In this document: one piece after another, positions 1 through 64,000 of the stretch
How positions within the stretch are numbered: the stretch's first letter is position 1
Layout of the letters: every line of letters starts with the position of its first letter
Origin: Stygiobacter sp. RIFOXYC2_FULL_38_25
GTDB taxonomy: Bacteria > Bacteroidota > Ignavibacteria > Ignavibacteriales > Melioribacteraceae
NCBI GenBank assembly: GCA_001803165.1
Contig: MHAZ01000006.1
Location: 311,428-375,427, forward strand
Direction: 5' to 3'
DNA: 64,000 nucleotides
Notes under the pieces: generated by a model
Seen by the model: the letters and a program-made list of their open reading frames with translations, nothing else
The model's database searches: none
Told to the model about the DNA's origin: nothing
Position numbers and translations under genes: made by a program

Positions 1-78
1 GAGAATTTGGAATGAAGAATTGAGAATCGTTTGGATTTACTTTGTCATTCTCAATCCAAATTCCCAAATCGTAATTCT

Positions 79-909
79 TTATTCTTCGCTCTCCGAGTAA
101 AGGTGTTTAGCTTTTTCTGCGGAAGTAACTAATCCTTTGATCATGGAAGAACTAAAGCCGGCGTGTTCCATCTGGTTTAATCCGGAAATTGTAATTCCCA
201 TTGGTGTAGTAACTTTATCAACTTCACCTTCCGGATGAGCGCCATTTTCAACGATTAACGAAGCTGCGCCTTTTGCGGTTTGTGCTGCCATATACAAAGC
301 ATCCTCTGCGTGGAATCCAATTTCAACTCCACCTTGAGAAGCCGCGCGGATTGCTCTTAAAAAGAATGCAATGCCGGAAGCGCACAAGGCTGTAGCAGGA
401 ACCATCAATTCTTCATGTATAACTACAGTCTTGCCAAGCTGATCGAAAATAACTTTTGCGGTTTCCAGCGCGTGATGATCCGCGTCGTTAGCGCTAATGC
501 AGGTCATTGATTCTTGAATTGCGATTGCGGTATTTGGCATTACACGAATCACCGGACAATTTTTGCTTAGTTTACTTTTTATTTGTTTGATTGAAGCGCC
601 GGTAACTACGGAAAGTACAATATGCTTTCCTTCTACCAAAACGTTATCAATCTCTTCCAAAAGTCCATTCAACTGTTGCGGCGTAACGCAAATAATAATA
701 ATCTCAGATTTCTTTACCGCTTCCAGATTATCCGAAGAAGTATTAAATCCTCTACCGGCAAACTTGTTAAGCAATTCATCCGATTTGCGCGTTAAAAACA
801 ATTGAGACGGTTTATAAATTTCCCCCTTTACTAATCCGTTTGCTATTGCGGAACCTATGTTGCCGCATCCAAGTATTGCTATTTTCTTTTTAGTCATCGT
901 AGTCACCAT
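79..909 (-). CDS. proC: Pyrroline-5-carboxylate reductase
   Basis: Catalyses the last step of proline synthesis, NAD(P)H-dependent reduction of 1-pyrroline-5-carboxylate, in the cytoplasm. The 276 residues match the usual family length. The N-terminal Rossmann motif GCGNIG lies at residues 14-19, the RVMPNTA segment is near residue 121, and the C-terminal dimerisation helices carry the family signature ending GITISGLNQMEHAGF. The ATG at 909 shares one base with the stop of the upstream SIMPL gene (TAATG), so translation is probably coupled. A second Met at residue 5 (position 897) is an alternative start. The ornithine aminotransferase at 60481-61698 produces the semialdehyde that cyclises to this enzyme's substrate, but it is far away and not in the same operon. 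Recognition is firm. Confidence 0.95.
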   Translation of the reverse strand: MVTTMTKKKIAILGCGNIGSAIANGLVKGEIYKPSQLFLTRKSDELLNKFAGRGFNTSSDNLEAVKKSEIIIICVTPQQLNGLLEEIDNVLVEGKHIVLSVVTGASIKQIKSKLSKNCPVIRVMPNTAIAIQESMTCISANDADHHALETAKVIFDQLGKTVVIHEELMVPATALCASGIAFFLRAIRAASQGGVEIGFHAEDALYMAAQTAKGAASLIVENGAHPEGEVDKVTTPMGITISGLNQMEHAGFSSSMIKGLVTSAEKAKHLYSESEE

Positions 910-1640
910 TAATTAATTTCGAAAGAGGCAGATACAACCGCAGTAATTTCTTTTTCGATAGCAGTTACATCGTTCGTTCCATAATCGGAAACCATTGTAG
1001 AATTTCTCGGAGTAATCTGGATGACTCCCATGCGGGCGTTGCGGAGCGGACCGAGACTTCTTCCGGTTGATTCAGCAATCTTTTCGGCTCTATCCATTGC
1101 GTTCTTTGCCGCTTCGGCTTGAATCGAGATTTTCAAATCATCAAGCTTAGTGTAAAGATACTCCGGCATATCGGTAGCAATATCAAGTCCTTTTTCTACA
1201 AGCGAGCTGAGCGAAACAGAAAGCTCTTTAATCTTCTGCACATCATTGGATTTTGCTTCGAAGCGCTGGCTGTAAACGTAATACAAAACGTTCGAAGTCT
1301 GCACACCGCTTGCGTTTACTTCATAAACCGGATAGCCGTTAATTCCAAAAACTTCTATTTGATCTTTTGCAAAGCCTTTGCTTTCCAAAAACTTTAGAAC
1401 GGAAGGAAGCTGATTTTGAACAATTTGGTAAGCTGTTTTTCTATCGGTGCTGGTTGCTTGCAATGTTCCGCGCTGAATTCCTAAATCGGAAACGATTGAT
1501 TTTTTAGCCGAGCCGGTTACGGTAATTGTTTGGTCGGCATTCTTTGTTGATTTCCACACGAGAGAGAAAATCAGCACAGCAATAATTAACGAGCCGCCTA
1601 AAATTCCGGCAATTGTAAATAATGTATTCTTGTTTTCCAT
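909..1640 (-). CDS. SIMPL domain (DUF541) protein, membrane anchored
   Basis: The 243-residue protein has one N-terminal membrane segment (about residues 8-30) followed by a SIMPL/DUF541 domain. It begins with the characteristic ITVTGSAKKSI strand and ends with the VSASFEIN strand typical of these periplasmic or extracytoplasmic domains. The family includes bacterial proteins of the BP26/OMP28 type, and its biochemical role is not settled. The ATG at 1640 is preceded by a good AGAGGGC ribosome site. The stop overlaps the first base of proC, so the two genes probably form a small operon. No enzymatic function can be read from the sequence. Confidence 0.85.
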   Translation of the reverse strand: MENKNTLFTIAGILGGSLIIAVLIFSLVWKSTKNADQTITVTGSAKKSIVSDLGIQRGTLQATSTDRKTAYQIVQNQLPSVLKFLESKGFAKDQIEVFGINGYPVYEVNASGVQTSNVLYYVYSQRFEAKSNDVQKIKELSVSLSSLVEKGLDIATDMPEYLYTKLDDLKISIQAEAAKNAMDRAEKIAESTGRSLGPLRNARMGVIQITPRNSTMVSDYGTNDVTAIEKEITAVVSASFEIN

Positions 1641-1656
1641 AAAGCCCTCTTAGAAA

Positions 1657-3324
1657 TTATTTGAGCAGAACCATTTTCTTGGTGCTAATATACTCTCCCG
1701 CTTGCAGAATGTAAAAATAAACACCGGAGGACATCTTTCGACTTCGCTCGAGATGACGTGAATTGAATGTAGCCACATATTTACCCGGTTGTTTGATCTC
1801 ATCAACTAAAGTCGTTACCTCTCTACCCAAAACATCGTAAACTTTTAGAGTAACATGAACAGAAGTCCCTCCTTTGGAGGGATTTAGGGAGGCTGAAATT
1901 GTATAGCTAATCGTTGTTTCCGGATTAAACGGATTTGGATAGTTCTGCTCCAAAGAGAAATGAGTTGGCAGTTCAGTTCCACTTTCTATATCTGTAGTTT
2001 TTGCAAAAATTCCGTTCATGTAGAAATCTTTAACATATTTTGCCAAATATTTTAGATATGAAACGCTGCCAAGTCTGCTAGTGCTTGATGTAACAATTTG
2101 TGCAATAATTACTTCTTGTGTATCACCCGGCGCCATGTTAAATGGACCGGAATTCATTAAGAAGTTGCGATCATAAGCAGGTCCTAATATTCCATCAATG
2201 AATCCAGTCTTTGCAACTGGATTACCGCTAAGTAAAAACTTAGTTGGTTTTCGTGTAACTGGGTCTGCATATGTCCTACCATCTAAATATGAAAGCCCTT
2301 GTAAAGTATTATAGAAAAATTTTGGTTGATAGGAATATTCGATGGGACAAAACTCACAAGATTCAAAGGTTAAATAAGTAAAAGAAGTCATTCCTAGATT
2401 TTTATTCCCCAAAACCTTCTGCCCATTTTTTATAGCACACTCTTCTGTTGATCCATTAACTATGGGGCTCTGTAATAACAGACATCCATAAGCACCAAGG
2501 TTCTGTTGCCAAAAACTATCATTATCCCGACTGTTATAAATATAGCCTAATCCTAAAGTAGTATCGCACCCAGCAAAGTCATCTCCTCCATCGCCAAGAT
2601 CGGGATCGGTAAAAATTCCTAAATACACGTCTTTAATTGTTTGCGTTTTACTTTTATTAATCAATTTATAGCTCTTGAATACAACTCCTTTCAGTAACTC
2701 ATACTTTGAATATGCCCAAGTTGTAATTTGTAACTCAACATTAGTTTGTTTAGAATAAAATGGATTTGAAGAGATGTTATAATCGTTAACCTCAAAATCA
2801 TTACATACTTGCCATAATGTTTGGTCAGCATTTGGGAAGCCGGGAATATCTTTCCCCTTCCTAAATAACCCGTTTTGGTCAACATCAAAAAAAGGTGCGC
2901 CTAATTTAACTGGCCAGTCATTGTAATCTTTTTCGTAGCGCGCTCTAATTTCTTCTTCACTTTTACCCTCGTCGTTAATCTCACCGGAAAGACTTGCTGT
3001 TTTGTAATCTGGTCGTACTTTATAAATTATCGTATCACCAAATTCATTTCCCGGTTTTAAACTTGTCCGATATTTTGTCCCTCCAATCCGCAATTCGTTG
3101 TCAATGTAACCGCCCCAATAAACACCTGAGGCAAAAACAGAAAATCTTTTTGTTCCTTTCCAATACTCAAAACCGGCATTTCCCTTTGGAGAAATATCCA
3201 TTCTTCCGTCGTTCCAAACAAACGTAGAAACATTGTTGATGTTTACCTTGGCAAAGGATTGCCCAACAAGCTGGCTTGCAGTTGCAAATATAGCTGCCGC
3301 AAAAATCAAAATACGAAACTTCAT
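1657..3324 (-). CDS. Type IX-secreted protein, tandem paralogue 1
   Basis: A 555-residue secreted protein. It has a Sec signal peptide (MKFRILIFAAAIFATASQ) and a body shared with its two neighbours, starting KVNINNVSTFVWNDGRMD. A calcium-loop-like DVDQNG stretch (EF-hand or thrombospondin-3 style) lies near residue 150. The C-terminal sorting domain begins EQNYPNPFNPETTI and ends TKKMVLLK, as in type IX secretion cargo. The body has no recognised enzymatic motif. The sorting domain carries two short in-frame insertions relative to paralogue 2, both encoded by palindromic DNA (1864-1893 and 1732-1758). The ribosome site is GGAGGG. Only 14 bases separate it from the next gene, and the 5' leader is duplicated at 4959-4979, so the three genes arose by tandem duplication. 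Probably surface-exposed or released. Confidence 0.85.
   Translation of the reverse strand: MKFRILIFAAAIFATASQLVGQSFAKVNINNVSTFVWNDGRMDISPKGNAGFEYWKGTKRFSVFASGVYWGGYIDNELRIGGTKYRTSLKPGNEFGDTIIYKVRPDYKTASLSGEINDEGKSEEEIRARYEKDYNDWPVKLGAPFFDVDQNGLFRKGKDIPGFPNADQTLWQVCNDFEVNDYNISSNPFYSKQTNVELQITTWAYSKYELLKGVVFKSYKLINKSKTQTIKDVYLGIFTDPDLGDGGDDFAGCDTTLGLGYIYNSRDNDSFWQQNLGAYGCLLLQSPIVNGSTEECAIKNGQKVLGNKNLGMTSFTYLTFESCEFCPIEYSYQPKFFYNTLQGLSYLDGRTYADPVTRKPTKFLLSGNPVAKTGFIDGILGPAYDRNFLMNSGPFNMAPGDTQEVIIAQIVTSSTSRLGSVSYLKYLAKYVKDFYMNGIFAKTTDIESGTELPTHFSLEQNYPNPFNPETTISYTISASLNPSKGGTSVHVTLKVYDVLGREVTTLVDEIKQPGKYVATFNSRHLERSRKMSSGVYFYILQAGEYISTKKMVLLK
1732..1758. repeat. In-frame palindromic element, family D (CTTCGCTCGAGATG type)
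   Basis: A short imperfect palindrome (CATCT at 1732-1736, AGATG at 1751-1755) around CTTCGCTCG sits inside the sorting-domain coding sequence of the first secreted paralogue. It encodes the charged stretch SRHLERSRKM between conserved FN and SSGVYFY. Its arms resemble the TTCTTCGCTTCGCTCAGAAT palindrome found between genes at 51497-51519, which suggests the same dispersed family. The reading frame is kept. Confidence 0.6.
1864..1893. repeat. In-frame palindromic element, family B (TCCCTCC/GGAGGGA)
   Basis: TCCCTCC (1866-1872), TTT, GGAGGGA (1876-1882) forms a perfect hairpin, followed by a further GGGAGG. It encodes the extra residues SLNPSKGGTSV in the first loop of the sorting domain, just before HVTLKVYDVLGRE. 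The same element occurs at the same position in the third paralogue (5162-5190) but is absent from the second, whose loop reads simply TIPKSSQVTLKVYD. Confidence 0.75.
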
Positions 3325-3338
3325 ATTCCCTCCACTGC

Positions 3339-4958
3339 TTACTTAATGAGCAACATTTTTTTTGTGATAGAACTAGTTGGCATGGCGAGACGATAAAAGT
3401 AAACTCCACTAGGTAAAGACGCCATATATGGCGTCTCTACTTTAAAAGTAGCTTGATGCTCTCCCGCTTGGTTGAACTCGTCAACTAAAGTTGCAACTTC
3501 TCTTCCTAAAACATCGTAAACCTTGAGAGTAACTTGCGAGCTTTTCGGTATAGTATATCTAATAGTCGTTTCCGGATTAAACGGATTTGGATAGTTCTGT
3601 TCCAAAGAAAAATGTGTCGGCAGCTCAGTTCCACTTTCTATATCTGTAGTTTTTGCAAACATTCCATTCATGTAGAAATCTTTTACATATTTTGCCAAAT
3701 ATTTTAGATATGAAACGCTGCCAAGTCTGCTAGTGCTTGATGTAACAATTTGTGCAAAAATTACTTCTTGTGTATCGCCCGGTGCCATGTTGAACGGTCC
3801 AGAGTTGAGTTGAATTCTTCGGTCTCCAGGTAGGCTGAGAATTCCATCAACAAAACCAGTTCTTCTTACCGGATCGCCGCTAAATGGGAAATTTGTGTTG
3901 CTTCTTGTAATTGGATTGTACCAAGGATAAGCCCTAATTAGTTTATTATAATAATAGCCAGGACTATATATTGGTTCTCCATAAACTAAATCTTCTGTAG
4001 GATAACTACCTACAAAAGTTGTCATGCCTGAATATTTTTTCCCTTTTATTTCTTTTCCATTCTTTATTATAGAATCACTTTCAGTACCGTTGATAACTGG
4101 ACTTTCTAAAAACAATGTGCCGGCTGTAGTTAGATTTCTTCCAAAGATATTATCGTTATCCTTTGCGTTGTACACATATCCCAAACTAAGCAGCGTATCG
4201 CAACCAGAATAATCGTCACCGGCATCACCAATATCAGGATCAGAAAATATTCCAAGATACATATCTTTAATTGTTTGAGTCTTACTCTTGTTTATTAACT
4301 TGTATTGTTTAAAAATTACACCTTTCAATAAATCATATTTGGAATAAGCCCAAACTGTTATCTGCAATTCAATATTTGTCGGTTTTGAATTAAATCTATT
4401 TAGCATTTGATTTGGGGAGAAATAATCAAAATCATTACACACAAACCAAAGTGTTTGATCAGCATTATAAAAACCGGGCTTATCTTTTTCACTATAAAAA
4501 CCGTTATTATCAATATCATCAAACGGAGCCCCTAAGCGTACAGGCCATTTTCTATAATCAACTTCATAATCATTCCTTAGTTCTGCTAGAGTTTTACCTT
4601 CATCATTAATTTCGCCACTAAGTGTTGCAGTATAATAATCTGGTCTTATCTTATATATATGCCCTTCGTTTTCTTCATTACCTGGTTTCAAACTTGTATT
4701 GTAATAAGTTCCTCCAACTCTAAGTTCGTTGTCAATGTAACCTCCCCAATAAACACCGGAAGCAAAAACGCTATATCTTTTTGTTCCTTTCCAATACTCA
4801 AATCCAGCTTTATTATTCTTTTCATCGTAATCCATTCTACCATCATTCCAAACAAATGTAGAAACGTTGTTGATGTTTACCTTGGCAAAGGATTGCCCAA
4901 CAAGCTGGCTTGTTATTGCAAGCATAGCTGCCGCAAAAACCAAAATGCGAAATTTCAT
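3339..4958 (-). CDS. Type IX-secreted protein, tandem paralogue 2
   Basis: A 539-residue secreted paralogue. The signal peptide is MKFRILVFAAAMLAITSQ, the body start is nearly identical to paralogue 1, and a DIDNNGFYSEKD calcium-loop-like stretch is present. The C-terminal sorting domain runs from EQNYPNPFNPETTI to TKKMLLIK. The first loop of the sorting domain is uninterrupted (IRYTIPKSSQVTLKVYD), giving the native reference for the other two copies. The second loop carries the in-frame palindrome at 3417-3436, encoding VETPYMA. The leader and GGAGG ribosome site at 4959-4979 are the same as upstream of paralogue 1. The middle third diverges most, as expected for surface-exposed parts. Function unknown beyond secretion. 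Confidence 0.85.
   Translation of the reverse strand: MKFRILVFAAAMLAITSQLVGQSFAKVNINNVSTFVWNDGRMDYDEKNNKAGFEYWKGTKRYSVFASGVYWGGYIDNELRVGGTYYNTSLKPGNEENEGHIYKIRPDYYTATLSGEINDEGKTLAELRNDYEVDYRKWPVRLGAPFDDIDNNGFYSEKDKPGFYNADQTLWFVCNDFDYFSPNQMLNRFNSKPTNIELQITVWAYSKYDLLKGVIFKQYKLINKSKTQTIKDMYLGIFSDPDIGDAGDDYSGCDTLLSLGYVYNAKDNDNIFGRNLTTAGTLFLESPVINGTESDSIIKNGKEIKGKKYSGMTTFVGSYPTEDLVYGEPIYSPGYYYNKLIRAYPWYNPITRSNTNFPFSGDPVRRTGFVDGILSLPGDRRIQLNSGPFNMAPGDTQEVIFAQIVTSSTSRLGSVSYLKYLAKYVKDFYMNGMFAKTTDIESGTELPTHFSLEQNYPNPFNPETTIRYTIPKSSQVTLKVYDVLGREVATLVDEFNQAGEHQATFKVETPYMASLPSGVYFYRLAMPTSSITKKMLLIK
3413..3440. repeat. In-frame palindromic element, family A (perfect 20-bp palindrome)
   Basis: Positions 3417-3436 form a perfect 20-bp palindrome, AGACGCCATA followed by its reverse complement, inside a larger GTAAAGACG...CGTCTCTAC context. 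It codes in frame for VETPYMA between ATFK and SLPSGVYFY of the sorting domain. The equivalent site in paralogue 3 holds a different but equally perfect palindrome (5051-5070) sharing only the outer AGACG/CGTCT arms. Confidence 0.85.
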
Positions 4959-4972
4959 ATTCCCTCCACTGC

Positions 4973-7900
4973 TTACTTAATGAGCAACATCTTTTTTGTG
5001 ATAGAACTAGTTGGCGTGGAGAGACGGTAAAAGTAAACGCCACTTGGTAAAGACGTTGCGCGCAACGTCTCTACGTGATTACCCACTTGCTTGTACTCAT
5101 CTACCAGAGCTGCTACTTCTCTTCCCAAAACATCGTAAACTTTTAGAGTAACATGAACTGAAGTCTCCCCTTTGGGGAGATTTAGAGGGGCAATCTGATA
5201 CCTTATAGTCGTTTCCGGATTAAATGGATTGGGATAGTTCTGTTCTAAAGAAAACTCGACTGGGATATTTTGTTGAGCTACATCTGTGAAATTACTTTTG
5301 TTGAACTCAAAAAGATCGTTTACACTCAATCCTTTCTTGGTAATTATTCTAACTACTGTTCCAGCCGGCGGTGGATTCCCATCTTTGTCAGCATCAACAA
5401 AGACAAAATTCGAAAACTCAGTTAAATTTTGTTTTACCACTCCATTATCATAGTTCAGATTATATGTATTCCCAATTCCGCCGGATTGTACACAAGCATT
5501 CTTAAAAGCATCGTAATCAGCAGTAGCACTGTTCTTATTTATTATTTTAAGTGCTTTTGTCCGTGGGGAAGCTTTTAAGTTTGTCTCACTATCAAGCATT
5601 GATGCCCAATAATTCATTCCGGATGAATACGGATCTGACATAGTTGGAATTAACTTATAATCATCTTTGTTATCGTTGATTGTATTTACTCCAATATTCC
5701 AAAACTCAAATGGAATTTGAATAATTTTTTTGTCGGATGTGAGCGCATAACTGCCTTCAGTTGTAAATCTAATTTCGTAGTCATAATAATCTGCATTAGA
5801 AACATTAATTAAGGTCAGATTTGATTTCAAAAAATACTTATCTCTTTCATTGTTGCTTCCGGGATAGTTTGGATCGTTCCACACATGATTACCTAAAAAT
5901 TCTTTGCCTTTTTCATCATACTCGTTGCTTGTTAATTCTTTTCCACCATAAGCAACCTCAACAATTCCAAGGTTATTATTTCTAATTCCCTTGTTCGCTT
6001 TAATAAGCAAGAACTGCAACCCATCGGCTTGCGGCATCCAGGGATCCATATAATACTGACTTTCATCAACTAAATTTTGATTTGACAAAATCTCTTTGTT
6101 AAGTGTTTTGTCGAGTAGATTCCATACTAAAATGCTGTTAGCTAATTTGAAATTAATTTGATAGTCATGATTTGTAAGCTGCGACGGATTTGTTACATAA
6201 ATTTTGCAGTTGTCTTTGGTATAATTCAGTTTTGATTGAACTACAAGCTGATCTTTATAATTTACTCCCGCTTCATCCTTTCTATACTGAATTGATAATA
6301 CGGTAAGTGGTGTTTCGTAACTTCTTCTTGTAATAATTGATTGCGTATTGCCGTTGATTACATCCTTAGATACATAATAAGCGCTGATCGCAAACGAATA
6401 AGTCTTTCCTTTTACCAATTCAGAATTGGTCAAATAATCTTTACTAACCTTAAATGAATATGCCACTCCATAATCACTTCCGAATTGTTCAATCCTTTCT
6501 TCCATTGTTCCATCGGATTTGTAATAAACCTCTTTCACATTTTTTATTCCGTCAACAATATCAAATGTAGAAATTAATTTCCCGGCATCTTTCACCGGTA
6601 AATTCGAGCTAAGTTGATAAACATTATAACCTTGAAATGAGTAACCGTTCTCAATAAGAGTTTCAATTCTCTTTACTTCATTCGGGTCTTTATCCCAGCT
6701 TATTGTAATGGAATTTTGATCATTAGTTACTTCAACGCCAGCCGGGTTAAAATGTGTTAAGGTTGGAATACTTAGCGAATTGTAAGCAACTGAGCTATCA
6801 AATATTTTTTGTGATTGGACTGCACGATCCTTCAAAACAGTAATCGCATCAAGATTATTTGAACCAACGCCAACTATTTCTGCGAACACAATTTCTTGAG
6901 TATCAGAAGCAGCTAAATTAAAAGGTCCGCTTCCAAGCAGTAAATATCTTTGTCCGCACGCTTGTGTTACTCCGTCAATCCAGCCGGTTTTATTAACAGG
7001 ATCTCCGCTGTAAACAAATTTAGTTTTGCCGCTTCCGGCAGAGATTGGCATTTCAAAAACTTTTCCGGTCTTTGTATCAATTCCTTGCAAATTCTTGTAC
7101 CAATTTGCACAGTTACCCGTATTCCCCGGCCAAGGAATTTCCTCACCTCCACAAGTGTAAAAAACAAATGATGTTGCATTAAGATTTTTTTTGCCCTCTA
7201 TTTTCTTCCCGTTTTTGAAGGCGTAATCGGTTGAAGAACCATCAATCAATGGTCCTTGAAGATATTTAAAGCCTAATGCCGGCGGATTAACACCGTATAA
7301 AAAATCTGTTTGTTCCGGATAGTAAGCATATCCAAGACCAAGAGTTGAATCGCATCCTGCGTACGTCTTAGAGCTAGTGTTAGCTGTTGCATCACTAAAA
7401 ATGCCGGTGTACATTTCTTTAATATCAACACTGCTTTTGTTAATTAACTTATACTTTCTGAAGATTGTGTTCTTAATAGGGCTTTCAGTTTCATAACCCC
7501 AAACGGTTACTTGGGTTTCAATTCCAAAATCATTTACAGTTCCAATAAAAGTTGAGTTAGTACTTGTTAGATCATTGCAAACAAACCAGAGAGTTTGGTA
7601 TGCGCCGGGAACCCCGGGAATATCAATGGATGGTTCATAAATTCCATTTTTGTTTACATCATTGAAAGGAGCGCCGCTGCTTGCCGGCCATTCGTTCCAG
7701 TCCTTTTCATAGTTAGCATAAATCTGCTGATAAGTTCCTTCCCCATTTGCAATTTCGTTTTTGAAAGTGGAAACTTTATAATTCGCTTTAACTCTGTAAA
7801 CTCTATACTTCTCAGCCAGAGGGTCATCCGGTTTTCCATCCGTTAAAATTTTACCGGGAGTTAATGTGGACCTCGAATAAATATTTCCGCTTGCCTTAAG

Positions 7901-8188
7901 TGTATTATTCTGCTTGCCAATCCAAATTAGACCGGAGCTAAAAGCAGCTCCTTTCTTGCTGTTTGCGGGAAAGTAAAAGCCTGAATTTCCATTATTATTT
8001 TTATTGTTGTCAAATTCCCCGCTGTTGATTTGTATTGAATAAAAATCATTTAATGAATATGCCGAACTATGCATAACACTGGATCGTTTACTTAGCGTAA
8101 TGCCGTTATAACATTTCTCTATTTGCTGAGAGTAATTTGGGAACGATAATAGGACTGTTAATAAAAAAGTGTAGATTTTTGATTTCAT
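4973..8188 (-). CDS. Type IX-secreted protein, large tandem paralogue 3
   Basis: A 1071-residue secreted protein. The ATG at 8188 (MKSKIYTFLLTVLLSF signal peptide) is preferred over the in-frame GTG at 8209 because CGGGGTTCAC provides a ribosome site and the peptide then begins with a normal signal sequence. The N-terminal half aligns with paralogues 1 and 2 (SGLIWIGKQN, DVNKNGIYEPSID calcium-loop-like stretch, SGPFNLAASDTQEIVFAEIV). The extra 500 residues include a fibronectin-III-like stretch (ITISWDKDPNEVKRIETL) before the EQNYPNPFNPETTI sorting domain. Two palindromic in-frame insertions lie in that domain, at 5051-5070 and 5164-5180. First gene of the three-gene tandem on this strand. 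Function beyond secretion not recognisable. Confidence 0.85.
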   Translation of the reverse strand: MKSKIYTFLLTVLLSFPNYSQQIEKCYNGITLSKRSSVMHSSAYSLNDFYSIQINSGEFDNNKNNNGNSGFYFPANSKKGAAFSSGLIWIGKQNNTLKASGNIYSRSTLTPGKILTDGKPDDPLAEKYRVYRVKANYKVSTFKNEIANGEGTYQQIYANYEKDWNEWPASSGAPFNDVNKNGIYEPSIDIPGVPGAYQTLWFVCNDLTSTNSTFIGTVNDFGIETQVTVWGYETESPIKNTIFRKYKLINKSSVDIKEMYTGIFSDATANTSSKTYAGCDSTLGLGYAYYPEQTDFLYGVNPPALGFKYLQGPLIDGSSTDYAFKNGKKIEGKKNLNATSFVFYTCGGEEIPWPGNTGNCANWYKNLQGIDTKTGKVFEMPISAGSGKTKFVYSGDPVNKTGWIDGVTQACGQRYLLLGSGPFNLAASDTQEIVFAEIVGVGSNNLDAITVLKDRAVQSQKIFDSSVAYNSLSIPTLTHFNPAGVEVTNDQNSITISWDKDPNEVKRIETLIENGYSFQGYNVYQLSSNLPVKDAGKLISTFDIVDGIKNVKEVYYKSDGTMEERIEQFGSDYGVAYSFKVSKDYLTNSELVKGKTYSFAISAYYVSKDVINGNTQSIITRRSYETPLTVLSIQYRKDEAGVNYKDQLVVQSKLNYTKDNCKIYVTNPSQLTNHDYQINFKLANSILVWNLLDKTLNKEILSNQNLVDESQYYMDPWMPQADGLQFLLIKANKGIRNNNLGIVEVAYGGKELTSNEYDEKGKEFLGNHVWNDPNYPGSNNERDKYFLKSNLTLINVSNADYYDYEIRFTTEGSYALTSDKKIIQIPFEFWNIGVNTINDNKDDYKLIPTMSDPYSSGMNYWASMLDSETNLKASPRTKALKIINKNSATADYDAFKNACVQSGGIGNTYNLNYDNGVVKQNLTEFSNFVFVDADKDGNPPPAGTVVRIITKKGLSVNDLFEFNKSNFTDVAQQNIPVEFSLEQNYPNPFNPETTIRYQIAPLNLPKGETSVHVTLKVYDVLGREVAALVDEYKQVGNHVETLRATSLPSGVYFYRLSTPTSSITKKMLLIK
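5047..5074. repeat. In-frame palindromic element, family A, second copy
   Basis: AGACGTTGCG at 5051-5060 is followed directly by its exact reverse complement (5061-5070), then CTAC. It encodes VETLRAT immediately before SLPSGVYFY. It occupies the same loop as the 3417-3436 element of paralogue 2, with a different centre but preserved complementarity. Confidence 0.85.
5162..5190. repeat. In-frame palindromic element, family B, second copy
   Basis: TCTCCCC (5164-5170), TTT, GGGGAGA (5174-5180) forms a perfect hairpin followed by TTTAGAGGGG. It codes for PLNLPKGETSV ahead of HVTLKVYDVLGRE, the same loop used by the element at 1864-1893 in paralogue 1. The arms differ between the two copies while base pairing is kept. 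Confidence 0.8.
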
Positions 8189-8274
8189 GTGAACCCCGAT
8201 AAATTTCACAAGGAAGGTAAGAAGTAGGGAACTTTATTCCAATACAAGAAAAATTGACAGAGGATATTAAATCT

Positions 8275-9405
8275 TTATCGGAAGTGTAACAAAAGCTCAT
8301 CGCAGACAACAAATCCTTTTGCCGTTAGAACTAATTTGCCGTTGGTCAAAGAAATCAATTCTTGAGCTATATATTCATCAATCGTGCTTTTATTTCTTTC
8401 ATACCAGTTATTTTCGAACTTGTGCTCTAATATATCCAAATCTAAACCCGAAGAACGCAGAGCCAGCATTACATATTCATCAAGCATTTGATCTTGCGTT
8501 AGAGTTTCTTCTCCGGCAACAGCGTTCCCTTTTTTGTTCATTGCATCAATGTAAAAACGGGTGCTGGAAAGATTCCACCAGCGCTTGCCGTTTGCAAATG
8601 AATGAGCAGAAGTGCCAAAGCTTAAATATTCTTTGTAATGCCAGTAAGCATTGTTATGTACACACTGAAAACCCGGCTTTGCGAAGTTGGAAACTTCATA
8701 TTGCTCAAAACCATTTGACGTGAGAAAATCAATTGTGAATTCGTAAAGGTCAGCATCGTGCTCTATGTCTTGCATTTTCACTTTGCCGTCGAGAACCATT
8801 TTGTTTAGAATTGTTCCCTGTTCCAAAATTAAGCTGTAAGCGGAAATGTGTTTTATAGGAAGCTTAATAGCTTCTTCTAAATTTTTCTTCCATTTCTCTT
8901 TTGTTTGGTTTGGGAGATTAAAAATCAAATCGAGGCTAAGATTTTCAAATCCTACTTCGTACGCATCACGTATAGTTTGTTTTGCCGTTTCCGAATCATG
9001 AATGCGCGTGAGAAATTTCAAATCGGTTTCATCGAATGATTGTATGCCTACGCTAATTCTGTTAATACCGGCATTCTTAAACTCACTAAGTTTCTGTTTT
9101 GTAACAGTTCCGGGATTTGTCTCAAGTGTAATTTCTGCATCATCATTCACAGAAAATTTTCTTTTCACTTCCTCAATTATTTCGCCAATGTAGCCAGCTT
9201 CCATTAAAGATGGAGTTCCGCCGCCAAAGAATATTGAGATGATCTTTCTTTGGTGAGCAAACTGTGTAGCGTAGTTTGCTATTTCTTTCTTCAGCACTGA
9301 AAGATAATTTGTAATGTTCTCATAAGTAATGATTGAATAAAAATCGCAGTAGATGCATTTGTGATCGCAGAAAGGAATGTGAATGTAGATCGCTGTTTCT
9401 ATCAT
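8275..9405 (-). CDS. hemW: Radical SAM heme chaperone HemW
   Basis: A 376-residue cytosolic radical-SAM protein of the HemW family (often mis-annotated as coproporphyrinogen III oxidase HemN), which binds and delivers heme. The 4Fe-4S motif CDHKCIYC (Cys13, Cys17, Cys20) is followed by DFYS as in HemW. It also has FFGGGTPSLM, the LETNPGTV strand and ISVGIQSFDE of the radical-SAM barrel. The C-terminal HemN_C region is present (HAFANGKRWWN-like segment to the end). The fourth Cys seen in true HemN (CxxxCxxCxC) is absent, which favours HemW. The ATG at 9405 has no strong ribosome site. It stands alone downstream of the DUF6588 gene with a terminator between. Confidence 0.9.
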   Translation of the reverse strand: MIETAIYIHIPFCDHKCIYCDFYSIITYENITNYLSVLKKEIANYATQFAHQRKIISIFFGGGTPSLMEAGYIGEIIEEVKRKFSVNDDAEITLETNPGTVTKQKLSEFKNAGINRISVGIQSFDETDLKFLTRIHDSETAKQTIRDAYEVGFENLSLDLIFNLPNQTKEKWKKNLEEAIKLPIKHISAYSLILEQGTILNKMVLDGKVKMQDIEHDADLYEFTIDFLTSNGFEQYEVSNFAKPGFQCVHNNAYWHYKEYLSFGTSAHSFANGKRWWNLSSTRFYIDAMNKKGNAVAGEETLTQDQMLDEYVMLALRSSGLDLDILEHKFENNWYERNKSTIDEYIAQELISLTNGKLVLTAKGFVVCDELLLHFR

Positions 9406-9435
9406 AAAAATGTTTTTCTTGAGAATTTAAAATGA

Positions 9436-9461
9436 AAAAGGAGCTTACCCAGCTCCCTTTT
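9436..9461 (-). terminator. Rho-independent terminator after the DUF6588 gene
   Basis: A minus-strand hairpin with GGAGCT/AGCTCC stem (9440-9445 and 9451-9456), extended by flanking A/T pairs, is followed on the minus strand by TTTTTCATTTT. It sits just past the stop at 9480. Confidence 0.7.
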
Positions 9462-9479
9462 CTTTGAGAGAATAAAAAA

Positions 9480-10538
9480 TTAAAAGCCGAATGAAATTCC
9501 GGCAGAAGCAGTTTTTGTTTTAGCAACTTTATAATCTGCATTAATATTTACAGCAGCAAGATGCAGTGTAAATCCAACTACAAAACCTGTTGTGTTTTCG
9601 CCTTCAAGTTCAAAAGATAATTTAGTTTTTGGGACTTGCACGCCGTTCACGGTTTCATTCGATTGATAATCGTAAGATACAGTCGTCTTACTGTTTTCGC
9701 TTACTAATCCGGCATAAGGAGTAATTGATATTACCAATCCGAAAGTCTTACTAACATAAAGTCCAAATTGATTTGCGGTACTTTCAAATATATCACCAAC
9801 TTTCATTTTTTGTGTGAAGTAACCAACACCAATATCAACCGGAAGCGGATTCGGGAACCACACACCGGGATTATGAATTGCGCCGATTCCGAAGAAAGTA
9901 AACTTGCCCATGTCCTCGATATCAACATCTGGCAAATAACGGAATGAAACATTTGTTCCCATTACTGTTCCAACAGTAAGTTGCGGTGCGGCAGTTGGAA
10001 ACACCGGAAGTTCATCCAAGAATCCTTTTACTGCTGTTACATCAAAATTTGTTTTAGCAAGATTTACACCTTGAACCGTTTTACCCGGGAAATTAATTTT
10101 CAAATATTCGTTTTTGCTGCCGACAATTGTCGGACCGGAGAAATTTACTTCGAGTTCTGTTTTCATTAACTCGTTCTTAAGCGATGCATATTGAGGGTTT
10201 GTACTTGAAACTCCGGATGAAGCCAAAATCTGATCAACTTGCGAGGAAGTGAAAAAGAATTTTCCGGAAGTGTTAAAGTTCTTGTTTTCATCTGAGAAGA
10301 AAGAACCCATTGCTGCAATCTTTACATCAAGATGAAAGCCAACTCTTGTTGCTGATGGAACTTGGGATACCCATCCGGAATTTAAATTTGAGCCAAATGC
10401 AGATATAACCGGAGCCACATAAGATTTGCCGGCAGTAGATGATAGTTTGGAAAGCGTTTCTTCGAGTGATTGTGCTTTAACCGAAAAAGATAAAATAAAA
10501 AGAACGGCAGCCATTAAACAAAACAGTTTTTTAAACAT
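9480..10538 (-). CDS. DUF6588 family outer-membrane-like protein
   Basis: The 352-residue product starts at the ATG at 10538, chosen because it begins a signal peptide (MFKKLFCLMAAVLFILSF, cleavage near KAQS) and sits after a full AAGGAGGAAAGC ribosome site. An upstream in-frame start at 10598 lacks both. Alternating hydrophobic strands, Gly/aromatic-rich C-terminal strands and a terminal AGISFGF suggest an outer-membrane beta-barrel. The YVAPVISAFGSNLNSGW and FFGIGAIHNPGVWFPNP stretches resemble the DUF6588 family of FCB bacteria. No known activity. Family assignment is from memory of the pattern, moderately sure. Confidence 0.7.
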   Translation of the reverse strand: MFKKLFCLMAAVLFILSFSVKAQSLEETLSKLSSTAGKSYVAPVISAFGSNLNSGWVSQVPSATRVGFHLDVKIAAMGSFFSDENKNFNTSGKFFFTSSQVDQILASSGVSSTNPQYASLKNELMKTELEVNFSGPTIVGSKNEYLKINFPGKTVQGVNLAKTNFDVTAVKGFLDELPVFPTAAPQLTVGTVMGTNVSFRYLPDVDIEDMGKFTFFGIGAIHNPGVWFPNPLPVDIGVGYFTQKMKVGDIFESTANQFGLYVSKTFGLVISITPYAGLVSENSKTTVSYDYQSNETVNGVQVPKTKLSFELEGENTTGFVVGFTLHLAAVNINADYKVAKTKTASAGISFGF

Positions 10539-10639
10539 GCTTTCCTCCTTGGGTTTATTTCTTTGAATAGAATTTACGTAAGATTCTTTTGCAAGCAAAG
10601 TAATATTTCTTTGGGATTTTTTGCGTGAGTAAGAGCAAA

Positions 10640-12352
10640 TTATTTTTTTGAAATACTCATTAGCTCGCGGGCACCGTTAAGCGCTGCCTCGGTAATTTCT
10701 TCCCCGCTCATCAGTTTGGCAACTTCTTCCACACGTTTCTCAGCATCAAGTTTACGAATCGAGCTTACAACCCGGTCAGCAGATTTTCTTTTTTCTACTG
10801 CGAAGTGAATATCTGCCAAACCTGCAATTTGAGGTAAATGTGTAATTGCAATTATTTGATGAACCGAAGCGAGTTCTTTTAATGTCTGTCCAACTTTTTG
10901 CGCAATTCGCCCGCTAACTCCGGTATCAATTTCATCAAAGATTAGAATCGGAAGTTTATCCGACTTTGCGAGTGTGGATTTAAGCGCGAGCATAATTCTC
11001 GATACTTCACCACCGGAAGCAACTTTAACAAGAGGCTTTGTATCTTCACCGGCGTTGGTGGAAATATAAAACTCAACTTCATCAATTCCATGATTGTTGA
11101 ATTTATATTTCTTTGATTCAACTTGAATGAAATTCTCCGAACCGGATTCTGCAGCTTCGTTTACAATTCTAACTTCGAACTGCGAATCCGCTATACCAAG
11201 GTTTTTTAGTGCTGCTTCAACTTCTTTCTTAACTTTTTTGGAAACAGAAATTCTTTCTGCGGAAAGTTCCTTTGCAATCGCACCACAAGATTTTCTGGAA
11301 GAATCAATCTGCCTTTGCAAATCTGATATGCGCTGAGAAAAGTTTTCCGCTAAATCAAACTCAGCGCCAATTTTTTCTCTATGCTCGATTACAGAATTTA
11401 CCGAGCCGCCATATTTTTTCTTGAGCAAAATTATTGCGCCGAGCCGGGCGCGTATTTCTTCCAACCTTTCCGGTTCAAGATCAATTTTATCTTTGTAACT
11501 TCTAACAAAACCGGAAACTTCATTCAGTAACGCTAAAGCAGAATCAAAATTGGCTAATGAATCTGCAAATGATTTATCAATCCTTTCAATCTCGGTTAGC
11601 TTATGTTTTACGGCGCCAAGTTGATCTGTTACAGAATTTTCGTTTTCGTAAAGCTCACTGTAAATATCTGATGTAATACTTAGCAGCTTTTCGGAGTTCT
11701 CTAGTATGTTTAATTCTTGAGCTAGTTTTTCTTCTTCATCAATCTGAGGATCAACAGCATCAATCTCTTTTATCTGAAATTGGTAAAGTTCACGTTTCTC
11801 TTTAAGTGCGCTTTCTTTTTCAAGAAGTTCTTTTATCTCTCTCTGTAAGGATAAAAGCTCATAATAGTTTTTAGAATACTCACTCAATCCGGCATCAAGA
11901 TTCGCAAAACCATCCAGCATTTCTATGTGTGTTTCCGTCCTCAATAACGATTGATGCTCGTGCTGCCCGTGAAGGTCAACGAGCAAATCGCCGGCTTCTT
12001 TAATTAGGTTCAGCGCTACCGGGGAATCATTTAGAAAACATCGGTTGGTTCCCTTCAAAGAAACTTCACGGCGGACTATCAGCTCATCAGCGAAATCAAG
12101 TTCATTCTGCTCACAAAACTTTTTTACTTTTTTATTCGAGGCTACTTCAAAAATTCCTTCAACTATAGATTTCTCCGCACCTTTGCGCACAACTTCTGTC
12201 GAAGCCCGCTCGCCGAGCAGCAAACCCATCGCGTCTATTAATATAGATTTCCCCGCTCCGGTTTCTCCTGTGATTATATTCAATCCTTTTTCGAATTGTA
12301 CTTCGATGTTTTCTATCAGAGCGTAATCTTTAATGAGAAGTGTTTTGAGCAT
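10640..12352 (-). CDS. recN: DNA repair protein RecN
   Basis: A 570-residue SMC-like ATPase acting in double-strand-break repair. The N-terminal Walker A is GETGAGKS (residues 29-36), followed by the DLHGQHEHQSLL signature, two long coiled-coil arms (about residues 160-370), then the ABC signature VASGGEVSRIMLALK and Walker B LPILIFDEIDTGVSG. The C-terminal ITHLPQIAGLADIHF is typical of RecN. Length is standard (about 550-570). The ATG at 12352 follows ATAGAAAAGT, a modest ribosome site. It is monocistronic, with noncoding debris upstream. Confidence 0.96.
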   Translation of the reverse strand: MLKTLLIKDYALIENIEVQFEKGLNIITGETGAGKSILIDAMGLLLGERASTEVVRKGAEKSIVEGIFEVASNKKVKKFCEQNELDFADELIVRREVSLKGTNRCFLNDSPVALNLIKEAGDLLVDLHGQHEHQSLLRTETHIEMLDGFANLDAGLSEYSKNYYELLSLQREIKELLEKESALKEKRELYQFQIKEIDAVDPQIDEEEKLAQELNILENSEKLLSITSDIYSELYENENSVTDQLGAVKHKLTEIERIDKSFADSLANFDSALALLNEVSGFVRSYKDKIDLEPERLEEIRARLGAIILLKKKYGGSVNSVIEHREKIGAEFDLAENFSQRISDLQRQIDSSRKSCGAIAKELSAERISVSKKVKKEVEAALKNLGIADSQFEVRIVNEAAESGSENFIQVESKKYKFNNHGIDEVEFYISTNAGEDTKPLVKVASGGEVSRIMLALKSTLAKSDKLPILIFDEIDTGVSGRIAQKVGQTLKELASVHQIIAITHLPQIAGLADIHFAVEKRKSADRVVSSIRKLDAEKRVEEVAKLMSGEEITEAALNGARELMSISKK

Positions 12353-12427
12353 ACTTTTCTATATAAATAAGTTGGATGCGAATATTGGGAATGGCGGAGT
12401 AAGTAGCAAGTGGGTATGAGTGAAGAG

Positions 12428-12598
12428 TTATGAACGAAGAGGGAAGAATTCACGAATTGGGAATTTGTTAGCACTACTTTGTCCATTGCAGTAGATATTA
12501 TCATTATGCCCGCCCATAAAGTTTTCAAGATCTTCAGTCATTCCAGTGTACTGAAAACCTTCAGAACTCTTTATAACGTAAACAGTATACTTTTTCAT
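12428..12598 (-). pseudogene. GIY-YIG endonuclease remnant
   Basis: The frame from ATG 12598 begins MKKYTVYVIKSSEGFQYTG, the start of a small GIY-YIG (UvrC-like, YhbQ/URI type) nuclease with YVI and YTG standing for the GIY...YIG pair. It continues MTEDLENFMGGHND and then loses similarity, ending in unrelated residues about 20 residues later. Complete members have about 80-95 residues including a downstream catalytic Glu, which is missing here. The DNA after the break (about 12420-12480) is low-complexity spacer like that at the window start. Best read as a truncated, dead gene. Confidence 0.65.
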
Positions 12599-12611
12599 GC
12601 CGGTATATAAC

Positions 12612-12635
12612 AAAAAATCCGGCAAAAGCCGGATT
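12612..12635 (-). terminator. Terminator downstream of the broken tRNA copy
   Basis: AATCCGGC (12616-12623), loop AAAA, GCCGGATT (12628-12635), followed on the minus strand by a run of six T. It lies beyond the partial tRNA copy and probably once ended its transcript. Confidence 0.7.
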
Positions 12636-12646
12636 CTTAGTTTTTT

Positions 12647-12697
12647 GTAGCGGGGCTAGTCCGCCTTGGGCGGATTGAACCTAGAACCTTCAGGTTA
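12647..12697 (-). pseudogene. Partial tRNA-fMet copy with a hairpin inserted in its T-loop
   Basis: This segment repeats the 3' half of the intact tRNA-fMet next door. 12648-12659 equals 12778-12789, and 12675-12691 equals 12793-12809. Five further bases match before similarity stops near the anticodon. Between the two blocks, three T-loop bases are replaced by a 15-nt perfect hairpin (12660-12674, TCCGCC arms). There is no anticodon stem or 5' half, so it cannot be a functional tRNA. Confidence 0.75.
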
Positions 12698-12745
12698 CTA
12701 CTTGTGATTATATAGACGCTATTTCTTGATAAGCTTTTAAAACAG

Positions 12746-12771
12746 AAAGAGACTGCATTCACAGTCTCTTT
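12746..12771 (-). terminator. Terminator of tRNA-fMet
   Basis: AAAGAGACTG (12746-12755) pairs with CAGTCTCTTT (12762-12771) around a six-base loop, directly after the tRNA 3' end on the minus strand. It is followed by CTGTTTT, a partial T tract. Confidence 0.65.
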
Positions 12772-12777
12772 TGCTAG

Positions 12778-12850
<73 letters not shown>

Positions 12851-12934
12851 GTGTATTTTCAAATTTCGGGTCGAAATATATCTAAGAAACACCCCTCTGT
12901 CAAATATAGTTTCGGCTTACAGTAAAAGAAGTGA

Positions 12935-13384
12935 TTACGTTTTCTTTTCGCTCTTTAATCGGCTTCCAAAGTAAACACCAACTGCACCAATTATAGGATT
13001 CAGAATTAAAATAAATGGCGGCTGCTGTGCTCTTTGCATTGCATCCATGTTACCAACAGAACCTTCTCTCGGTTTATGTGCATATTCGTTTGGAGTGGTT
13101 AATGTAGGGACAGCCATTGCAATTCCCAGAATAAAAACGATTCCAGCCAAAACGATTGAGGTATTGCGGTTTTTTGCTATAAGTTGACAAATGAATCCGC
13201 CAATAACTGCGGCTAGTAAACTTAAAACTATACTGCTGAAAATCCATGTTAGGCTTACCTGATAAGATTGGGGAACGAATGAACCTTCGGGACCAAGAAT
13301 TAGATAAAGTACAGTAAAGCTCACAAATACAATAATCGCCATCGAAAGGTATCCCGCCAAAACAGCAAGTATTTTTTTACCCAT
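12935..13384 (-). CDS. Small multi-pass membrane protein, function unknown
   Basis: A 149-residue protein with four predicted membrane segments (about residues 5-27, 42-64, 72-90 and 115-133). The ATG at 13384 follows AAAGGGAGAAC, a good ribosome site, whereas an upstream in-frame start at 13429 would only add a polar leader. The third and fourth segments are separated by a polar stretch with MDAMQRAQQ. No family recognised. It is transcribed toward tRNA-fMet and is probably monocistronic. Confidence 0.7.
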   Translation of the reverse strand: MGKKILAVLAGYLSMAIIVFVSFTVLYLILGPEGSFVPQSYQVSLTWIFSSIVLSLLAAVIGGFICQLIAKNRNTSIVLAGIVFILGIAMAVPTLTTPNEYAHKPREGSVGNMDAMQRAQQPPFILILNPIIGAVGVYFGSRLKSEKKT

Positions 13385-13814
13385 GTTCTCCCTTTCTAAT
13401 TTTAATTGATATATATGAAAGTTAGACAAATAATTTTAAGAATTCAAAATTGAACTCATTGATTGCAATCACTGTTTTGATAATTGCTAGTGCATAGATT
13501 TGAACAGCAAAAAAGGAAAACAATGTTTAGTTGGATTTTATTAATTGTCTTGTTAGTAGTAATTATTGTTTCTCTGACAAAGGCAATCAGCATACTCAAA
13601 GAATTAAACTCGGGAAACGATTAGCCTATAATCTAAAACCGAAATACACCGCCTCTCGAAAGACTATTCTATCCAAAGAATTTTACACATCCCCTATTCA
13701 TGTGGTTTTTAAAAATCAGCGCAACTTTAGCTGAAACCTTGCCGTCTCAATACACAGAAGCGAATAAAGAAAAGTTCGCAAAATCATAAAACTAAAAAGA
13801 ATGTGAGGCAGAAA
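13385..13814. other. Intergenic region between divergent genes, with one short ORF
   Basis: About 430 bases separate the divergently transcribed membrane protein and HEAT-repeat genes. The only coding candidate seen is the 33-codon membrane peptide at 13523-13624. The remainder is AT-rich, with no tRNA, riboswitch or repeat that I can recognise, and presumably contains both promoters. Confidence 0.5.
13523..13624 (+). CDS. 33-residue single-pass membrane peptide
   Basis: The ATG at 13523 is preceded by AAAAAAGGAAAACA, an acceptable ribosome site. The peptide starts MFSWILLIVLLVVIIVSLTK, a single hydrophobic helix of about 16 residues, then a short amphipathic charged tail (ISILKELNSGND) and TAG at 13622. 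Length and composition resemble small membrane regulators, but no family is recognised. The unbroken hydrophobic stretch and upstream site make it more likely real than chance. No other gene explains this stretch. Confidence 0.5.
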   Translation: MFSWILLIVLLVVIIVSLTKAISILKELNSGND

Positions 13815-14270
13815 ATGAAAGCAAAATTAACTTTGGCAACAGTTCTTCTTGCTGCTTTACTATTCACAAACTTCTCTTATGCGGAAGTGAATAAGACTAA
13901 CAAAAAAGCCAATACATACGAATCAATTGAAGAAAACAGATTAATCGGATTGGCATCAGACAATGAAGGCGTTCGCACCAGTGCCGCTTTTAATCTCGGC
14001 GAAATGAAATCTGAAAAAGCTGTTATTCCGCTAATCAATAGATTGCGTGAAGGAACAAGCGAGGAAGAAAGAATTATTGCAGCTCTTTCATTAATTAAAA
14101 TAGGCGATCCGCGCGGTGCATTTATGGTTGGAAGAACAGCTAAATATTGCGATTGCGCAAGACTAAGTTACTTCTGCGAAAAATTTTATCAATCATATCT
14201 AAACAGTAAAACCGGCGAAGAAAAGAAAGAGATTCAAAAAAATTGGGATGGATATGCTTCAGCAAATTAA
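13815..14270 (+). CDS. Secreted HEAT-repeat protein
   Basis: A 151-residue protein starting at the ATG at 13815 with a signal peptide (MKAKLTLATVLLAALLF, cleavage near SYA). About three HEAT/PBS-lyase-like helical repeats follow: ENRLIGLASDNEGVRTSAAF, then EKAVIPLINRL and EERIIAALSLIKIGDPRGAF. Such repeats usually mediate protein contacts, and the partner is unknown. A GTG at 13803 in frame is less likely as a start. The C-terminal part has three cysteines (CDCARLSYFC), perhaps disulfide bonded in the periplasm. It ends just before a strong shared terminator. Confidence 0.75.
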   Translation: MKAKLTLATVLLAALLFTNFSYAEVNKTNKKANTYESIEENRLIGLASDNEGVRTSAAFNLGEMKSEKAVIPLINRLREGTSEEERIIAALSLIKIGDPRGAFMVGRTAKYCDCARLSYFCEKFYQSYLNSKTGEEKKEIQKNWDGYASAN

Positions 14271-14280
14271 TTTAACCGGA

Positions 14281-14313
14281 AATACCGGCTGCTTGTACCA
14301 GCCGGTATTTTTT
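14281..14313. terminator. Bidirectional terminator between convergent genes
   Basis: An 11-bp perfect stem AATACCGGCTG (14281-14291) / CAGCCGGTATT (14299-14309) with a 7-nt loop. It is followed by TTTT on the plus strand, between the HEAT-repeat gene and the convergent beta-CASP gene. Confidence 0.85.
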
Positions 14314-15684
14314 CTATACTAAGCTAATTTGTTTACCAGGTTCCGCCGAATACAACTTAATAGATTTTTTTTGTTCCAGTAAATGATAACCAATCCAATT
14401 CTTAGCCTCAGTTTCTCCGTGTAGTAAAATTATTTTTGAAGCATTAGATTTTTTGGCAATCGTAAGTAAATCTTCTCTTCTTGAATGAGATGGAAAATAG
14501 AATCGTTCAATTTCACAAAGAACTTTTTGCTGCTCGCTTGTCTCACTTAAAAGTATATTCTCCCCTTTTTTTGCATTCATAATTTTATACCCTGGCGTTT
14601 CTATATCCATGTAGCCCACTCCAAAAATTCCAAAGTTGCTTTGCTTTAACCAGTATTCAGCTAACTTATAAGATGTTGTACCGCGCAGTATCATTCCACT
14701 TGAAGCAATAACGATTCCGGGATTTTTCTTAAATATATTCAAGTCTTCAACATCTAAAACATTATTCTGTGGAATATCTTTGAGAACAAGTTCTTTGTTG
14801 CAGTAATTAACTAAGTATCGGTTTCTATCGTAGATGTTAGATATTTCTTTGCCGATTCCGCCGGTGTAGATTGTTGCTTCAGTTAGAATTTTTCTCTGCA
14901 TTAAATTGTAAACGGTAGCTAATAATTCTTGAGTTTTGCCAAGCGCAAATACCGGAACGAGAACAGAGCCACCGCTATGCAGAACTTTATTTGCGTGTTT
15001 TGCAAATCTTTTTGCTTCGCCCCCCCAGCCTCCAAGTTTTTCAGAATCTGTAGCACCGTAAGTTGTCTCTGTAAGAAGGATAGAAGAATTAGCGAAAGGT
15101 GAAATATCCGCGCCTTGCATTAATGTTTGGTTGGAAAGATTAATGTCTCCGGTGTAAACAATTTTTTGTCCGGCAATTTCAATAATTACGGATGCTGCAC
15201 CGAGAATATGCCCGGCATCGGTGAGAGTAATTTTTATTTTTTCATTTAGCGAATGTCTCAATCCGCAGAGTTCGAATGATTTATTGTACTCAATATCACG
15301 CATGGATTTTACGAGCAAATCAATTTCTTCGTGAGTGTAATTCCGCAATCCTTCTTCTAAGGAAATTTCTTGAGCCAAAATATTTGCTGCGTTGTGCAGA
15401 GTTAAATCAGCAATTTCTTTTGTCTGATAAGTAGAATAGATAATAACATGCGGGAACTCTTGAACAAGAAATGGAAGTGCCCCGATATGATCTTGATGCG
15501 CATGACTGATGATTGCGAAATCGAGAGGTTCGTTTTTAATGAGATCAAACTGTGGGAGTGACTCTTTACCTTTTTTACGCGGGTGAGCTCCGCAATCTAA
15601 AAGTAAGCCGGTGCCAAAAATATTGAGGTAAAAACAATTAGCGCCGACATCATCGGCGCCACCTAAAGCTAAAAATTTTATCAT
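14314..15684 (-). CDS. Metallo-beta-lactamase/beta-CASP family ribonuclease
   Basis: A 456-residue cytosolic protein with the zinc motif HAHQDH at residues 61-66. A second-half beta-CASP domain includes LTETTYGATDSEK, a GSVLVPVFALGKTQE helix and the SSGMILRGTT motif, ending with an LHGETEA motif. This layout is that of the CPSF73-like RNA-processing MBL family rather than of small MBL hydrolases. It probably cleaves RNA, with the exact substrate unknown. The ATG at 15684 directly follows AAGTGAG, five bases after the preceding gene's stop, so the two are likely co-transcribed. Confidence 0.85.
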   Translation of the reverse strand: MIKFLALGGADDVGANCFYLNIFGTGLLLDCGAHPRKKGKESLPQFDLIKNEPLDFAIISHAHQDHIGALPFLVQEFPHVIIYSTYQTKEIADLTLHNAANILAQEISLEEGLRNYTHEEIDLLVKSMRDIEYNKSFELCGLRHSLNEKIKITLTDAGHILGAASVIIEIAGQKIVYTGDINLSNQTLMQGADISPFANSSILLTETTYGATDSEKLGGWGGEAKRFAKHANKVLHSGGSVLVPVFALGKTQELLATVYNLMQRKILTEATIYTGGIGKEISNIYDRNRYLVNYCNKELVLKDIPQNNVLDVEDLNIFKKNPGIVIASSGMILRGTTSYKLAEYWLKQSNFGIFGVGYMDIETPGYKIMNAKKGENILLSETSEQQKVLCEIERFYFPSHSRREDLLTIAKKSNASKIILLHGETEAKNWIGYHLLEQKKSIKLYSAEPGKQISLV

Positions 15685-15689
15685 CTCAC

Positions 15690-16619
15690 TTACTTATAAA
15701 ACTCATACTTGTACTGCGCATGAAAAGCAGCCTTTTCGGAATTGTCATATCTAATTTCATCATTCTGCAAACCGTTTTCGAGGTAACTGAACGCAACACG
15801 GTATTGGCGCGCACCATCGGCAGTAAACATTTTATCTTCAAGAATGTCATGAGCATCATTATAATTAACCACCCGTTTCGTTTGAGGCGTTTTGATCTCA
15901 GCAATGTTTCCATTTTTATCGTACGAATAATCAACCGAATATGAGCCGGAGAGTTCCTTAAAATCCTCTCGGGTGAGTTTGCCGGCTTCATCGTAAACAA
16001 AAGTAATTTCTCTTTGAACTGAACCGTCTTTCCCGTAAACAGTAGTAGTTTTAGCAGAACCGTTTTCAAAAACGTTTACGTAACGCCCAAACATTTTTTT
16101 ATTCTTATCATAGCTTTTTGATTCAATCAGATTGTTCTCTTTATCATAAGTAAAGACAACTCTCATATCCCCGCGCTTTTTATCAAACAGTTTTCTTTCA
16201 ATTTCATTACCGGCTCTATCGTATTTAGATTCTCTTCTGCCAACCACTATATTTTCTGCATTTCGTGTTTCCATTTTCAAAATTCTTCCCTTGGCATCAT
16301 ACTTAAAAATGTATCTGAGGTCAATCATTTCGCTCCGGATGTATCTTGTTAGTTCTTTGCGCTTTCCGTTTTTATCGAATGTTAGTTTTTCTACCAAAGT
16401 TTTTTCTTGGGGGACTTTTCCATCTGCGTCAAAAAAGCCGGCATATCTTAACCGGGTTTTTATTTTCGATGCCTTAGCTTTGTCTAACTCACGAGTAGAT
16501 TGCTCAACGAAATCATTCTTGCCTCTTTTGAATTCTTCCAAGTTTTGAGCTAAGGAAACACCTTTTGAGAAAAGCAGAACCGAAGAAATAAAAATAAACA
16601 TGGTTAATTTGTTTCTCAT
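15690..16619 (-). CDS. Secreted YD/RHS-like repeat protein
   Basis: A 309-residue protein. The ATG at 16619 is chosen for its AGAAGGAG ribosome site and the signal peptide MRNKLTMFIFISSVLLF, ending near SLAQ. The upstream frame to 16694 is a basic leader without a signal. The body is a series of roughly 20-residue repeats of the form FTYDKENNLIESKSYDKNKK and YSYDKNGNIAEIKT, i.e. YD/RHS-like beta-hairpins or toast-rack repeats. These likely form an extended beta structure outside the cytoplasm. There is no toxin C-terminus, so it is not an RHS toxin. Function unknown. Confidence 0.7.
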   Translation of the reverse strand: MRNKLTMFIFISSVLLFSKGVSLAQNLEEFKRGKNDFVEQSTRELDKAKASKIKTRLRYAGFFDADGKVPQEKTLVEKLTFDKNGKRKELTRYIRSEMIDLRYIFKYDAKGRILKMETRNAENIVVGRRESKYDRAGNEIERKLFDKKRGDMRVVFTYDKENNLIESKSYDKNKKMFGRYVNVFENGSAKTTTVYGKDGSVQREITFVYDEAGKLTREDFKELSGSYSVDYSYDKNGNIAEIKTPQTKRVVNYNDAHDILEDKMFTADGARQYRVAFSYLENGLQNDEIRYDNSEKAAFHAQYKYEFYK

Positions 16620-16638
16620 AAAACTCCTTCTGTGAAAT

Positions 16639-17112
16639 CTATTTTTTGCACGTTTGGGTTGAAGATTCTTTTTCTTTTTTAACTTGAACGGCAAGATTAT
16701 TTATTTCTTCACTACTAAGCGCGTTTTGAATTTCTTCGAACCATTCTCGTTCTTCCAGCCGAACATGGTTATCGAGCAGAAGCCCAAATTCGTTTAGCGT
16801 GGTTTCCAGTTCCATATTTTTGGAAATTTTGCCAATCAAGTTTTCAATTTGCTTATGTTCTAAAATTATCCGCTTACAAAGTTCCTTGAGTCTTATAGAT
16901 TTATTTTCGGCAAGAGGAACTAACAGTTTCTCTTCCAGATTAAAATGCGGTTTTAGTTCACTTTCCCATTTTTCAAGAACTAGTTTTGCTTTGCCGGCAA
17001 CCGTTGTAGGCATTCCTTTATATTCCGGCGAATTAATTTTACAAATCTGAGCAAGTATTAATGCTTGATGATGATCTTTTGAGAATTCCACCAAAACAAA
17101 ATGTCTTTTCAT
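16639..17112 (-). CDS. Hemerythrin-like domain protein
   Basis: A 157-residue four-helix hemerythrin-type protein. His14-His15 (KDHHQAL), HFNLEEKLL, EHKQIENLI and HVRLEEREWFEEI supply the His/Glu set that binds a di-iron centre in this family, known for O2 or redox/NO sensing and iron storage. Its ATG overlaps the stop of the upstream YihY gene by four bases (ATGA), so it is translationally coupled to it. Soluble, with no signal peptide. The partner or physiological role cannot be deduced. Confidence 0.85.
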   Translation of the reverse strand: MKRHFVLVEFSKDHHQALILAQICKINSPEYKGMPTTVAGKAKLVLEKWESELKPHFNLEEKLLVPLAENKSIRLKELCKRIILEHKQIENLIGKISKNMELETTLNEFGLLLDNHVRLEEREWFEEIQNALSSEEINNLAVQVKKEKESSTQTCKK

Positions 17113-18032
17113 CTTACGGGTTTTTTCAGATTATGTTTTTCACGGTAAAGCTGACCAATTTCTGCCCCAACAATAAACAAACAAGCCGAATAATAAACCC
17201 AAAACAGAATAGCAATGATCAAAACGAATGCGCCGTAAAAAGGATTTGTCCGCAAAATATTATTGATGTAGTACCCAAAACCAAAGCGCGCTGCTTCCCA
17301 AAAAATTGTTGTCCATAACGCACTTAACGCCGCAACACGTTTGCCTAATTGTTCGTAAGGAATTAAGTAGTAGAGTGCGAAGAACAAAAGAAACATTAGC
17401 AGCAGCGATGAAAAATAAACCAGCGTGTTCCATACAGAGCTTATGTCAAAGCTTTGAAATAATGCAGTGTTTTTTGTTAGCTCATAAATAATATTTACAG
17501 CTGGAAGGATGAAAGTGGAAAGCGAGACTAAAAACACCAGCAAAATAACCATCATTATATCGCGAATGAGTCCGTATATAAAACCGCGCTCAACCTTTAT
17601 ATCAAAAATTTGATTTAGAATAGTACGTACGCTGCTGAAAATCCATGTTGAAGTGAAAAGTAAACCGCCAATACCGATGTAGAATGCTGAAGTTTTGTAT
17701 TCGATTACTTCCGGCAAACGTGTGCTAATGAGATTCTTTACATAGTTGGCGTAAGCCGGATACGGAATTGTCTGGTCAATAAGATTATTAATTTGTTCTT
17801 CAATAACTACTTGGTCGAAAATATTACCGAGCAAAGAAAAGATGAGAAGGATGAAAGGAATCATTCCAAGAAAGAGAGAAAAAGAAATTCCGGCACCGGC
17901 AAAAAATAAATTATGCTGATCCATGCGCCTGAATAGACCGATGAAGTAATAATCAATAAACTCAATTATACTTTTCACAGTAGCAAGAGATATGTACGAA
18001 CCAATCTTCTTAAAGATCTTAAACTTTCGCAT
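17109..18032 (-). CDS. YihY/UPF0761 (BrkB-like) membrane protein
   Basis: A 307-residue inner-membrane protein with six predicted segments. It is recognisable as YihY/virulence factor BrkB by [21 protein letters not shown] and the C-terminal [13 protein letters not shown]...[32 protein letters not shown] arrangement. The ATG at 18032 overlaps the end of purL by 14 bases. The longer frame from 18068 adds [12 protein letters not shown] and cannot be excluded. Family role is unresolved (envelope or transport). Part of the purL-yihY-hemerythrin run. Confidence 0.85.
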
Positions 18033-20247
18033 GCATCTTTTTTGAAATTGAATTGTAATACCAATCAATTAAGTGAGTCAGCGAGAACTCATACTGGTCA
18101 TTCAAACTAAGACTGTTGCCGCCGGTTTCGCCAAGAAGAGTAAAAGGAGTAAAACTTTTTGCTGTATTCTCTTCGAATTTTTCTTTGTTCTCTTCTTTTA
18201 CTGAAACTATAACGCGAGATTGGCTTTCGGAGAAAAATGAGAAGTCCTCTCTCTTCTTAATCGGTACATGAACTTTTGCGCCGATTGGTTTTTCAGCATC
18301 TATTATGCAGCACTCTGCCAATGCGCAAAGAATACCGCCGTCGGAAACATCGTGAGCTGATTCAATTAATTCGTTTTCAATAAGATGAAGAACCGTAGTA
18401 TGCAAATCTTTTTCTGTTTGAAGATCGAGATTTGGAATTTCTCCGGTAACAAGATTATGAACAACTTTTAAGTATTCGCTGCCGCCAATTTCTTCGTAAT
18501 CTTCGCCGAGTACATAAACCAAATCGCCTTTATTCTTAAACTGAGCGGTTGTTACATTTTCAATATCTTCAATCAATCCAACCATACCTATAGTTGGAGT
18601 TGGATAAACTGCCGCATCCGGACTTTCGTTATAGAAACTTACATTGCCTCCTGTAACCGGAGTATTAAAGAAACGGCAAGCTTCGCCCATTCCTTCAATT
18701 GCTTTTTTGAATTGCCAATAATTTTCCGGTTTATAAGGATTGCCAAAGTTCAAACAGTTTGTAATTGCAAGAGGAATTGCGCCGGTACAAACTACATTAC
18801 GCGCTGATTCTGCTACAGCAATTTTGGTTCCTTCTTTTGGATTAAGATAAACATAGCGTCCGTTGCAATCTGTTTTTGCGGCGAGAGCTTTGTTTGTTCC
18901 TTTGATAAAAATTACTGCAGCATCCGAGCCGGGACCAACAATTGTATTTGTGCGAACCATGGAATCGTATTGCTCGTAAACCCAACGCTTGCTTGCAATG
19001 TTGTGTGAGGAAAAAACTTTTTCGAATGAATCAATTATGGAATCCGGTTCCGGGACTTTAGATAAATCGAACTTGCTGGTTTCGCTCAGATATTTTGGTT
19101 CGGAAGTTTCCCGGATATATACCGGCGCATTTCCACCAAGTACAAGTTCAATCGGAGGAATCTCGGCTTTCTTCTCACCTTCATAATTGATAATAACTTT
19201 TTGCTCATCAGTTACAACACCAACAATCTCGCAATGCAAATCCCACTTTTCAAAAATTTCTTTTACTTTATCTTCGCAGCCTTTCTTAGCAATAACCAAC
19301 ATTCTTTCCTGGCTTTCGGAAAGCATAATCTCATAAGCGCTCATCCCTTCTTCGCGGAGAGGAACTTTATTCAAGTCAATTATCATTCCCGATTCGCCTT
19401 TAGCGCTCATCTCGCTGGTTGAACAAGAAATACCCGCAGCGCCCATATCTTGAATTCCAACAACCAAATCTTGCTTTATGATTTCGAGAGTGGCTTCTAA
19501 TAATAATTTTTCCGTAAACGGATCTCCGGCTTGAACGGAAGGGCGCTTTGCTTCTGATTTCTCAGAAATTTCTTCGCTGGCAAAAGTCGCACCGTGAATT
19601 CCATCTCTTCCGGTTGAAGAACCTACTATCATAACCGGATTGCCTGCACCTTTTGCAACTGCCGAAACTACTCTGCCAGTATCAACCAAGCCAATTGCCA
19701 TCGCATTTACAAGAGGATTTGTTCTATAGCATTCATCAAAATAAACTTCTCCGGCAACTGTTGGCACGCCGAAACAGTTTCCATAATCTCCAATTCCTTT
19801 AACAACACCTTCAAATAAATATCTGGTACGTGCGTCATCAAGCGAGCCGAAGCGAAGTGAGTTTAAGCTTGCGATTGGGCGTGCGCCCATTGTAAAAATA
19901 TCTCGTAAAATTCCGCCAACACCTGTAGCAGCTCCTTGGTACGGTTCAACCGCGGAAGGATGGTTGTGGCTTTCAATCTTAAATGCAACAGCTAATCCAT
20001 CACCAATATCTACAAGTCCGGCATTTTCTTCACCGGCGCCAACAAGTAATCTTCCGCCGCTTCTGGGTAAAGTTTTAAGCAGGGCAATTGAGTTTTTGTA
20101 ACTGCAATGCTCGCTCCACATTACGGAAAAGATGCCAAGTTCAGTAAAAGATGGAACTCTTCCTAACCGTTCACAAATCCAGCCATATTCTTCTTTTGTT
20201 AAGCCATGCTCAAGAGCTAAATCTAAGTTTACTTCGGGTTCTTTCAT
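18019..20247 (-). CDS. purL: Phosphoribosylformylglycinamidine synthase subunit PurL
   Basis: Catalyses ATP- and glutamine-dependent conversion of FGAR to FGAM in purine synthesis, with PurS and PurQ as partners. The 742 residues match the small-type PurL (about 740) and not the 1300-residue single-chain form. Recognisable segments are [11 protein letters not shown] near the N-terminus, [30 protein letters not shown], and the [11 protein letters not shown] and [10 protein letters not shown] motifs of the AIRS-like halves. The ATG at 20247 is preferred to an in-frame TTG at 20274. purS and purQ are not in this window. It leads the minus-strand run into the YihY and hemerythrin genes. Confidence 0.96.
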
Positions 20248-20416
20248 TTTTCTCTGCGCTGATTTATGAGGCAAAGATAAGAATTTTTTGATTTGGGCAG
20301 GAACAGATTTTTTACTTCAGCATTTCTTATTTGACTCCAATGATTGTAAGTATAACCAAACCTTTCTATTTTGCAGCCGTCTTAAATGTTGGAGAAAAAT
20401 ACCCGTGGATGCCAAA

Positions 20417-22843
20417 ATGACCAGAAATATCAACCATCATAAGTATTGGATATTAGCTTCAATCGTTCTATTGATTGCATTAGCTTCGGCATTACTATCT
20501 TCTTCATATCAAAGCAATACGATGAACACGACTCGTCCGGATGCCATCAAAATCGCTAAGGAATTTTTAGCTAAACAACGAATTAACACCGACCAATTCC
20601 ATAGCGAAGCCTTCATTAATGCATACATGGTTCAGAACAGATACCTAATAAAAATACTTGGTGATGAAAAATATTCCGAATATTTGCGGCACGCCGAATT
20701 CCCTCTAAGAAGTTGGGATGTAATGTTCCATCAAAATTTAAGCAAAGAAATTCCTCAGTATTCCTACTTCGTATCGGTCAGCTCGAACGGAAATGTGATT
20801 GGGTTTAAATATTTGCTGCCGAATACTACTTCGATTCAATCCCTCAAAGAAAATGAGGCGTTGAAATTAGCAAAGAAGTATTTGGTAGATATCCAAAAGA
20901 TTGATACAACAAAATTCTCTTACAAAGACAGCAAACAAGATAATTTTAAGAACCGCGTAGATTATCTCATCCGTTTTGATAAGCCTGTCCCTGAACTTAA
21001 AGCAAAAGTAGAAATTCAAGTATTGGTCAAAGGGAATCAGATAAGCGGTTATTACAATTACTTAGATGTTCCGCAAGAGTACAAAGAATTTTTCAACGCC
21101 GGAGAATATTTATTCGGAACCGTATCCGCCATTTTGGTTGTCTTTTTAATGATGTTTGCGTTCTTCTTATACATAAAGAAATATCATCAGGGCGAAGTTT
21201 GGATGAGCGTGGGCAGAAATATATTCATCATCTACTTCTTTATGACTCTCGTTTCTCTTGTAAATTACTGGCCAGGTCTCGGTCAAGGCGTATCAATAGG
21301 AAATTTAGCTTTCCTAAACACTAAAGTTATTCTGGTTCTAACTAACGGACTAATAGTTTATTTCTTTTTAGCACTGCTTGTTTTTGCAACTTGGTCTGTG
21401 GGTGAATCTCATGCGCGAAGTTTATGGCCCGAAAAACTGAGAGGAATTGACAGTTTCATTAATTCGCATATTTTTTCAATTCAATCCGGTTCTTCACTTG
21501 GCAAAGGCTGGGTTCTTGGTATTGGACTTTCATTCTTATATATAGCTGCTGCTATTCTGCTAAATCAGCCGCACGCAAATGTTTTTATAAATACAAGCAA
21601 GATTTTAGATATTTTTTCCGGCTTCGCGCCCGCGGCTTCTGTTGTGTTGGACTCAATGTCTTCGGCAATTAGTGCCAGCATTGTTACTGTCTTTTTTGTT
21701 GTCAACATTTCTTATCAAAGATGGAAACGGAAATGGCTTAGTATTCTTTTAACAGGCATTGTTACTGTTTTTGCCTTTGTAATTTCTGAAACGCCTCCTT
21801 CTTTAAATAATTTTGCTGCCGGAGTTATTAAAGATTTCTTGTTCGGCTGCTTGGTTGGTTATCTTTATTTCAAGTTCGATTTGTTAGCCATAGCAAGTAT
21901 GCTGTTCACAACCGGTATGATTACACGAAGTACTCCACTCTTAAATTCGAGCAACTCATTTTTCCAATTTAATCTTTTGCTAATCATAATAGCGTTTTTA
22001 ATAATCCCGATAATTTATATAGTGAGTCGCTTACGCAAAGAAGAATACGTTTTGGAAAGCTATGGGTTGCCTTCTCACGTTAAAAGAATTTCTGAAAGAG
22101 AACGATTGCGTAAAGAACTTGAAATTGCCGCTAAGGTTCAGCTTTCTTTGTTACCGAAAGAAGAACCGAAAATTCCGGGTTATGATATTGCTGCAATTTC
22201 AATTCCGGCTATAGAAGCTGGCGGAGATTATTTTGATTTCGTAAAACTAAGCAGCAACAAACTTGGCGTAGCTATCGGCGATGTTTCCGGCAAAGGTGTT
22301 GGTGCCGCAATTTACATGACGCTTACTAAAGGAATTCTCCAAGCCCATGCAGAAGAAGATACATCTCCTAAGAATGTTTTAGCAAAAGTGAACCGCTTGC
22401 TTTACAAAACAATTGAGAAGAATTCTTTCGTGAGCATGTTTTATGCTATCCTCGATGTTAATCATCACAAAATGATTTACGCGCGCGCGGGACATAATCC
22501 CGGTATTTTAACTAGTAAACAAAGCGGCGGAACAAAACTACTGCTTAGTAAAGGTATGGCTCTTGGTTTAGAAGAGGGACACATATTTACTTCCACATTA
22601 AACGAAGAAGAGTTCGCAATTAATCAGGGTGATGTTTTTGTTCTTTACACAGACGGCTTTACTGAAGCTATGAACGAGAAGCATGAGCAATTTGGCGAAG
22701 ACAAACTAATTAGCCTGATTGAAAAAAACCGGAATGTTGGCTCAAGAGAGCTAATCAACCTTATATTAAAAGATGTAACTAAGTTTGTAGATAGTTTCCC
22801 TCAGCACGATGATATGACTATTGTTGTCGTAAAAAGGATCTAA
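20417..22843 (+). CDS. Membrane PP2C/SpoIIE-type serine phosphatase
   Basis: An 808-residue protein. The ATG at 20417 (MTRNINHHKYW) begins a short cytosolic tail and the first membrane segment. It is followed by an extracytoplasmic domain of about 200 residues with two repeats resembling PepSY-type modules, then roughly eight to ten membrane segments. A C-terminal SpoIIE/RsbU-type phosphatase domain starts ERERLRKELEIAAKVQLSLLP, with the metal-site motifs GGDYFDF, AIGDVSGKGVGAA and the terminal QHDDMTIVVVKR. Such phosphatases control anti-anti-sigma partner switching, but no STAS or RsbW gene is nearby. It is divergent from purL. Confidence 0.9.
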   Translation: MTRNINHHKYWILASIVLLIALASALLSSSYQSNTMNTTRPDAIKIAKEFLAKQRINTDQFHSEAFINAYMVQNRYLIKILGDEKYSEYLRHAEFPLRSWDVMFHQNLSKEIPQYSYFVSVSSNGNVIGFKYLLPNTTSIQSLKENEALKLAKKYLVDIQKIDTTKFSYKDSKQDNFKNRVDYLIRFDKPVPELKAKVEIQVLVKGNQISGYYNYLDVPQEYKEFFNAGEYLFGTVSAILVVFLMMFAFFLYIKKYHQGEVWMSVGRNIFIIYFFMTLVSLVNYWPGLGQGVSIGNLAFLNTKVILVLTNGLIVYFFLALLVFATWSVGESHARSLWPEKLRGIDSFINSHIFSIQSGSSLGKGWVLGIGLSFLYIAAAILLNQPHANVFINTSKILDIFSGFAPAASVVLDSMSSAISASIVTVFFVVNISYQRWKRKWLSILLTGIVTVFAFVISETPPSLNNFAAGVIKDFLFGCLVGYLYFKFDLLAIASMLFTTGMITRSTPLLNSSNSFFQFNLLLIIIAFLIIPIIYIVSRLRKEEYVLESYGLPSHVKRISERERLRKELEIAAKVQLSLLPKEEPKIPGYDIAAISIPAIEAGGDYFDFVKLSSNKLGVAIGDVSGKGVGAAIYMTLTKGILQAHAEEDTSPKNVLAKVNRLLYKTIEKNSFVSMFYAILDVNHHKMIYARAGHNPGILTSKQSGGTKLLLSKGMALGLEEGHIFTSTLNEEEFAINQGDVFVLYTDGFTEAMNEKHEQFGEDKLISLIEKNRNVGSRELINLILKDVTKFVDSFPQHDDMTIVVVKRI

Positions 22844-23181
22844 AAACATCCAAGCGTTAGCGCTCTATCGTAGTAAGGATGTTGTTCCTTTAGCAGCTTC
22901 GAGCAAATTTAACTTCCTCATGCAAATTCATTTTCATATGAAATAAAGCAACATGACTTTCGTTGACATTTCTCTATTGCAAACAACATAATAAAAGGAG
23001 AAAAAGTCATAATATGTTTGGTGAAAATTGTAAAGACATTCATAAATATTTATGGTAAATTATTACCGACTCGTGAAAGGAATAAAAGAAAATTACGAAA
23101 ATTGGCTAAAGAGATTCAGTTGAACACTTAACTGAATTCTTGGAATCACACTTGGTGGGTGTATTAATGTAGGAGTGAGTT
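22844..23181. other. Upstream region of the corrinoid operon
   Basis: This 338-base spacer contains a 7-bp inverted repeat AACATCC/GGATGTT (22845-22851, 22877-22883), possibly the phosphatase terminator or a dispersed repeat. It also holds a sigma70-like promoter (22963-22992) and a perfect 8-bp inverted repeat ATTCAGTT/AACTGAAT at 23114-23137, 45 bases before the corrinoid start. A 14-codon ORF from 23013 (MFGENCKDIHKYLW) with a distant GGAG could be a leader peptide or a decayed gene. I see no cobalamin riboswitch. Confidence 0.4.
22963..22992 (+). promoter_or_regulatory. Candidate sigma70-type promoter of the corrinoid operon
   Basis: TTGACA at 22963-22968 and CATAAT at 22987-22992 are separated by 18 bases. 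The predicted transcript would carry a leader of about 180 bases including the inverted repeat at 23114-23137. Confidence 0.35.
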
Positions 23182-23847
23182 GTGATTGACCAAATAATAG
23201 CAAAATACCAGGAAGCAATTTTTGATACAGATAAAAATGCCGCACTGAAAGTTGTTCATGACGCCTTGGAAAATGGAATTTCTCCAAGAGATATTGTCTT
23301 TAAAGTTGTAGTACCCTCCATTGAATACATGTCCGCTTCAATTGCTCAAGATTTTGGAGCTAACCTAGCTCAACATTTTATGACTGCGCAAATTGCATCT
23401 CAAGTAACGGAAGAAATGATTGCACTTTTTACTGTTCCCCCCACAATGATTGGCAAAATGGTAATAGGTACTTCGTTCGGAGACTTTCATGGTCTCGGGA
23501 AAAAAATTGTAATAGGATGTTTAAAAGCACAAATGATTGATATTATTGATCTAGGACTAAATGTTACAGCCGAAAGATTTGTTGACGAAGCAATTGATAA
23601 CGATGCTCAAGTAATTGGTATTTCTTCAATGATGCTTCACACTGCCCGTGGTGAAAATGGCTCCGTTAAAGTGCGCGAACTACTTATTGGGAGAAAGCTT
23701 GAAAAAAAAATTAAAATAATTGTTGGCGGCGCACCTTATAAATATAACCGCGATCTGTATAAAATAGTTAAGGCTGATGCATGGGCAGAAAACGGAATTG
23801 CTGCCGGACAAGTAGTCAAAAACTTAATTGCGGAAATACAGTCATGA
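23182..23847 (+). CDS. Corrinoid (B12-binding) methyl-carrier protein
   Basis: A 221-residue cytosolic protein of the MtbC/MtaC-like corrinoid family. A helical cap domain (residues 1-90, including NGISPRDIVFKVVVPSIEYM) is followed by a B12-binding Rossmann domain with the axial-ligand motif D-x-H-x-x-G (GDFHGLG, His103), LGLNVTAERFVDEA, SSMMLHTAR and GGAP. It would carry the methyl group between a substrate methyltransferase and an acceptor. The GTG at 23182 follows AGGAGTGAGTT. Its stop overlaps the next ATG by four bases (ATGA). The first-shell motif is slightly altered from the usual GDLHDIG (GDFHGLG), with the key D, H and G kept. Confidence 0.88.
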   Translation: MIDQIIAKYQEAIFDTDKNAALKVVHDALENGISPRDIVFKVVVPSIEYMSASIAQDFGANLAQHFMTAQIASQVTEEMIALFTVPPTMIGKMVIGTSFGDFHGLGKKIVIGCLKAQMIDIIDLGLNVTAERFVDEAIDNDAQVIGISSMMLHTARGENGSVKVRELLIGRKLEKKIKIIVGGAPYKYNRDLYKIVKADAWAENGIAAGQVVKNLIAEIQS

Positions 23848-24875
23848 TCAACGGAATTGACAGATTAATCTCAGCAGTAAATGGTGAACTAACGGATCGA
23901 ATACCGGTATTTTGTAATTTGCTTGATCAAGGGGCAAGTGAATTGGGAATGTCGCTAAAAGATTATTATTCAAAAGGAGAGTATGTTGCAGAAGGACAGT
24001 TAAAGATGAGGGATAAATATGGATATGATAATCTTTGGAGTCTATTCTACGTTGGAAAAGAAGCAGAGTTACTCGGCTGTAAAAATATTATTTATTCAGA
24101 GTGTGGTCCGCCAAATGTTGGTCATATGGTTATTAAAAATCTTGAAGACATTCATAAACTTGAAATTCCGGAAGATATTTCGTCTCATCCAAAGTTCGAA
24201 GAATCATTAAAGTGTTTGCAAATACTCAAAAGAGAATCAGATGGGAAGTATCCTATCTGCGCTTATCTAACTTCTGCTATGACAATGCCTGCCCTTTTGA
24301 TGGGAATGGAAAAATGGATTGATCTTCTACTTTCCGGTCCGTACGATTTGCGTGACGAGCTTCTTGAAAAAACTTCGGAATTTTTTCGTAAACAATTAAT
24401 AGCATACCGAGACGCTGGCGCAAATGTTTTTTTGTATTCCAATCCGTTTGGCTCGCTCGATTTTGTTCCTCGTAAATTATTTGAAGAACTCTCCATCCCC
24501 TGGATGCTAAAAGATCTTAGTTCATTTGATTTACAAAGCGTTGTTTATTACTGCGGCGGCGCTAGGATGAATCCCGTTATTAACCGTGTAATTGAAAAAA
24601 TAGGACTAACAAATTTTTACTTGAGTCCTTTTGATGACTTAAACGAAGGCAAAAACAATATTGCCGGGAGAGCTCTTTACGCCGGTGTAATAAATGATAT
24701 TAAATTGGTTGAGTGGACGCGCGAGGAAATTAGAAGCGAAGTAAAACGCATAATTGATACCGGCAAGAGGGGCAACAAATTTTTATTTGGAACTCTGGTA
24801 ATGCCTCTGGCTATACCGGAAGAAAACATTAGAGCAATGCTTGAGGCGGCTTATGAATTTGGTTCATTCAACTAA
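23844..24875 (+). CDS. Uroporphyrinogen-decarboxylase-like methyltransferase (MtaA/CmuA type)
   Basis: A 343-residue protein starting at the ATG at 23844, overlapping the corrinoid gene by four bases. It begins NGIDRLISAVNGELTDRIPVFC, the usual UroD-superfamily opening (in MtaA/MtbA/CmuA, corrinoid:coenzyme or substrate methyltransferases). It also has RDAGANVFLYSNPFGSLDFVPRKLFEEL and IPEENIRAML near the end. Location beside a corrinoid protein argues for methyl transfer rather than heme synthesis. The zinc signature of MtaA-like enzymes (HxC plus a later Cys) is altered: the pair reads YYC (Tyr235, Cys237) and the later position gives FGTLVMP with no Cys. Activity or metal use may therefore differ. 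Confidence 0.82.
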   Translation: MINGIDRLISAVNGELTDRIPVFCNLLDQGASELGMSLKDYYSKGEYVAEGQLKMRDKYGYDNLWSLFYVGKEAELLGCKNIIYSECGPPNVGHMVIKNLEDIHKLEIPEDISSHPKFEESLKCLQILKRESDGKYPICAYLTSAMTMPALLMGMEKWIDLLLSGPYDLRDELLEKTSEFFRKQLIAYRDAGANVFLYSNPFGSLDFVPRKLFEELSIPWMLKDLSSFDLQSVVYYCGGARMNPVINRVIEKIGLTNFYLSPFDDLNEGKNNIAGRALYAGVINDIKLVEWTREEIRSEVKRIIDTGKRGNKFLFGTLVMPLAIPEENIRAMLEAAYEFGSFN

Positions 24876-25464
24876 GTGCAGAGAGCCGATTCTTATTGGC
24901 TGTGGCATCTTTAATAAAGAAATTAATTGGCTGATAAAGAAGAACAAGTGGCTAATTAGCACTTCATTTCTCGACTCCAACCTGCATACAAATTACGATC
25001 TGCTTGAGAAAAGCCTTTGCCGTGAACTTGAAAAATATTCATGCACTAGAAAATTTGTTTTTTACGGTGAGTGCCACCCTAATATGGATAATATCTTAAG
25101 CCGTTTCAATACATTTAGAACAGAGGGACAGAACTGCGCTGAAATTTTACTCGGGAACTATCTTTACAATAAGGAATTATCTCTTGGAGCTTTCTTCTTG
25201 TTCGAAGACTTTGCCTTGAATTGGAAAAGTACTTTCGAAAAACTTTTCGGCAGCGACCGGGAAACTGTTAAACAAATTTTTCATGAAGACAGAAAGTATA
25301 TATTAGCCGTTAGAACTCGCTGTACAAATGATTATTCTAACGAATCGGAAAAAATAGCAGAATATCTTGAGCTGCCGTTGAAAATACTGGATGTAAATCT
25401 CGATAATTTAGAATCGAGACTAATAACCGCATTAAATCAAATTAATGGTAATTCCGATGAATGA
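24853..25464 (+). CDS. DUF1638-like protein of the corrinoid operon
   Basis: A 203-residue soluble protein starting at the ATG at 24853, 23 bases inside the UroD-like gene (AGGCGGCTT precedes it). Conserved-looking cysteines occur as IGCGIFNKE, FYGECHPN, GQNCAEILLG and RTRCTND. This resembles the DUF1638 pattern (CGxxxxE, YGxCG, HC-x-LLG), a family often beside corrinoid methyltransferases. Its biochemical function is unknown. The stop overlaps the kinase start by about 20 bases, so four genes in a row overlap. Assignment to DUF1638 is by pattern and is moderately sure; a methyl-acceptor or reactivation role is only inference. Confidence 0.6.
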   Translation: MNLVHSTKCREPILIGCGIFNKEINWLIKKNKWLISTSFLDSNLHTNYDLLEKSLCRELEKYSCTRKFVFYGECHPNMDNILSRFNTFRTEGQNCAEILLGNYLYNKELSLGAFFLFEDFALNWKSTFEKLFGSDRETVKQIFHEDRKYILAVRTRCTNDYSNESEKIAEYLELPLKILDVNLDNLESRLITALNQINGNSDE

Positions 25465-28400
25465 TGAAATTTCCATTTCAAGAGAAGACTTTTCCAGATT
25501 AAACGAGAGAGTAAAAAGGCTTGCCGAGGAAAAATCATTTCTTGAGTTGTTTACACACCTTATGGGAAAAATGAGTTCGGTTTCCGGACTTGAAAACACA
25601 ATTAGTAATCTTCTTCAAATCATACTTGAGAACATTGGCGGATCTAACATTATTATTTATTATCTAATTGACAGCCAGATATTTTATGCTGATGTGCTTG
25701 GCAGGAAAGAACCGATAAAAGAAATAAATGACAGCATTGTTAAAAAAGTTTTTGAAACAAAAACTTCCTTTGAACTGCAAAGTAGTTTTGACAATACAAA
25801 ACTCATTTCTTCAGAGTTTACCAAAGCAAATATTTGGGCATTTCCACTTCAAGTTGGAACAGAGTTAATAGCCGTAGTTAAAATTGAAGATCTTTATGTA
25901 ACAACGGGTGATTTGCGTTTTCACTTACCAACTTTCTTTAGTTACGTAGCCCATATTTTGAAAAATGAAATTCTGGGTTACACAAAACTCATGAGGGCTT
26001 ACAACCAGCTTGAAGAAGAAAACAATTTACGGAAAGAGGCAGAGAAGGAATTAAGAACTATCAACGATGAGCTGGAAGACAGAGTTGAAGAAAGAACGAT
26101 TGAACTGCATCACGCGAACGTTCAATTAGAGGATGAGCTAGCTGTACGCCAGCGTGCCGAATCTCAGATACGTAAACTTAACCGCATTTATGCGGTTCTC
26201 AGCAATATAAATCAAGCTATTGTAAGAATTAGAAATACAAAGGAAGTTTTTGATGAAGCTTGCCGGATAGCCACAGAATACGGCAAGTTTACTATGGTGT
26301 GGATTGGTATTATAAATGCAAAAAACAACAAAGTTGATGTAGCCGCATCAAGCGGAGTTGAAAGCTCTTATCTAGACAATCTTGTTATTGATTTAAATGA
26401 CGTACAACGAAGCAGCGGACCTACCGGAATTGCTATTCGAACAGGCAAGCATAAAATATCGAATAATATTATTGACGACGATAGTATGCTCTTGTGGAAA
26501 AATGAAGCAATCCAGTACGGTTATAAATCTACTGCATCCTTTCCACTGATAGTTTTTGGAAAAGTAGTTGGGGCGTTTTGTATTTATTCCGATGAATTAA
26601 ATTTCTTTGAAGATGATGATGTTGTTCTCCTTGACGAAATGGTAAAAGATATTTCCTTCGCAATGGAATTTATAGAATCGGAAGCTGAGCGCAGAGATGC
26701 TGAAAACGCATTATATCTAAGTGAAGAAAGATTTCGCCGTCTGGCAGAAAACGCGCCGGATGTTATTTACAGGATGTCTTTGGCTGATGGTAAATACGAA
26801 TATATCAGCCCCGCAGCGCTTACTATTTTCGGCTACTCCCCTGATGATTATTACGATAACCCCCTTCTCTTCAAACAATCTATTCATTCGGATTGGATTA
26901 AATATTTTGAAGAGCACTGGGCGAATTTGCAAAAAGGTATATTGCCTCAAACGTATGAATATCAAATCATTCATAAATCCGGTGAAGCCCGCTGGCTGAA
27001 CCAACGGAATATTTTGGTACTTGATGAAGGGGGCAACTCTGTAGCAATAGAAGGTGTTGTTACAGACATAACAGAGCGAAAGCAAGCGGAACAAGCTTTA
27101 CAAAAAGCGGCAGAAGAGATTCGCGATCTATACAACAATGCACCTTGCGGCTATCATTCACTTGATAAGGAGGGTACGTTTGTTCGTATTAACAATACGG
27201 AACTTAAATGGCTCGGTTATACTCTTGAAGAAGTTATCGGGAAAATGAAATTCACCGATATTATTACTCCAAAGAGTCTTAAAACCTTCAACGAAAATTT
27301 TCCAGGCTTCAAAGAAAAAGGCTGGATTAAGAATCTTGAGTTCGAATTAATCCGTAAAGATGGTTCTATACTTCCAATACTTGCCAGCGCTACTGCTATA
27401 AAAGACAGCGATGGAAATTATTTGATGAGCCGTTCCACCGTTAATGATATCGCAGAACTAAAATTAGCCGAGCTTCAATTAAGAAATAGCGAACGAGAAT
27501 TCCGTACACTCGCCGAAAACTTACCTGATCATATCATTCGCTATGATATAGATTGCCGTGTGATATACTTAAACCACGTTGTAGCGGCAACTAACTATAC
27601 AAACTCTTCACTTGTAGGAAAACTCTCAGCCGAAATCCAGTTTAATGAAGCCAAAGGACTAGAAGAGTACAACGAAAAACTTCGGCGTGTAATTAAAACC
27701 GGCACTGAAGACGAGATGGAGATAATGCTCAGGGACATCGAAGGGAATCTTCATATTCATGAAGTTCACTTCCTCGCCGAGCGTGATATTGAAGGCAAAA
27801 TTGTGGGCGCTTTGGCAATTGGTCATGATATCTCCGAACGGAAACAAGCTGAAGAAGAACGGCAAGCTAATCTCCGCTTTTTCGAGAATATGGATAGGAT
27901 TAACAGAGCTATACAGGAAGCAAATAATGTTGAACAAATGATGAGTGATGTTTTAGATATAATACTTTCTACTTTCGATTGCGACCGGGCAAGCTTTATT
28001 TACCCTTGTGATATTGAAGCTTCTTCATGGAAGGTACCTATCGAGCGAACCAAACCTGAACACCCTGGTGCAATGATTCTTGGAGTAGAAATTCCTGTGG
28101 ATTCGGAAGCAATTAGGGTATTCAAAGCTGTTTTAGCTGCATGTTATCCTGTAGGATTTGGTCCGGGCAATGAAGAACCACTCCCGCAAAAAGTATCTGA
28201 AAGTTTCAATATCAAATCCCAATTGGCAATTAGTTTGCATCCCAAAATTGACAAACCTTGGATGTTCGTTTTGCATCAGTGTTCGAGAAACAGAAGTTGG
28301 ACTTCCGAAGAGAAAAAACTCTTAAAGGAAATCAGCACAAGATTAACAGATGGATTGACAAGCCTCTTAACACTACGCAATCTATCAGAAAGTGAACGGC

Positions 28401-31400
28401 GCCTTACTGAAGCTCAACGAATAGCAAATGTTGGTTATTGGGAACGCGACTTCGTTAACAATAAAATTATCCTTTCTGATGAATCTTGTCGCATTTTCGG
28501 ATTACAGCAAGAGAATTATCATAAAGAATTGGATGAGTGGCATAAACAATGGCTTCAATTAATCTTACCGGAAGATAAAGAAAGAGCTGAGAAGACAGCC
28601 ATTGATGCAGTTCAGAAAGACATTCCTTACAATCTGGATTATCGAATTATTAGACATAACGGAGAGCTTCGCTATATACACAGCGAAGCTAATGTAAGAA
28701 GGGATTCATCCGGTAAGCCGATCTTTATGCTTGGAATGATGCAAGATATTACAGTACGTAAACGTGCCGAAGAATCTCTCCTTGAAAGCGAAACGAAACT
28801 CAGGATAATGTTTGAAAATTCCAGAGATGCACTCGGTGTATCAAAAAAGGGTGTACATGTTTTTGCTAATCCAGCATATCTCAAATTATTTGGTTATGAA
28901 AAACTCGAAGAAATTGTAGGAACTTCAATACTTGAATGCATAGCTCCAAGCCATCATCAACAAATAATTGAAAATGTGAAGCGTAGAGATTCTGGAGAAG
29001 AAATTCCATCATTCTATGAAACGCGCGGAAGAAAAAGAGATGGTAGTGAGTTTGATTTTGAAATCAATATTTCAACTTATGAGTTAAACGGTGAAATATA
29101 TACACTTGCAAATATTCGCGATATCACCTCGCGCAAACTATTGGAAAAATCTTTGTTTTTTGTTGCTGAGCGTGGCTGGCAAACCGGCGAAGAAAACTTT
29201 TTCGATTCTCTTGCACAGTTTCTTGGTGAAAATCTTGATATGGATTATGTTGTTGTAGATAAGTTAGATGATAATCCGGAAATTGCGGAAACTATTGCAT
29301 TATATGCCAAAGGTTCAATTGTACCAAATATTCGCTATGCACTGAAAGGAACACCATGCGAAAATGTAATGGGGCGGCAGCTATGCTTTTATCCGAAAGA
29401 AGTCCAGAAATTATTTCCCGATGATAAGCTGCTACTCGAAATGGGTGTAGATAGTTATATGGGAATTCCACTTTGGGATTCTTTCGGCAAGCCAATCGGT
29501 TTGATTGCCCTTATGAGCAGTAAGTCACATCCTGAAGATTCAATAGCTATCCAAGTATTGCAGCTTGTTGCTACTCGCGCAGCTGCCGAACTGGAACGCG
29601 ACCGAAGTGACCGCATACTAAGAAAGCGTGAATATGAATTCCGCACTCTGGCTGAGAGTTTGCCGGATAATATCGTCAGGTACGATCGAAATGGTCGGAC
29701 TGTTTACGTCAATCCGATACTTGAAAAAACCTTGGCAACCGGTGCTTCCGCTATGATTGGCACAACCATACGCGAGCTCAATCCTGATGGAAGTTTCGAA
29801 TCTTATGCACAAGCTGTGGATAATGCTCTCGCCAGCGGCGAGAATAGCGAATTGGAAATTCTTGTTCCCAACCCAAACAATGAACAAATTGTTCATCAGA
29901 TACGAATAATCGCTGAGCGCGACGAACAAAACAAAGTGACGAGTGTACTGGCAATCGGTCGTGATATCACCGAACGTAAACGGGCAGAAGAAACAATTAA
30001 AAAAAGTGAAGCACAACTTAACGAAGCTCAACGAATTGCTCAAATTGGCAGCTGGGAATTGGATATAGCCAACAACATTCTTAGATGGTCTGATGAAATT
30101 TTTAGAATATTCGAAATTGATCCTAAGGAGTTTGGCTCTTCCTACGAGGCATTTTTGAATGCCATTCATCCCGATGATAGAGAAGTTGTTAATACGGCAT
30201 ATTCAAATTCGCTTGTAAACCGTACCCCGTATGCTATAGACCACCGGCTGAGATTTGATGATGGACGGATAAAATTTGTACATGAACAGTGCGAAACAAT
30301 TTATAATGAAGAAAATAAACCTCTGCGTTCTATTGGTACGGTGCAAGATATTACAGATCGTAAATTGGCAGAAGAGGCTCTTAAAGAGAGCGAAGAAAAA
30401 TATAGAACATTAATTCAAAAAATTCAGACCGCTGTTATTGTTCATACTCCGGACACACAAATACTGATATGTAATCACTCAGCTGAAATATTGCTTGGAC
30501 TATCGGAAGATCAATTATTAGGTAAAAAAGCAATTGATCCGGCTTGGCATTTCTACCGCGAAGATGGGACGGTTTTACCACTCGAAGAATACCCGGTTAA
30601 CTATGTACTTGCAACACGCAAAGAATTAAGAAACTATGTGGTTGGAGTTCACAGAACAAATTATAAGAATGATGTTTGGGTTTTGGTAAATGCAGATCCG
30701 GTTTGGAGTAATGAAAATGAACTTACGCAGGTAATAGTAACATTCAGCGATATTACTATGCGAAAGAATGCGGAAGTTGCTTTGAAACTAAGTGAAGAAC
30801 GTTATAGAACATTAGTTGAACAAGCAATGGATGGTATTTTCATTGCCGATTCTAACGGTAATTATATAGATGTTAATAGAAGCGGCTGCAATATGCTTGG
30901 TTATACACGCGATCAGCTGCTGAAATTAAGAATGCAAGATTTGATTCCTGCTGAAGAACAGCAAACTACTCCAATTCAATTTGAAAAATTACGTTCTGGA
31001 AAAACTGCATTGGCGGAGCGAAATCTTATTCGTAATGATGGCTCACTACTGCCGGTAGAAATTAGCGGAATTATGCTGCCGGACAAAAGATTCTTAGGAA
31101 TTGTTAGAGATATCACCGAAAGAAAAAAGAATGAAGCTGCGCTAAACGAAAGAATTAAACACTCACAGTCATTATTAAGGCTATCCAAAAATTTAGAGTT
31201 TGCCCAAACTTATTCCCAAGCCTTAACTGCTGCTCTGAATGAAATAAAAAATATACTCGGCTACAAAACTGTATGGGTTTATCTTTTAAGCGAGGACAAG
31301 AAATATTTTAATGCTTTAGTAGCCCGTGGCGATTTTGAAGATATAGTTATGTCTCCCGAAGGCACTTTAATTCTTCCTATCGAAGGTGATAGAATGCTTG

Positions 31401-33070
31401 AAGAAATTGCCGAGGCAAAAGAAATAGTTATTGTTGAGGATGCTAGAGCAGATGAAAGGACCAACAAGAAAATTGTTGAAACACTGGGTAACCGTACTAT
31501 CATAAACGTTCCAATTTACCTTTTGGACAAACATCTCGGTACAGTAGGCACGGGAACTTTTTCCGATGAGGGTGTTCGGATACCGACTCGCTCTGAAAAG
31601 GAATTTCTTTTAGCAATGGCAAGCCATTTAGCAGTAACACTTGATCGGTTGCATCTTCTAGTTGAGCGTCAAGAAGCGGAAAAAGCGCTTCTCCGATTAA
31701 ATCGTGAACTGAAAGCAATTAGCAACTGTAACCAGTCTTTATTGCGCGCGGAAGATGAGCAATCCTTGCTTAATGAAATTTGTAGAATAATATGTGAGGA
31801 AGCCGGATATGATTTTGCATGGGTGGGCTATACAGAACATTCGGATGCAAATACAATACACCCGGTAGCTTGGGCTGGTATTGATATAGATCTTAAAGCT
31901 AAAGAAAAATTTGATTGGTCAGAGGAAATAGAATGCGGACTAAGACCAGCACAAAAAGTAATCCAGACGGGTGATATAATTTATGTTCAGGATTTTAGTT
32001 CTGATGCAAGTTTGGAATCGTGGTGCCAAAAAGCTCTGCAAAGAGGATATAGATCGGGCATGGCACTACCTCTTAAGAATGAGAATTCCCAAGTTTTTGG
32101 AGTCATATTAATTTATTCTACGAATAGGAATGTAATTACACAGGATGAAATCCGATTAATTGAAGAACTGGCTAACGATTTGGCATTTGGTATTATTACA
32201 TTACAAACACGGGCAGAACGCAAGCGAGTAGAAAAGGAACTCGAGCTGCATAGAGATCACTTGCAAGAGTTGGTTAATGTAAGAACGGAAGAATTAGACA
32301 AAGTAAACAAGAAACTGATAATTGAGTTCGAGAAAGAGAAAGAGTTTGAAAGGATGCTTCAGCATTCACTCGAAAAAGAAAAAGAGTTGAGCGAACTAAA
32401 ATCCCGCTTTATTTCAACAACTTCGCACGAGTTTAGAACACCTCTTACAACAGTAAGGGTTTCTGCCGAAATGATTCAGCGTTATAGGAAAAGATGGACT
32501 GAGGACAAATTGGATGTATTCTTAGACAAAATTAAAAACTCGGTTGATTACTTAACGAAACTTTTAGACGATGTATTAACCATAAGCCGTTCCGAAAGCG
32601 GAAAAATAGTTTTGAACAGAGAAGAAATTGATCTACATGAGTTTTGTCTTGATGTAATTGAAGAAGCAAAAATATCTGCAACAGAAGCACACAAATTAAT
32701 TTTTAATTTCACCCTTAAAAAAATTCATTATAGACTAGACCCGAAGTTGATGAAATTCATTTTATTGAATTTACTATCCAACGCGATTAAGTACTCCCCT
32801 AAAGGAGGTAAAATAGAACTGACCATAAAGCAATTGCGAGGCAAGATGGTAATTTCTGTTAAGGATAAAGGTATTGGTATTCCAACTGACGATTTGAAAC
32901 ACCTATTTGAACCATTTCACCGCGCTAAAAACACTACCGATATTTCTGGAACAGGACTCGGTCTTTCTATTGTAAAGAGAGCCGTTGATTTGCATAACGG
33001 AATTATTACTGTTAAATCAGAACTAAATGCCGGAACTACCTTCACAGTTAAAATTCCGTTGGAGCAGTAG
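25445..33070 (+). CDS. Giant cytosolic multi-PAS/GAF sensor histidine kinase
   Basis: About 2541 residues (ATG 25445, or 25457 four codons in). The order from the sequence is a GAF-like domain (about 26-180), a coiled coil, GAF (245-400), PAS (423-549), PAS (558-676), PAS (679-802), GAF (812-976), PAS (981-1109), PAS (1114-1234), GAF (1236-1386) and four PAS (1392-1516, 1518-1642, 1646-1777, 1781-1896). It continues with GAF (1906-2072), GAF (2083-2256), a coiled coil, HisKA with the phospho-acceptor His2328 in TTSHEFRTPL, and HATPase_c with NLLSNAIKYSP, DKGIGIP and GTGLGLSIV. I count nine PAS and six GAF. No membrane segment or receiver domain is seen, so it is a soluble kinase whose regulator is elsewhere. 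It is the last gene of the corrinoid operon. Boundaries are approximate. Confidence 0.88.
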   Translation: MVIPMNDEISISREDFSRLNERVKRLAEEKSFLELFTHLMGKMSSVSGLENTISNLLQIILENIGGSNIIIYYLIDSQIFYADVLGRKEPIKEINDSIVKKVFETKTSFELQSSFDNTKLISSEFTKANIWAFPLQVGTELIAVVKIEDLYVTTGDLRFHLPTFFSYVAHILKNEILGYTKLMRAYNQLEEENNLRKEAEKELRTINDELEDRVEERTIELHHANVQLEDELAVRQRAESQIRKLNRIYAVLSNINQAIVRIRNTKEVFDEACRIATEYGKFTMVWIGIINAKNNKVDVAASSGVESSYLDNLVIDLNDVQRSSGPTGIAIRTGKHKISNNIIDDDSMLLWKNEAIQYGYKSTASFPLIVFGKVVGAFCIYSDELNFFEDDDVVLLDEMVKDISFAMEFIESEAERRDAENALYLSEERFRRLAENAPDVIYRMSLADGKYEYISPAALTIFGYSPDDYYDNPLLFKQSIHSDWIKYFEEHWANLQKGILPQTYEYQIIHKSGEARWLNQRNILVLDEGGNSVAIEGVVTDITERKQAEQALQKAAEEIRDLYNNAPCGYHSLDKEGTFVRINNTELKWLGYTLEEVIGKMKFTDIITPKSLKTFNENFPGFKEKGWIKNLEFELIRKDGSILPILASATAIKDSDGNYLMSRSTVNDIAELKLAELQLRNSEREFRTLAENLPDHIIRYDIDCRVIYLNHVVAATNYTNSSLVGKLSAEIQFNEAKGLEEYNEKLRRVIKTGTEDEMEIMLRDIEGNLHIHEVHFLAERDIEGKIVGALAIGHDISERKQAEEERQANLRFFENMDRINRAIQEANNVEQMMSDVLDIILSTFDCDRASFIYPCDIEASSWKVPIERTKPEHPGAMILGVEIPVDSEAIRVFKAVLAACYPVGFGPGNEEPLPQKVSESFNIKSQLAISLHPKIDKPWMFVLHQCSRNRSWTSEEKKLLKEISTRLTDGLTSLLTLRNLSESERRLTEAQRIANVGYWERDFVNNKIILSDESCRIFGLQQENYHKELDEWHKQWLQLILPEDKERAEKTAIDAVQKDIPYNLDYRIIRHNGELRYIHSEANVRRDSSGKPIFMLGMMQDITVRKRAEESLLESETKLRIMFENSRDALGVSKKGVHVFANPAYLKLFGYEKLEEIVGTSILECIAPSHHQQIIENVKRRDSGEEIPSFYETRGRKRDGSEFDFEINISTYELNGEIYTLANIRDITSRKLLEKSLFFVAERGWQTGEENFFDSLAQFLGENLDMDYVVVDKLDDNPEIAETIALYAKGSIVPNIRYALKGTPCENVMGRQLCFYPKEVQKLFPDDKLLLEMGVDSYMGIPLWDSFGKPIGLIALMSSKSHPEDSIAIQVLQLVATRAAAELERDRSDRILRKREYEFRTLAESLPDNIVRYDRNGRTVYVNPILEKTLATGASAMIGTTIRELNPDGSFESYAQAVDNALASGENSELEILVPNPNNEQIVHQIRIIAERDEQNKVTSVLAIGRDITERKRAEETIKKSEAQLNEAQRIAQIGSWELDIANNILRWSDEIFRIFEIDPKEFGSSYEAFLNAIHPDDREVVNTAYSNSLVNRTPYAIDHRLRFDDGRIKFVHEQCETIYNEENKPLRSIGTVQDITDRKLAEEALKESEEKYRTLIQKIQTAVIVHTPDTQILICNHSAEILLGLSEDQLLGKKAIDPAWHFYREDGTVLPLEEYPVNYVLATRKELRNYVVGVHRTNYKNDVWVLVNADPVWSNENELTQVIVTFSDITMRKNAEVALKLSEERYRTLVEQAMDGIFIADSNGNYIDVNRSGCNMLGYTRDQLLKLRMQDLIPAEEQQTTPIQFEKLRSGKTALAERNLIRNDGSLLPVEISGIMLPDKRFLGIVRDITERKKNEAALNERIKHSQSLLRLSKNLEFAQTYSQALTAALNEIKNILGYKTVWVYLLSEDKKYFNALVARGDFEDIVMSPEGTLILPIEGDRMLEEIAEAKEIVIVEDARADERTNKKIVETLGNRTIINVPIYLLDKHLGTVGTGTFSDEGVRIPTRSEKEFLLAMASHLAVTLDRLHLLVERQEAEKALLRLNRELKAISNCNQSLLRAEDEQSLLNEICRIICEEAGYDFAWVGYTEHSDANTIHPVAWAGIDIDLKAKEKFDWSEEIECGLRPAQKVIQTGDIIYVQDFSSDASLESWCQKALQRGYRSGMALPLKNENSQVFGVILIYSTNRNVITQDEIRLIEELANDLAFGIITLQTRAERKRVEKELELHRDHLQELVNVRTEELDKVNKKLIIEFEKEKEFERMLQHSLEKEKELSELKSRFISTTSHEFRTPLTTVRVSAEMIQRYRKRWTEDKLDVFLDKIKNSVDYLTKLLDDVLTISRSESGKIVLNREEIDLHEFCLDVIEEAKISATEAHKLIFNFTLKKIHYRLDPKLMKFILLNLLSNAIKYSPKGGKIELTIKQLRGKMVISVKDKGIGIPTDDLKHLFEPFHRAKNTTDISGTGLGLSIVKRAVDLHNGIITVKSELNAGTTFTVKIPLEQ

Positions 33071-33229
33071 CGCAAAATATTCAATCAGAGTGCTGTTCAT
33101 AGAAACTGCGAATTCGCTTTATAGATTTTTACGCAAATAGCTCAGAACATTTTTTGTAAATAGGAAAAAATCTTAATTTACACCATTCCTTTGACCAAGC
33201 AACACTTATAAATTTTTCGTGGAAGTTAA

Positions 33230-34579
33230 ATGAAGAAGATGCTTTTTGCAGTTACAATACTTGCATCAATTGCTTTTGCTACGGATAAAGCAGATTATAA
33301 TTTGATGCAAAATAAAATTGATGTAATTCACTACACTATTAATCTTAAAATCTCCGACCTATCTTTCAATATCTCTGCTAAGACGGAAATTAACTTCAGA
33401 ACCGTTAGTAATCTCGAAGAATTGAAATTCAATCTGAGAGAAATGAATGTTCATTCGTGTGCTTTGGACAGCAAACCTATAGATTTTAAGCACGAAGATG
33501 GAATCTTGCAAATTTTACTCTCGGAGATAATCGAGAAGAACACAAACCATACTATTACTGTTAATTATAATGGCGCCCCTAAGAGCGGCTTGTTTGTTGG
33601 GAAAAATAAGTACCGAAATTTTTCTGCCTTCAGCGATAACTGGGCAAACTACGCCAGCTATTGGTTTCCCGCTATTGATCATCCTTCCGACAAAGCTTCG
33701 GTAACCTTTAATGTTTCTATCCCAAAGGGCTACGAAGTTATTTGTAACGGTGATTTAGTTGAGAAATCATTACTAAATCTAAATGAGACTAAATACACAT
33801 ACAGCATGAAGGAACCGGTTCCAACATATTGTATGGTAGTTGGAGTATGCGATTTTGCAATCACCGAAACTAAAACTGAATCCGGAATCCCAATTTTTTA
33901 TTACACTTATCCCGAAGATAGTTTAAACGCAGTAAACGGTTTTAAGCGCGCAGCAGATATGGTTGTTTTCTACGAAGAAACTATTGGCTCCTTTCCCTAC
34001 TCAAGACTTTCACTTGTAGAGTCATCAACAATTTTTGGCGGAATGGAAAACAGCAGCGCTATTTTCTTCACGGAAAAAAGTCCCTCTTTCACCGGTGAAA
34101 AAGATAACGAAGAAACAGTCGCGCACGAAATTGCTCATCAATGGTTTGGCGATGCTGTTACAATGTCCGATTGGTCGGAAGTATGGCTTAGTGAAGGATT
34201 TGCAACTTACTTTACTGCGCTTTACTTTGAAGCGCGCGACGGAAAAGAGCGCTTTAACAAAATCATGAATGAATACATGAGAAGTTACCGTCAAAGCACC
34301 AATTGGAAAACTCCGGTAATTCATCAAGGTTACAAAAAACTCTCAGAGTTACTTAATGTTGAGACTTATCAAAAAGCAGCTTTCTTTTTGCATGAACTAA
34401 GAAAAAAAATTGGCGATAAATACTTTTTTAACTCTGTAAGAGAATACTATAAGCGGTTTGTTCATTCCAATGCAACCACTAAAGATTTCAAAGGAATTGT
34501 TGAATCAATTTCGGGGACAAAACTTGATGAGTTGTTTACTAACTGGCTTTACTACCCCGGCTTGCCTAACCAAATTTAA
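33230..34579 (+). CDS. Compact M1-family zinc aminopeptidase, secreted
   Basis: A 449-residue protein with signal peptide MKKMLFAVTILASIAFA. The M1 signature is complete: GGMENSSA, then HEIAHQWFGD (His299, Glu300, His303) and the third ligand Glu322 in SEGFATYF, 18 residues on. The N-terminal saddle-like beta domain (residues 20-210) and thermolysin-like domain are present. The long C-terminal helical domain of typical M1 enzymes (600-900 residues) is missing, giving a minimal version. It probably removes N-terminal residues from peptides in the periplasm or outside. It ends before a strong terminator. The weak GTGGAAGTTAA ribosome site supports the ATG at 33230. Confidence 0.88.
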   Translation: MKKMLFAVTILASIAFATDKADYNLMQNKIDVIHYTINLKISDLSFNISAKTEINFRTVSNLEELKFNLREMNVHSCALDSKPIDFKHEDGILQILLSEIIEKNTNHTITVNYNGAPKSGLFVGKNKYRNFSAFSDNWANYASYWFPAIDHPSDKASVTFNVSIPKGYEVICNGDLVEKSLLNLNETKYTYSMKEPVPTYCMVVGVCDFAITETKTESGIPIFYYTYPEDSLNAVNGFKRAADMVVFYEETIGSFPYSRLSLVESSTIFGGMENSSAIFFTEKSPSFTGEKDNEETVAHEIAHQWFGDAVTMSDWSEVWLSEGFATYFTALYFEARDGKERFNKIMNEYMRSYRQSTNWKTPVIHQGYKKLSELLNVETYQKAAFFLHELRKKIGDKYFFNSVREYYKRFVHSNATTKDFKGIVESISGTKLDELFTNWLYYPGLPNQI

Positions 34580-34587
34580 TCAACAAA

Positions 34588-34619
34588 AAACCCCGTCAAT
34601 TATTTAACCGGCGGGGTTT
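34588..34619. terminator. Bidirectional terminator between convergent genes
   Basis: AAACCCCG (34588-34595) and CGGGGTTT (34612-34619) form the stem, with A-rich and T-rich flanks. It lies between the peptidase stop and the convergent lipoprotein stop. Confidence 0.75.
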
Positions 34620-34642
34620 AAAGTTTCAGATATGTATTATTG

Positions 34643-35344
34643 TCAGCAAGGAGATTTCATTCTTGCAACAGCGGTGTCCCAAGTTGCTTGCTGCTCAGTA
34701 GTTAACAAAGCACGAACTCCATCAAGCAATGTTTTTCTGTTAGCACACATTTGTTCTTTAACTGAAGCTGTAGCCGGATTAGTTTCAATTGCATTGCGAA
34801 CTCTTTCATTCAAGTTTTTAAGCTTTTCTTCCGCTTCTCTTCTTGTGATTTTGCCATCTTTAACATCTTGGGCAATAGCTTTGCGCTGTGCATTTGCAGC
34901 ATCAATAATAGCTTTGTTCGCCTCTGCAAATTCTTTTACCAGCGGTTTCATTGATTCATGATAAGCTTTTACCAAAACATCAATTTCGGTTTTTTGGCTC
35001 TCGGTTAATTTCAATTTTCTAAAGATCATGCCGAGATGTTTGTTCCAATCATATCTTGCCATCCAGCCAACTGCTGCACCATGCATCATTCCGCTGCCCG
35101 GTTTGAAATCGCCGGCATTCACAAAACTGTAGTTCAGCATTGTGGGATTTATTGAAAGGTCGGCATCAAGGGTTGCACCTTCAATTGCATTTTCAGCATC
35201 AAAATAGTCAATCATCAAGTATTGAGCTGAATCAAAATTTGTGTTAGATGGTGATGTAACTTCGTCTTGCTTATTACAGCCGGCGAGAAAAATAACCGGA
35301 AGGATTATCAATGATAAAGCGAAAAGGAATTTTAGGTTTTTCAT
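34643..35344 (-). CDS. Lipoprotein with Spy/CpxP-like LTxxQ region
   Basis: A 233-residue lipoprotein with a classical lipobox (LAGC, Cys22) after MKNLKFLFALSLIILPVIF. A disordered N-terminal part is followed by a long helical segment with KLKLTESQKTEIDVLVK and ALLTTEQQATWD, two LTxxQ-like motifs as in Spy/CpxP periplasmic chaperones. It also has charged helices (AIAQDVKDGKITRREAEEKLKN) and a conserved-looking Cys pair (MCANRK, SPC) at the end. A chaperone or envelope-stress role is only inference. Start at 35344, before AAAGAGGTAGAT. Confidence 0.65.
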   Translation of the reverse strand: MKNLKFLFALSLIILPVIFLAGCNKQDEVTSPSNTNFDSAQYLMIDYFDAENAIEGATLDADLSINPTMLNYSFVNAGDFKPGSGMMHGAAVGWMARYDWNKHLGMIFRKLKLTESQKTEIDVLVKAYHESMKPLVKEFAEANKAIIDAANAQRKAIAQDVKDGKITRREAEEKLKNLNERVRNAIETNPATASVKEQMCANRKTLLDGVRALLTTEQQATWDTAVARMKSPC

Positions 35345-35550
35345 ATCTACCTCTTTTGGTTGTGCCGATTTGACAACACATCAAATTGCAGGGTTTAAAG
35401 TGCAAAGAAATATGCATGAGTTCAAAGGTTTTTACCGCCCCATTTCCCGGTTCCGCTTGGTAAAGTTCCGATCAATTATAATTGAAAATTTTTTATCTCA
35501 GTAAGGCGTTTTATATTTCGAACAAAGAACAATAAGAGAAAGAGTTTAAG

Positions 35551-36348
35551 ATGAAACAAACAATCAATGGAATTTCCGTTAACACCTTTGGCGACCCTAC
35601 AAAACAAGCTGTAATCTTTGTACACGGTTTTCCCTATGATCACACAATGTGGCAAGACCAGATTGATTTTTTACAAAAGAACTTCTTTTGCGTTGCCTAT
35701 GATGTTAGAGGTTTAGGAGAGAGCGCCGTTGGCGATGGACAATATATGCTCGAGTTTTTCGTGGATGATCTCTTTACCATAATCGCGGAACTAAAATTGG
35801 TAAAACCGGTTTTGTGCGGGCTTTCGATGGGCGGCTATATTGCCTTGCGTGCTATGGAAAGAAACCAAGAATTGTTTAGCGGGCTTATACTTTGCGATAC
35901 TAAGGCTGAAGCAGACGGAGATGCCGCAAAGCTTACTCGTGCGGCAAATATCAGCATGATTAATAATGAAGGCTTAGTAAAGTTTACCGATATGTTCGTA
36001 ACAAATTGCTTTGCGGAGGAAACGCCTAAGCAAAACGAGAAGATGTTTTTAACCACGCTTTATAAATCGCAAAAGAATGATCCGGTAGGAGTTAAAGGAT
36101 GCATCATTGCGATAATGAGCAGAACAGACACAACAAATTATCTCTCACAAATAAAAATTCCAACACTTGTTATTTGCGGCGCGTTCGATAAGCTAACTCC
36201 GGTTCCGGTAATGAGAGCGCTCGCTGAAAAAATTCCAAATTCTGAATTTGCCTCTATACCATTTGCCGGACACATGACACCGCTTGAAAATCCGGAGTGT
36301 GTGAATGATTTAATAAAGGGATTTTTGGATAGAAATTTTACTTCTTAA
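35551..36348 (+). CDS. Alpha/beta hydrolase
   Basis: A 265-residue cytosolic alpha/beta-hydrolase. It has an HGFPYDHTMW oxyanion strand, the nucleophile elbow GLSMGG (Ser92), the acid strand CGAFDKLTP and the terminal AGHMTPLENP histidine, so the triad is complete. The closest pattern is the small esterase/lactonase group (including 3-oxoadipate enol-lactonase-like enzymes), but the substrate cannot be assigned. Start at the ATG at 35551 after AGAGAAAGAGTTTAAG. Its last bases overlap the convergent membrane gene by 11 bases. Confidence 0.85.
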   Translation: MKQTINGISVNTFGDPTKQAVIFVHGFPYDHTMWQDQIDFLQKNFFCVAYDVRGLGESAVGDGQYMLEFFVDDLFTIIAELKLVKPVLCGLSMGGYIALRAMERNQELFSGLILCDTKAEADGDAAKLTRAANISMINNEGLVKFTDMFVTNCFAEETPKQNEKMFLTTLYKSQKNDPVGVKGCIIAIMSRTDTTNYLSQIKIPTLVICGAFDKLTPVPVMRALAEKIPNSEFASIPFAGHMTPLENPECVNDLIKGFLDRNFTS

Positions 36349-37237
36349 TTACTTTTTCAATCTCTTTGAAGTTTGGATTCGGCTGAATTTTCTTTTTTAT
36401 TGTGTCAATCTTGGTAACGGGGACTTTGCGTTTTAATGCCGGATTAGTATCAGCCGGAGTTTTTTCAATTACTCTTTCAATCGGTGTAAAGTAGGGATCG
36501 GCTTTGGGATTAGCTACTGCCCCTTGTGTACTTGATGGTGAAGATGGAACGTTATCTCTTGTTGTTTCGCCATCTTGTTTAGGTGCTTGATGTGAACCAT
36601 CCACAGCCAGCATTACATTAACCTTTTTTGGCGCCGGCTTTGTTGTGCCGCCGCCCGGTTGCACTTGAACATCTGTTAATACTTCTTTGCCGGTTGGTTT
36701 GTTAATAGAATTATCAAATGTAACTTCCGCACCCTTTCTTGGTGTTGATTTTCCTTCTTCGATTACACTATCAACACTTTCAAAATTTTTCACTTCCGGT
36801 TTTTTAGAATAAACGTTTTCTATTTTTTCTTTTCCACTTTCCACAGCTTGCAAAACTTTTTGCTTGTACGGCAGTATTGAATCGGCAACGCCGCTTATCC
36901 CAACGAGCAAGAAACTTGTGAGTAAAAGTGATGCCGAAACCGGCAGAACTTTAGCTAAGAAGAATCTCAAACTCCTTTCCATAAAACGCGGTCCGGCACC
37001 GGCATTAGCCGCAAGAGCTTTATCAGCAGCGTTTACTCTGTTTACAAAAAACCAAAGAGAGACTGTAAGTAACCATATTACAATTACAGCAATTACAAGA
37101 AAGATCATTGCAATTTCTTTTTGAGAAATGATAAGTGAGATTACAAGTGTGCCAATAAAAAAGAAAAGAAAGAATTGCAACCTTCTTTCCAGTTGGCTTT
37201 CTAAAAATATTCTCTCTTGAAATGCGTCCCAGCTCAT
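36338..37237 (-). CDS. Membrane protein with Pro/Lys-rich tail, function unknown
   Basis: A 299-residue protein. Two membrane segments lie near residues 23-45 and 46-68 and one near 100-120, followed by a long polar, probably disordered region rich in Pro, Lys and Thr (about 170-299). No domain recognised. The arrangement (short helical hairpin, one further helix, long flexible tail) suggests a scaffold or envelope-spanning role, without evidence for a specific one. The Nudix gene lies 11 bases upstream on the same strand. Overlaps the convergent hydrolase end. Confidence 0.6.
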   Translation of the reverse strand: MSWDAFQERIFLESQLERRLQFFLFFFIGTLVISLIISQKEIAMIFLVIAVIVIWLLTVSLWFFVNRVNAADKALAANAGAGPRFMERSLRFFLAKVLPVSASLLLTSFLLVGISGVADSILPYKQKVLQAVESGKEKIENVYSKKPEVKNFESVDSVIEEGKSTPRKGAEVTFDNSINKPTGKEVLTDVQVQPGGGTTKPAPKKVNVMLAVDGSHQAPKQDGETTRDNVPSSPSSTQGAVANPKADPYFTPIERVIEKTPADTNPALKRKVPVTKIDTIKKKIQPNPNFKEIEKVIKK

Positions 37238-37248
37238 TTTATTCTCTG

Positions 37249-37710
37249 TTAATAAAATTTTACTTCGTGCGAGATGAATTTTCCATCTTCATAAATAAAC
37301 TTGGCTGAAAAATGCTTGTCTTGGAAAAGCCAAGGAATAAAAATTTTGTCGCCGTCCCAAAGATTCAGATCAACAAGTTTATCGTTGGGAATCCACTCCA
37401 GTTTACCTTCGTTCGAATCAATAAGTTTCCCGCTGAACTTTGTAGATGTAAACAGAAATACATACCAGTCTTTCTTGCCGTCAAACATCGGAAACGTGAT
37501 AAATCCCTTCATTTCCGGCTCAATCATCAACAAACCGCTTTCTTCTTCCACTTCTCTAATCGCACAATCTTCCGGCGATTCACCTTGCTCAAACTTTCCG
37601 CCAAGTCCGTTCCACTTCCCTTCGTGGTAATCGTTCGGTTTCTTGTTGCGAAATAACATCAGCGTTTTCCCTTCATGCATTACATAACACAACGTGGCAA
37701 GTTGTACCAA
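37249..37710 (-). CDS. Nudix hydrolase (8-oxo-dGTP diphosphatase-like)
   Basis: A 153-residue Nudix protein with the full Nudix box GGKFEQGESPEDCAIREVEE followed by ESGLL, matching G-x5-E-x7-REUxEExGU. The opening LATLCYVMHEGKTLMLFRNKK and a WNGLGGK stretch are like MutT/8-oxo-dGTP diphosphatases that clean oxidised nucleotides. Substrate not proven. It begins at 37710, just downstream of the four-helix-bundle gene, and leads into the membrane protein gene. Confidence 0.85.
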   Translation of the reverse strand: MVQLATLCYVMHEGKTLMLFRNKKPNDYHEGKWNGLGGKFEQGESPEDCAIREVEEESGLLMIEPEMKGFITFPMFDGKKDWYVFLFTSTKFSGKLIDSNEGKLEWIPNDKLVDLNLWDGDKIFIPWLFQDKHFSAKFIYEDGKFISHEVKFY

Positions 37711-37719
37711 ATCTTTTTC

Positions 37720-38082
37720 CTATTTGTTGATTGATTCTGCTAATGCTTTTGAGATTTCGTCAAGCTCTTCCAGAAACCATTTTACTTTATCTGACTTGGC
37801 ACGTTTGCTATCGCGTACCAGCGCCATCCAAAGTTTTGTTTCGTTTGCAAACTTGATTGCTTCAATAGTAGAATTCGTTAAATCCTTCTTAGTTAAGGCT
37901 GCTGATGATTCTATAAACTTACTTATTACACTCGTTCCATTCTTAAACAGCTCATCATTAATTTTCTTGGAAACATCATCCTTAGGCAGCAGATCAGTGA
38001 ACTCAATCAATTTTAGCGTAAAGAAATAAATTCTTTGCTTAAACTCGCTGCGAGATTTTGAAGATTCTAAAGTCATTGGCAT
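37720..38082 (-). CDS. Four-helix-bundle protein (23S-IVP-like family)
   Basis: A 120-residue protein of the short four-helix-bundle family first known from 23S rRNA intervening sequences (TIGR02436-like), of unknown function. Diagnostic stretches are FKQRIYFFTLKLIEFTDLLP, the NGTSVISKFIESSAA helix and IKFANETKLWMALV. It is an ordinary chromosomal gene here, not inside an rRNA. The ATG at 38082 lies one base after the stop of hldD, with AAGGACTGAG as ribosome site inside the upstream gene, implying coupling. Confidence 0.8.
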   Translation of the reverse strand: MPMTLESSKSRSEFKQRIYFFTLKLIEFTDLLPKDDVSKKINDELFKNGTSVISKFIESSAALTKKDLTNSTIEAIKFANETKLWMALVRDSKRAKSDKVKWFLEELDEISKALAESINK

Positions 38083-38083
38083 C

Positions 38084-39067
38084 TCAGTCCTTGGTCAATC
38101 CAAAATAACCTTCTTTTAGGAGATAGTTTTTAACATAGTCTGTAACGCCTTCGCCTACATTCATAATCGGTTTGTCGTAACCCGCTTCTCTAATTTTTTG
38201 CAAGCTGGCTTCTGTAAAATATTGATATTTATCACGTATATCTTCCGGCATATCAACAAACTCAATATTCACCGGCTTGCCGACAGCATTAAAAAGCGCC
38301 GTTACAAGTTCAACCCATGTTTGTGCTTTACCGGTTCCGACATTAAAGATTCCATTTTTATCGGCATTATCAAGAAAGAAGAGAATCATATCAACTGCGT
38401 CTTTAACATAAACAAAATCTCTCTTCTGCTCACCATCTTTGAAATCGCTTCTGTGTGACTTGAACAATCTTACTTTCCCATGATCCCGCACTTGTTCAAA
38501 TGCTTTGTGAACAACACTTCTCATATCAGCTTTATGATATTCATTTGGTCCATACACATTGAAAAATTTAAGTCCAACAACTTTGTTCATCAAACCATTT
38601 CTCTTAATCCAAGTATCAAACAAGTGTTTGGAGTAACCGTACATGTTTAACGGACGAAGTGTTTCAAGCTTAGTTTCATCGTCATCGTAGCCGTTGGAGC
38701 CATCGCCGTACGTTGCGGCAGAGGAAGCGTAGATAAAGCGTGTGCCGTTTTCTAAACAAAACTTAGCAAGTTCTTGCGAGTAGTGAAAATTATTGTCCAT
38801 TAAATAATCGGCATCTTTTTCTGTAGTTGATGAACAAGCGCCGAGATGAATAATAGAAGTGATTTTGAACGGTTCATTTTTCTGAAGTATCATTGCCATG
38901 AAATCATCTTTGTGAAGAAAGTCGGCATAACTAAGTCCATTCAAGTTCATCCATTTTTCATCGCTGCCAAGCTCATCCACAATCACAATTCTGTCCACGC
39001 CCATTTGGTTTAACTTCCACACAACAGCGCTGCCTATAAATCCAGCGCCTCCGGTTACAACTATCAT
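38084..39067 (-). CDS. hldD: ADP-L-glycero-D-manno-heptose 6-epimerase
   Basis: A 327-residue NAD(P)-dependent short-chain epimerase making ADP-L-glycero-beta-D-manno-heptose for the lipopolysaccharide inner core (also called rfaD). It has a Rossmann start VTGGAGFIGSAVVWKLN (residues 4-20), IIHLGACSSTTE, an active-site YGYSKHLFD (Tyr-x-x-x-Lys) and the GKVRLFKSHRSDFKDGEQKRDFVYVKD strand typical of HldD. Length is normal. It lies with the four-helix-bundle, Nudix and membrane genes on one strand. The GT9 heptosyltransferase-like gene at 58642 fits the same pathway. Confidence 0.93.
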   Translation of the reverse strand: MIVVTGGAGFIGSAVVWKLNQMGVDRIVIVDELGSDEKWMNLNGLSYADFLHKDDFMAMILQKNEPFKITSIIHLGACSSTTEKDADYLMDNNFHYSQELAKFCLENGTRFIYASSAATYGDGSNGYDDDETKLETLRPLNMYGYSKHLFDTWIKRNGLMNKVVGLKFFNVYGPNEYHKADMRSVVHKAFEQVRDHGKVRLFKSHRSDFKDGEQKRDFVYVKDAVDMILFFLDNADKNGIFNVGTGKAQTWVELVTALFNAVGKPVNIEFVDMPEDIRDKYQYFTEASLQKIREAGYDKPIMNVGEGVTDYVKNYLLKEGYFGLTKD

Positions 39068-39159
39068 TATCTTCTCGATTATTTATTATATTTGAACGAA
39101 AGTTAACGATATCTCACTACTGAAACAAAACTGAAAAGAACAAAGCGGCTTACGCTTTT

Positions 39160-39240
39160 CTGATTCTTGATCTTAATCTTACTCATGACCTTGATCTTCT
39201 TTTTGATCATGATTAAGATAAAGAGCATGATCAAGATTTT
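39160..39240. repeat. Imperfect palindrome of CTTGATC/TTAATC units upstream of metH
   Basis: The region holds repeated words such as TCTTGATCTTAATCTT and ATGATCAAGATT that form an imperfect inverted repeat of about 32 bases per arm, immediately before the metH ribosome site. It is low complexity (mostly G/A/T/C words of TTGATC and TTAATC) and resembles a dispersed repeat more than a riboswitch. Confidence 0.55.
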
Positions 39241-39251
39241 AAAGGATGAAG

Positions 39252-42200
39252 ATGAATACCAATTTAGAAATTTTGCAAAATATATTACGCAAAAGAATTC
39301 TCGTCCTCGATGGCTCGATGGGCGTTTTTATACAGCGCTTCAAATTAAGCGAAGAACAATTCCGCGGCGAAAAATTTAAAAGCCATCCGGTTGATCTTAA
39401 AGGCAACAATGATATTCTTGTGCTGACACAGCCGGAAATCATAAAAGGAATTCACAGAAATTATTTGGAAGCCGGCTCTGATATAATTGAAACAAATACA
39501 TTCAATGGTACCGCAATTTCTCAAGCTGATTACAAAACCGAGCATATGGTTTACGAGATAAATTTTGAAGCGGCGAAAATCGCAAAGGAAGTTGCTGATG
39601 AATTCACAAAGCTGAATCCGGATAAGCCACGCTTTGTAGCCGGTTCGCTTGGTCCAACAAACAAAACTCTTTCAATCTCTCCCGATGTTAACGATCCCGG
39701 TTTCCGCTCGGTAAATTTTGATGAAGTTGCTGCGGCATTCAAAGAACAAGCCCGCGGATTGATAGATGGCGGCGCAGATATCCTTCTTGTTGAAACTATG
39801 ATTGATACGCTTGTTTGCAAAGCGGCTTTATTCGGAATTATGGAACTGTGCGAAGAAACCGGCAACAATATTCCGATAATGATTTCCGGTTCTGTGATTG
39901 ATATGAGCGGCAGAACATTGAGCGGACAAAACACCGAAGCATTCTGGAATTCGATTTCTCATACAAAAAATTTATTGAGTGTTGGATTAAACTGTTCTCT
40001 CGGACCGAAACAGATTCGCCCGTTTATAGAAGAGCTTTCAAAAATCGCCAATGTGTTTGTTTCACTATATCCAAATGCCGGATTGCCAAATGAGTTTGGC
40101 GGTTACGATGAATCACCAGAAGCGATGGCGAAAGTTTTGGATGAATTTGCCAAAGAAGGATTCTTCAACATAATTGGTGGCTGCTGCGGTACAACGCCAG
40201 ACCACATTAAAGCCTTTGCTGAAATTGCAAAGAAATATCCGCCAAGAAAAATTCCGGCGATTCAGCCTTACTTGCGTTTAAGCGGACTCGAGCCGCTCAC
40301 GCTTCGTCCCGAAACAAATTTTGTAAATATCGGCGAACGCACAAATGTAACCGGCTCAAAAAAGTTTGCGCGGCTCATCAAAGAAAATAAGTATGAAGAA
40401 GCTCTCTCCGTAGCGAGAGATCAAGTTGAAAACGGCGCTCAAGTTATTGATATAAACATGGATGAAGGCTTGATCAATTCCGAAGAAGCGATGACGAAGT
40501 TTTTGAATCTTCTTGCGACCGAACCGGACATTGCGCGGGTTCCAATAATGCTGGATTCATCAAAGTGGAGCGTTATTGAAGCTGGATTGAAATGTCTTCA
40601 AGGAAAAGGAATTGTTAATTCAATTTCGATGAAAGAAGGTGAAGATGTATTTAGACTTCACGCAAAGAAAGCATTGAAGTATGGTGCTGCTGTTATTGTA
40701 ATGGCTTTTGATGAACAAGGGCAAGCCGATACATTCGAACGCAAAACTCAAATATGCAAACGCGCGTACAAAATTTTAACCGAAGAAATCGGCTTTCCGC
40801 CGCAAGACATAATTTTTGATCCAAACATTTTTGCAATTGCAACCGGAATTGAAGAGCACAACCAGTATGCAATCAATTATATAGAAGCTGTCCGCTGGAT
40901 TAAAAAGAATTTGCCGCACGCCAAAATTAGCGGCGGCGTTAGTAATATCTCTTTTTCATTCCGTGGGAATGATACTGTCCGCGAAGCTATGCATTCCGCA
41001 TTTCTCTATCACGCAATAGAAGCTGGAATGGATATGGGAATTGTGAACGCCGGACAACTTGCAGTTTATGAAGCAATCCCAAAGGAGTTGTTAGAAAAAG
41101 TAGAAGATGTTTTATTGAACAGAAGGTCCGACGCAACCGAACGCTTGGTTGAATTTGCAAACACCCTGACAAAAGATGTTAAGCAAGATGTTGCAGATGC
41201 CGCATGGAGACATGAAAGTGTTGAAGAACGTTTGAAGCATGCGCTCGTTAAAGGAATTGTTGAGTTTATTGATGTGGACATTGAAGAAGCCCGGCAAAAA
41301 TATGTGCAGCCGCTTCAAGTAATTGAGGGACCGTTAATGTCCGCAATGAATGTTGTTGGAGATTTGTTTGGCTCGGGTAAAATGTTTTTGCCGCAAGTTG
41401 TAAAAAGTGCACGAGTGATGAAAAAAGCTGTGGCAATTTTAGAGCCGATAATAAAAGCCCCTCTCCCGCCCTCTCCCCAAAAGGGAGAGGTGGAATCTTC
41501 TGTACAAGATGAAAAGATTGGTTACAATCACTATGGTTGGCAAACAGCAGATCCAATTCTTTATGAAAAATTAAAAGAGTTTGCAGAACATAATAGGTTA
41601 AATCCGACTCCGGCAGAATTAATTCTTTGGGAACATCTTAAATCAAAACAGCTTGAGAATTATAAATTTAGAAGACAACATATAATCGGTCAATACATTG
41701 CTGATTTTGTTTGTTTGTCAGAAATGTTAATTATAGAAGTTGATGGAAGTATCCATCAGATTCCGGAAAACCAAGAACTCGATGAAATCAGAACACAGTG
41801 GCTTAACAAGCAAGGCTTTTCAGTTATTAGATTTCTTAATGATGAGATCATTAATGATCTTAAAAACGTTTTAGATAAAATTATACTTAAGCTAAAAGAG
41901 CATGATTCAAAATCTGCCCTCCCCTTTGGGGAGGGACGGGGTGGGGCTTCTGGTACTATTCTTTTGGCGACAGTTAAAGGCGATGTCCATGACATCGGTA
42001 AAAATATAGTCGGTGTTGTTCTCGGCTGTAACAACTATGATATTATTGATCTTGGCGTGATGGTTCCAAGCGATAAAATTCTTTCCACAGCAGTTGAAAA
42101 AAATGTGGACATAATTGGCCTCAGCGGATTGATAACTCCTTCACTTGATGAGATGGTTCACGTAGCTAAAGAAATGGAGAGAATGAATCTCAACATTCCT

Positions 42201-43406
42201 TTACTTATCGGCGGAGCCACAACTTCGCGAATTCATACAGCAGTAAAAATCGCACCGGAGTATTCCAAACCAACAATTCATGTGCTGGATGCTTCCAAGA
42301 GTGTTGGCGTTGTCAGCAATCTACTAAGCGAAGATGCCAAAGATGGTTTCGTTAACAAGATAAAAGATGAATACAAAAAGCTCCGTGAAGATCATTTCAA
42401 GAAACACTCGGAGAAGGAATATATTTCTATTGAGAAAGCCAGAGTCAATAAACTAAACTTGGACTGGGAAAGTTATTCTATTAAGAAGCCAAACAAACTT
42501 GGTGTTACCACTTTCAAAGAGTTTCCACTAAAGGAAATCCGCGCTTACATTGATTGGACACCGTTTTTCCAGACATGGGAATTGAAAGGAAAATACCCGG
42601 CAATTTTTGAAAACAAAGACTATGGAAGTGAAGCAAAGAAAATTTTTGATGATGCTAACAAACTGCTCGATCAAATTATTGAAGAGAAACTTTTAACGGC
42701 AAACGGAATTGTTGGCTTATTCCCCGCTGCATCAGTAGAAGATGATATTGAAATTTTTGCCGATGAATCCCGGAAAGGAATACTTGCTGAACTTCACACA
42801 ATACGTCAGCAGTCAATTAAATCGGAAAGGTTGCCGAACATTGCGCTTGCGGATTTCATCGCGCCTAAAGAATCAAATGTAAAAGATTACATCGGCATGT
42901 TTGCAGTTACAACTGGAATTGGAATTGAGAAAATGATTGAGAAGTTTGAAAAAGATCATGACGATTACAATTCAATAATGACGAAAGCAATTGCAGATAG
43001 ACTAGCGGAAGCATTCGCTGAATTGCTTCACGCAAAAGTGAGAAAAGAAATTTGGGGCTATGCCTCAGAAGAAAATTTGCCAAACGATAAATTGATTGCT
43101 GAAGAATACGCCGGCATTCGTCCTGCACCAGGTTATCCAGCTCAGCCAGATCATACAGAAAAATTAAAAATCTGGAAATTGCTGAATGTTGAAAGTGAGA
43201 CTTCAATTTCGTTAACGGAAAGCTTAGCAATGAATCCGGCGGCATCAGTTTGCGGTTTATATTTTGCTCATCCTCAATCAAAATATTTTACTGTTGGAAA
43301 AATCAGCAAAGACCAGGTTGAAGATTACCACAAGCGTAAAGGAATCAGTTTGAAGGAAGCCGAGAAATGGCTTCGCCCAATTTTGAATTATGATGAAAGT
43401 GAATAA
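39252..43406 (+). CDS. metH: Cobalamin-dependent methionine synthase with inserted DUF559 domain
   Basis: A 1384-residue B12-dependent methionine synthase. The ATG at 39252 is preferred to 39246 because AAAGGATGAAG is at the right distance. The order is a homocysteine domain (Cys in VGLNCSLGP and the [10 protein letters not shown] pair bind zinc), a folate domain ([13 protein letters not shown]), the B12 cap helices, the inserted DUF559 stretch (residues about 736-900), the B12-binding domain with axial His913 in DVHDIGKN, and the C-terminal SAM-activation domain ([29 protein letters not shown]). Enzymes without the insert are about 1230 residues, so the excess matches the inserted DNA. The stop overlaps the next ATG by one base. 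Confidence 0.95.
41470..41490. repeat. Left flanking palindrome of the metH insertion
   Basis: CCTCTCCC (41470-41477) and GGGAGAGG (41483-41490) form a perfect 8-bp stem around CAAAA. Codes PSPQKGE in frame. Confidence 0.8.
41917..41935. repeat. Right flanking palindrome of the metH insertion
   Basis: CCCTCCCC (41917-41924), TTT, GGGGAGGG (41928-41935) is a perfect 8-bp stem, followed by ACGGGGTGGGG. It has the same CCCTCC/GGAGGG theme as the elements at 1866-1882 and 5164-5180. Confidence 0.8.
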
Positions 43407-43882
43407 TGAATAAACCTTTCCGTCCCGGCAACATAGGCGCTCTAATGGATGAATACGAGCGCGCATCGAACGATTTGAGAAAACTCATCTTGTCGTTCAC
43501 TCAAGAAGAGTTTGGAAAAATTCTTGATGACAAAACAGATGACGAAGACTGCCGCTCTATTCAGACAATCATGAATCATGTTGTAGCCGCCGGATACAGA
43601 TACTTAAATCAAATAAATGTTTTTCTAAAACAAGAGCAGATCACTCCGAACTTTCAAGTTACTTCCCCCCTTTCAGCAATTAGAGAATTTGATAAAATGC
43701 TGTCGCTTACAAGTGAAGCTGTTAAAAACAATCTTGCTATGAGCTACGAAGAAGTTTTATCAACAAGAATGGAAACACGCTGGGGATTATATGATATTGA
43801 AATGATGCTTGAACATGCAATAGTCCATATTCTCCGGCACCGCAGACAAATAGAAAAACTAACTCAACAAAATAACCCGTAA
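43406..43882 (+). CDS. DinB-like four-helix protein, coupled to metH
   Basis: A 158-residue protein of the DinB/DfsB-like helical-bundle fold. It has TIMNHVVAAGYRYLNQI and MLEHAIVHILRHRRQIEKL, with the scattered His residues that bind a metal in many members. These proteins are often thiol-dependent transferases, but the activity here is unknown. The ATG shares a base with the metH stop (TAATG), so expression is coupled to methionine synthase, which may hint at a thiol-related role. Sure of fold, unsure of function. Confidence 0.75.
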   Translation: MNKPFRPGNIGALMDEYERASNDLRKLILSFTQEEFGKILDDKTDDEDCRSIQTIMNHVVAAGYRYLNQINVFLKQEQITPNFQVTSPLSAIREFDKMLSLTSEAVKNNLAMSYEEVLSTRMETRWGLYDIEMMLEHAIVHILRHRRQIEKLTQQNNP

Positions 43883-43897
43883 TAGAACGGAGTTCGT

Positions 43898-45454
43898 ATG
43901 AAACAAAGATTGCTCGCAGTAATGTTTTTCGGTTTTGCATTTATCCTTTTCGCACAGGAAAAAATAGATTACCAAATGATGCAGCGCATCAGGCAAGAAG
44001 GGATGCAAAATTCCAAAGTGGCGGAATTAATGAGCTACCTTTGCGATGTTTACGCGCCAAGACTTGCCGCTTCTCCCCAATACCGCGATGCCGGCAAATG
44101 GGCGGTTTCAAAACTTACAGAGTTTGGCTTAGAAAAAGCCGGACTCGAAAGCTTTGGCGCACTTGGACGCGGGTGGGAATTGAAAAAGTTTTACGCAGCA
44201 ATGACATCGCCACAATACATGCCTCTAATTGCATATCCAAAAGCCTGGACGCCCGGACTTGAATCCACTTTGAAAGGCAACGCAGTTTTAATGGATATCA
44301 AAACAGAAGCCGATATGAACGCCTTCAAAGGGAAGTTGAAAGGCGCAATCGTTCTAACAAGAGGTGAACAAGATGTACCGCTTTCACTTGAGCCGGACGG
44401 AAAACGTTATACTGACGAAGAATTAGAAAAATTAAAATTAGCTCAAGATGGCGGCGGAAGAAATCAGAATGCAGATCAGTTTGCAATTATGCGCGCGCAA
44501 AGAGAACTTCAAACAAAAGTTGCTAAGTTTATTAAAGATGAAGGCGCAGCAGTTTTGTTAGAACCAAGCCGTGGAAAACATGGAACAATTTTCGTTCAGG
44601 GTGGCGGTTCTTACAGAAAAGGTGCTGAAGTTCCTCTTCCTCAAATTGTAGTTTCGGTCGAGCAATACAATAGAATGGTTCGCATTCTTCAAAAGAATAT
44701 TCCGGTTGCGCTTGAACTTGAAATACAAGCAAACTTTGTTGATACAGATTCGCTCGGTTATAATGTTATCGCGGAAATCCCGGGCACGGATAAAAAGTTG
44801 AAAGATGAAATTGTAATGCTCGGCGGGCATTTTGATACATGGCACGCTGGTACCGGCGCTACTGATAATTCATCCGGCAGCGCTGTTGCGATGGAAGCTG
44901 TTCGTATTCTTAAATCGCTTGGTGTTAAACCACGCAGAACAATCCGCATTGCATTGTGGGACGCTGAAGAAGAAGGTTTAATTGGTTCGCGCGGTTATGT
45001 AGCAAATCATTTTTTTGACAGAGAGAAAAAAGAAAAAAAGCCGGAGTATGATAAACTTGCCGCATATTTCAATTATGATAATGGTTCCGGTAAAATCCGC
45101 GGCATTTATACGCAAGGCAATTTTGAAGTAATGCCGATTTTTGAACAGTGGCTAAAACCGTTTAACGATCTGGGAGCTTCTACAGTTACATTTAGGAATA
45201 CAGGCGGCACAGATCATCAATCTTATGATGGAGTTGGCTTGCCCGGCTTCCAATTTATTCAAGATGAATTAGAATATGATACAAGAACTCATCACTCAAA
45301 TATGGATGTGTATGACCATACGGTTCGTGCGGACTTAATTCAATCGGCAACAATTATGGCGGCTTTTATTTACAATGCTGCTATGCGCGATGAAAAACTG
45401 CCGAGAAAATATTTTGATCCGAATGCAGTGCAACAGCGCAGACCAATGTTCTAG
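43898..45454 (+). CDS. Secreted M28-family zinc metallopeptidase
   Basis: A 518-residue protein with signal peptide MKQRLLAVMFFGFAFILFAQ. Its zinc sites read GGHFDTWHAG (His and Asp), TGATDNSSGSA, the catalytic DAEEEGLIG and YDNGSGK, plus THHSNMDVYD near the end, the full two-zinc M28 set. A PA-like insertion (about residues 110-260) precedes the catalytic domain, as in aminopeptidases of this clan. It likely removes N-terminal residues from exported peptides. Ribosome site AACGGAGTTCGT before 43898. It follows the DinB-like gene by 15 bases. Confidence 0.9.
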   Translation: MKQRLLAVMFFGFAFILFAQEKIDYQMMQRIRQEGMQNSKVAELMSYLCDVYAPRLAASPQYRDAGKWAVSKLTEFGLEKAGLESFGALGRGWELKKFYAAMTSPQYMPLIAYPKAWTPGLESTLKGNAVLMDIKTEADMNAFKGKLKGAIVLTRGEQDVPLSLEPDGKRYTDEELEKLKLAQDGGGRNQNADQFAIMRAQRELQTKVAKFIKDEGAAVLLEPSRGKHGTIFVQGGGSYRKGAEVPLPQIVVSVEQYNRMVRILQKNIPVALELEIQANFVDTDSLGYNVIAEIPGTDKKLKDEIVMLGGHFDTWHAGTGATDNSSGSAVAMEAVRILKSLGVKPRRTIRIALWDAEEEGLIGSRGYVANHFFDREKKEKKPEYDKLAAYFNYDNGSGKIRGIYTQGNFEVMPIFEQWLKPFNDLGASTVTFRNTGGTDHQSYDGVGLPGFQFIQDELEYDTRTHHSNMDVYDHTVRADLIQSATIMAAFIYNAAMRDEKLPRKYFDPNAVQQRRPMF

Positions 45455-45530
45455 TGAGTGCCTAAGTAACTGAGTACCTAAGTGCCTAAGAAAAGATTTT
45501 AAAATACTCAGGCACTAAGGAGCTTAGGAA
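45454..45530. repeat. CCTAAGTGCC-type dispersed repeat with inverted arm
   Basis: Repeated words GTGCCTAAGT, GAGTACCTAAGTGCCTAAG and CTCAGGCACTAAGG form an imperfect hairpin (arms near 45477-45490 and 45507-45520) around an A/T-rich loop, right after the M28 stop. Possibly a terminator, more likely a dispersed spacer repeat. Confidence 0.55.
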
Positions 45531-45558
45531 CAATTCGCAGATTAAGTTGGAGTAACAA

Positions 45559-45807
45559 ATGGGACTATTTCAAAAACCGGACATTCAATTTTCTAATGAA
45601 TCCAGTCAGTACAATATGAATGAGAAAAGAATCACTTGTCCCCATTGCGGGAACGACCGGTTCTTTCAACTGCCGAATATTTTACTAAACACGCCCGGCA
45701 TAACATTCTTTGGTTTCGATTGGGCAAACAAAACCGCCTCTGTATTAATTTGCGATAGCTGCAGCAGAATGGAATGGTATTTAAGAACTCCAAATCAGTT
45801 AGACTAA
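45559..45807 (+). CDS. Small zinc-ribbon protein
   Basis: An 82-residue soluble protein with two paired-Cys knuckles, CPHCGNDRF and CDSC, about 35 residues apart, a typical zinc ribbon. The segment between is hydrophobic (ITFFGFDWANKTASVLI). It may bind nucleic acid or a partner protein; nothing further can be said. Ribosome site GTTGGAGTAACAA. No family recognised beyond the zinc ribbon. Confidence 0.65.
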   Translation: MGLFQKPDIQFSNESSQYNMNEKRITCPHCGNDRFFQLPNILLNTPGITFFGFDWANKTASVLICDSCSRMEWYLRTPNQLD

Positions 45808-45858
45808 TTTTAGGTTTGCAGACTTTATAACATCAAATCATAGTTCAGAAAGGGACTT

Positions 45859-46335
45859 ATGAATAGAAATGAATTACTCGAATTGTATTCGAATGCGTAT
45901 AACAATTTGATAGCAGCGCTAGAAGAAATTCCGAAAGAAATGTGGCAATACAAACCGGCACCAAATAAATGGAGTGTTCACGAGGTTCTAATTCACATTG
46001 CAGATAGTGAAGCGAGTAGCTTTGTCCGCGCACGAAAAATTATCTCTGAATCTGGATCTACAATTATGGCTTATGATGAAAATGCTTGGGCTGTAAAGCT
46101 GAATTACCATAATCAAAGTATAGAAGATTCGCTGGAACTTTTCCGTCAACTTAGAATGATGACTTATAATGTTATCAAAAATTTGCCGGAAGAAACTTGG
46201 CAAAACTTTATCTTTCATCCTGATAATGGTAAAATGACTCTCGAAGATTGGCTTAAAGTTTATGCCGATCATATCCCGGTTCACATAAATCAGATAAAAC
46301 GAAATTTCAACGAATGGAAGAAACTCAATTCATAA
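45859..46335 (+). CDS. DinB superfamily protein
   Basis: A 158-residue helical DinB-like protein. MWQYKPAPNKWSVHEVLIHIADSEASSF gives the first metal-binding His and the W-S-x-x-E-x-x-x-H pattern of the family. DHIPVHINQIKRNF carries the C-terminal His pair. It is distinct from the metH-coupled DinB-like protein. Members act as metal-dependent thiol transferases, substrate unknown here. Start at 45859 with AAAGGGACTT; followed directly by the CocE gene. Confidence 0.8.
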   Translation: MNRNELLELYSNAYNNLIAALEEIPKEMWQYKPAPNKWSVHEVLIHIADSEASSFVRARKIISESGSTIMAYDENAWAVKLNYHNQSIEDSLELFRQLRMMTYNVIKNLPEETWQNFIFHPDNGKMTLEDWLKVYADHIPVHINQIKRNFNEWKKLNS

Positions 46336-46362
46336 ATGCAAAAGCAGTTAGGAGGATTTTTA

Positions 46363-48225
46363 ATGAAAAGATTTTTTGTAGCTCTACTTTTGTTTGCTGT
46401 ATCAATTCAGTTTGCGCAAGGAATAGAATGGATAAAAGCCAATTACACTAAAAAGGAATACAAGATTCAAATGCGTGACGGAGTGAAATTATTCACTTCG
46501 GTTTACACTCCTAAGGACACAAGCAAAACTTATCCAATCATTATGATTCGTACACCTTACACGGTTGCGCCATACGGAGAAGATAAATTTCCCGCTAACT
46601 TAGGTCCTAACGAGGAACTGGCAAGAGCCGGTTACATTTTTGCATATCAAGATGTGCGTGGACAGTTTATGAGCGAAGGCAAGTATGATAACATGCGCGC
46701 TTACATTCCAAACAAAAAAAGTTCGGCAGAGTTTGATGAATCCACCGACGCTTACGATACAATTGATTGGTTGGTACAAAACGCTAAACACAATAATGGC
46801 AATGTTGGTATTTGGGGAATTTCATATCCAGGCTTTTATGCGGCAATGTCGTTGTTAAATTCTCATCCGGCATTAAAAGCTGTTTCTCCGCAAGCACCAA
46901 TTGCCGATTGGTTTGCCGGAGACGATATGCACCACAATGGAATTCTTGCTCTCTCAATGGCTTTTAATTTTCTGTCTAATTTTGATTTTCCGAAAGATAC
47001 TTTAATAACAGATTGGGTTCCCGGTCCGCAGTACGATTCGCCCGATATGTATAATTTCTTTCTGAATCTTGGTTCGGTTGCTAACGCAAACAAAAAATAT
47101 TTACATGGCAAGTATAAGTTCTGGAACGCTGTGACCGAGCATGGAACTTATGACGAATTTTGGAAAGTGCGCTCAAATCTATCACACTTCAATAATATCA
47201 AACCGGCAGTATTAATCGTCGGCGGATGGTATGATTCCGAAGATCTTTATGGACCGCTTAATATTTATCAATCTATCGAAAAGAAAAACACAAACAACAA
47301 TACTCATCTGGTTATGGGTCCATGGAGCCACGGCGGCTGGGCAAGAACAGACGGCGCTTCCTTCGGCGATATTAAATATCCTGAAAGTACCAGCGCTACG
47401 TACAATAAGAATATCATTACACCATTCTTTAATTACTACTTAAAAGGAACCGGAACAATAAATCTTGCCGAAGCAGTTACATACAGAACCGGCAGCTACG
47501 AATGGATTAATTACGATGAATGGCCTCCGGCAAACAGAGAAAATAAAACTCTTTTCTTAGCGCCAAACAAAAAATTAAGTTGGAATAAACCTGTTGAAGA
47601 GAAAAATAATTTTGAAGAATACTTAAGCGATCCGAACAAACCTGTTCCATATACAGCAAAGTTTTACGATTCGCAGCAAGCGTATTTAAGAACATACATG
47701 AATGAAGATCAGCGCTTTGCATACAGCAGACCGGATGTTCTTTCCTTTTCAACAGAAGCTTTGGAAAACGATGTAGTTATTGCCGGACCAATCACTGCAA
47801 ATTTATTTGTATCAATTACCGGAACAGATGCCGATTGGATTGTTAAAGTGATTGATGTCTATCCGGATTCAACAAAAAATATTTCCAGAGCTGCGGATGC
47901 TGCCGAAATGGGAGGTTATCAGAATTTAGTCCGCTTCGAAGGAATGCGTGGGAAATTTAGAAACAGTCTTGAAAAACCGGAGCCGTTTGAGCCAAACAAA
48001 ATTACGAACGTTAAATTCACACTTAACGATATTGATCATACTTTCCGTAAAGGACACAGAATAATGGTGCAGATACAAAGTTCCTTCTTCCCTTTCTTCG
48101 ACCGGAACCCGCAGAAGTTTTTGGATATCTACAACGCGAAAGATGAAGACTTCCAAAAAGCTACTCATAGAGTTTATTTTTCGGAGAAATATCCAACATC
48201 AGTTAGTTTTGGCGTAGTTAAGTAG
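46363..48225 (+). CDS. CocE/NonD-type S15 hydrolase, exported
   Basis: A 620-residue serine hydrolase. The ATG at 46363 is chosen for its GGAGG ribosome site and for the signal peptide MKRFFVALLLFAVSIQF; the in-frame start at 46336 lacks both. The nucleophile elbow is GISYPG, with a helical cap domain and the C-terminal jelly-roll (ITANLFVSITGTDADWIVKVIDVYPD) that marks the X-Pro dipeptidyl-peptidase/glutaryl acylase (S15) group. It probably acts on acyl or Pro peptides in the periplasm. Downstream of the DinB gene on the same strand. Confidence 0.88.
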   Translation: MKRFFVALLLFAVSIQFAQGIEWIKANYTKKEYKIQMRDGVKLFTSVYTPKDTSKTYPIIMIRTPYTVAPYGEDKFPANLGPNEELARAGYIFAYQDVRGQFMSEGKYDNMRAYIPNKKSSAEFDESTDAYDTIDWLVQNAKHNNGNVGIWGISYPGFYAAMSLLNSHPALKAVSPQAPIADWFAGDDMHHNGILALSMAFNFLSNFDFPKDTLITDWVPGPQYDSPDMYNFFLNLGSVANANKKYLHGKYKFWNAVTEHGTYDEFWKVRSNLSHFNNIKPAVLIVGGWYDSEDLYGPLNIYQSIEKKNTNNNTHLVMGPWSHGGWARTDGASFGDIKYPESTSATYNKNIITPFFNYYLKGTGTINLAEAVTYRTGSYEWINYDEWPPANRENKTLFLAPNKKLSWNKPVEEKNNFEEYLSDPNKPVPYTAKFYDSQQAYLRTYMNEDQRFAYSRPDVLSFSTEALENDVVIAGPITANLFVSITGTDADWIVKVIDVYPDSTKNISRAADAAEMGGYQNLVRFEGMRGKFRNSLEKPEPFEPNKITNVKFTLNDIDHTFRKGHRIMVQIQSSFFPFFDRNPQKFLDIYNAKDEDFQKATHRVYFSEKYPTSVSFGVVK

Positions 48226-48277
48226 AGAATTCAAAGGAAATTTTTTTTATGTTGCGGTTAAATTATTTGAGGCAGAG

Positions 48278-48835
48278 ATGAAAAGGACATATTTAGTTTT
48301 ATTCTGCGCAGCACTACTTTCCGGAACCATCTTTTCTCAGTCACTTTCTTTTGGTCCGCAGTTTGGGTTTGTAAAAACCAAAGACGCCGCAAAATCTGTT
48401 ATGATGCCCGGCGGCGCAATAAGAATTAATCTCGGCGGTTTGGGAATTGAAGGCGCCATGTATTACAAGAAAGATGATTATAATTATACTATTGGCACAA
48501 CAACTTCTACTATAACAACCAAAACATATCCAATAATGCTAACCGGTCTTTTCAAAATTCTACCCATTGCTCACGCCGAAGTTGGTATTGGCTGGTACAA
48601 CACAAAAATTGATTACTCAAAACTTTCTACGGCATGGGCTTCAATCAAAGAAGAAACTAAGACTGATTTTGCTTACCACGTAGGTGCTGGAGCTGAGATA
48701 CCGGTCGGCAGTTTTATTATCACCGGCGACGTGCGTTATGTTTTTTATGAATTGAAATTGGATGAGTTGACACAGCCGAAAAATCTTAAAAGTGATTTCT
48801 ACGCCATTATGGTTGGCGTAATGCTAAAATTATAA
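48278..48835 (+). CDS. Small outer-membrane beta-barrel protein
   Basis: A 185-residue protein with signal peptide MKRTYLVLFCAALLSGTIFS and about eight alternating amphipathic beta-strands (for example LTGLFKILPIAHAEVGIGWY and AYHVGAGAEIPVGSFIITGDV), ending in a hydrophobic VMLKL strand typical of outer-membrane insertion. OmpA/OmpW-like in shape but not a clear family member. Ribosome site GAGGCAG at 48278. Confidence 0.7.
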   Translation: MKRTYLVLFCAALLSGTIFSQSLSFGPQFGFVKTKDAAKSVMMPGGAIRINLGGLGIEGAMYYKKDDYNYTIGTTTSTITTKTYPIMLTGLFKILPIAHAEVGIGWYNTKIDYSKLSTAWASIKEETKTDFAYHVGAGAEIPVGSFIITGDVRYVFYELKLDELTQPKNLKSDFYAIMVGVMLKL

Positions 48836-48852
48836 TTTATCGCAGAGGAACT

Positions 48853-49419
48853 ATGATATTCGACAATCTAAAAAACGCTCACTTATATTTTTCTTTAGGT
48901 GAAAAAATTCAGAAAGCTCTCACCTATTTGCAGACTACAAATTTCTCAACTGTTGAACCGGGTACATACGATATAGACGGAACCGATGTGTACGCAATTG
49001 TCAGCGAATACAATACCAAACCGCTAAGCAGCGGAAGGTGGGAAGCTCACAAAAAATATATTGATGTTCAGTATGTTTTTGAAGGGAAAGAGAAAATAGG
49101 TTTTACCGAATCGAAAAAAGTGATGCTGCTGGAAGAATATGATAACCGCAAAGATGTTGCAATCTATAAAGGCGAAGGACATTTTTTGAATGCCGAAGAA
49201 AACCATTTCTTCATTTTCTTCCCTACAGATATTCACATGCCGGGCATAGCGATTAATATTCCCAAAGCTGTAAAGAAAGTTGTCGTTAAGGTTAGCACAG
49301 ATTTCATAGAGCCGCAAGAAGAAGCGATGCAAGAAGTAGAACAGGTAGAAGAGACCCCGCCGCAATTAGAAGAAACTCCTCCGCAAGCGGAAGAAAGCTC
49401 ATCACAAGTTAGTGAATAA
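48853..49419 (+). CDS. YhcH/YjgK/YiaL family protein with Pro/Gln-rich tail
   Basis: A 188-residue protein. Residues 1-150 form the YhcH/YiaL (DUF386) cupin-like fold: FDNLKNAHLYFSLGEKIQKAL, HKKYIDVQYVFEGKEKIGF with its metal-site His, and FFPTDIHMPGIAI. The family includes proposed sugar isomerases or sialic-acid-related enzymes (YhcH), unproven here. The extra C-terminal tail (about residues 155-188) is three imperfect EETPPQ-like repeats, probably disordered. Ribosome site AGAGGAAC. It ends at a strong terminator. Confidence 0.8.
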   Translation: MIFDNLKNAHLYFSLGEKIQKALTYLQTTNFSTVEPGTYDIDGTDVYAIVSEYNTKPLSSGRWEAHKKYIDVQYVFEGKEKIGFTESKKVMLLEEYDNRKDVAIYKGEGHFLNAEENHFFIFFPTDIHMPGIAINIPKAVKKVVVKVSTDFIEPQEEAMQEVEQVEETPPQLEETPPQAEESSSQVSE

Positions 49420-49420
49420 A

Positions 49421-49446
49421 AAAAGACCGGCTTTTGCCGGTCTTTT
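49421..49446. terminator. Bidirectional terminator after the YhcH gene
   Basis: AAAAGACCGGC (49421-49431), loop TTTT, GCCGGTCTTTT (49436-49446), a perfect 11-bp stem with a downstream T run, serving both the YhcH gene and the convergent FKBP gene. Confidence 0.9.
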
Positions 49447-49467
49447 TTTTGTAGATAAATCGTTTGA

Positions 49468-50232
49468 CTATTTTATTTCAAGAAGTTCTACTTCAAAAAT
49501 TAATAATGATGCCGGAGGAATTGCGCCTTCTCTTCCATCTTCACCGTAAGCTAAATCGTAAGGAATGTAAAATTCGAACTTATCGCCAACATGCATAAGC
49601 TGTAAACCTTCTGTCCAACCTTTAATTACTTGGTTCAGCGGAAACTCAGCCGGCTGATTTCTTTGTACCGACGAATCGAATACTTTTCCATCAAGGAATT
49701 TTCCGGTGTAATGAACTTTAACTGTGCTTGTATCTTTTGGAGAAACTGTTCCGGTACCTTTGGAAATAACTTTATACTGCAAACCGCTGGCAGTAACCAT
49801 AACGCCTTCGGCAGTTTTATTTTTAGCTAAGAAAGCACCGCCTTCCAATTTATTCTTTTCAATAAGCGGAGCCATTTCTTCACGTTTTCTTGCTTGTTCA
49901 GCTTTCATTTGTTCAGAACGGATAGCATTCATTCTATCATTAAAACCCATCATAGCTTTCTGCATTTCTTCAGGTGTACATTTTGAGGTTCCGGCAAGTC
50001 CATCTTTCATTCCGGCAAGCAATATATCAAAATTGATTTTCATGTTAGGGTCTTTAAGATTCATAGCAAGATTCTGCCCGATTGCATAGCTAACCGAATC
50101 ATCCACAGTTTTAATTTCTACCATTACATTTTCCTTCTTAGGTGAGTTATCTTTTTTTGCGGCTGGTTTCTTTTGAGCCGTAGAAACTGTTACAACCATT
50201 AACAACAGTAAGAGTACGTTCAAGTATTTCAT
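49468..50232 (-). CDS. FKBP-type peptidyl-prolyl isomerase, exported
   Basis: A 254-residue exported foldase. The signal peptide is MKYLNVLLLLLMVVTVS. A helical FKBP_N domain (residues about 45-130, VSYAIGQNLAMNL and FDILLAGMKDGLAG) precedes the FKBP domain (VKVHYTGKFLDGKVFDSS, PAEFPLNQVIKGWTEGL, IPYDLAYGEDGREGAIPPAS), as in Mip/FkpA proteins. The lysine-rich linker after the signal is odd but common. It assists folding of exported proteins. Confidence 0.9.
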   Translation of the reverse strand: MKYLNVLLLLLMVVTVSTAQKKPAAKKDNSPKKENVMVEIKTVDDSVSYAIGQNLAMNLKDPNMKINFDILLAGMKDGLAGTSKCTPEEMQKAMMGFNDRMNAIRSEQMKAEQARKREEMAPLIEKNKLEGGAFLAKNKTAEGVMVTASGLQYKVISKGTGTVSPKDTSTVKVHYTGKFLDGKVFDSSVQRNQPAEFPLNQVIKGWTEGLQLMHVGDKFEFYIPYDLAYGEDGREGAIPPASLLIFEVELLEIK

Positions 50233-50448
50233 TGTTTCTCCATCTTCTTTTATGATTTTCGGGTGGTGAAAATAAGCCCATCAGATTTGATAAGCAAATT
50301 GACTATTCCCCCTCATTTATATAATATTTTGGGAATTGTCATATTGAGTCCCGGTTTTTGGGACGAAATATCAAAGCAACGGGACAAAGTTATTGTCAAT
50401 ATTTACGCAATCAGCTAATTTGTTTTGTAAACTTTGGAGTATAAGACC

Positions 50449-51423
50449 ATGAGACGCGTTTTTTTGTTCCTATTAGTTTTTTCCTTGTCAGTATCCGCAC
50501 AAACATATTTATCATCCTCTCCTCTGGCACATACATATTCAATCGTAGCGTTCGATCCCGAAACCGGAGACATGGGCGTTGCAGTGCAATCCCATTGGTT
50601 TTCCGTGGGCTCGATTGTTACCTGGGGCGAAGCCGGGGTTGGTGTTGTTGCAACTCAGTCTTTTGTTAATCCGGCATTTGGACCGGATGGTTTAGCACTT
50701 CTTAAAGCTGGTAAATCTCCTCAAGAGACTGTTGATGAATTGATAAAGAAGGATGAAGGAAGAGATGTGCGCCAGCTTGCTATTCTTGATTCCAAAGGAA
50801 GAGTTGCGACATGGACCGGCAAAAAATGTATTCAAGCTGCCGGGCATATTACCGGGACAAATTTTTCCGTTCAAGCAAACATGATGTTGAATGACAAAGT
50901 TTGGGGCGCAATGAATGAAGCATTTACTAAAGCCAAAGGAAACTTGGCTGAGAGAATGATGGCAGCACTCGAAGCGGCGCAAAGTGTTGGCGGAGATATA
51001 CGCGGAAAACAATCTGCGGCAATGCTTGTTGTACGCGCTAAATCAACAGGAAAGGTTTGGGAAGATAGATTAGTTGATCTGCGAGTTGAAGACAGTACCG
51101 AGCCGTTGAAAGAATTGAGACGATTAATAAATGTTCACTCGGCTTACGGACATATGAACAATGGCGATTTAGCTGTTGAGAAAAATGATATGGCAAAAGC
51201 AATGCAAGAATATTCATCCGCGATGAAAATGTTTCCTCAAAATCTTGAAATGAAATACTGGACAGCTATTACGTTAGCCAACAAAGGCAAAATTGATGAA
51301 GCGCTTCCAATGCTTAAAGATATTTTTAAGAAAGATAAAAACTGGAAAACATTAACTGAGCGTCTTGTTCCGGTTGGATTGTTAACTGTAAGCGAAGAAG
51401 ATTTGAAAAAGATTTTGAAGTAA
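50449..51423 (+). CDS. DUF1028 protein with TPR-like tail
   Basis: A 324-residue secreted protein. The ATG at 50449 (TTGGAG ribosome site) begins the signal peptide MRRVFLFLLVFSLSVSAQ, whereas the TTG at 50434 is less likely. The DUF1028 domain (Ntn-hydrolase-like fold) starts HTYSIVAFDPETGDMGVAVQ and includes NPAFGPDGLALLKAGKSPQE. A C-terminal helical part (GHMNNGDLAVEKNDMAKAM, NLEMKYWTAITLANKGKID) looks like one to two TPR units. Role unknown. It ends convergently with the polyferredoxin gene. Confidence 0.85.
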   Translation: MRRVFLFLLVFSLSVSAQTYLSSSPLAHTYSIVAFDPETGDMGVAVQSHWFSVGSIVTWGEAGVGVVATQSFVNPAFGPDGLALLKAGKSPQETVDELIKKDEGRDVRQLAILDSKGRVATWTGKKCIQAAGHITGTNFSVQANMMLNDKVWGAMNEAFTKAKGNLAERMMAALEAAQSVGGDIRGKQSAAMLVVRAKSTGKVWEDRLVDLRVEDSTEPLKELRRLINVHSAYGHMNNGDLAVEKNDMAKAMQEYSSAMKMFPQNLEMKYWTAITLANKGKIDEALPMLKDIFKKDKNWKTLTERLVPVGLLTVSEEDLKKILK

Positions 51424-51427
51424 GTAA

Positions 51428-51519
51428 ATTCTGAACGCCAGCCTTGTCAAGCATTGGCGAGGCTGGAAGTGAAGAATCTCTGACATAATTTCCAACAGAT
51501 TCTTCGCTTCGCTCAGAAT
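51428..51519. repeat. Palindromic family D repeats, one copy interrupted by a nested palindrome
   Basis: AGATTCTTCGCTTCGCTCAG...AT at 51497-51519 is one element. An inverted, related copy at 51428-51479 (ATTCTGAA ... AAGTGAAGAATCT) is split by a second palindrome (CCAGCCT 51438-51444, AGGCTGG 51460-51466). The block separates the convergent DUF1028 and polyferredoxin genes. Confidence 0.8.
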
Positions 51520-51525
51520 GAAATA

Positions 51526-53097
51526 TCAAAACGGGAACTCCTCTTTCAAATCTACTTTTTGCTGTTCTTTCAGTTCTGTGTTTTTCTCTGCAAGCAGATG
51601 AACTGAATTCCCCTCAATATAAATTGCTTTGTACGGTGTAACCGGACAAGCGAACTCGCACGCGCCGCAGCCAATACAATATTTATCGCGCACTTCCGGT
51701 ATTACAAGTTTGCCTTCGTAAGGAATCATGTGTACGGCTTTGGTTGGGCAATGTTCCGAGCACGCGCCGCAATCTGTCTTCTGAGTTTTTACAATGCAGT
51801 TATCTTCAACAAACTTTGCCTTGCCAAGTTGTACTAGTTTTTTCTTCTCAAGTTCAACCGGTAGAATTGCGCCGGTAGGACAAACATCTCCGCAGATTTT
51901 ACATTCAAAATTGCAGAAGCCGGCAATGTTATCTAACCGCGGCTGAAGCATTCCGGTAAAACCATACTCTAAAAACGACGGCTGCAATACTTGCGTTGGG
52001 CAAGCGCTAACACACAAATGGCAAGCTGTGCATTTTGCGTTAAACCGGTCAATGCTTACTGAGCCGGGCGGCGATACCGCAACCTTTCTGAAAACCGGAA
52101 CAGTGCTCGGCTTTGTAACTTTAATTTTCTTTTCAACCTGCGCGGCTATTGCGGAGAATGATAAAAGATAGAGAGAAGTTTTTGTTAAAAAATCTCTTTT
52201 CGAATTGTTAAGCTCTTCTTTCTCCCCTTTGTTCTTGCTGAATGCGAACGTGTAGGTAATTCCTTCAGTCGGACAAGTAGTTAAACAGTTGAAGCAGTTA
52301 ACACACCGCGTAACATCTATCTTCTTGTTATCGCTGTCTATACAGTTTGCTTTGCATTCTCTTGCACACGCTCCACACTTCAAACAATCTTCCTCTTTTA
52401 TAATTACTCTAAACAAAGAAAGTTTGGATAAATAACCGAGAAGTGTTCCAACCGGACAAATTGTGTTGCAGTAAAGTCTTCCCTTCTTCCACGCCATTAC
52501 AAAAATCAAAACAAAAAAAGCTAAGGTGATTGCAAATGGAATTATGTGGAAAGCTTTTAGATCAAAAGGAAAGAGCCAGTAAACTTTTGCGGAGTCTAAA
52601 ACATAAGCCGCCAGGTTATTCATCCAGACTAAGATTGGTCTAAAGAAATTTCCGGCAAATCTTCCGTAGATGCTGTAAGGGTCTAAAAGATTAATTACTA
52701 CCGCGCTTCCAAGAATAAAAACAACAACCACTAAAGTAAGTAATGAAAGACGAAGCGCCCGGTATTCTGTTAAATAGTTGGAGCGGCGTTTCTTTTTCTT
52801 CTTGAATCTCCCGGCTATGTTGTTAATTACATCTTGCAAAGTACCGAGCGGACAAATGCTTGAACAGTAAACTCTTCCGAATAAAATTGTAAGTAGTAAG
52901 ATTATAAGAAAGCCGAAGGTTGTAAAAGAGAGAACAGTTATAAACTTTAGAACTAATGGAACGAACTGAAGAAACACAATTTTGTTTGATACTTCCGGGG
53001 TAATGAGATTGAAAATATCAACAAACAAAAAAGTAGTTGCGATAAAAAATATTAGCGAGACAGCAATCCTAATTTTCCGGAGAAGAGGTGAATTCAT
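51526..53097 (-). CDS. Membrane polyferredoxin (NosR/NapH/RnfB-like)
   Basis: A 523-residue membrane iron-sulfur protein. Membrane segments flank two half-motifs (YCSSICPLGT and YCNTICPVGT), followed by repeated 4Fe-4S motifs: CLKCGACARECK, CVNCFNCLTTCP, CTACHLCVSACP, CKICGDVCP, CGACSEHCP and CIGCGACEFACP. The topology resembles NapH/NosR/MauN-type quinol-to-ferredoxin electron conduits. It is followed 14 bases later by a Tat-exported DUF362 protein, implying a joint electron-transfer role with an unknown acceptor. Confidence 0.88.
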   Translation of the reverse strand: MNSPLLRKIRIAVSLIFFIATTFLFVDIFNLITPEVSNKIVFLQFVPLVLKFITVLSFTTFGFLIILLLTILFGRVYCSSICPLGTLQDVINNIAGRFKKKKKRRSNYLTEYRALRLSLLTLVVVVFILGSAVVINLLDPYSIYGRFAGNFFRPILVWMNNLAAYVLDSAKVYWLFPFDLKAFHIIPFAITLAFFVLIFVMAWKKGRLYCNTICPVGTLLGYLSKLSLFRVIIKEEDCLKCGACARECKANCIDSDNKKIDVTRCVNCFNCLTTCPTEGITYTFAFSKNKGEKEELNNSKRDFLTKTSLYLLSFSAIAAQVEKKIKVTKPSTVPVFRKVAVSPPGSVSIDRFNAKCTACHLCVSACPTQVLQPSFLEYGFTGMLQPRLDNIAGFCNFECKICGDVCPTGAILPVELEKKKLVQLGKAKFVEDNCIVKTQKTDCGACSEHCPTKAVHMIPYEGKLVIPEVRDKYCIGCGACEFACPVTPYKAIYIEGNSVHLLAEKNTELKEQQKVDLKEEFPF

Positions 53098-53111
53098 TTC
53101 GTCATCACTTT

Positions 53112-54029
53112 CTACAAAATGATCCGCTTAATATTCAGTTTGGATAAATCCATTTTGCCGGTTCCCATCGAGTCGGCAATCTTAATGTAACTAACATCGG
53201 ATGGTTCTATACCAAACATTTTTGCCGCCGCCGCATCCGCTACAACCATGTCTGTGCAGAGAATCTGAGATTTCATTACGGCAACATCGGCAGTAGATAC
53301 ACCGCGCGGACCGTTTTGCTTCATCATATAATAAGCATCTACAATATTTAGCGTTGGTTTTTTGTTGTACGTTGCATAATCAGCAATGCACTGATGTAAA
53401 TCGTTGCGGTGCCAATAACCTCTATCCCAAACAACGCCCATCATGTTCTTCATGCAAAGAGAAAGTTTTGTTGAACTATGACTTTTGAGAATCGGCATAT
53501 TGATGAACACATCGGAATCGAGAACAAGTTCGTGAACTTTAGCTTTGGTAAGAGACTTTCCGGCATTGATAGAAACTTCTTGATACATGCTCTCGCTGCC
53601 GCCGGTAACTATAGTTCCACCGGCATCTTTAACCGCTTTTTCAATTCCACTGTTTGCGTAACTGCGTTTCCAGTCATCGCATGTATGATCAAACACGTAA
53701 ACTTCCTTTGCACCGGCATCAAAACAATGTTTTATTACACGCGAAACTAATTTTGGATGTGTGTTTGCGCCGCGTTCAGGTACCGCATCCCAGCCAATGT
53801 TTGGTTTAACTAAAACTTTTTGGTTTTTCTTAACAAAGTTTTTTATTCCTCCGAGCTGCTTGATCGCTTCATCAAACATTGCATCCGGCTCGCCACCTTT
53901 AATTGCAACTAAATCAAATGCCGGTGGAGTTGTAGAACTTGTTCGTGCAAAAATATTTCCGTAAACACCCGGCAATGTAACAGAAGCACCGGCTAACAAT
54001 CCGGATTTAAGAAAGTCTCTGCGTCTCAT
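53112..54029 (-). CDS. Tat-exported DUF362 protein
   Basis: A 305-residue DUF362 protein with a twin-arginine leader (RRRDFLKSGLLAGA) predicted to be exported folded. It contains KVLVKPNIGWDAVPERGANTHP, VFDHTCDD, and SHSSTKLSLCMKNMMGVVWDRG, the usual DUF362 landmarks (an iron-sulfur-associated domain). Only a few Cys residues (CFDAG, TCDDW, LCMKN, QCIADY, LCTDM) are present, so any cluster here is uncertain. It is transcribed ahead of the polyferredoxin with a 14-base gap, suggesting that the two form a membrane and periplasmic redox pair. Confidence 0.8.
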   Translation of the reverse strand: MRRRDFLKSGLLAGASVTLPGVYGNIFARTSSTTPPAFDLVAIKGGEPDAMFDEAIKQLGGIKNFVKKNQKVLVKPNIGWDAVPERGANTHPKLVSRVIKHCFDAGAKEVYVFDHTCDDWKRSYANSGIEKAVKDAGGTIVTGGSESMYQEVSINAGKSLTKAKVHELVLDSDVFINMPILKSHSSTKLSLCMKNMMGVVWDRGYWHRNDLHQCIADYATYNKKPTLNIVDAYYMMKQNGPRGVSTADVAVMKSQILCTDMVVADAAAAKMFGIEPSDVSYIKIADSMGTGKMDLSKLNIKRIIL

Positions 54030-54114
54030 GCTGTCTCCGTAAAAAATAACTCAATAATTTTGTGGCAACATATCAATATGCTATCTTGTATTCAAGAAAT
54101 TAATCGAGGTATTA

Positions 54115-54627
54115 ATGAAAACTGTTGCTTTCCCAATTGAGAAGAAAAACATTAAAGACATTTTGTTCGATTTAGCCGCGCTTGCATTTATAACATTAAC
54201 ACCGGCTTTATCACATATAAGCACAGTTCCGGTTTACCTTTTAGAACCAATGAGAATTGTTTTGTTACTCAGTTTGGTTCATACATCAAAAAGGAATACA
54301 TATTTACTGACAATTGCGTTACCACTGTTTTCTTTTCTGATTTCGTCACATCCATCTTTCTTTAAGGCTACGTTAATCTCATCAGAGTTAGCTTTGAATA
54401 TTTTCTTGTTCTTTTACTTGAGCAAAATCTTAAATAACTATTTTGGCGCGGCTTTGGTTTCTATTATAGCAAGCAAGATTTTCTATTACGTAGTAAAATT
54501 TGGAATGCTGCAAACCGGTTTGCTTGGCGGTGAATTAACCGCATCGCCAATTTGGCTGCAAGTAATTCTAAGTTTGGTTTTTGCCGGTTATGTTGGCTGG
54601 TTCTTCAAGAAAAAAATTCAACTCTAA
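54115..54627 (+). CDS. Small integral membrane protein (ECF-S-like topology)
   Basis: A 170-residue protein with about five to six hydrophobic helices and the opening LAALAFITLTPALSHISTVPVYLLEPMRIVLLL. The length, helix count and loop positions resemble substrate-binding (S) components of ECF vitamin transporters, but no vitamin-specific motif is visible and no EcfA/EcfT genes are present. Ribosome site GAGGTATTA before the ATG at 54115. It is divergent from the DUF362 gene. Treat the ECF idea as a guess; unknown membrane protein is the safe call. Confidence 0.5.
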   Translation: MKTVAFPIEKKNIKDILFDLAALAFITLTPALSHISTVPVYLLEPMRIVLLLSLVHTSKRNTYLLTIALPLFSFLISSHPSFFKATLISSELALNIFLFFYLSKILNNYFGAALVSIIASKIFYYVVKFGMLQTGLLGGELTASPIWLQVILSLVFAGYVGWFFKKKIQL

Positions 54628-54636
54628 AAATTTTCG

Positions 54637-54665
54637 AGAACGTAGGGCTTACAACTCTACGTTCT
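54637..54665. repeat. Hairpin repeat AGAACGTAG/CTACGTTCT
   Basis: Perfect 9-bp arms (54637-54645 and 54657-54665) around GGCTTACAACT, between the small membrane protein and the convergent GT2 gene. It may act as terminator for either, or be a dispersed palindrome (similar wording to family A arms). Confidence 0.6.
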
Positions 54666-54679
54666 TCGTTCTACACTCT

Positions 54680-55321
54680 TCACTCTTCTATCGTGCTGCA
54701 AATGCTATCCGGTGTGTCACGGTAATAAACGTAAGTTGGAAAATTTACCTTCTCAATTCTGTAATACTTCTCCGCTCGCTCAAAGAAATCGGAATCATCA
54801 CTGTACTTCAAATCATGAAATCCACCCAACTCAAGGAACATAGTTCGTTTGCCAAAGAATGTTCCGCCAACCACACATTCGGAAAGATGAATCTCGCGCG
54901 ATAGATCGTTTTTGTCTTTTACGTAAGGATGACCAATTATCTCAACTCCGCCATGAATCATATCCACTTGAGGATTTTGCCTTAGAAAATTTACTCGCTC
55001 TTCCAGATATGTTGGTTTGTATTCGTCATCGCTGCCGAGGAAAGAAATATATTCACCCGCTGCTGCAAGCAAACCAGCATTTTGAGAAAGTGGGGGGCGG
55101 CGGTTCGAGTGTTTCATGTAGCGGATATTTTCATGTTTGAGCAAATAAGAATTCACAATAGGAAAAGTTTCGTCCAAGCTTCCGTCATCAATGATTAACA
55201 ACTCCCAATCGGTAAAGGTCTGGCTAATGACAGAATCAACAGCACGAGAAAGCAGCCCTTCTCTATTAAATGTGGGGAGAATTATTGAAACAACAGGCTT
55301 AAAAGTTTTGTAAACTTGCAT
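54680..55321 (-). CDS. Glycosyltransferase family 2
   Basis: A 213-residue cytosolic GT2/GT-A enzyme. It has the opening VVSIILPTFNREGLLSRAV, the VISQTFTDWELLIIDDGS strand and the metal/nucleotide DDE (FLGSDDEYKPTYL), plus an acceptor-side region ending DDSDFFERAEKYY. It is short for GT2 (usually 240-350 residues), so it may be a minimal or truncated member. The ATG at 55321 is preferred over the TTG at 55330. It likely adds a sugar to a surface glycan. Confidence 0.85.
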   Translation of the reverse strand: MQVYKTFKPVVSIILPTFNREGLLSRAVDSVISQTFTDWELLIIDDGSLDETFPIVNSYLLKHENIRYMKHSNRRPPLSQNAGLLAAAGEYISFLGSDDEYKPTYLEERVNFLRQNPQVDMIHGGVEIIGHPYVKDKNDLSREIHLSECVVGGTFFGKRTMFLELGGFHDLKYSDDSDFFERAEKYYRIEKVNFPTYVYYRDTPDSICSTIEE

Positions 55322-55423
55322 AGAAATCAATCTTGTATTGTGGATGACCGGTCAAATATAGTTTTTTTATTGTTCGTTTTTTTGATAATTTCACCACCCA
55401 AGTTGAAGATTCACCTAATAAAA

Positions 55424-55663
55424 ATGAGCCGAAAAGAGCAGAAAAATTACTTCGAAATCCTCAAACGGTATGAAAGAAAGTTTGAGCCCAAAGAAACTGA
55501 AATGTACAAAATTTTGGTTATGAGAAATAAGGATGACGAGGATTTAGATAAGCTGGCAATGGATAAACTGAGGCTGCTATACGAGAAATATCACGTTAAT
55601 AGAGAAAGAAAAAATTACGACCACCTCTTCAAGAAGCCCGAAGAGAATTCCGAAAACCAATAG
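55424..55663 (+). CDS. Small charged protein, function unknown
   Basis: A 79-residue soluble protein. The ATG at 55424 (MSRKEQKNYFEILKRYERK) gives a very charged helical polypeptide without signal or membrane segment. The upstream extension to 55316 is a hydrophobic run that reads across the spacer and is unlikely to be translated. It precedes the DUF2723 gene by 18 bases, so it may be co-transcribed with it. No family recognised. Confidence 0.5.
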   Translation: MSRKEQKNYFEILKRYERKFEPKETEMYKILVMRNKDDEDLDKLAMDKLRLLYEKYHVNRERKNYDHLFKKPEENSENQ

Positions 55664-55681
55664 AATTTTTCCGGTGAACTA

Positions 55682-58588
55682 ATGAGTCAAAAACTACTTA
55701 ACAGAATTTTTGCGGCAATAGTGTTTGCTGTTTCCGCGTTCACATTTTTTTCAACTGTACAGCCTACACTTTCGTTTTGGGATTGCGGCGAGTTTGCTGC
55801 ATCATCTTACTTGATGCAAGTCCCTCACCCGCCGGGAACGCCTTTCTTCCTTTTAATCGGAAAACTTTTCTCGCTGCTTCCAATTTCCGATGACATCGGT
55901 TTTAGAATTAACACTGTATCGGTTCTTTCAAGCGCGTTCACAGTTTTATTCTTGTACTTAATCATTGTTAAAGTAATACTCGCTTACTGGAAAAAAGAAC
56001 TCACCTCAGTTTTTGACGGGCTTACAGTTTACATTCCGGCAACTATCGGCGCACTTTCACTTACATTCAGCGATACATTCTGGTTCAGCGCGGTAGAGTC
56101 CGAAGTTTACGCTTTCTCAATTTTCTTTATCGGCTTTATTGTTTGGTTAATGCTTCTTTGGAATGAAAAAGCTGACGAACCCGAAAGCGAACGTTACATC
56201 GTAATGATATTCTATCTAATCGGTCTTTCTACCGGCGTTCACCTAATGTCTGTACTCGCAATTGTTTCTGTTGTAATGGTTATTTACTTCAGAAAATATT
56301 TAACTGATGAAGCGGTTCTTAAGAAAACCGGAATTTATTTTATTATTCATTCAGCAATAATCCTGGTTATTGGTGTTTTGATGTGGGGCTCTCAAACCGG
56401 TCAGATTCCACCATCACCGGAAGAATATCAAGCTGTTGATTCACGCTTCTTAATGATATTTGTTGCCGTCAGCTTAATTTTCATGGGAGTTCTTTACAAG
56501 AAAATCATCATCAAAAATTCCTTCTACTTGCCAATCATTGCCGGTGGAGTTGCACTTGTTGCTGTTTATCCCGGGCTTGTAAAGTATTTAACAAAAGTTG
56601 TATCCATGATTGGCAGAGATAGTTTAACTCTTGGTGTTGTTGGCCTTTTCGCAATTATTGGCGCAACTATTTATGGAATTTTCTGGACGAGCGAAAATCA
56701 AAAGCTAACATCAAACTTAGTTTTGAAATGTTTGTTGTTCGGAATTCTTGGTGTTACTACTTATTCGCAAATTCTAATTCGCGCTAATCTTGAACCGCCG
56801 TTGAATATGAACAGTCCTAAAACATTTTCCGAATTGGAATCTTACCTCAACCGTGAACAATATGGCGATTTCCCGATTTGGAAAAGAAGATATACCAGTG
56901 AGCCGCATCAGCAAAAAGTTTATACTGATTACAAGAGCGATTTGGATTTCGTATGGACTTACCAAATCAATCATATGTTTAACAGATACTTATTCTGGAA
57001 CTACATCGGCAGAGAATCTAATTATCAAGATGCCGGAGTTAAATGGTCCCAGTTCTTAGGAATTCCTTTTCTTGTCGGATTGTTCGGGCTCTACTTCCAC
57101 TTCCGCAAAGATTGGAAAATGGCTTCCGTCTTTATCGTGATGTTCATCTTTCTCGGTTATCTAACCGCATTTTATCAAAACCAGCAAGAGCCGCAGCCAC
57201 GAGAACGGGATTACTTTTATGTTGGGGCGTTTTTCGTTTTCTCTCTTTGGATTGGACTTGGCGCGCGGGGAATGATAGAATTGATACAAGAAAAGTTTGC
57301 TCAACAAAATTTACTTAAACCGGTTATCATTGCATTCTTTGCGTTAGGGTTGATCGCGGTTCCATTCAACATGGCTAAAGGCGGATGGTTCTGGCATGAC
57401 CGTGCAAGAAATTATGTTCCGTGGGATTACGCTTACAATATGCTTCAAAGCGTTGCGCCAAATGCAATCATATTTACCAATGGCGATAACGATACTTTTC
57501 CTCTTTGGTATTTGCAAGATGTTCAAGGAGTTAGACGCGATGTTCGTATTGCTAACTTGAGCTTGCTTAACACACCATGGTATGTTAAACAGTTAAAGAA
57601 CACAACCCCGTTCGGAACGGAAAAGATAAATATCAGTTTTATGGATGAAGAGATTGATCAGCTTCAGCCAGTTCGCTGGGAACCGCAAGAAGTTTCTATA
57701 CCGGTTTCTCAAGAAATTATTAAGCAATTTAGTGTTACAGACAGCTCGATTGTTAAAGATGGTAAACTGAAATGGACGATGCAGCCGCCGGCACAGTTTG
57801 GAGATGTCCAAGCAGCACGTGTTCAAGATTTAGTTGTGCTTGATATTATTGCTCAATCAGAATGGAAACGCCCGGTTTACTTTGCCGTAACAGTATCCGA
57901 TGATTCCAAAATTAGTTTAGAAGATTATTTAATAATGGAAGGAATGGCATGGCGTGTTGTTCCAAAGAAAAATCCTTCCAAGCAGCTTGAATACATAGAT
58001 GAAAAAATCATGCGCGCTCAACTGATGGATGAGCCGAGTGATTACAGTTCTTCTTACAGACCTGGATTCAAATTCCGGGGATTGAATGACTCGACTATTT
58101 TCTTTGATGAAAACCATGAACGCTTAGTACAGAATTACAGAAATGCTTTCATCAGGTTAGCGCTTAACTATCTCTATACAGATAAGAATAACGCCAAAGT
58201 GGTTGAAACATTAGATAAAATGGAATCCAAAATTCCGCGAGCGGTTATTCCAATGGATTATAGAATTAAGCATGATGTTGCCAAAGTATATTTCAATGCC
58301 GGTGCATTTAAGCAATATGAAGCTTACGCCAAAGAAGTAATTGCCGCAGCTAAAGAAAAACTTGTTTTAGACCCAAGAGATTTTAACAGCTGGTATAATT
58401 CATACGATTTGTTGTTAACTCATTACGAAAATCTGGGTAGATATAAAGAAGCTCTGGCGGTAGTTCAGCAGCTAAAAACATACGTGCCGAATGAACCAAG
58501 CATCATCCAGCTTGAAGAGCGTTTCCAAAAACTTGTTGGCGGCGCCAAGAGTGAAATAGCTCCGCAAAAGTTAGAGAAGAAGAATTAA
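55682..58588 (+). CDS. DUF2723 membrane protein (TMEM260/PMT-like)
   Basis: A 968-residue multi-pass membrane protein. The signature FWDCGEFAASSYLMQVPHPPGTPFFLLIGKLFSLLP near residue 32 marks DUF2723, related to GT-C protein O-mannosyltransferases (TMEM260). About 12-14 membrane segments occupy the first 560 residues. The rest is soluble, with a NGDNDTFPLWYLQ segment and C-terminal TPR-like helices (GRYKEALAVVQQLKTYVPNEPS). A glycosyltransferase role is plausible given the GT9 downstream but not proven. It ends before a strong terminator. Confidence 0.88.
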   Translation: MSQKLLNRIFAAIVFAVSAFTFFSTVQPTLSFWDCGEFAASSYLMQVPHPPGTPFFLLIGKLFSLLPISDDIGFRINTVSVLSSAFTVLFLYLIIVKVILAYWKKELTSVFDGLTVYIPATIGALSLTFSDTFWFSAVESEVYAFSIFFIGFIVWLMLLWNEKADEPESERYIVMIFYLIGLSTGVHLMSVLAIVSVVMVIYFRKYLTDEAVLKKTGIYFIIHSAIILVIGVLMWGSQTGQIPPSPEEYQAVDSRFLMIFVAVSLIFMGVLYKKIIIKNSFYLPIIAGGVALVAVYPGLVKYLTKVVSMIGRDSLTLGVVGLFAIIGATIYGIFWTSENQKLTSNLVLKCLLFGILGVTTYSQILIRANLEPPLNMNSPKTFSELESYLNREQYGDFPIWKRRYTSEPHQQKVYTDYKSDLDFVWTYQINHMFNRYLFWNYIGRESNYQDAGVKWSQFLGIPFLVGLFGLYFHFRKDWKMASVFIVMFIFLGYLTAFYQNQQEPQPRERDYFYVGAFFVFSLWIGLGARGMIELIQEKFAQQNLLKPVIIAFFALGLIAVPFNMAKGGWFWHDRARNYVPWDYAYNMLQSVAPNAIIFTNGDNDTFPLWYLQDVQGVRRDVRIANLSLLNTPWYVKQLKNTTPFGTEKINISFMDEEIDQLQPVRWEPQEVSIPVSQEIIKQFSVTDSSIVKDGKLKWTMQPPAQFGDVQAARVQDLVVLDIIAQSEWKRPVYFAVTVSDDSKISLEDYLIMEGMAWRVVPKKNPSKQLEYIDEKIMRAQLMDEPSDYSSSYRPGFKFRGLNDSTIFFDENHERLVQNYRNAFIRLALNYLYTDKNNAKVVETLDKMESKIPRAVIPMDYRIKHDVAKVYFNAGAFKQYEAYAKEVIAAAKEKLVLDPRDFNSWYNSYDLLLTHYENLGRYKEALAVVQQLKTYVPNEPSIIQLEERFQKLVGGAKSEIAPQKLEKKN

Positions 58589-58596
58589 CCTTTACG

Positions 58597-58625
58597 CCGG
58601 CAAGAAACCTTGCCGGTCTTTTTTT
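58597..58625 (+). terminator. Rho-independent terminator after the DUF2723 gene
   Basis: CCGGCAAG (58597-58604) pairs with CTTGCCGG (58609-58616), followed by TCTTTTTTT. Confidence 0.85.
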
Positions 58626-58641
58626 AACTCATCTTAACTTT

Positions 58642-59697
58642 ATGAAAATATTAATTATTGCATTATCCGGCATTGGCGATGCTCTAATGTTTACGCCGGC
58701 ATTAGTTAAGCTCCGTGAAGCAATGCCCAGCGCGAAGATTGATGCACTAGTTATGTTCAGAGGCGTTAAGGATGTTTTCGAAAAACTTCCCCAGATTAAT
58801 CAAGTTCACTTTTTCGATTTTATAAATGCGCGTAAAAGCGATTCCCTATTCTACATTCTTTCGCTTAGGAAAAAGTATGATACAACTTTCAGCGTCTATC
58901 CGTCCAACCGTAAAGAATACAATTTGATGAGCTTTTTGATTGGCGCTAAATTCCGATTCGGCGTTCGCTACTTAAGACAAGATTTGCTCAACCTTGGTTT
59001 TTTGAATAATACAAGGTGTGAGGAAGATGATACGCTTCATAACGCGGAAGAAAATTTCCGCATGGTTGAAAAGCTTCTCGCAGAAACCTTTGACAGCATT
59101 CCTCCGCTGGAATTTTGCTTAGAGGAAGATGATCTTCTTTATTATTCCGATTTTCTGAATGAAAAACAAATTAAGCGGGAAGATTTTGTTGTTGGTTTTC
59201 ATCCCGGCTGTAATACTCTTAAGAACCACGATAAACGCCGTTGGGAAGTTGAAAAATTTGCGGAGTTGGCAAAACTTCTAATTAAAAATCACAACGCTAA
59301 AGTTTTAGTTTTTGGCGGAAGCGAAGAACAGCACCTTAAAGACGAAATTGCCTCACTTGTTAATTCACCCAATTTAATTCCCGTTCATACATTGAGTCTA
59401 ACAAATACTGCCGCTGTCATGAAGCGTTGCAACATTTTTGTTTCAAACGATTCCAGCTTAATGCATGTTGCGGCGGCGCTTCAGCTAAAAGTTGTAGCTA
59501 TAATTGGTCCTACAAACGAGAAGTACATAGCACCATGGAAAACCCGGCATGAAATTGCATCATTAAATTTGGAATGCGCGCCTTGCTTTTTCTATTCCCC
59601 AAAACCTCTTTCTTGCAGCAGAAAAGATGTACAGTTCAAATGTATTAAAGAACTTTCTGTTGAATTAGTTTACGAGAAGATTAGAAAGTTGTTATAA
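58642..59697 (+). CDS. Glycosyltransferase family 9 (ADP-heptose transferase-like)
   Basis: A 351-residue GT9 enzyme, the family that transfers heptose to the lipopolysaccharide core. It starts IIALSGIGDALMFTPALVKLREAMP, has the FHPGCNTLKNHDKRRWEVEKFAEL strand and ends with SNDSSLMHVAAAL and GPTNEKYIAPW, the ADP-heptose-binding part. It lies 53 bases after the DUF2723 stop, past a terminator, so it has its own promoter. Together with hldD it indicates LPS biosynthesis, although acceptor and sugar cannot be fixed. Confidence 0.9.
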   Translation: MKILIIALSGIGDALMFTPALVKLREAMPSAKIDALVMFRGVKDVFEKLPQINQVHFFDFINARKSDSLFYILSLRKKYDTTFSVYPSNRKEYNLMSFLIGAKFRFGVRYLRQDLLNLGFLNNTRCEEDDTLHNAEENFRMVEKLLAETFDSIPPLEFCLEEDDLLYYSDFLNEKQIKREDFVVGFHPGCNTLKNHDKRRWEVEKFAELAKLLIKNHNAKVLVFGGSEEQHLKDEIASLVNSPNLIPVHTLSLTNTAAVMKRCNIFVSNDSSLMHVAAALQLKVVAIIGPTNEKYIAPWKTRHEIASLNLECAPCFFYSPKPLSCSRKDVQFKCIKELSVELVYEKIRKLL

Positions 59698-59722
59698 GTC
59701 TTTTCGGATGACTCTCTTTTTT

Positions 59723-59762
59723 TTGCGCGCTTGGCGTTTTCTTTGCGACTTTGCGTGGTGAT
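59723..59762. repeat. Dispersed repeat TTTGCGCGCTTGGCGTTTTC
   Basis: Noncoding sequence reading TTTGCGCGCTTGGCGTTTTC then TTTGCGACTTTGCGTGGTG, a wording I recognise from intergenic repeats of many bacterial genomes. It lies between the GT9 gene and the convergent LOG gene. Confidence 0.5.
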
Positions 59763-59788
59763 GCTTTTTCTCGCAATTACAGCTAAAA

Positions 59789-60325
59789 CTATTTTAGCTT
59801 TCCCACAATGTATTGAGCGCAAGATTCAACATCTATAAAACATTTTAGCAAACCGGTTTTTCTTTTTTCCTTTTCAATTTGCTTTTCCATTACCGGTACA
59901 ATTTCATTCCACAACATTCCTTGACAAGCAAAAGGTTTTTCTTCAATTATATTCTTGTTCATATACTCCCAAACAAGTGATAGCTCTACAAGCGTTCCGG
60001 TTCCACCTTGCAGCACAATGTACGCATCGCCAATTTCAATTAGATTTTTCAAGCGCTCAAAAAGAGTGTGGCATTTAATTTCTTCTGTTAAATATTTTGA
60101 TGGAACAGCATTGTAAATATCCAAAGTAACTCCAACTGCATCGCCTCCGTTTTCATTACATCCTTTTGATACCGCGTCCATAATTCCCTGATAGCCGCCG
60201 GTGCAAACATTAACTCCGCTTTTAGCAAGCAGTCCGCCTAGTACATAAGCGATTTCATATTCTTGTTCGCCTTGTTTAGGAATTGAACTTCCGAATACTG
60301 TTACACACTTTTTGCCGTTGTACAT
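59789..60325 (-). CDS. LOG family (YvdD-like) phosphoribohydrolase
   Basis: A 178-residue protein of the LOG/YvdD family (cytokinin-riboside 5'-monophosphate phosphoribohydrolase, mis-named lysine decarboxylase). It has a nucleotide-binding start VTVFGSSIPKQGEQEYE, then CTGGYQGIMDAVSKG and the active-site QGGTGTLVELSLVWEY motif. Soluble. The bacterial physiological substrate is probably a purine nucleotide; not fixed here. Preceded on this strand by the MITE-like element at 60346-60457. Confidence 0.85.
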   Translation of the reverse strand: MYNGKKCVTVFGSSIPKQGEQEYEIAYVLGGLLAKSGVNVCTGGYQGIMDAVSKGCNENGGDAVGVTLDIYNAVPSKYLTEEIKCHTLFERLKNLIEIGDAYIVLQGGTGTLVELSLVWEYMNKNIIEEKPFACQGMLWNEIVPVMEKQIEKEKRKTGLLKCFIDVESCAQYIVGKLK

Positions 60326-60345
60326 TCAAAATCCTTTATAAAAGA

Positions 60346-60457
60346 AAGAGGCTGGCTCAAAAGTAATGTTTGATTATAGAATAGCCCGCGGATGACGCAG
60401 ATTTAACTGATTTTCGCAGATTATTTATTTGAAAAATTACTTTTGAGACAGCCTCTT
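60346..60457. mobile_element. 112-bp MITE-like element with 21-bp inverted repeats
   Basis: The ends AAGAGGCTGGCTCAAAAGTAA (60346-60366) and TTACTTTTGAGACAGCCTCTT (60437-60457) are inverted repeats over 21 bases, differing at one position. Between lie 70 bases with no ORF, including a GATTTAACTGATTTTCGCAG stretch of a common dispersed type. No transposase is present, so it would be non-autonomous. A target-site duplication could not be established by eye. Confidence 0.8.
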
Positions 60458-60480
60458 AAACTGTTTCTTTTTCCTCTAAA

Positions 60481-61698
60481 TTAAGCTGCTTCAATTTCCT
60501 TAATGGATTTTTCAATGATCTTAACAGCTTCTTTAATTTGCGCTTCGTTAATTACAAGAGGTGGTGCAAACCTAATAATATGTTGGTGAGTTGGTTTAGC
60601 AAGCAATCCGTTTTCTTTCATCTTAAGGCAAACATCCCATGCTTCTTTTCCATTCCTAGGTTTAATTACAATTGCGTTGAGCAATCCTTTTCCTCTAACC
60701 AATTCAACCATTTCAGATTTTATATTGCGAAGTTCTGCCCTAAATAATTCGCCCATTTTCTCAGCGTTCTCTGATAACTTTTCTTCTTTCAATACTTCAA
60801 GCGCTGCAACGGCAACTTTAGATGCCAAAGGATTTCCACCAAATGTTGAACCATGCTCGCCAGGTTTGATAACTAACATTATTTCATTGTCGGCAAGCAC
60901 GGCACTAATCGGCATTGTTCCGCCACTTAATGCTTTGCCGAGAATTACGATATCAGGCTTAACTTCTTCATGGTCGCACGCTAGTAGCGTACCGGTTCTG
61001 CAAAGTCCCGTTTGTACTTCATCGGCAATAAACAATACGTTCTTTTCCTTACACATCTGATAAGCTTTTTTAAGATAACCTTCATCCGGAACAACTACAC
61101 CTGCTTCTCCTTGAATTGGCTCTACAAGAAATCCGGCTACAGTTGGGTCTTGCAATGCTTTCTCTAGTTCAGCCAAATCGTTATAAGGAATTTTAACAAA
61201 TCCCGGTGTGTATGGTCCAAACCCTTTGTACGAATCGGGATCGTTGGACATAGAAATAACTGTTATTGTTCTGCCGTGAAAGTTGCCGAGGCAAACAATT
61301 ATTTTAGCTTCGTTTTCCGGTATTCCTTTTTTGTCGTAAGCCCATCTTCTACAAAGTTTAAGAGCTGTTTCATCTGCTTCTGCACCGGAGTTCATCGGTA
61401 GTATTTTATCATAACCAAAATATTCGGTAATGTACTTCTCGTATGGTCCCAGACAATTGTTATAAAAAGCGCGCGATGTAAGTGTTAAAGTTTTTGCTTG
61501 CTCAATCATTGCGTTAATTATTTTGGGGTGACAATGACCTTGGTTTACTGCCGAATATGCCGATAAAAAATCGAAATACTTTTTACCTTCCACATCCCAT
61601 AGGTAAACGCCTTCTCCTTTTGCCAACACAACCGGAAGCGGGTGATAGTTATGTGCGCCGTACTTGTCTTCTAATTCAATAAAATCTTTTGACTGCAT
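60481..61698 (-). CDS. rocD: Ornithine aminotransferase
   Basis: A 405-residue PLP-dependent class III aminotransferase making glutamate semialdehyde from ornithine. Recognisable stretches are the N-terminal [50 protein letters not shown], the [10 protein letters not shown] pyridine-ring acid and the PLP-lysine segment [18 protein letters not shown]. The [14 protein letters not shown] end is typical of RocD. The product cyclises to the proC substrate. It stands alone, about 70 bases downstream of the hybrid kinase gene. Confidence 0.94.
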
Positions 61699-61766
61699 TT
61701 TTTCCTCAGTTTCTTAATGAGTGGTGCAAATTTATCAAAAAGATGCTGGCGAAAAAAATCTAATTA

Positions 61767-64000
61767 TTAGTGCTTTGGGTTGGCGTTAAGCCATTGATCA
61801 ATGGTAATCTTTAAGAAGTGAATATTGATAGGTTTTGCAATGTAATCGTCCATTCCGGAGTTTAAGCAGCGCTCACGGTCTTTCATGCTGGAATGTGCTG
61901 TAACTGCTATAATTGGAATTTTAGAATTTGGACCTTGCAGCTCCCTAATTTTTTGGGTTGCAGTTATTCCGTCCATATCGGTCATTTCAACATCCATTAA
62001 GACCAAATTAAAAGTCCCGGTATTAACAGATTCTATCGCTTCTATTCCGGAGGAAACAGCTTCAACATCGTAACCTACTTCACGAAGAATTTTTGTTTCA
62101 AGGTTTTGGCTTATAGGATTGTCTTCAACGAGCAGTAGTTTTTTCTTTTTGGCAACTTCAACAACATTTACATTTCCCGGAGTTTTAAACTCTTTTGTTT
62201 CTTCCAGAGCAGTTTCACTTAGCGGTTCTGTTTCTACTTCTACACCTTCGCTTGAGGCGCTAAGATCCAATTTCATCTTGATGTTAAATATAAACTTGCT
62301 TCCTGCTCCAACTTTACTTTCAACACGAACTTCGCCATTCATCAAACGAACAAACTCTTTTACAATCATCAATCCCAAACCGGAACCTTCTTTAGTTGTC
62401 TTCTTACCTTTAATCTGCATGAATGGCTCAAACAACAGATTGAGCTTATCGCTCGGTATTCCGGGACCTGTATCAGCAACGGTTCCTAAAAATTCAATGA
62501 ATTGATTATCTCTCGCTCTAACTTTTATTTCAATGGAAACTTTACCGTGCTCTGTAAACTTAACAGCATTATTAAGAAGATTAATAATAATTTGACGAAA
62601 ACGAGTAGGATCGCCGTAAACTGTTTGCGGAATGGTTTCATCTAAAGAAATTTCAAGTCCCAAGCCTTTGGTCTTGGCAGTCTGACCAACAATTGAAGTT
62701 GCTTTGTTAACCTCATCTCTAATATCGAAACCAACTTCGTCCAATTCCATTTTGCCCGATTCAACTTTAGAGATATCAAGAATGTTGTTGATGATATCTA
62801 ACAAAGATTCGGCGGCTAATCTTGCATCGCGGGCAAAGCCTTTTAGCTCTTCTTTGCTCTCAAACAAATCATTTTCGATTAGTGTCAAAAATCCCATTAC
62901 AGAATTCATCGGCGTGCGGACTTCGTGACTCATGTTTGCCAAAAACTTGGATTTGAAATGACTTTCTTGCTGGGCCTTCTTTGCCGATGTATCGGCTTTC
63001 ATCTTCTCGATACGCAGCGCATCCAGTGCTTTCTGCTTTTCTACTTCGGCTTGAACTTGCTGTGTAATATCTTGAAGACTTCCCTCATAAATGTCTTGCG
63101 GATTTTGTTCATCTTCGTTAACGCGAACGTTCATACGAACAGTAATTTCCGTTCCATCTTTTTTCTTAAATGGAACGCGGTAGTTTCTAACTTTTCCTTG
63201 CTTCTCAAGAAGTTTGCTAAGAAGTTCCCAATCTCCGCTTCTCTTAAAAATATCGTTGGGCAAAGAGAGTTTCTTAATTTCATCTTCGGAAGAAAAACCA
63301 AGAAGCTTTAGCAAAGCAGGATTAACAGTTAGAAATCTTCCTTCAAAAGTGAACTGGAAAATTCCTTCTGCTGAATTTTCTACCAGCATTCTAAACTTCT
63401 TTTCGGAAATAGAAATTTCAAAGTTCTTAACAACTGCTTCATGCCGTAAACGGTAGTTTATGTAACTCGCAACAATAGCCATTACGCTTATTATCAACAC
63501 CAGAACAACTGATTCCACCATATTGGGGAGAATAAAAATATCGCGGGTACTCATTAAGATTGAAACGGCAAAAACAAGATTATAATAAATTGCCACTATA
63601 ATTTGATTTGTAACATCCCAACTAAGAAAAAGTGCTGCAACAAAAATGATCAAACTGATAATCTGTGAATTAAAAATAAGAGTATCCGGAATAAGATAAA
63701 TCATTACACCAAAGGAGCAAACAATATCCAAAAGTAAAATGTGAACAAGCAGAACCGGATGTTTTTTCCCAAATTTTGTGTAGGATATTACAAGAAGTAT
63801 GAAAGCTATTAGTATTGAAGTTAAGCGTGATTCGTAAATCCAGATACTGTGTTCAGCAAAATAGCGAACCTCCAGAACCATCGCCAAAATTCCAGCAACT
63901 GAAGTGAATTTTGCAAGTGCCTGAAAGGGAGCTATTAGAGACTTTTTACTCTCCTCTTTGAAGAACTCGTACCTTCTAAATTCAGTGCTATTTTTACTTC
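61767..64000 (-). CDS. Hybrid membrane histidine kinase, 5' end beyond the window
   Basis: The gene ends at 61767 and its frame stays open to the right window edge. Reading upstream from the first internal ATG at 63881 gives IAPFQALAKFTSVAGILAM and earlier codons with no stop, so the true start lies outside. Visible parts are six predicted membrane helices, a PAS domain (FRMLVENSAEGIFQFTFEG), HisKA with FLANMSHEVRTPM, HATPase_c (INLLNNAVKFTEHG, DTGPGIP, GSGLGLMIV) and a C-terminal receiver (LLLVEDN, phospho-acceptor in LVLMDVEM, AVTAHSS). It is a classic hybrid kinase. Input ligand unknown. Confidence 0.92.
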   Translation of the reverse strand, partial: SKNSTEFRRYEFFKEESKKSLIAPFQALAKFTSVAGILAMVLEVRYFAEHSIWIYESRLTSILIAFILLVISYTKFGKKHPVLLVHILLLDIVCSFGVMIYLIPDTLIFNSQIISLIIFVAALFLSWDVTNQIIVAIYYNLVFAVSILMSTRDIFILPNMVESVVLVLIISVMAIVASYINYRLRHEAVVKNFEISISEKKFRMLVENSAEGIFQFTFEGRFLTVNPALLKLLGFSSEDEIKKLSLPNDIFKRSGDWELLSKLLEKQGKVRNYRVPFKKKDGTEITVRMNVRVNEDEQNPQDIYEGSLQDITQQVQAEVEKQKALDALRIEKMKADTSAKKAQQESHFKSKFLANMSHEVRTPMNSVMGFLTLIENDLFESKEELKGFARDARLAAESLLDIINNILDISKVESGKMELDEVGFDIRDEVNKATSIVGQTAKTKGLGLEISLDETIPQTVYGDPTRFRQIIINLLNNAVKFTEHGKVSIEIKVRARDNQFIEFLGTVADTGPGIPSDKLNLLFEPFMQIKGKKTTKEGSGLGLMIVKEFVRLMNGEVRVESKVGAGSKFIFNIKMKLDLSASSEGVEVETEPLSETALEETKEFKTPGNVNVVEVAKKKKLLLVEDNPISQNLETKILREVGYDVEAVSSGIEAIESVNTGTFNLVLMDVEMTDMDGITATQKIRELQGPNSKIPIIAVTAHSSMKDRERCLNSGMDDYIAKPINIHFLKITIDQWLNANPKH

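What the first reader, a model, noticed from the sequence alone, without database searches (positions are those of the whole stretch)
41458..41952. Methionine synthase carries an in-frame DUF559 endonuclease domain in its B12 linker
The metH frame runs unbroken through an extra roughly 165 residues that read as DUF559, with the PD-(D/E)XK-like D...IIEVDGSIH motif kept. They lie exactly between the B12 cap and the B12-binding domain, a linker that is short in ordinary MetH. The excess over a typical MetH (about 1230 residues) equals the insertion. A selfish nuclease ORF seems to have colonised an essential gene without splicing (no intein Cys/Ser or His-Asn ends are visible) and without breaking the protein.
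Basis: partly seen in the sequence, partly recalled or inferred. Interest (0 to 1): 0.9.

Follow-up and report, generated by a model that had tools for sequence, protein, structure and literature searches.

The report
Unspliced nuclease cassette inside methionine synthase
A small DNA-cutting domain bounded by DNA hairpins sits, apparently unspliced, in the middle of this bacterium's only recognised methionine synthase, and close relatives of the same cassette sit in frame inside at least a dozen other conserved proteins of related bacteria, which points to a mobile element that lives as a permanently translated domain.

Summary
The 1386-residue MetH (39246-43406, +) holds an extra 163 residues (41460-41948) between the B12 cap and the B12-binding domain. 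They contain a DUF559 domain (E 2.5e-33) with the fold of the homing endonuclease I-Bth0305I. It is not a chimera: in-frame metH-DUF559 genes occur at the same linker in other genomes, including cultured species, while most relatives lack it. (1) The insert is bounded by C/G-rich hairpins forming terminal inverted repeats, read through as disordered linkers; 79 of 95 related inserts have hairpins on both sides against 1.1% of synonymous recodings. (2) It is one of a family: the 80 best relatives fetched (of 539 or more) all lie in frame inside a long host frame, in 14 protein families and at three sites within MetH. Presence is scattered on the MetH tree. The nuclease is under purifying selection, and none of 13 carrier genomes has a MetE match. 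Best reading: a hairpin-bounded, homing-type nuclease cassette that persists unspliced in permissive linkers. Homing is inferred, not shown: insert trees do not reject descent with the host clades. No description was found in the searches made.

The parts
39246..43406 (+). metH, cobalamin-dependent methionine synthase, 1386 aa including the insert
   Evidence: ORF; PRK09490 and TIGR02082 equivalogs; Pfam domains
41220..41444 (+). MetH B12 cap domain (B12-binding_2, residues 659-733)
   Evidence: Pfam
41460..41948 (+). whole in-frame insert, residues 739-901 (163 aa)
   Evidence: insert-free relatives
41455..41490 (.). left terminal repeat: outer arm plus hairpin 41469-41490, translated [12 protein letters not shown]
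   Evidence: inverted repeats I1 and I2; palindrome; family-wide
41568..41894 (+). DUF559 nuclease domain, residues 775-883; putative catalytic residues E791, D820, E831, D833, H837 (numbered from the invariant columns of A3; catalytic role inferred)
   Evidence: Pfam; invariant columns; fold
41917..41949 (.). right terminal repeat: hairpin 41917-41935 plus outer arm, translated [11 protein letters not shown]
   Evidence: inverted repeats; palindrome; family-wide
41955..42221 (+). MetH B12-binding domain (residues 904-992)
   Evidence: Pfam

Best explanation
The segment is a mobile, hairpin-bounded nuclease cassette of the DUF559 / Vsr-like / EDxHD type that lives translated and unspliced inside its host protein. 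SHOWN: the domain order, the hairpin terminal repeats, in-frame residence of the 80 relatives fetched in 14 host protein families, scattered presence at one site on the MetH tree, purifying selection on the nuclease, the fold shared with a homing endonuclease, and no MetE match in 13 carriers. INFERRED: (1) the nuclease, made as part of MetH or released from it, cuts or nicks the insert-free allele in the linker between the conserved cap and B12 coding stretches, and the cassette is copied by recombinational repair from flanking homology; (2) the terminal palindromes are the element's DNA ends, and at the same time their Pro/Gly/Glu-rich translation gives the floppy linkers that let the nuclease fold outside the enzyme; (3) survival needs insertion in frame at a permissive loop of a gene that cannot be lost; (4) now and then a cassette lands in a new gene and founds a new site lineage.
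For: In-frame DUF559 with intact MetH domains. Same-site metH-DUF559 in 5 of 39 genomes including the own one, 8 of 395 genomes drawn from the phylum including the own one, 1 of 2 genomes of one genus, and 5 of the 152 genomes with a match among 199 of family f30. 80 of 80 fetched relatives lie in a long host frame, hosts named by Pfam; three sites within MetH. Hairpins on both sides: 65 of 76 elements, while 23 of 1520 control windows have one; 79 of 95 against 1.1% of 1900 synonymous recodings. Left and right ends of one element match better than ends of different elements: score at least 14 in 31 of 76, against 78 of 603 cross pairs and 2 of 304 random pairs. On the MetH tree 12 insert-bearing rows among 55 need 10 changes, about what shuffled labels need (mean 11.0); one gain would need 24 losses. 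Insert dN/dS 0.07-0.13 in the 5 pairs with insert dS under 0.6, and 0.04-0.12 in 6 more with high dS, of 21 pairs. Profile and fold relatives: NGO0050 (3hrl) and I-Bth0305I (3r3p). AlphaFold shows cap, disordered linker, nuclease, disordered linker, B12 domain. No MetE match in 13 of 13 carriers. Lower synonymous divergence in the insert than in the flanking host in 4 of 8 pairs.
Against: No cleavage, mobility or protein data. Insert trees do not reject descent with the two big host clades: AU p 0.63 for 32 Flavobacteriaceae-type rows and 0.81 for 11 Ignavibacteria-type rows, the held trees being even slightly better than the free ones; insert and host identities correlate (rho 0.50; the two host flanks with each other 0.74). 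The lower synonymous divergence is seen in 4 of 8 pairs only, and inserts have lower GC3 in several of those genomes, a possible bias. The insert-free linker is variable, so the recognition site is not obvious. Between the end of the cap and the nuclease core an in-frame ATG occurs in 29 of 57 site-A inserts, only GTG/TTG in 22, no start codon in 6 (a narrower stretch gave Met codons in 17 of 57), so separate internal translation is not excluded.
Confidence: 0.72

Rival explanations
1. The cassette moves as a palindromic (RPE/REP-like) transposable unit recognised through its hairpin ends, rather than by allelic homing; in-frame copies are simply the survivors.
For: Hairpins at both ends, also around stand-alone DUF559 genes (at least one side in 20 of 22, both in 10 of 22; control windows 19 of 440); many unrelated host sites; the only two places in the genome with one typed repeat piece flank the stand-alone DUF559 of C20.
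Against: 44 of the 80 fetched loci share one metH linker, which random transposition does not predict; no stand-alone member among the 80; no target-site duplication was established.
Confidence: 0.25
2. One ancient insertion in metH, inherited vertically and lost many times; no present mobility.
For: The insert tree is compatible with the big host clades; host and insert identities correlate.
Against: Needs 24 losses for 12 carriers in a 55-row sample; sister genomes with and without insert; several sites inside MetH and 13 other host families; nuclease residues kept under purifying selection.
Confidence: 0.12
3. A domesticated domain that benefits MetH or the cell, for example DNA-linked regulation, repair or defence.
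For: Purifying selection; a stand-alone DUF559 protein of Caulobacter, VsrA, causes the DNA damage response seen when a methyltransferase is removed (PMC12907096, passages read).
Against: Rare and scattered presence; same cassette in metabolically unrelated hosts; most relatives do without it.
Confidence: 0.06
4. A splicing element (intein or intron) of unrecognised type, so the mature MetH lacks the insert.
For: Tolerance in a catalytic enzyme would be easily explained; not testable from sequence.
Against: No Hint domain match, no intron family in Rfam; the insert sits in a variable linker, whereas inteins usually prefer conserved motifs (recalled); linkers predicted disordered.
Confidence: 0.05
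5. Assembly chimera or sequencing artefact.
For: None found.
Against: Same fusion in independent genomes, including cultured isolates such as Winogradskyella sediminis DSM 28134 and Salegentibacter holothuriorum DSM 23405. Reads were not available.
Confidence: 0.005

Closest known systems
ShiLan domain, a homing insertion in a phage DNA methylase with a hidden HNH endonuclease (PMC11855218; abstract and discussion read)
   Same: Insert without stop codons in the host frame, no sign of splicing, homing-like distribution, predicted to loop out of the host enzyme.
   Different: There the nuclease is HNH and out of frame, in a phage gene called non-essential by its authors. Here it is Vsr/DUF559-type, in frame, in cellular genes such as metH, metG and cinA, and bounded by DNA hairpins. 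The abstract and discussion read mention no palindromic ends.
Rickettsia palindromic elements (RPE), as described in the MITE review PMC10969869 (passages read)
   Same: Palindromic elements inserted in frame into many unrelated genes and kept as translated extra peptides.
   Different: RPEs are about 150 bp and are described there as encoding a conserved peptide; here a full nuclease of about 120 residues lies between the palindromes.
EDxHD / Vsr-like homing endonucleases, I-Bth0305I (PDB 3r3p)
   Same: Homologous fold and profile match; a 2022 paper assigns a DUF559 gene to this family (PMC9403480, passage read).
   Different: The solved chain is listed as a mobile intron protein; no self-splicing host element was found here.
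Stand-alone DUF559 proteins (NGO0050, PDB 3hrl; Caulobacter VsrA)
   Same: Same domain; stand-alone copies of this genome and its relatives mostly have hairpins nearby.
   Different: Free-standing genes; the 22 bacterial ones tested fall outside the in-frame group on the tree.
Inteins with homing endonucleases (recalled)
   Same: In-frame, scattered, same-site insertions in conserved genes.
   Different: No self-splicing domain matched; insert in a variable linker.

Membership tests
DUF559 (PF04480) | Match above the curated score | tested here: met
   114.7 bits against 20.6, model positions 2-108 of 109
EDxHD / Vsr-like homing endonuclease | Homologous catalytic fold | tested here: met
   3r3p: profile E 6.5e-5, Foldseek E 2.3e-4; Vsr itself only E 0.18
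EDxHD / Vsr-like homing endonuclease | Catalytic residues conserved | tested here: inconclusive
   E23, D52, E63, D65, H69 invariant in 46 inserts; their catalytic role is inferred from fold and recalled motifs
EDxHD / Vsr-like homing endonuclease | Site-specific DNA cleavage leading to copying of its own gene | not testable with these tools
   Distribution only
Intein | Self-splicing (Hint) domain | tested here: not met
   No Hint match in Pfam
Group I/II intron | Intron RNA structure | tested here: not met
   No Rfam intron match up to E 1
MITE / palindromic element | Terminal inverted repeats | tested here: met
MITE / palindromic element | Target-site duplication and many dispersed non-coding copies | tested here: inconclusive
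   No duplication established by eye; a 17-base repeat piece from L003 has only 2 copies in the genome, both beside a DUF559 gene; the metH repeat itself was searched only in the window and with one exact pattern genome-wide
Rickettsia palindromic element | Short palindromic element encoding a peptide, no nuclease | tested here: not met
   Insert encodes a nuclease domain; definition from passages read
MetH equivalog | Complete metH model match apart from the insert | tested here: met
   PRK09490 2094.8 bits, TIGR02082 1742.2 bits

The most novel reading that the evidence does not exclude
A separate class of mobile element: a translated, unspliced homing cassette. Its palindromic ends act as DNA ends and also encode disordered peptide linkers, so the parasite needs neither protein splicing nor RNA splicing, and it has specialised for residence in frame inside conserved proteins at many sites across Bacteroidota and Ignavibacteria-type bacteria.
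Probability: 0.5. Interest if true: 0.93.

Novelty: new variant of a known kind. Interest (0 to 1): 0.86.

Why it matters
Homing elements in protein genes are usually thought to need splicing to be tolerated. A family that instead carries its own flexible linkers and stays in the finished enzyme would be another solution, with consequences for how multidomain proteins gain domains, for annotation (MetH, MetG, CinA or TsaD carrying DUF559), and for protein engineering, since nature has marked permissive insertion loops in some 14 protein families. It is directly testable: the inserts are small, the hosts include cultured strains, and MetH function can be selected for.

Tried and rejected
Chimera: rejected by independent genomes. 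Intein or intron: no support. Transfer between Flavobacteriaceae-type and Cytophagales-type hosts looked likely from pairs such as L109/L112 and L115/L154, but the AU test does not reject one Flavobacteriaceae-type clade of inserts, so I do not claim it. An earlier AU test by split or full MetH gave p 0.0046 for inserts, but the label is not a host clade either (p 5e-43), so it was dropped. Viral or plasmid source: 2 distant relatives (35-40%) in viral contigs, 3 phage and 40 plasmid-collection records, all under 60% identity; no source found.

Scans redone: the first two hairpin scans used ill-placed windows (both sides 27 of 80 at score 18, control 42 of 800 single windows; both sides 60 of 80, control 23 of 1600) and were redone, which dropped 5 of 80 loci (L096, L123, L131, L163, L168) because my core motif was not found, and missed one of two cassettes in L116; one search uses the 95 profile-found domains and drops none of them. 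The MetH presence tree left out 4 duplicate loci and 9 loci whose linker did not fit my motif (L044, L047, L049, L052, L053, L057, L060, L061, L069), one of which, L069, carries the insert. Genome-wide pattern searches found nothing (the second with a wrong spacing). The linker lengths mixed two definitions and were recounted.

Literature: the searches listed no paper that I recognised as describing in-frame DUF559 cassettes; of the 14 papers naming DUF559 I read passages of two and saw the other twelve as listings. The I-Bth0305I paper and another looked up by DOI are not held, so prior mention there cannot be excluded.

Full report
OBSERVATION. The metH frame at 39246-43406 (+) is unbroken, 1386 aa. 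Pfam puts DUF559 at residues 775-883 (E 2.5e-33) between the cap (659-733) and the B12-binding domain (904-992). The extra material is residues 739-901, 41460-41948. Between KSARVMKKA and [11 protein letters not shown] insert-free MetHs have 24-30 residues (43 loci), insert-bearing ones 156-211 (57 loci).

HAIRPIN ENDS. The insert begins and ends with C/G-rich palindromes at 41469-41490 and 41917-41935, extended by outer arms that are 75-77% complementary to each other. They are translated as [12 protein letters not shown] and [11 protein letters not shown]. AlphaFold on residues 653-1053 (24 aligned sequences, mean pLDDT 78.6, pTM 0.45) shows cap helices, a linker under pLDDT 50 (model residues 87-117), the nuclease, a second such linker (236-248), and the B12 domain. 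The low pTM means the placement of the nuclease relative to MetH is not predicted.

RELATIVES AT THE SAME SITE. Of 39 genomes searched with the 401-residue region, 5 match through the whole insert: the own genome and four others at 65-73% identity. For most of the rest the best match covers only the part outside the insert; G002, G010 and G043 gave no strong MetH match, and the listing was cut. G055 has one more (L007). In a draw of 395 genomes of the phylum, 8 (own included) pass E 1e-100, and all 8 cover the insert. In the genus of G389 1 of 2 genomes has it. In family f30 (whose rows fall among named Flavobacteriaceae on the MetH tree) 5 of the 152 genomes with a match, out of 199, have it. 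On a tree of 55 MetHs (12 with insert, 43 without) presence needs 10 changes against a shuffled mean of 11.0 (123 of 500 shuffles as low); starred branches force at least 7, and a single gain would need 24 losses with midpoint rooting. Left out of that tree: 4 duplicates and 9 loci whose linker missed my motif, one of them (L069) a carrier. The insert-free rows are the best-scoring ones fetched, not a random draw.

THE FAMILY. All 80 lie inside a stop-to-stop frame of at least 487 aa, 8 of which run off a contig end; none is stand-alone. Hosts: MetH 52, MetG 9, adenine deaminase 3, CinA 3, GH2 2, acetyl-CoA synthetase 2, CoA transferase 2, and one each of urocanase, aldehyde dehydrogenase-MaoC, SpoIIE sensor, UvrA-like, MiaB-like, tryptophan dioxygenase and TsaD (gene names are my reading of the Pfam domains; 51 MetHs were called by sequence motifs and checked by BLAST to the window MetH). 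Within MetH there are three sites, numbered on the window MetH without insert: about 738 (44 loci), about 205 (L098, L158 and a second cassette in L102) and about 1048 (6 loci). L102 and L116 carry two cassettes each. More distant in-frame DUF559s lie in HsdR (L004, L006, L008), a DNA methylase (L030) and a host without Pfam match (L018). Record titles name Bacteroidota or Ignavibacteria-type organisms in 78 of 80; L120 is titled Candidatus Saccharibacteria and L138 Streptomyces griseus, both metagenome assemblies, possibly misbinned (not tested). Cultured carriers include Winogradskyella, Salegentibacter, Christiangramia, Flavobacterium, Marivirga and Nubsella.

DNA-LEVEL MAINTENANCE OF THE ENDS. 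Pyrimidine/purine hairpins flank 65 of 76 elements on both sides (left 72, right 69), while 23 of 1520 control windows have one. With profile-found domains 79 of 95 have both (left 89, right 84), against 1.1% of 1900 synonymous recodings that keep the peptide (8.7% left, 8.6% right); so the palindromes are not a by-product of the Pro/Gly peptide. The two ends of one element match each other better (score at least 14 in 31 of 76) than ends of different elements (78 of 603); relatedness was not removed from that comparison. Stand-alone DUF559 genes of the own genome and relatives have at least one such hairpin within 200 bases in 20 of 22 cases, both in 10, control 19 of 440 windows. In the window's genome a 17-base piece of the repeat beside the stand-alone gene on C20 occurs twice (up to 1 mismatch), on its two sides.

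NUCLEASE. In 46 inserts 19 columns are invariant, among them E23, R42, H44, D52, E63, D65 and H69. The model (pLDDT 91.2, pTM 0.84) matches NGO0050 (3hrl, E 1.3e-9) and I-Bth0305I (3r3p, E 2.3e-4); only these entries pass E 0.001. Next come mitoribosomal proteins of Toxoplasma and Tetrahymena (E 0.003-0.06), then AbaSI (0.13) and Vsr (0.18). The profile search gives 3hrl (1.5e-28), 3r3p (6.5e-5) and, weakly, PvuRts1I (0.03). Of 21 pairs, 10 are saturated; insert dN/dS is 0.07-0.13 in the 5 with insert dS under 0.6 and 0.04-0.12 in the other 6; MetH flanks give 0.01-0.14 where computable.

TREE. 124 domains, 122 columns, quick search: a starred branch (SH-aLRT 96) joins 94 in-frame inserts from many hosts; the 22 bacterial stand-alone copies and the HsdR and methylase inserts fall outside it; one metH insert (L102, site B) and one viral copy (L177) sit just outside. 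Host labels need 27 changes, minimum 19, shuffled mean 63. So lineages tend to keep to a host gene but switch at times; most forks are poorly resolved. Against transfer between big clades: AU tests do not reject one insert clade for Flavobacteriaceae-type hosts (p 0.63) or for Ignavibacteria-type hosts (p 0.81). For recent exchange: synonymous differences are fewer in the insert than in host flanks in 4 of 8 pairs (p 0.0001-0.005), borderline in 1 (p 0.09), not in 3, with lower GC3 of some inserts as a possible bias.

HOST FUNCTION. MetE (PF08267) has no match in 15 of 15 genomes, 13 of them carriers; the control rings in 10 of 14 known genomes. MetH is thus the only recognised methionine synthase in the carriers, and its frame is intact. 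This favours an active fusion but does not prove it.

COMPARISON. The closest described cases I found are the ShiLan domain (PMC11855218, abstract and discussion), where the nuclease is out of frame in a phage gene, and Rickettsia palindromic elements (PMC10969869, passages), described as encoding a conserved peptide. A DUF559 gene has been assigned to the EDxHD homing family (PMC9403480, passage). The mechanism proposed, homing without splicing with palindromes doubling as linkers, is inference from anatomy and distribution.

Noticed in passing
L008, ORF residues 251-317 and 443-547: A type I restriction HsdR carries in frame both a GIY-YIG nuclease domain and a DUF559 domain, so other nuclease types may use the same lifestyle.
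   Followed up: partly
L129, ORF residues about 1206-1445: A 1644-aa MetH with the DUF559 insert has a second in-frame insert of about 240 aa in the activation domain, without a Pfam match and without hairpins obvious by eye.
   Followed up: partly
L072:1441-1590: An insert-free metH linker whose DNA is a palindrome (GCCCCCCA ... TGGGGGAGC) resembling joined cassette ends, possibly a scar.
   Followed up: no
L030 (minus strand), around the DUF559: The DNA methylase frame carries several more PLTPLKEGN-type repeats in frame.
   Followed up: no
L003 and L178/L179 (G000:C20 48565-49177): The stand-alone DUF559 of the same genome lies between two copies of a longer palindromic repeat in the same orientation.
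   Followed up: partly
L116, two DUF559 domains of one ORF (the second at residues 651-757): Acetyl-CoA synthetase with two DUF559 cassettes of quite different sequence at two sites.
   Followed up: partly
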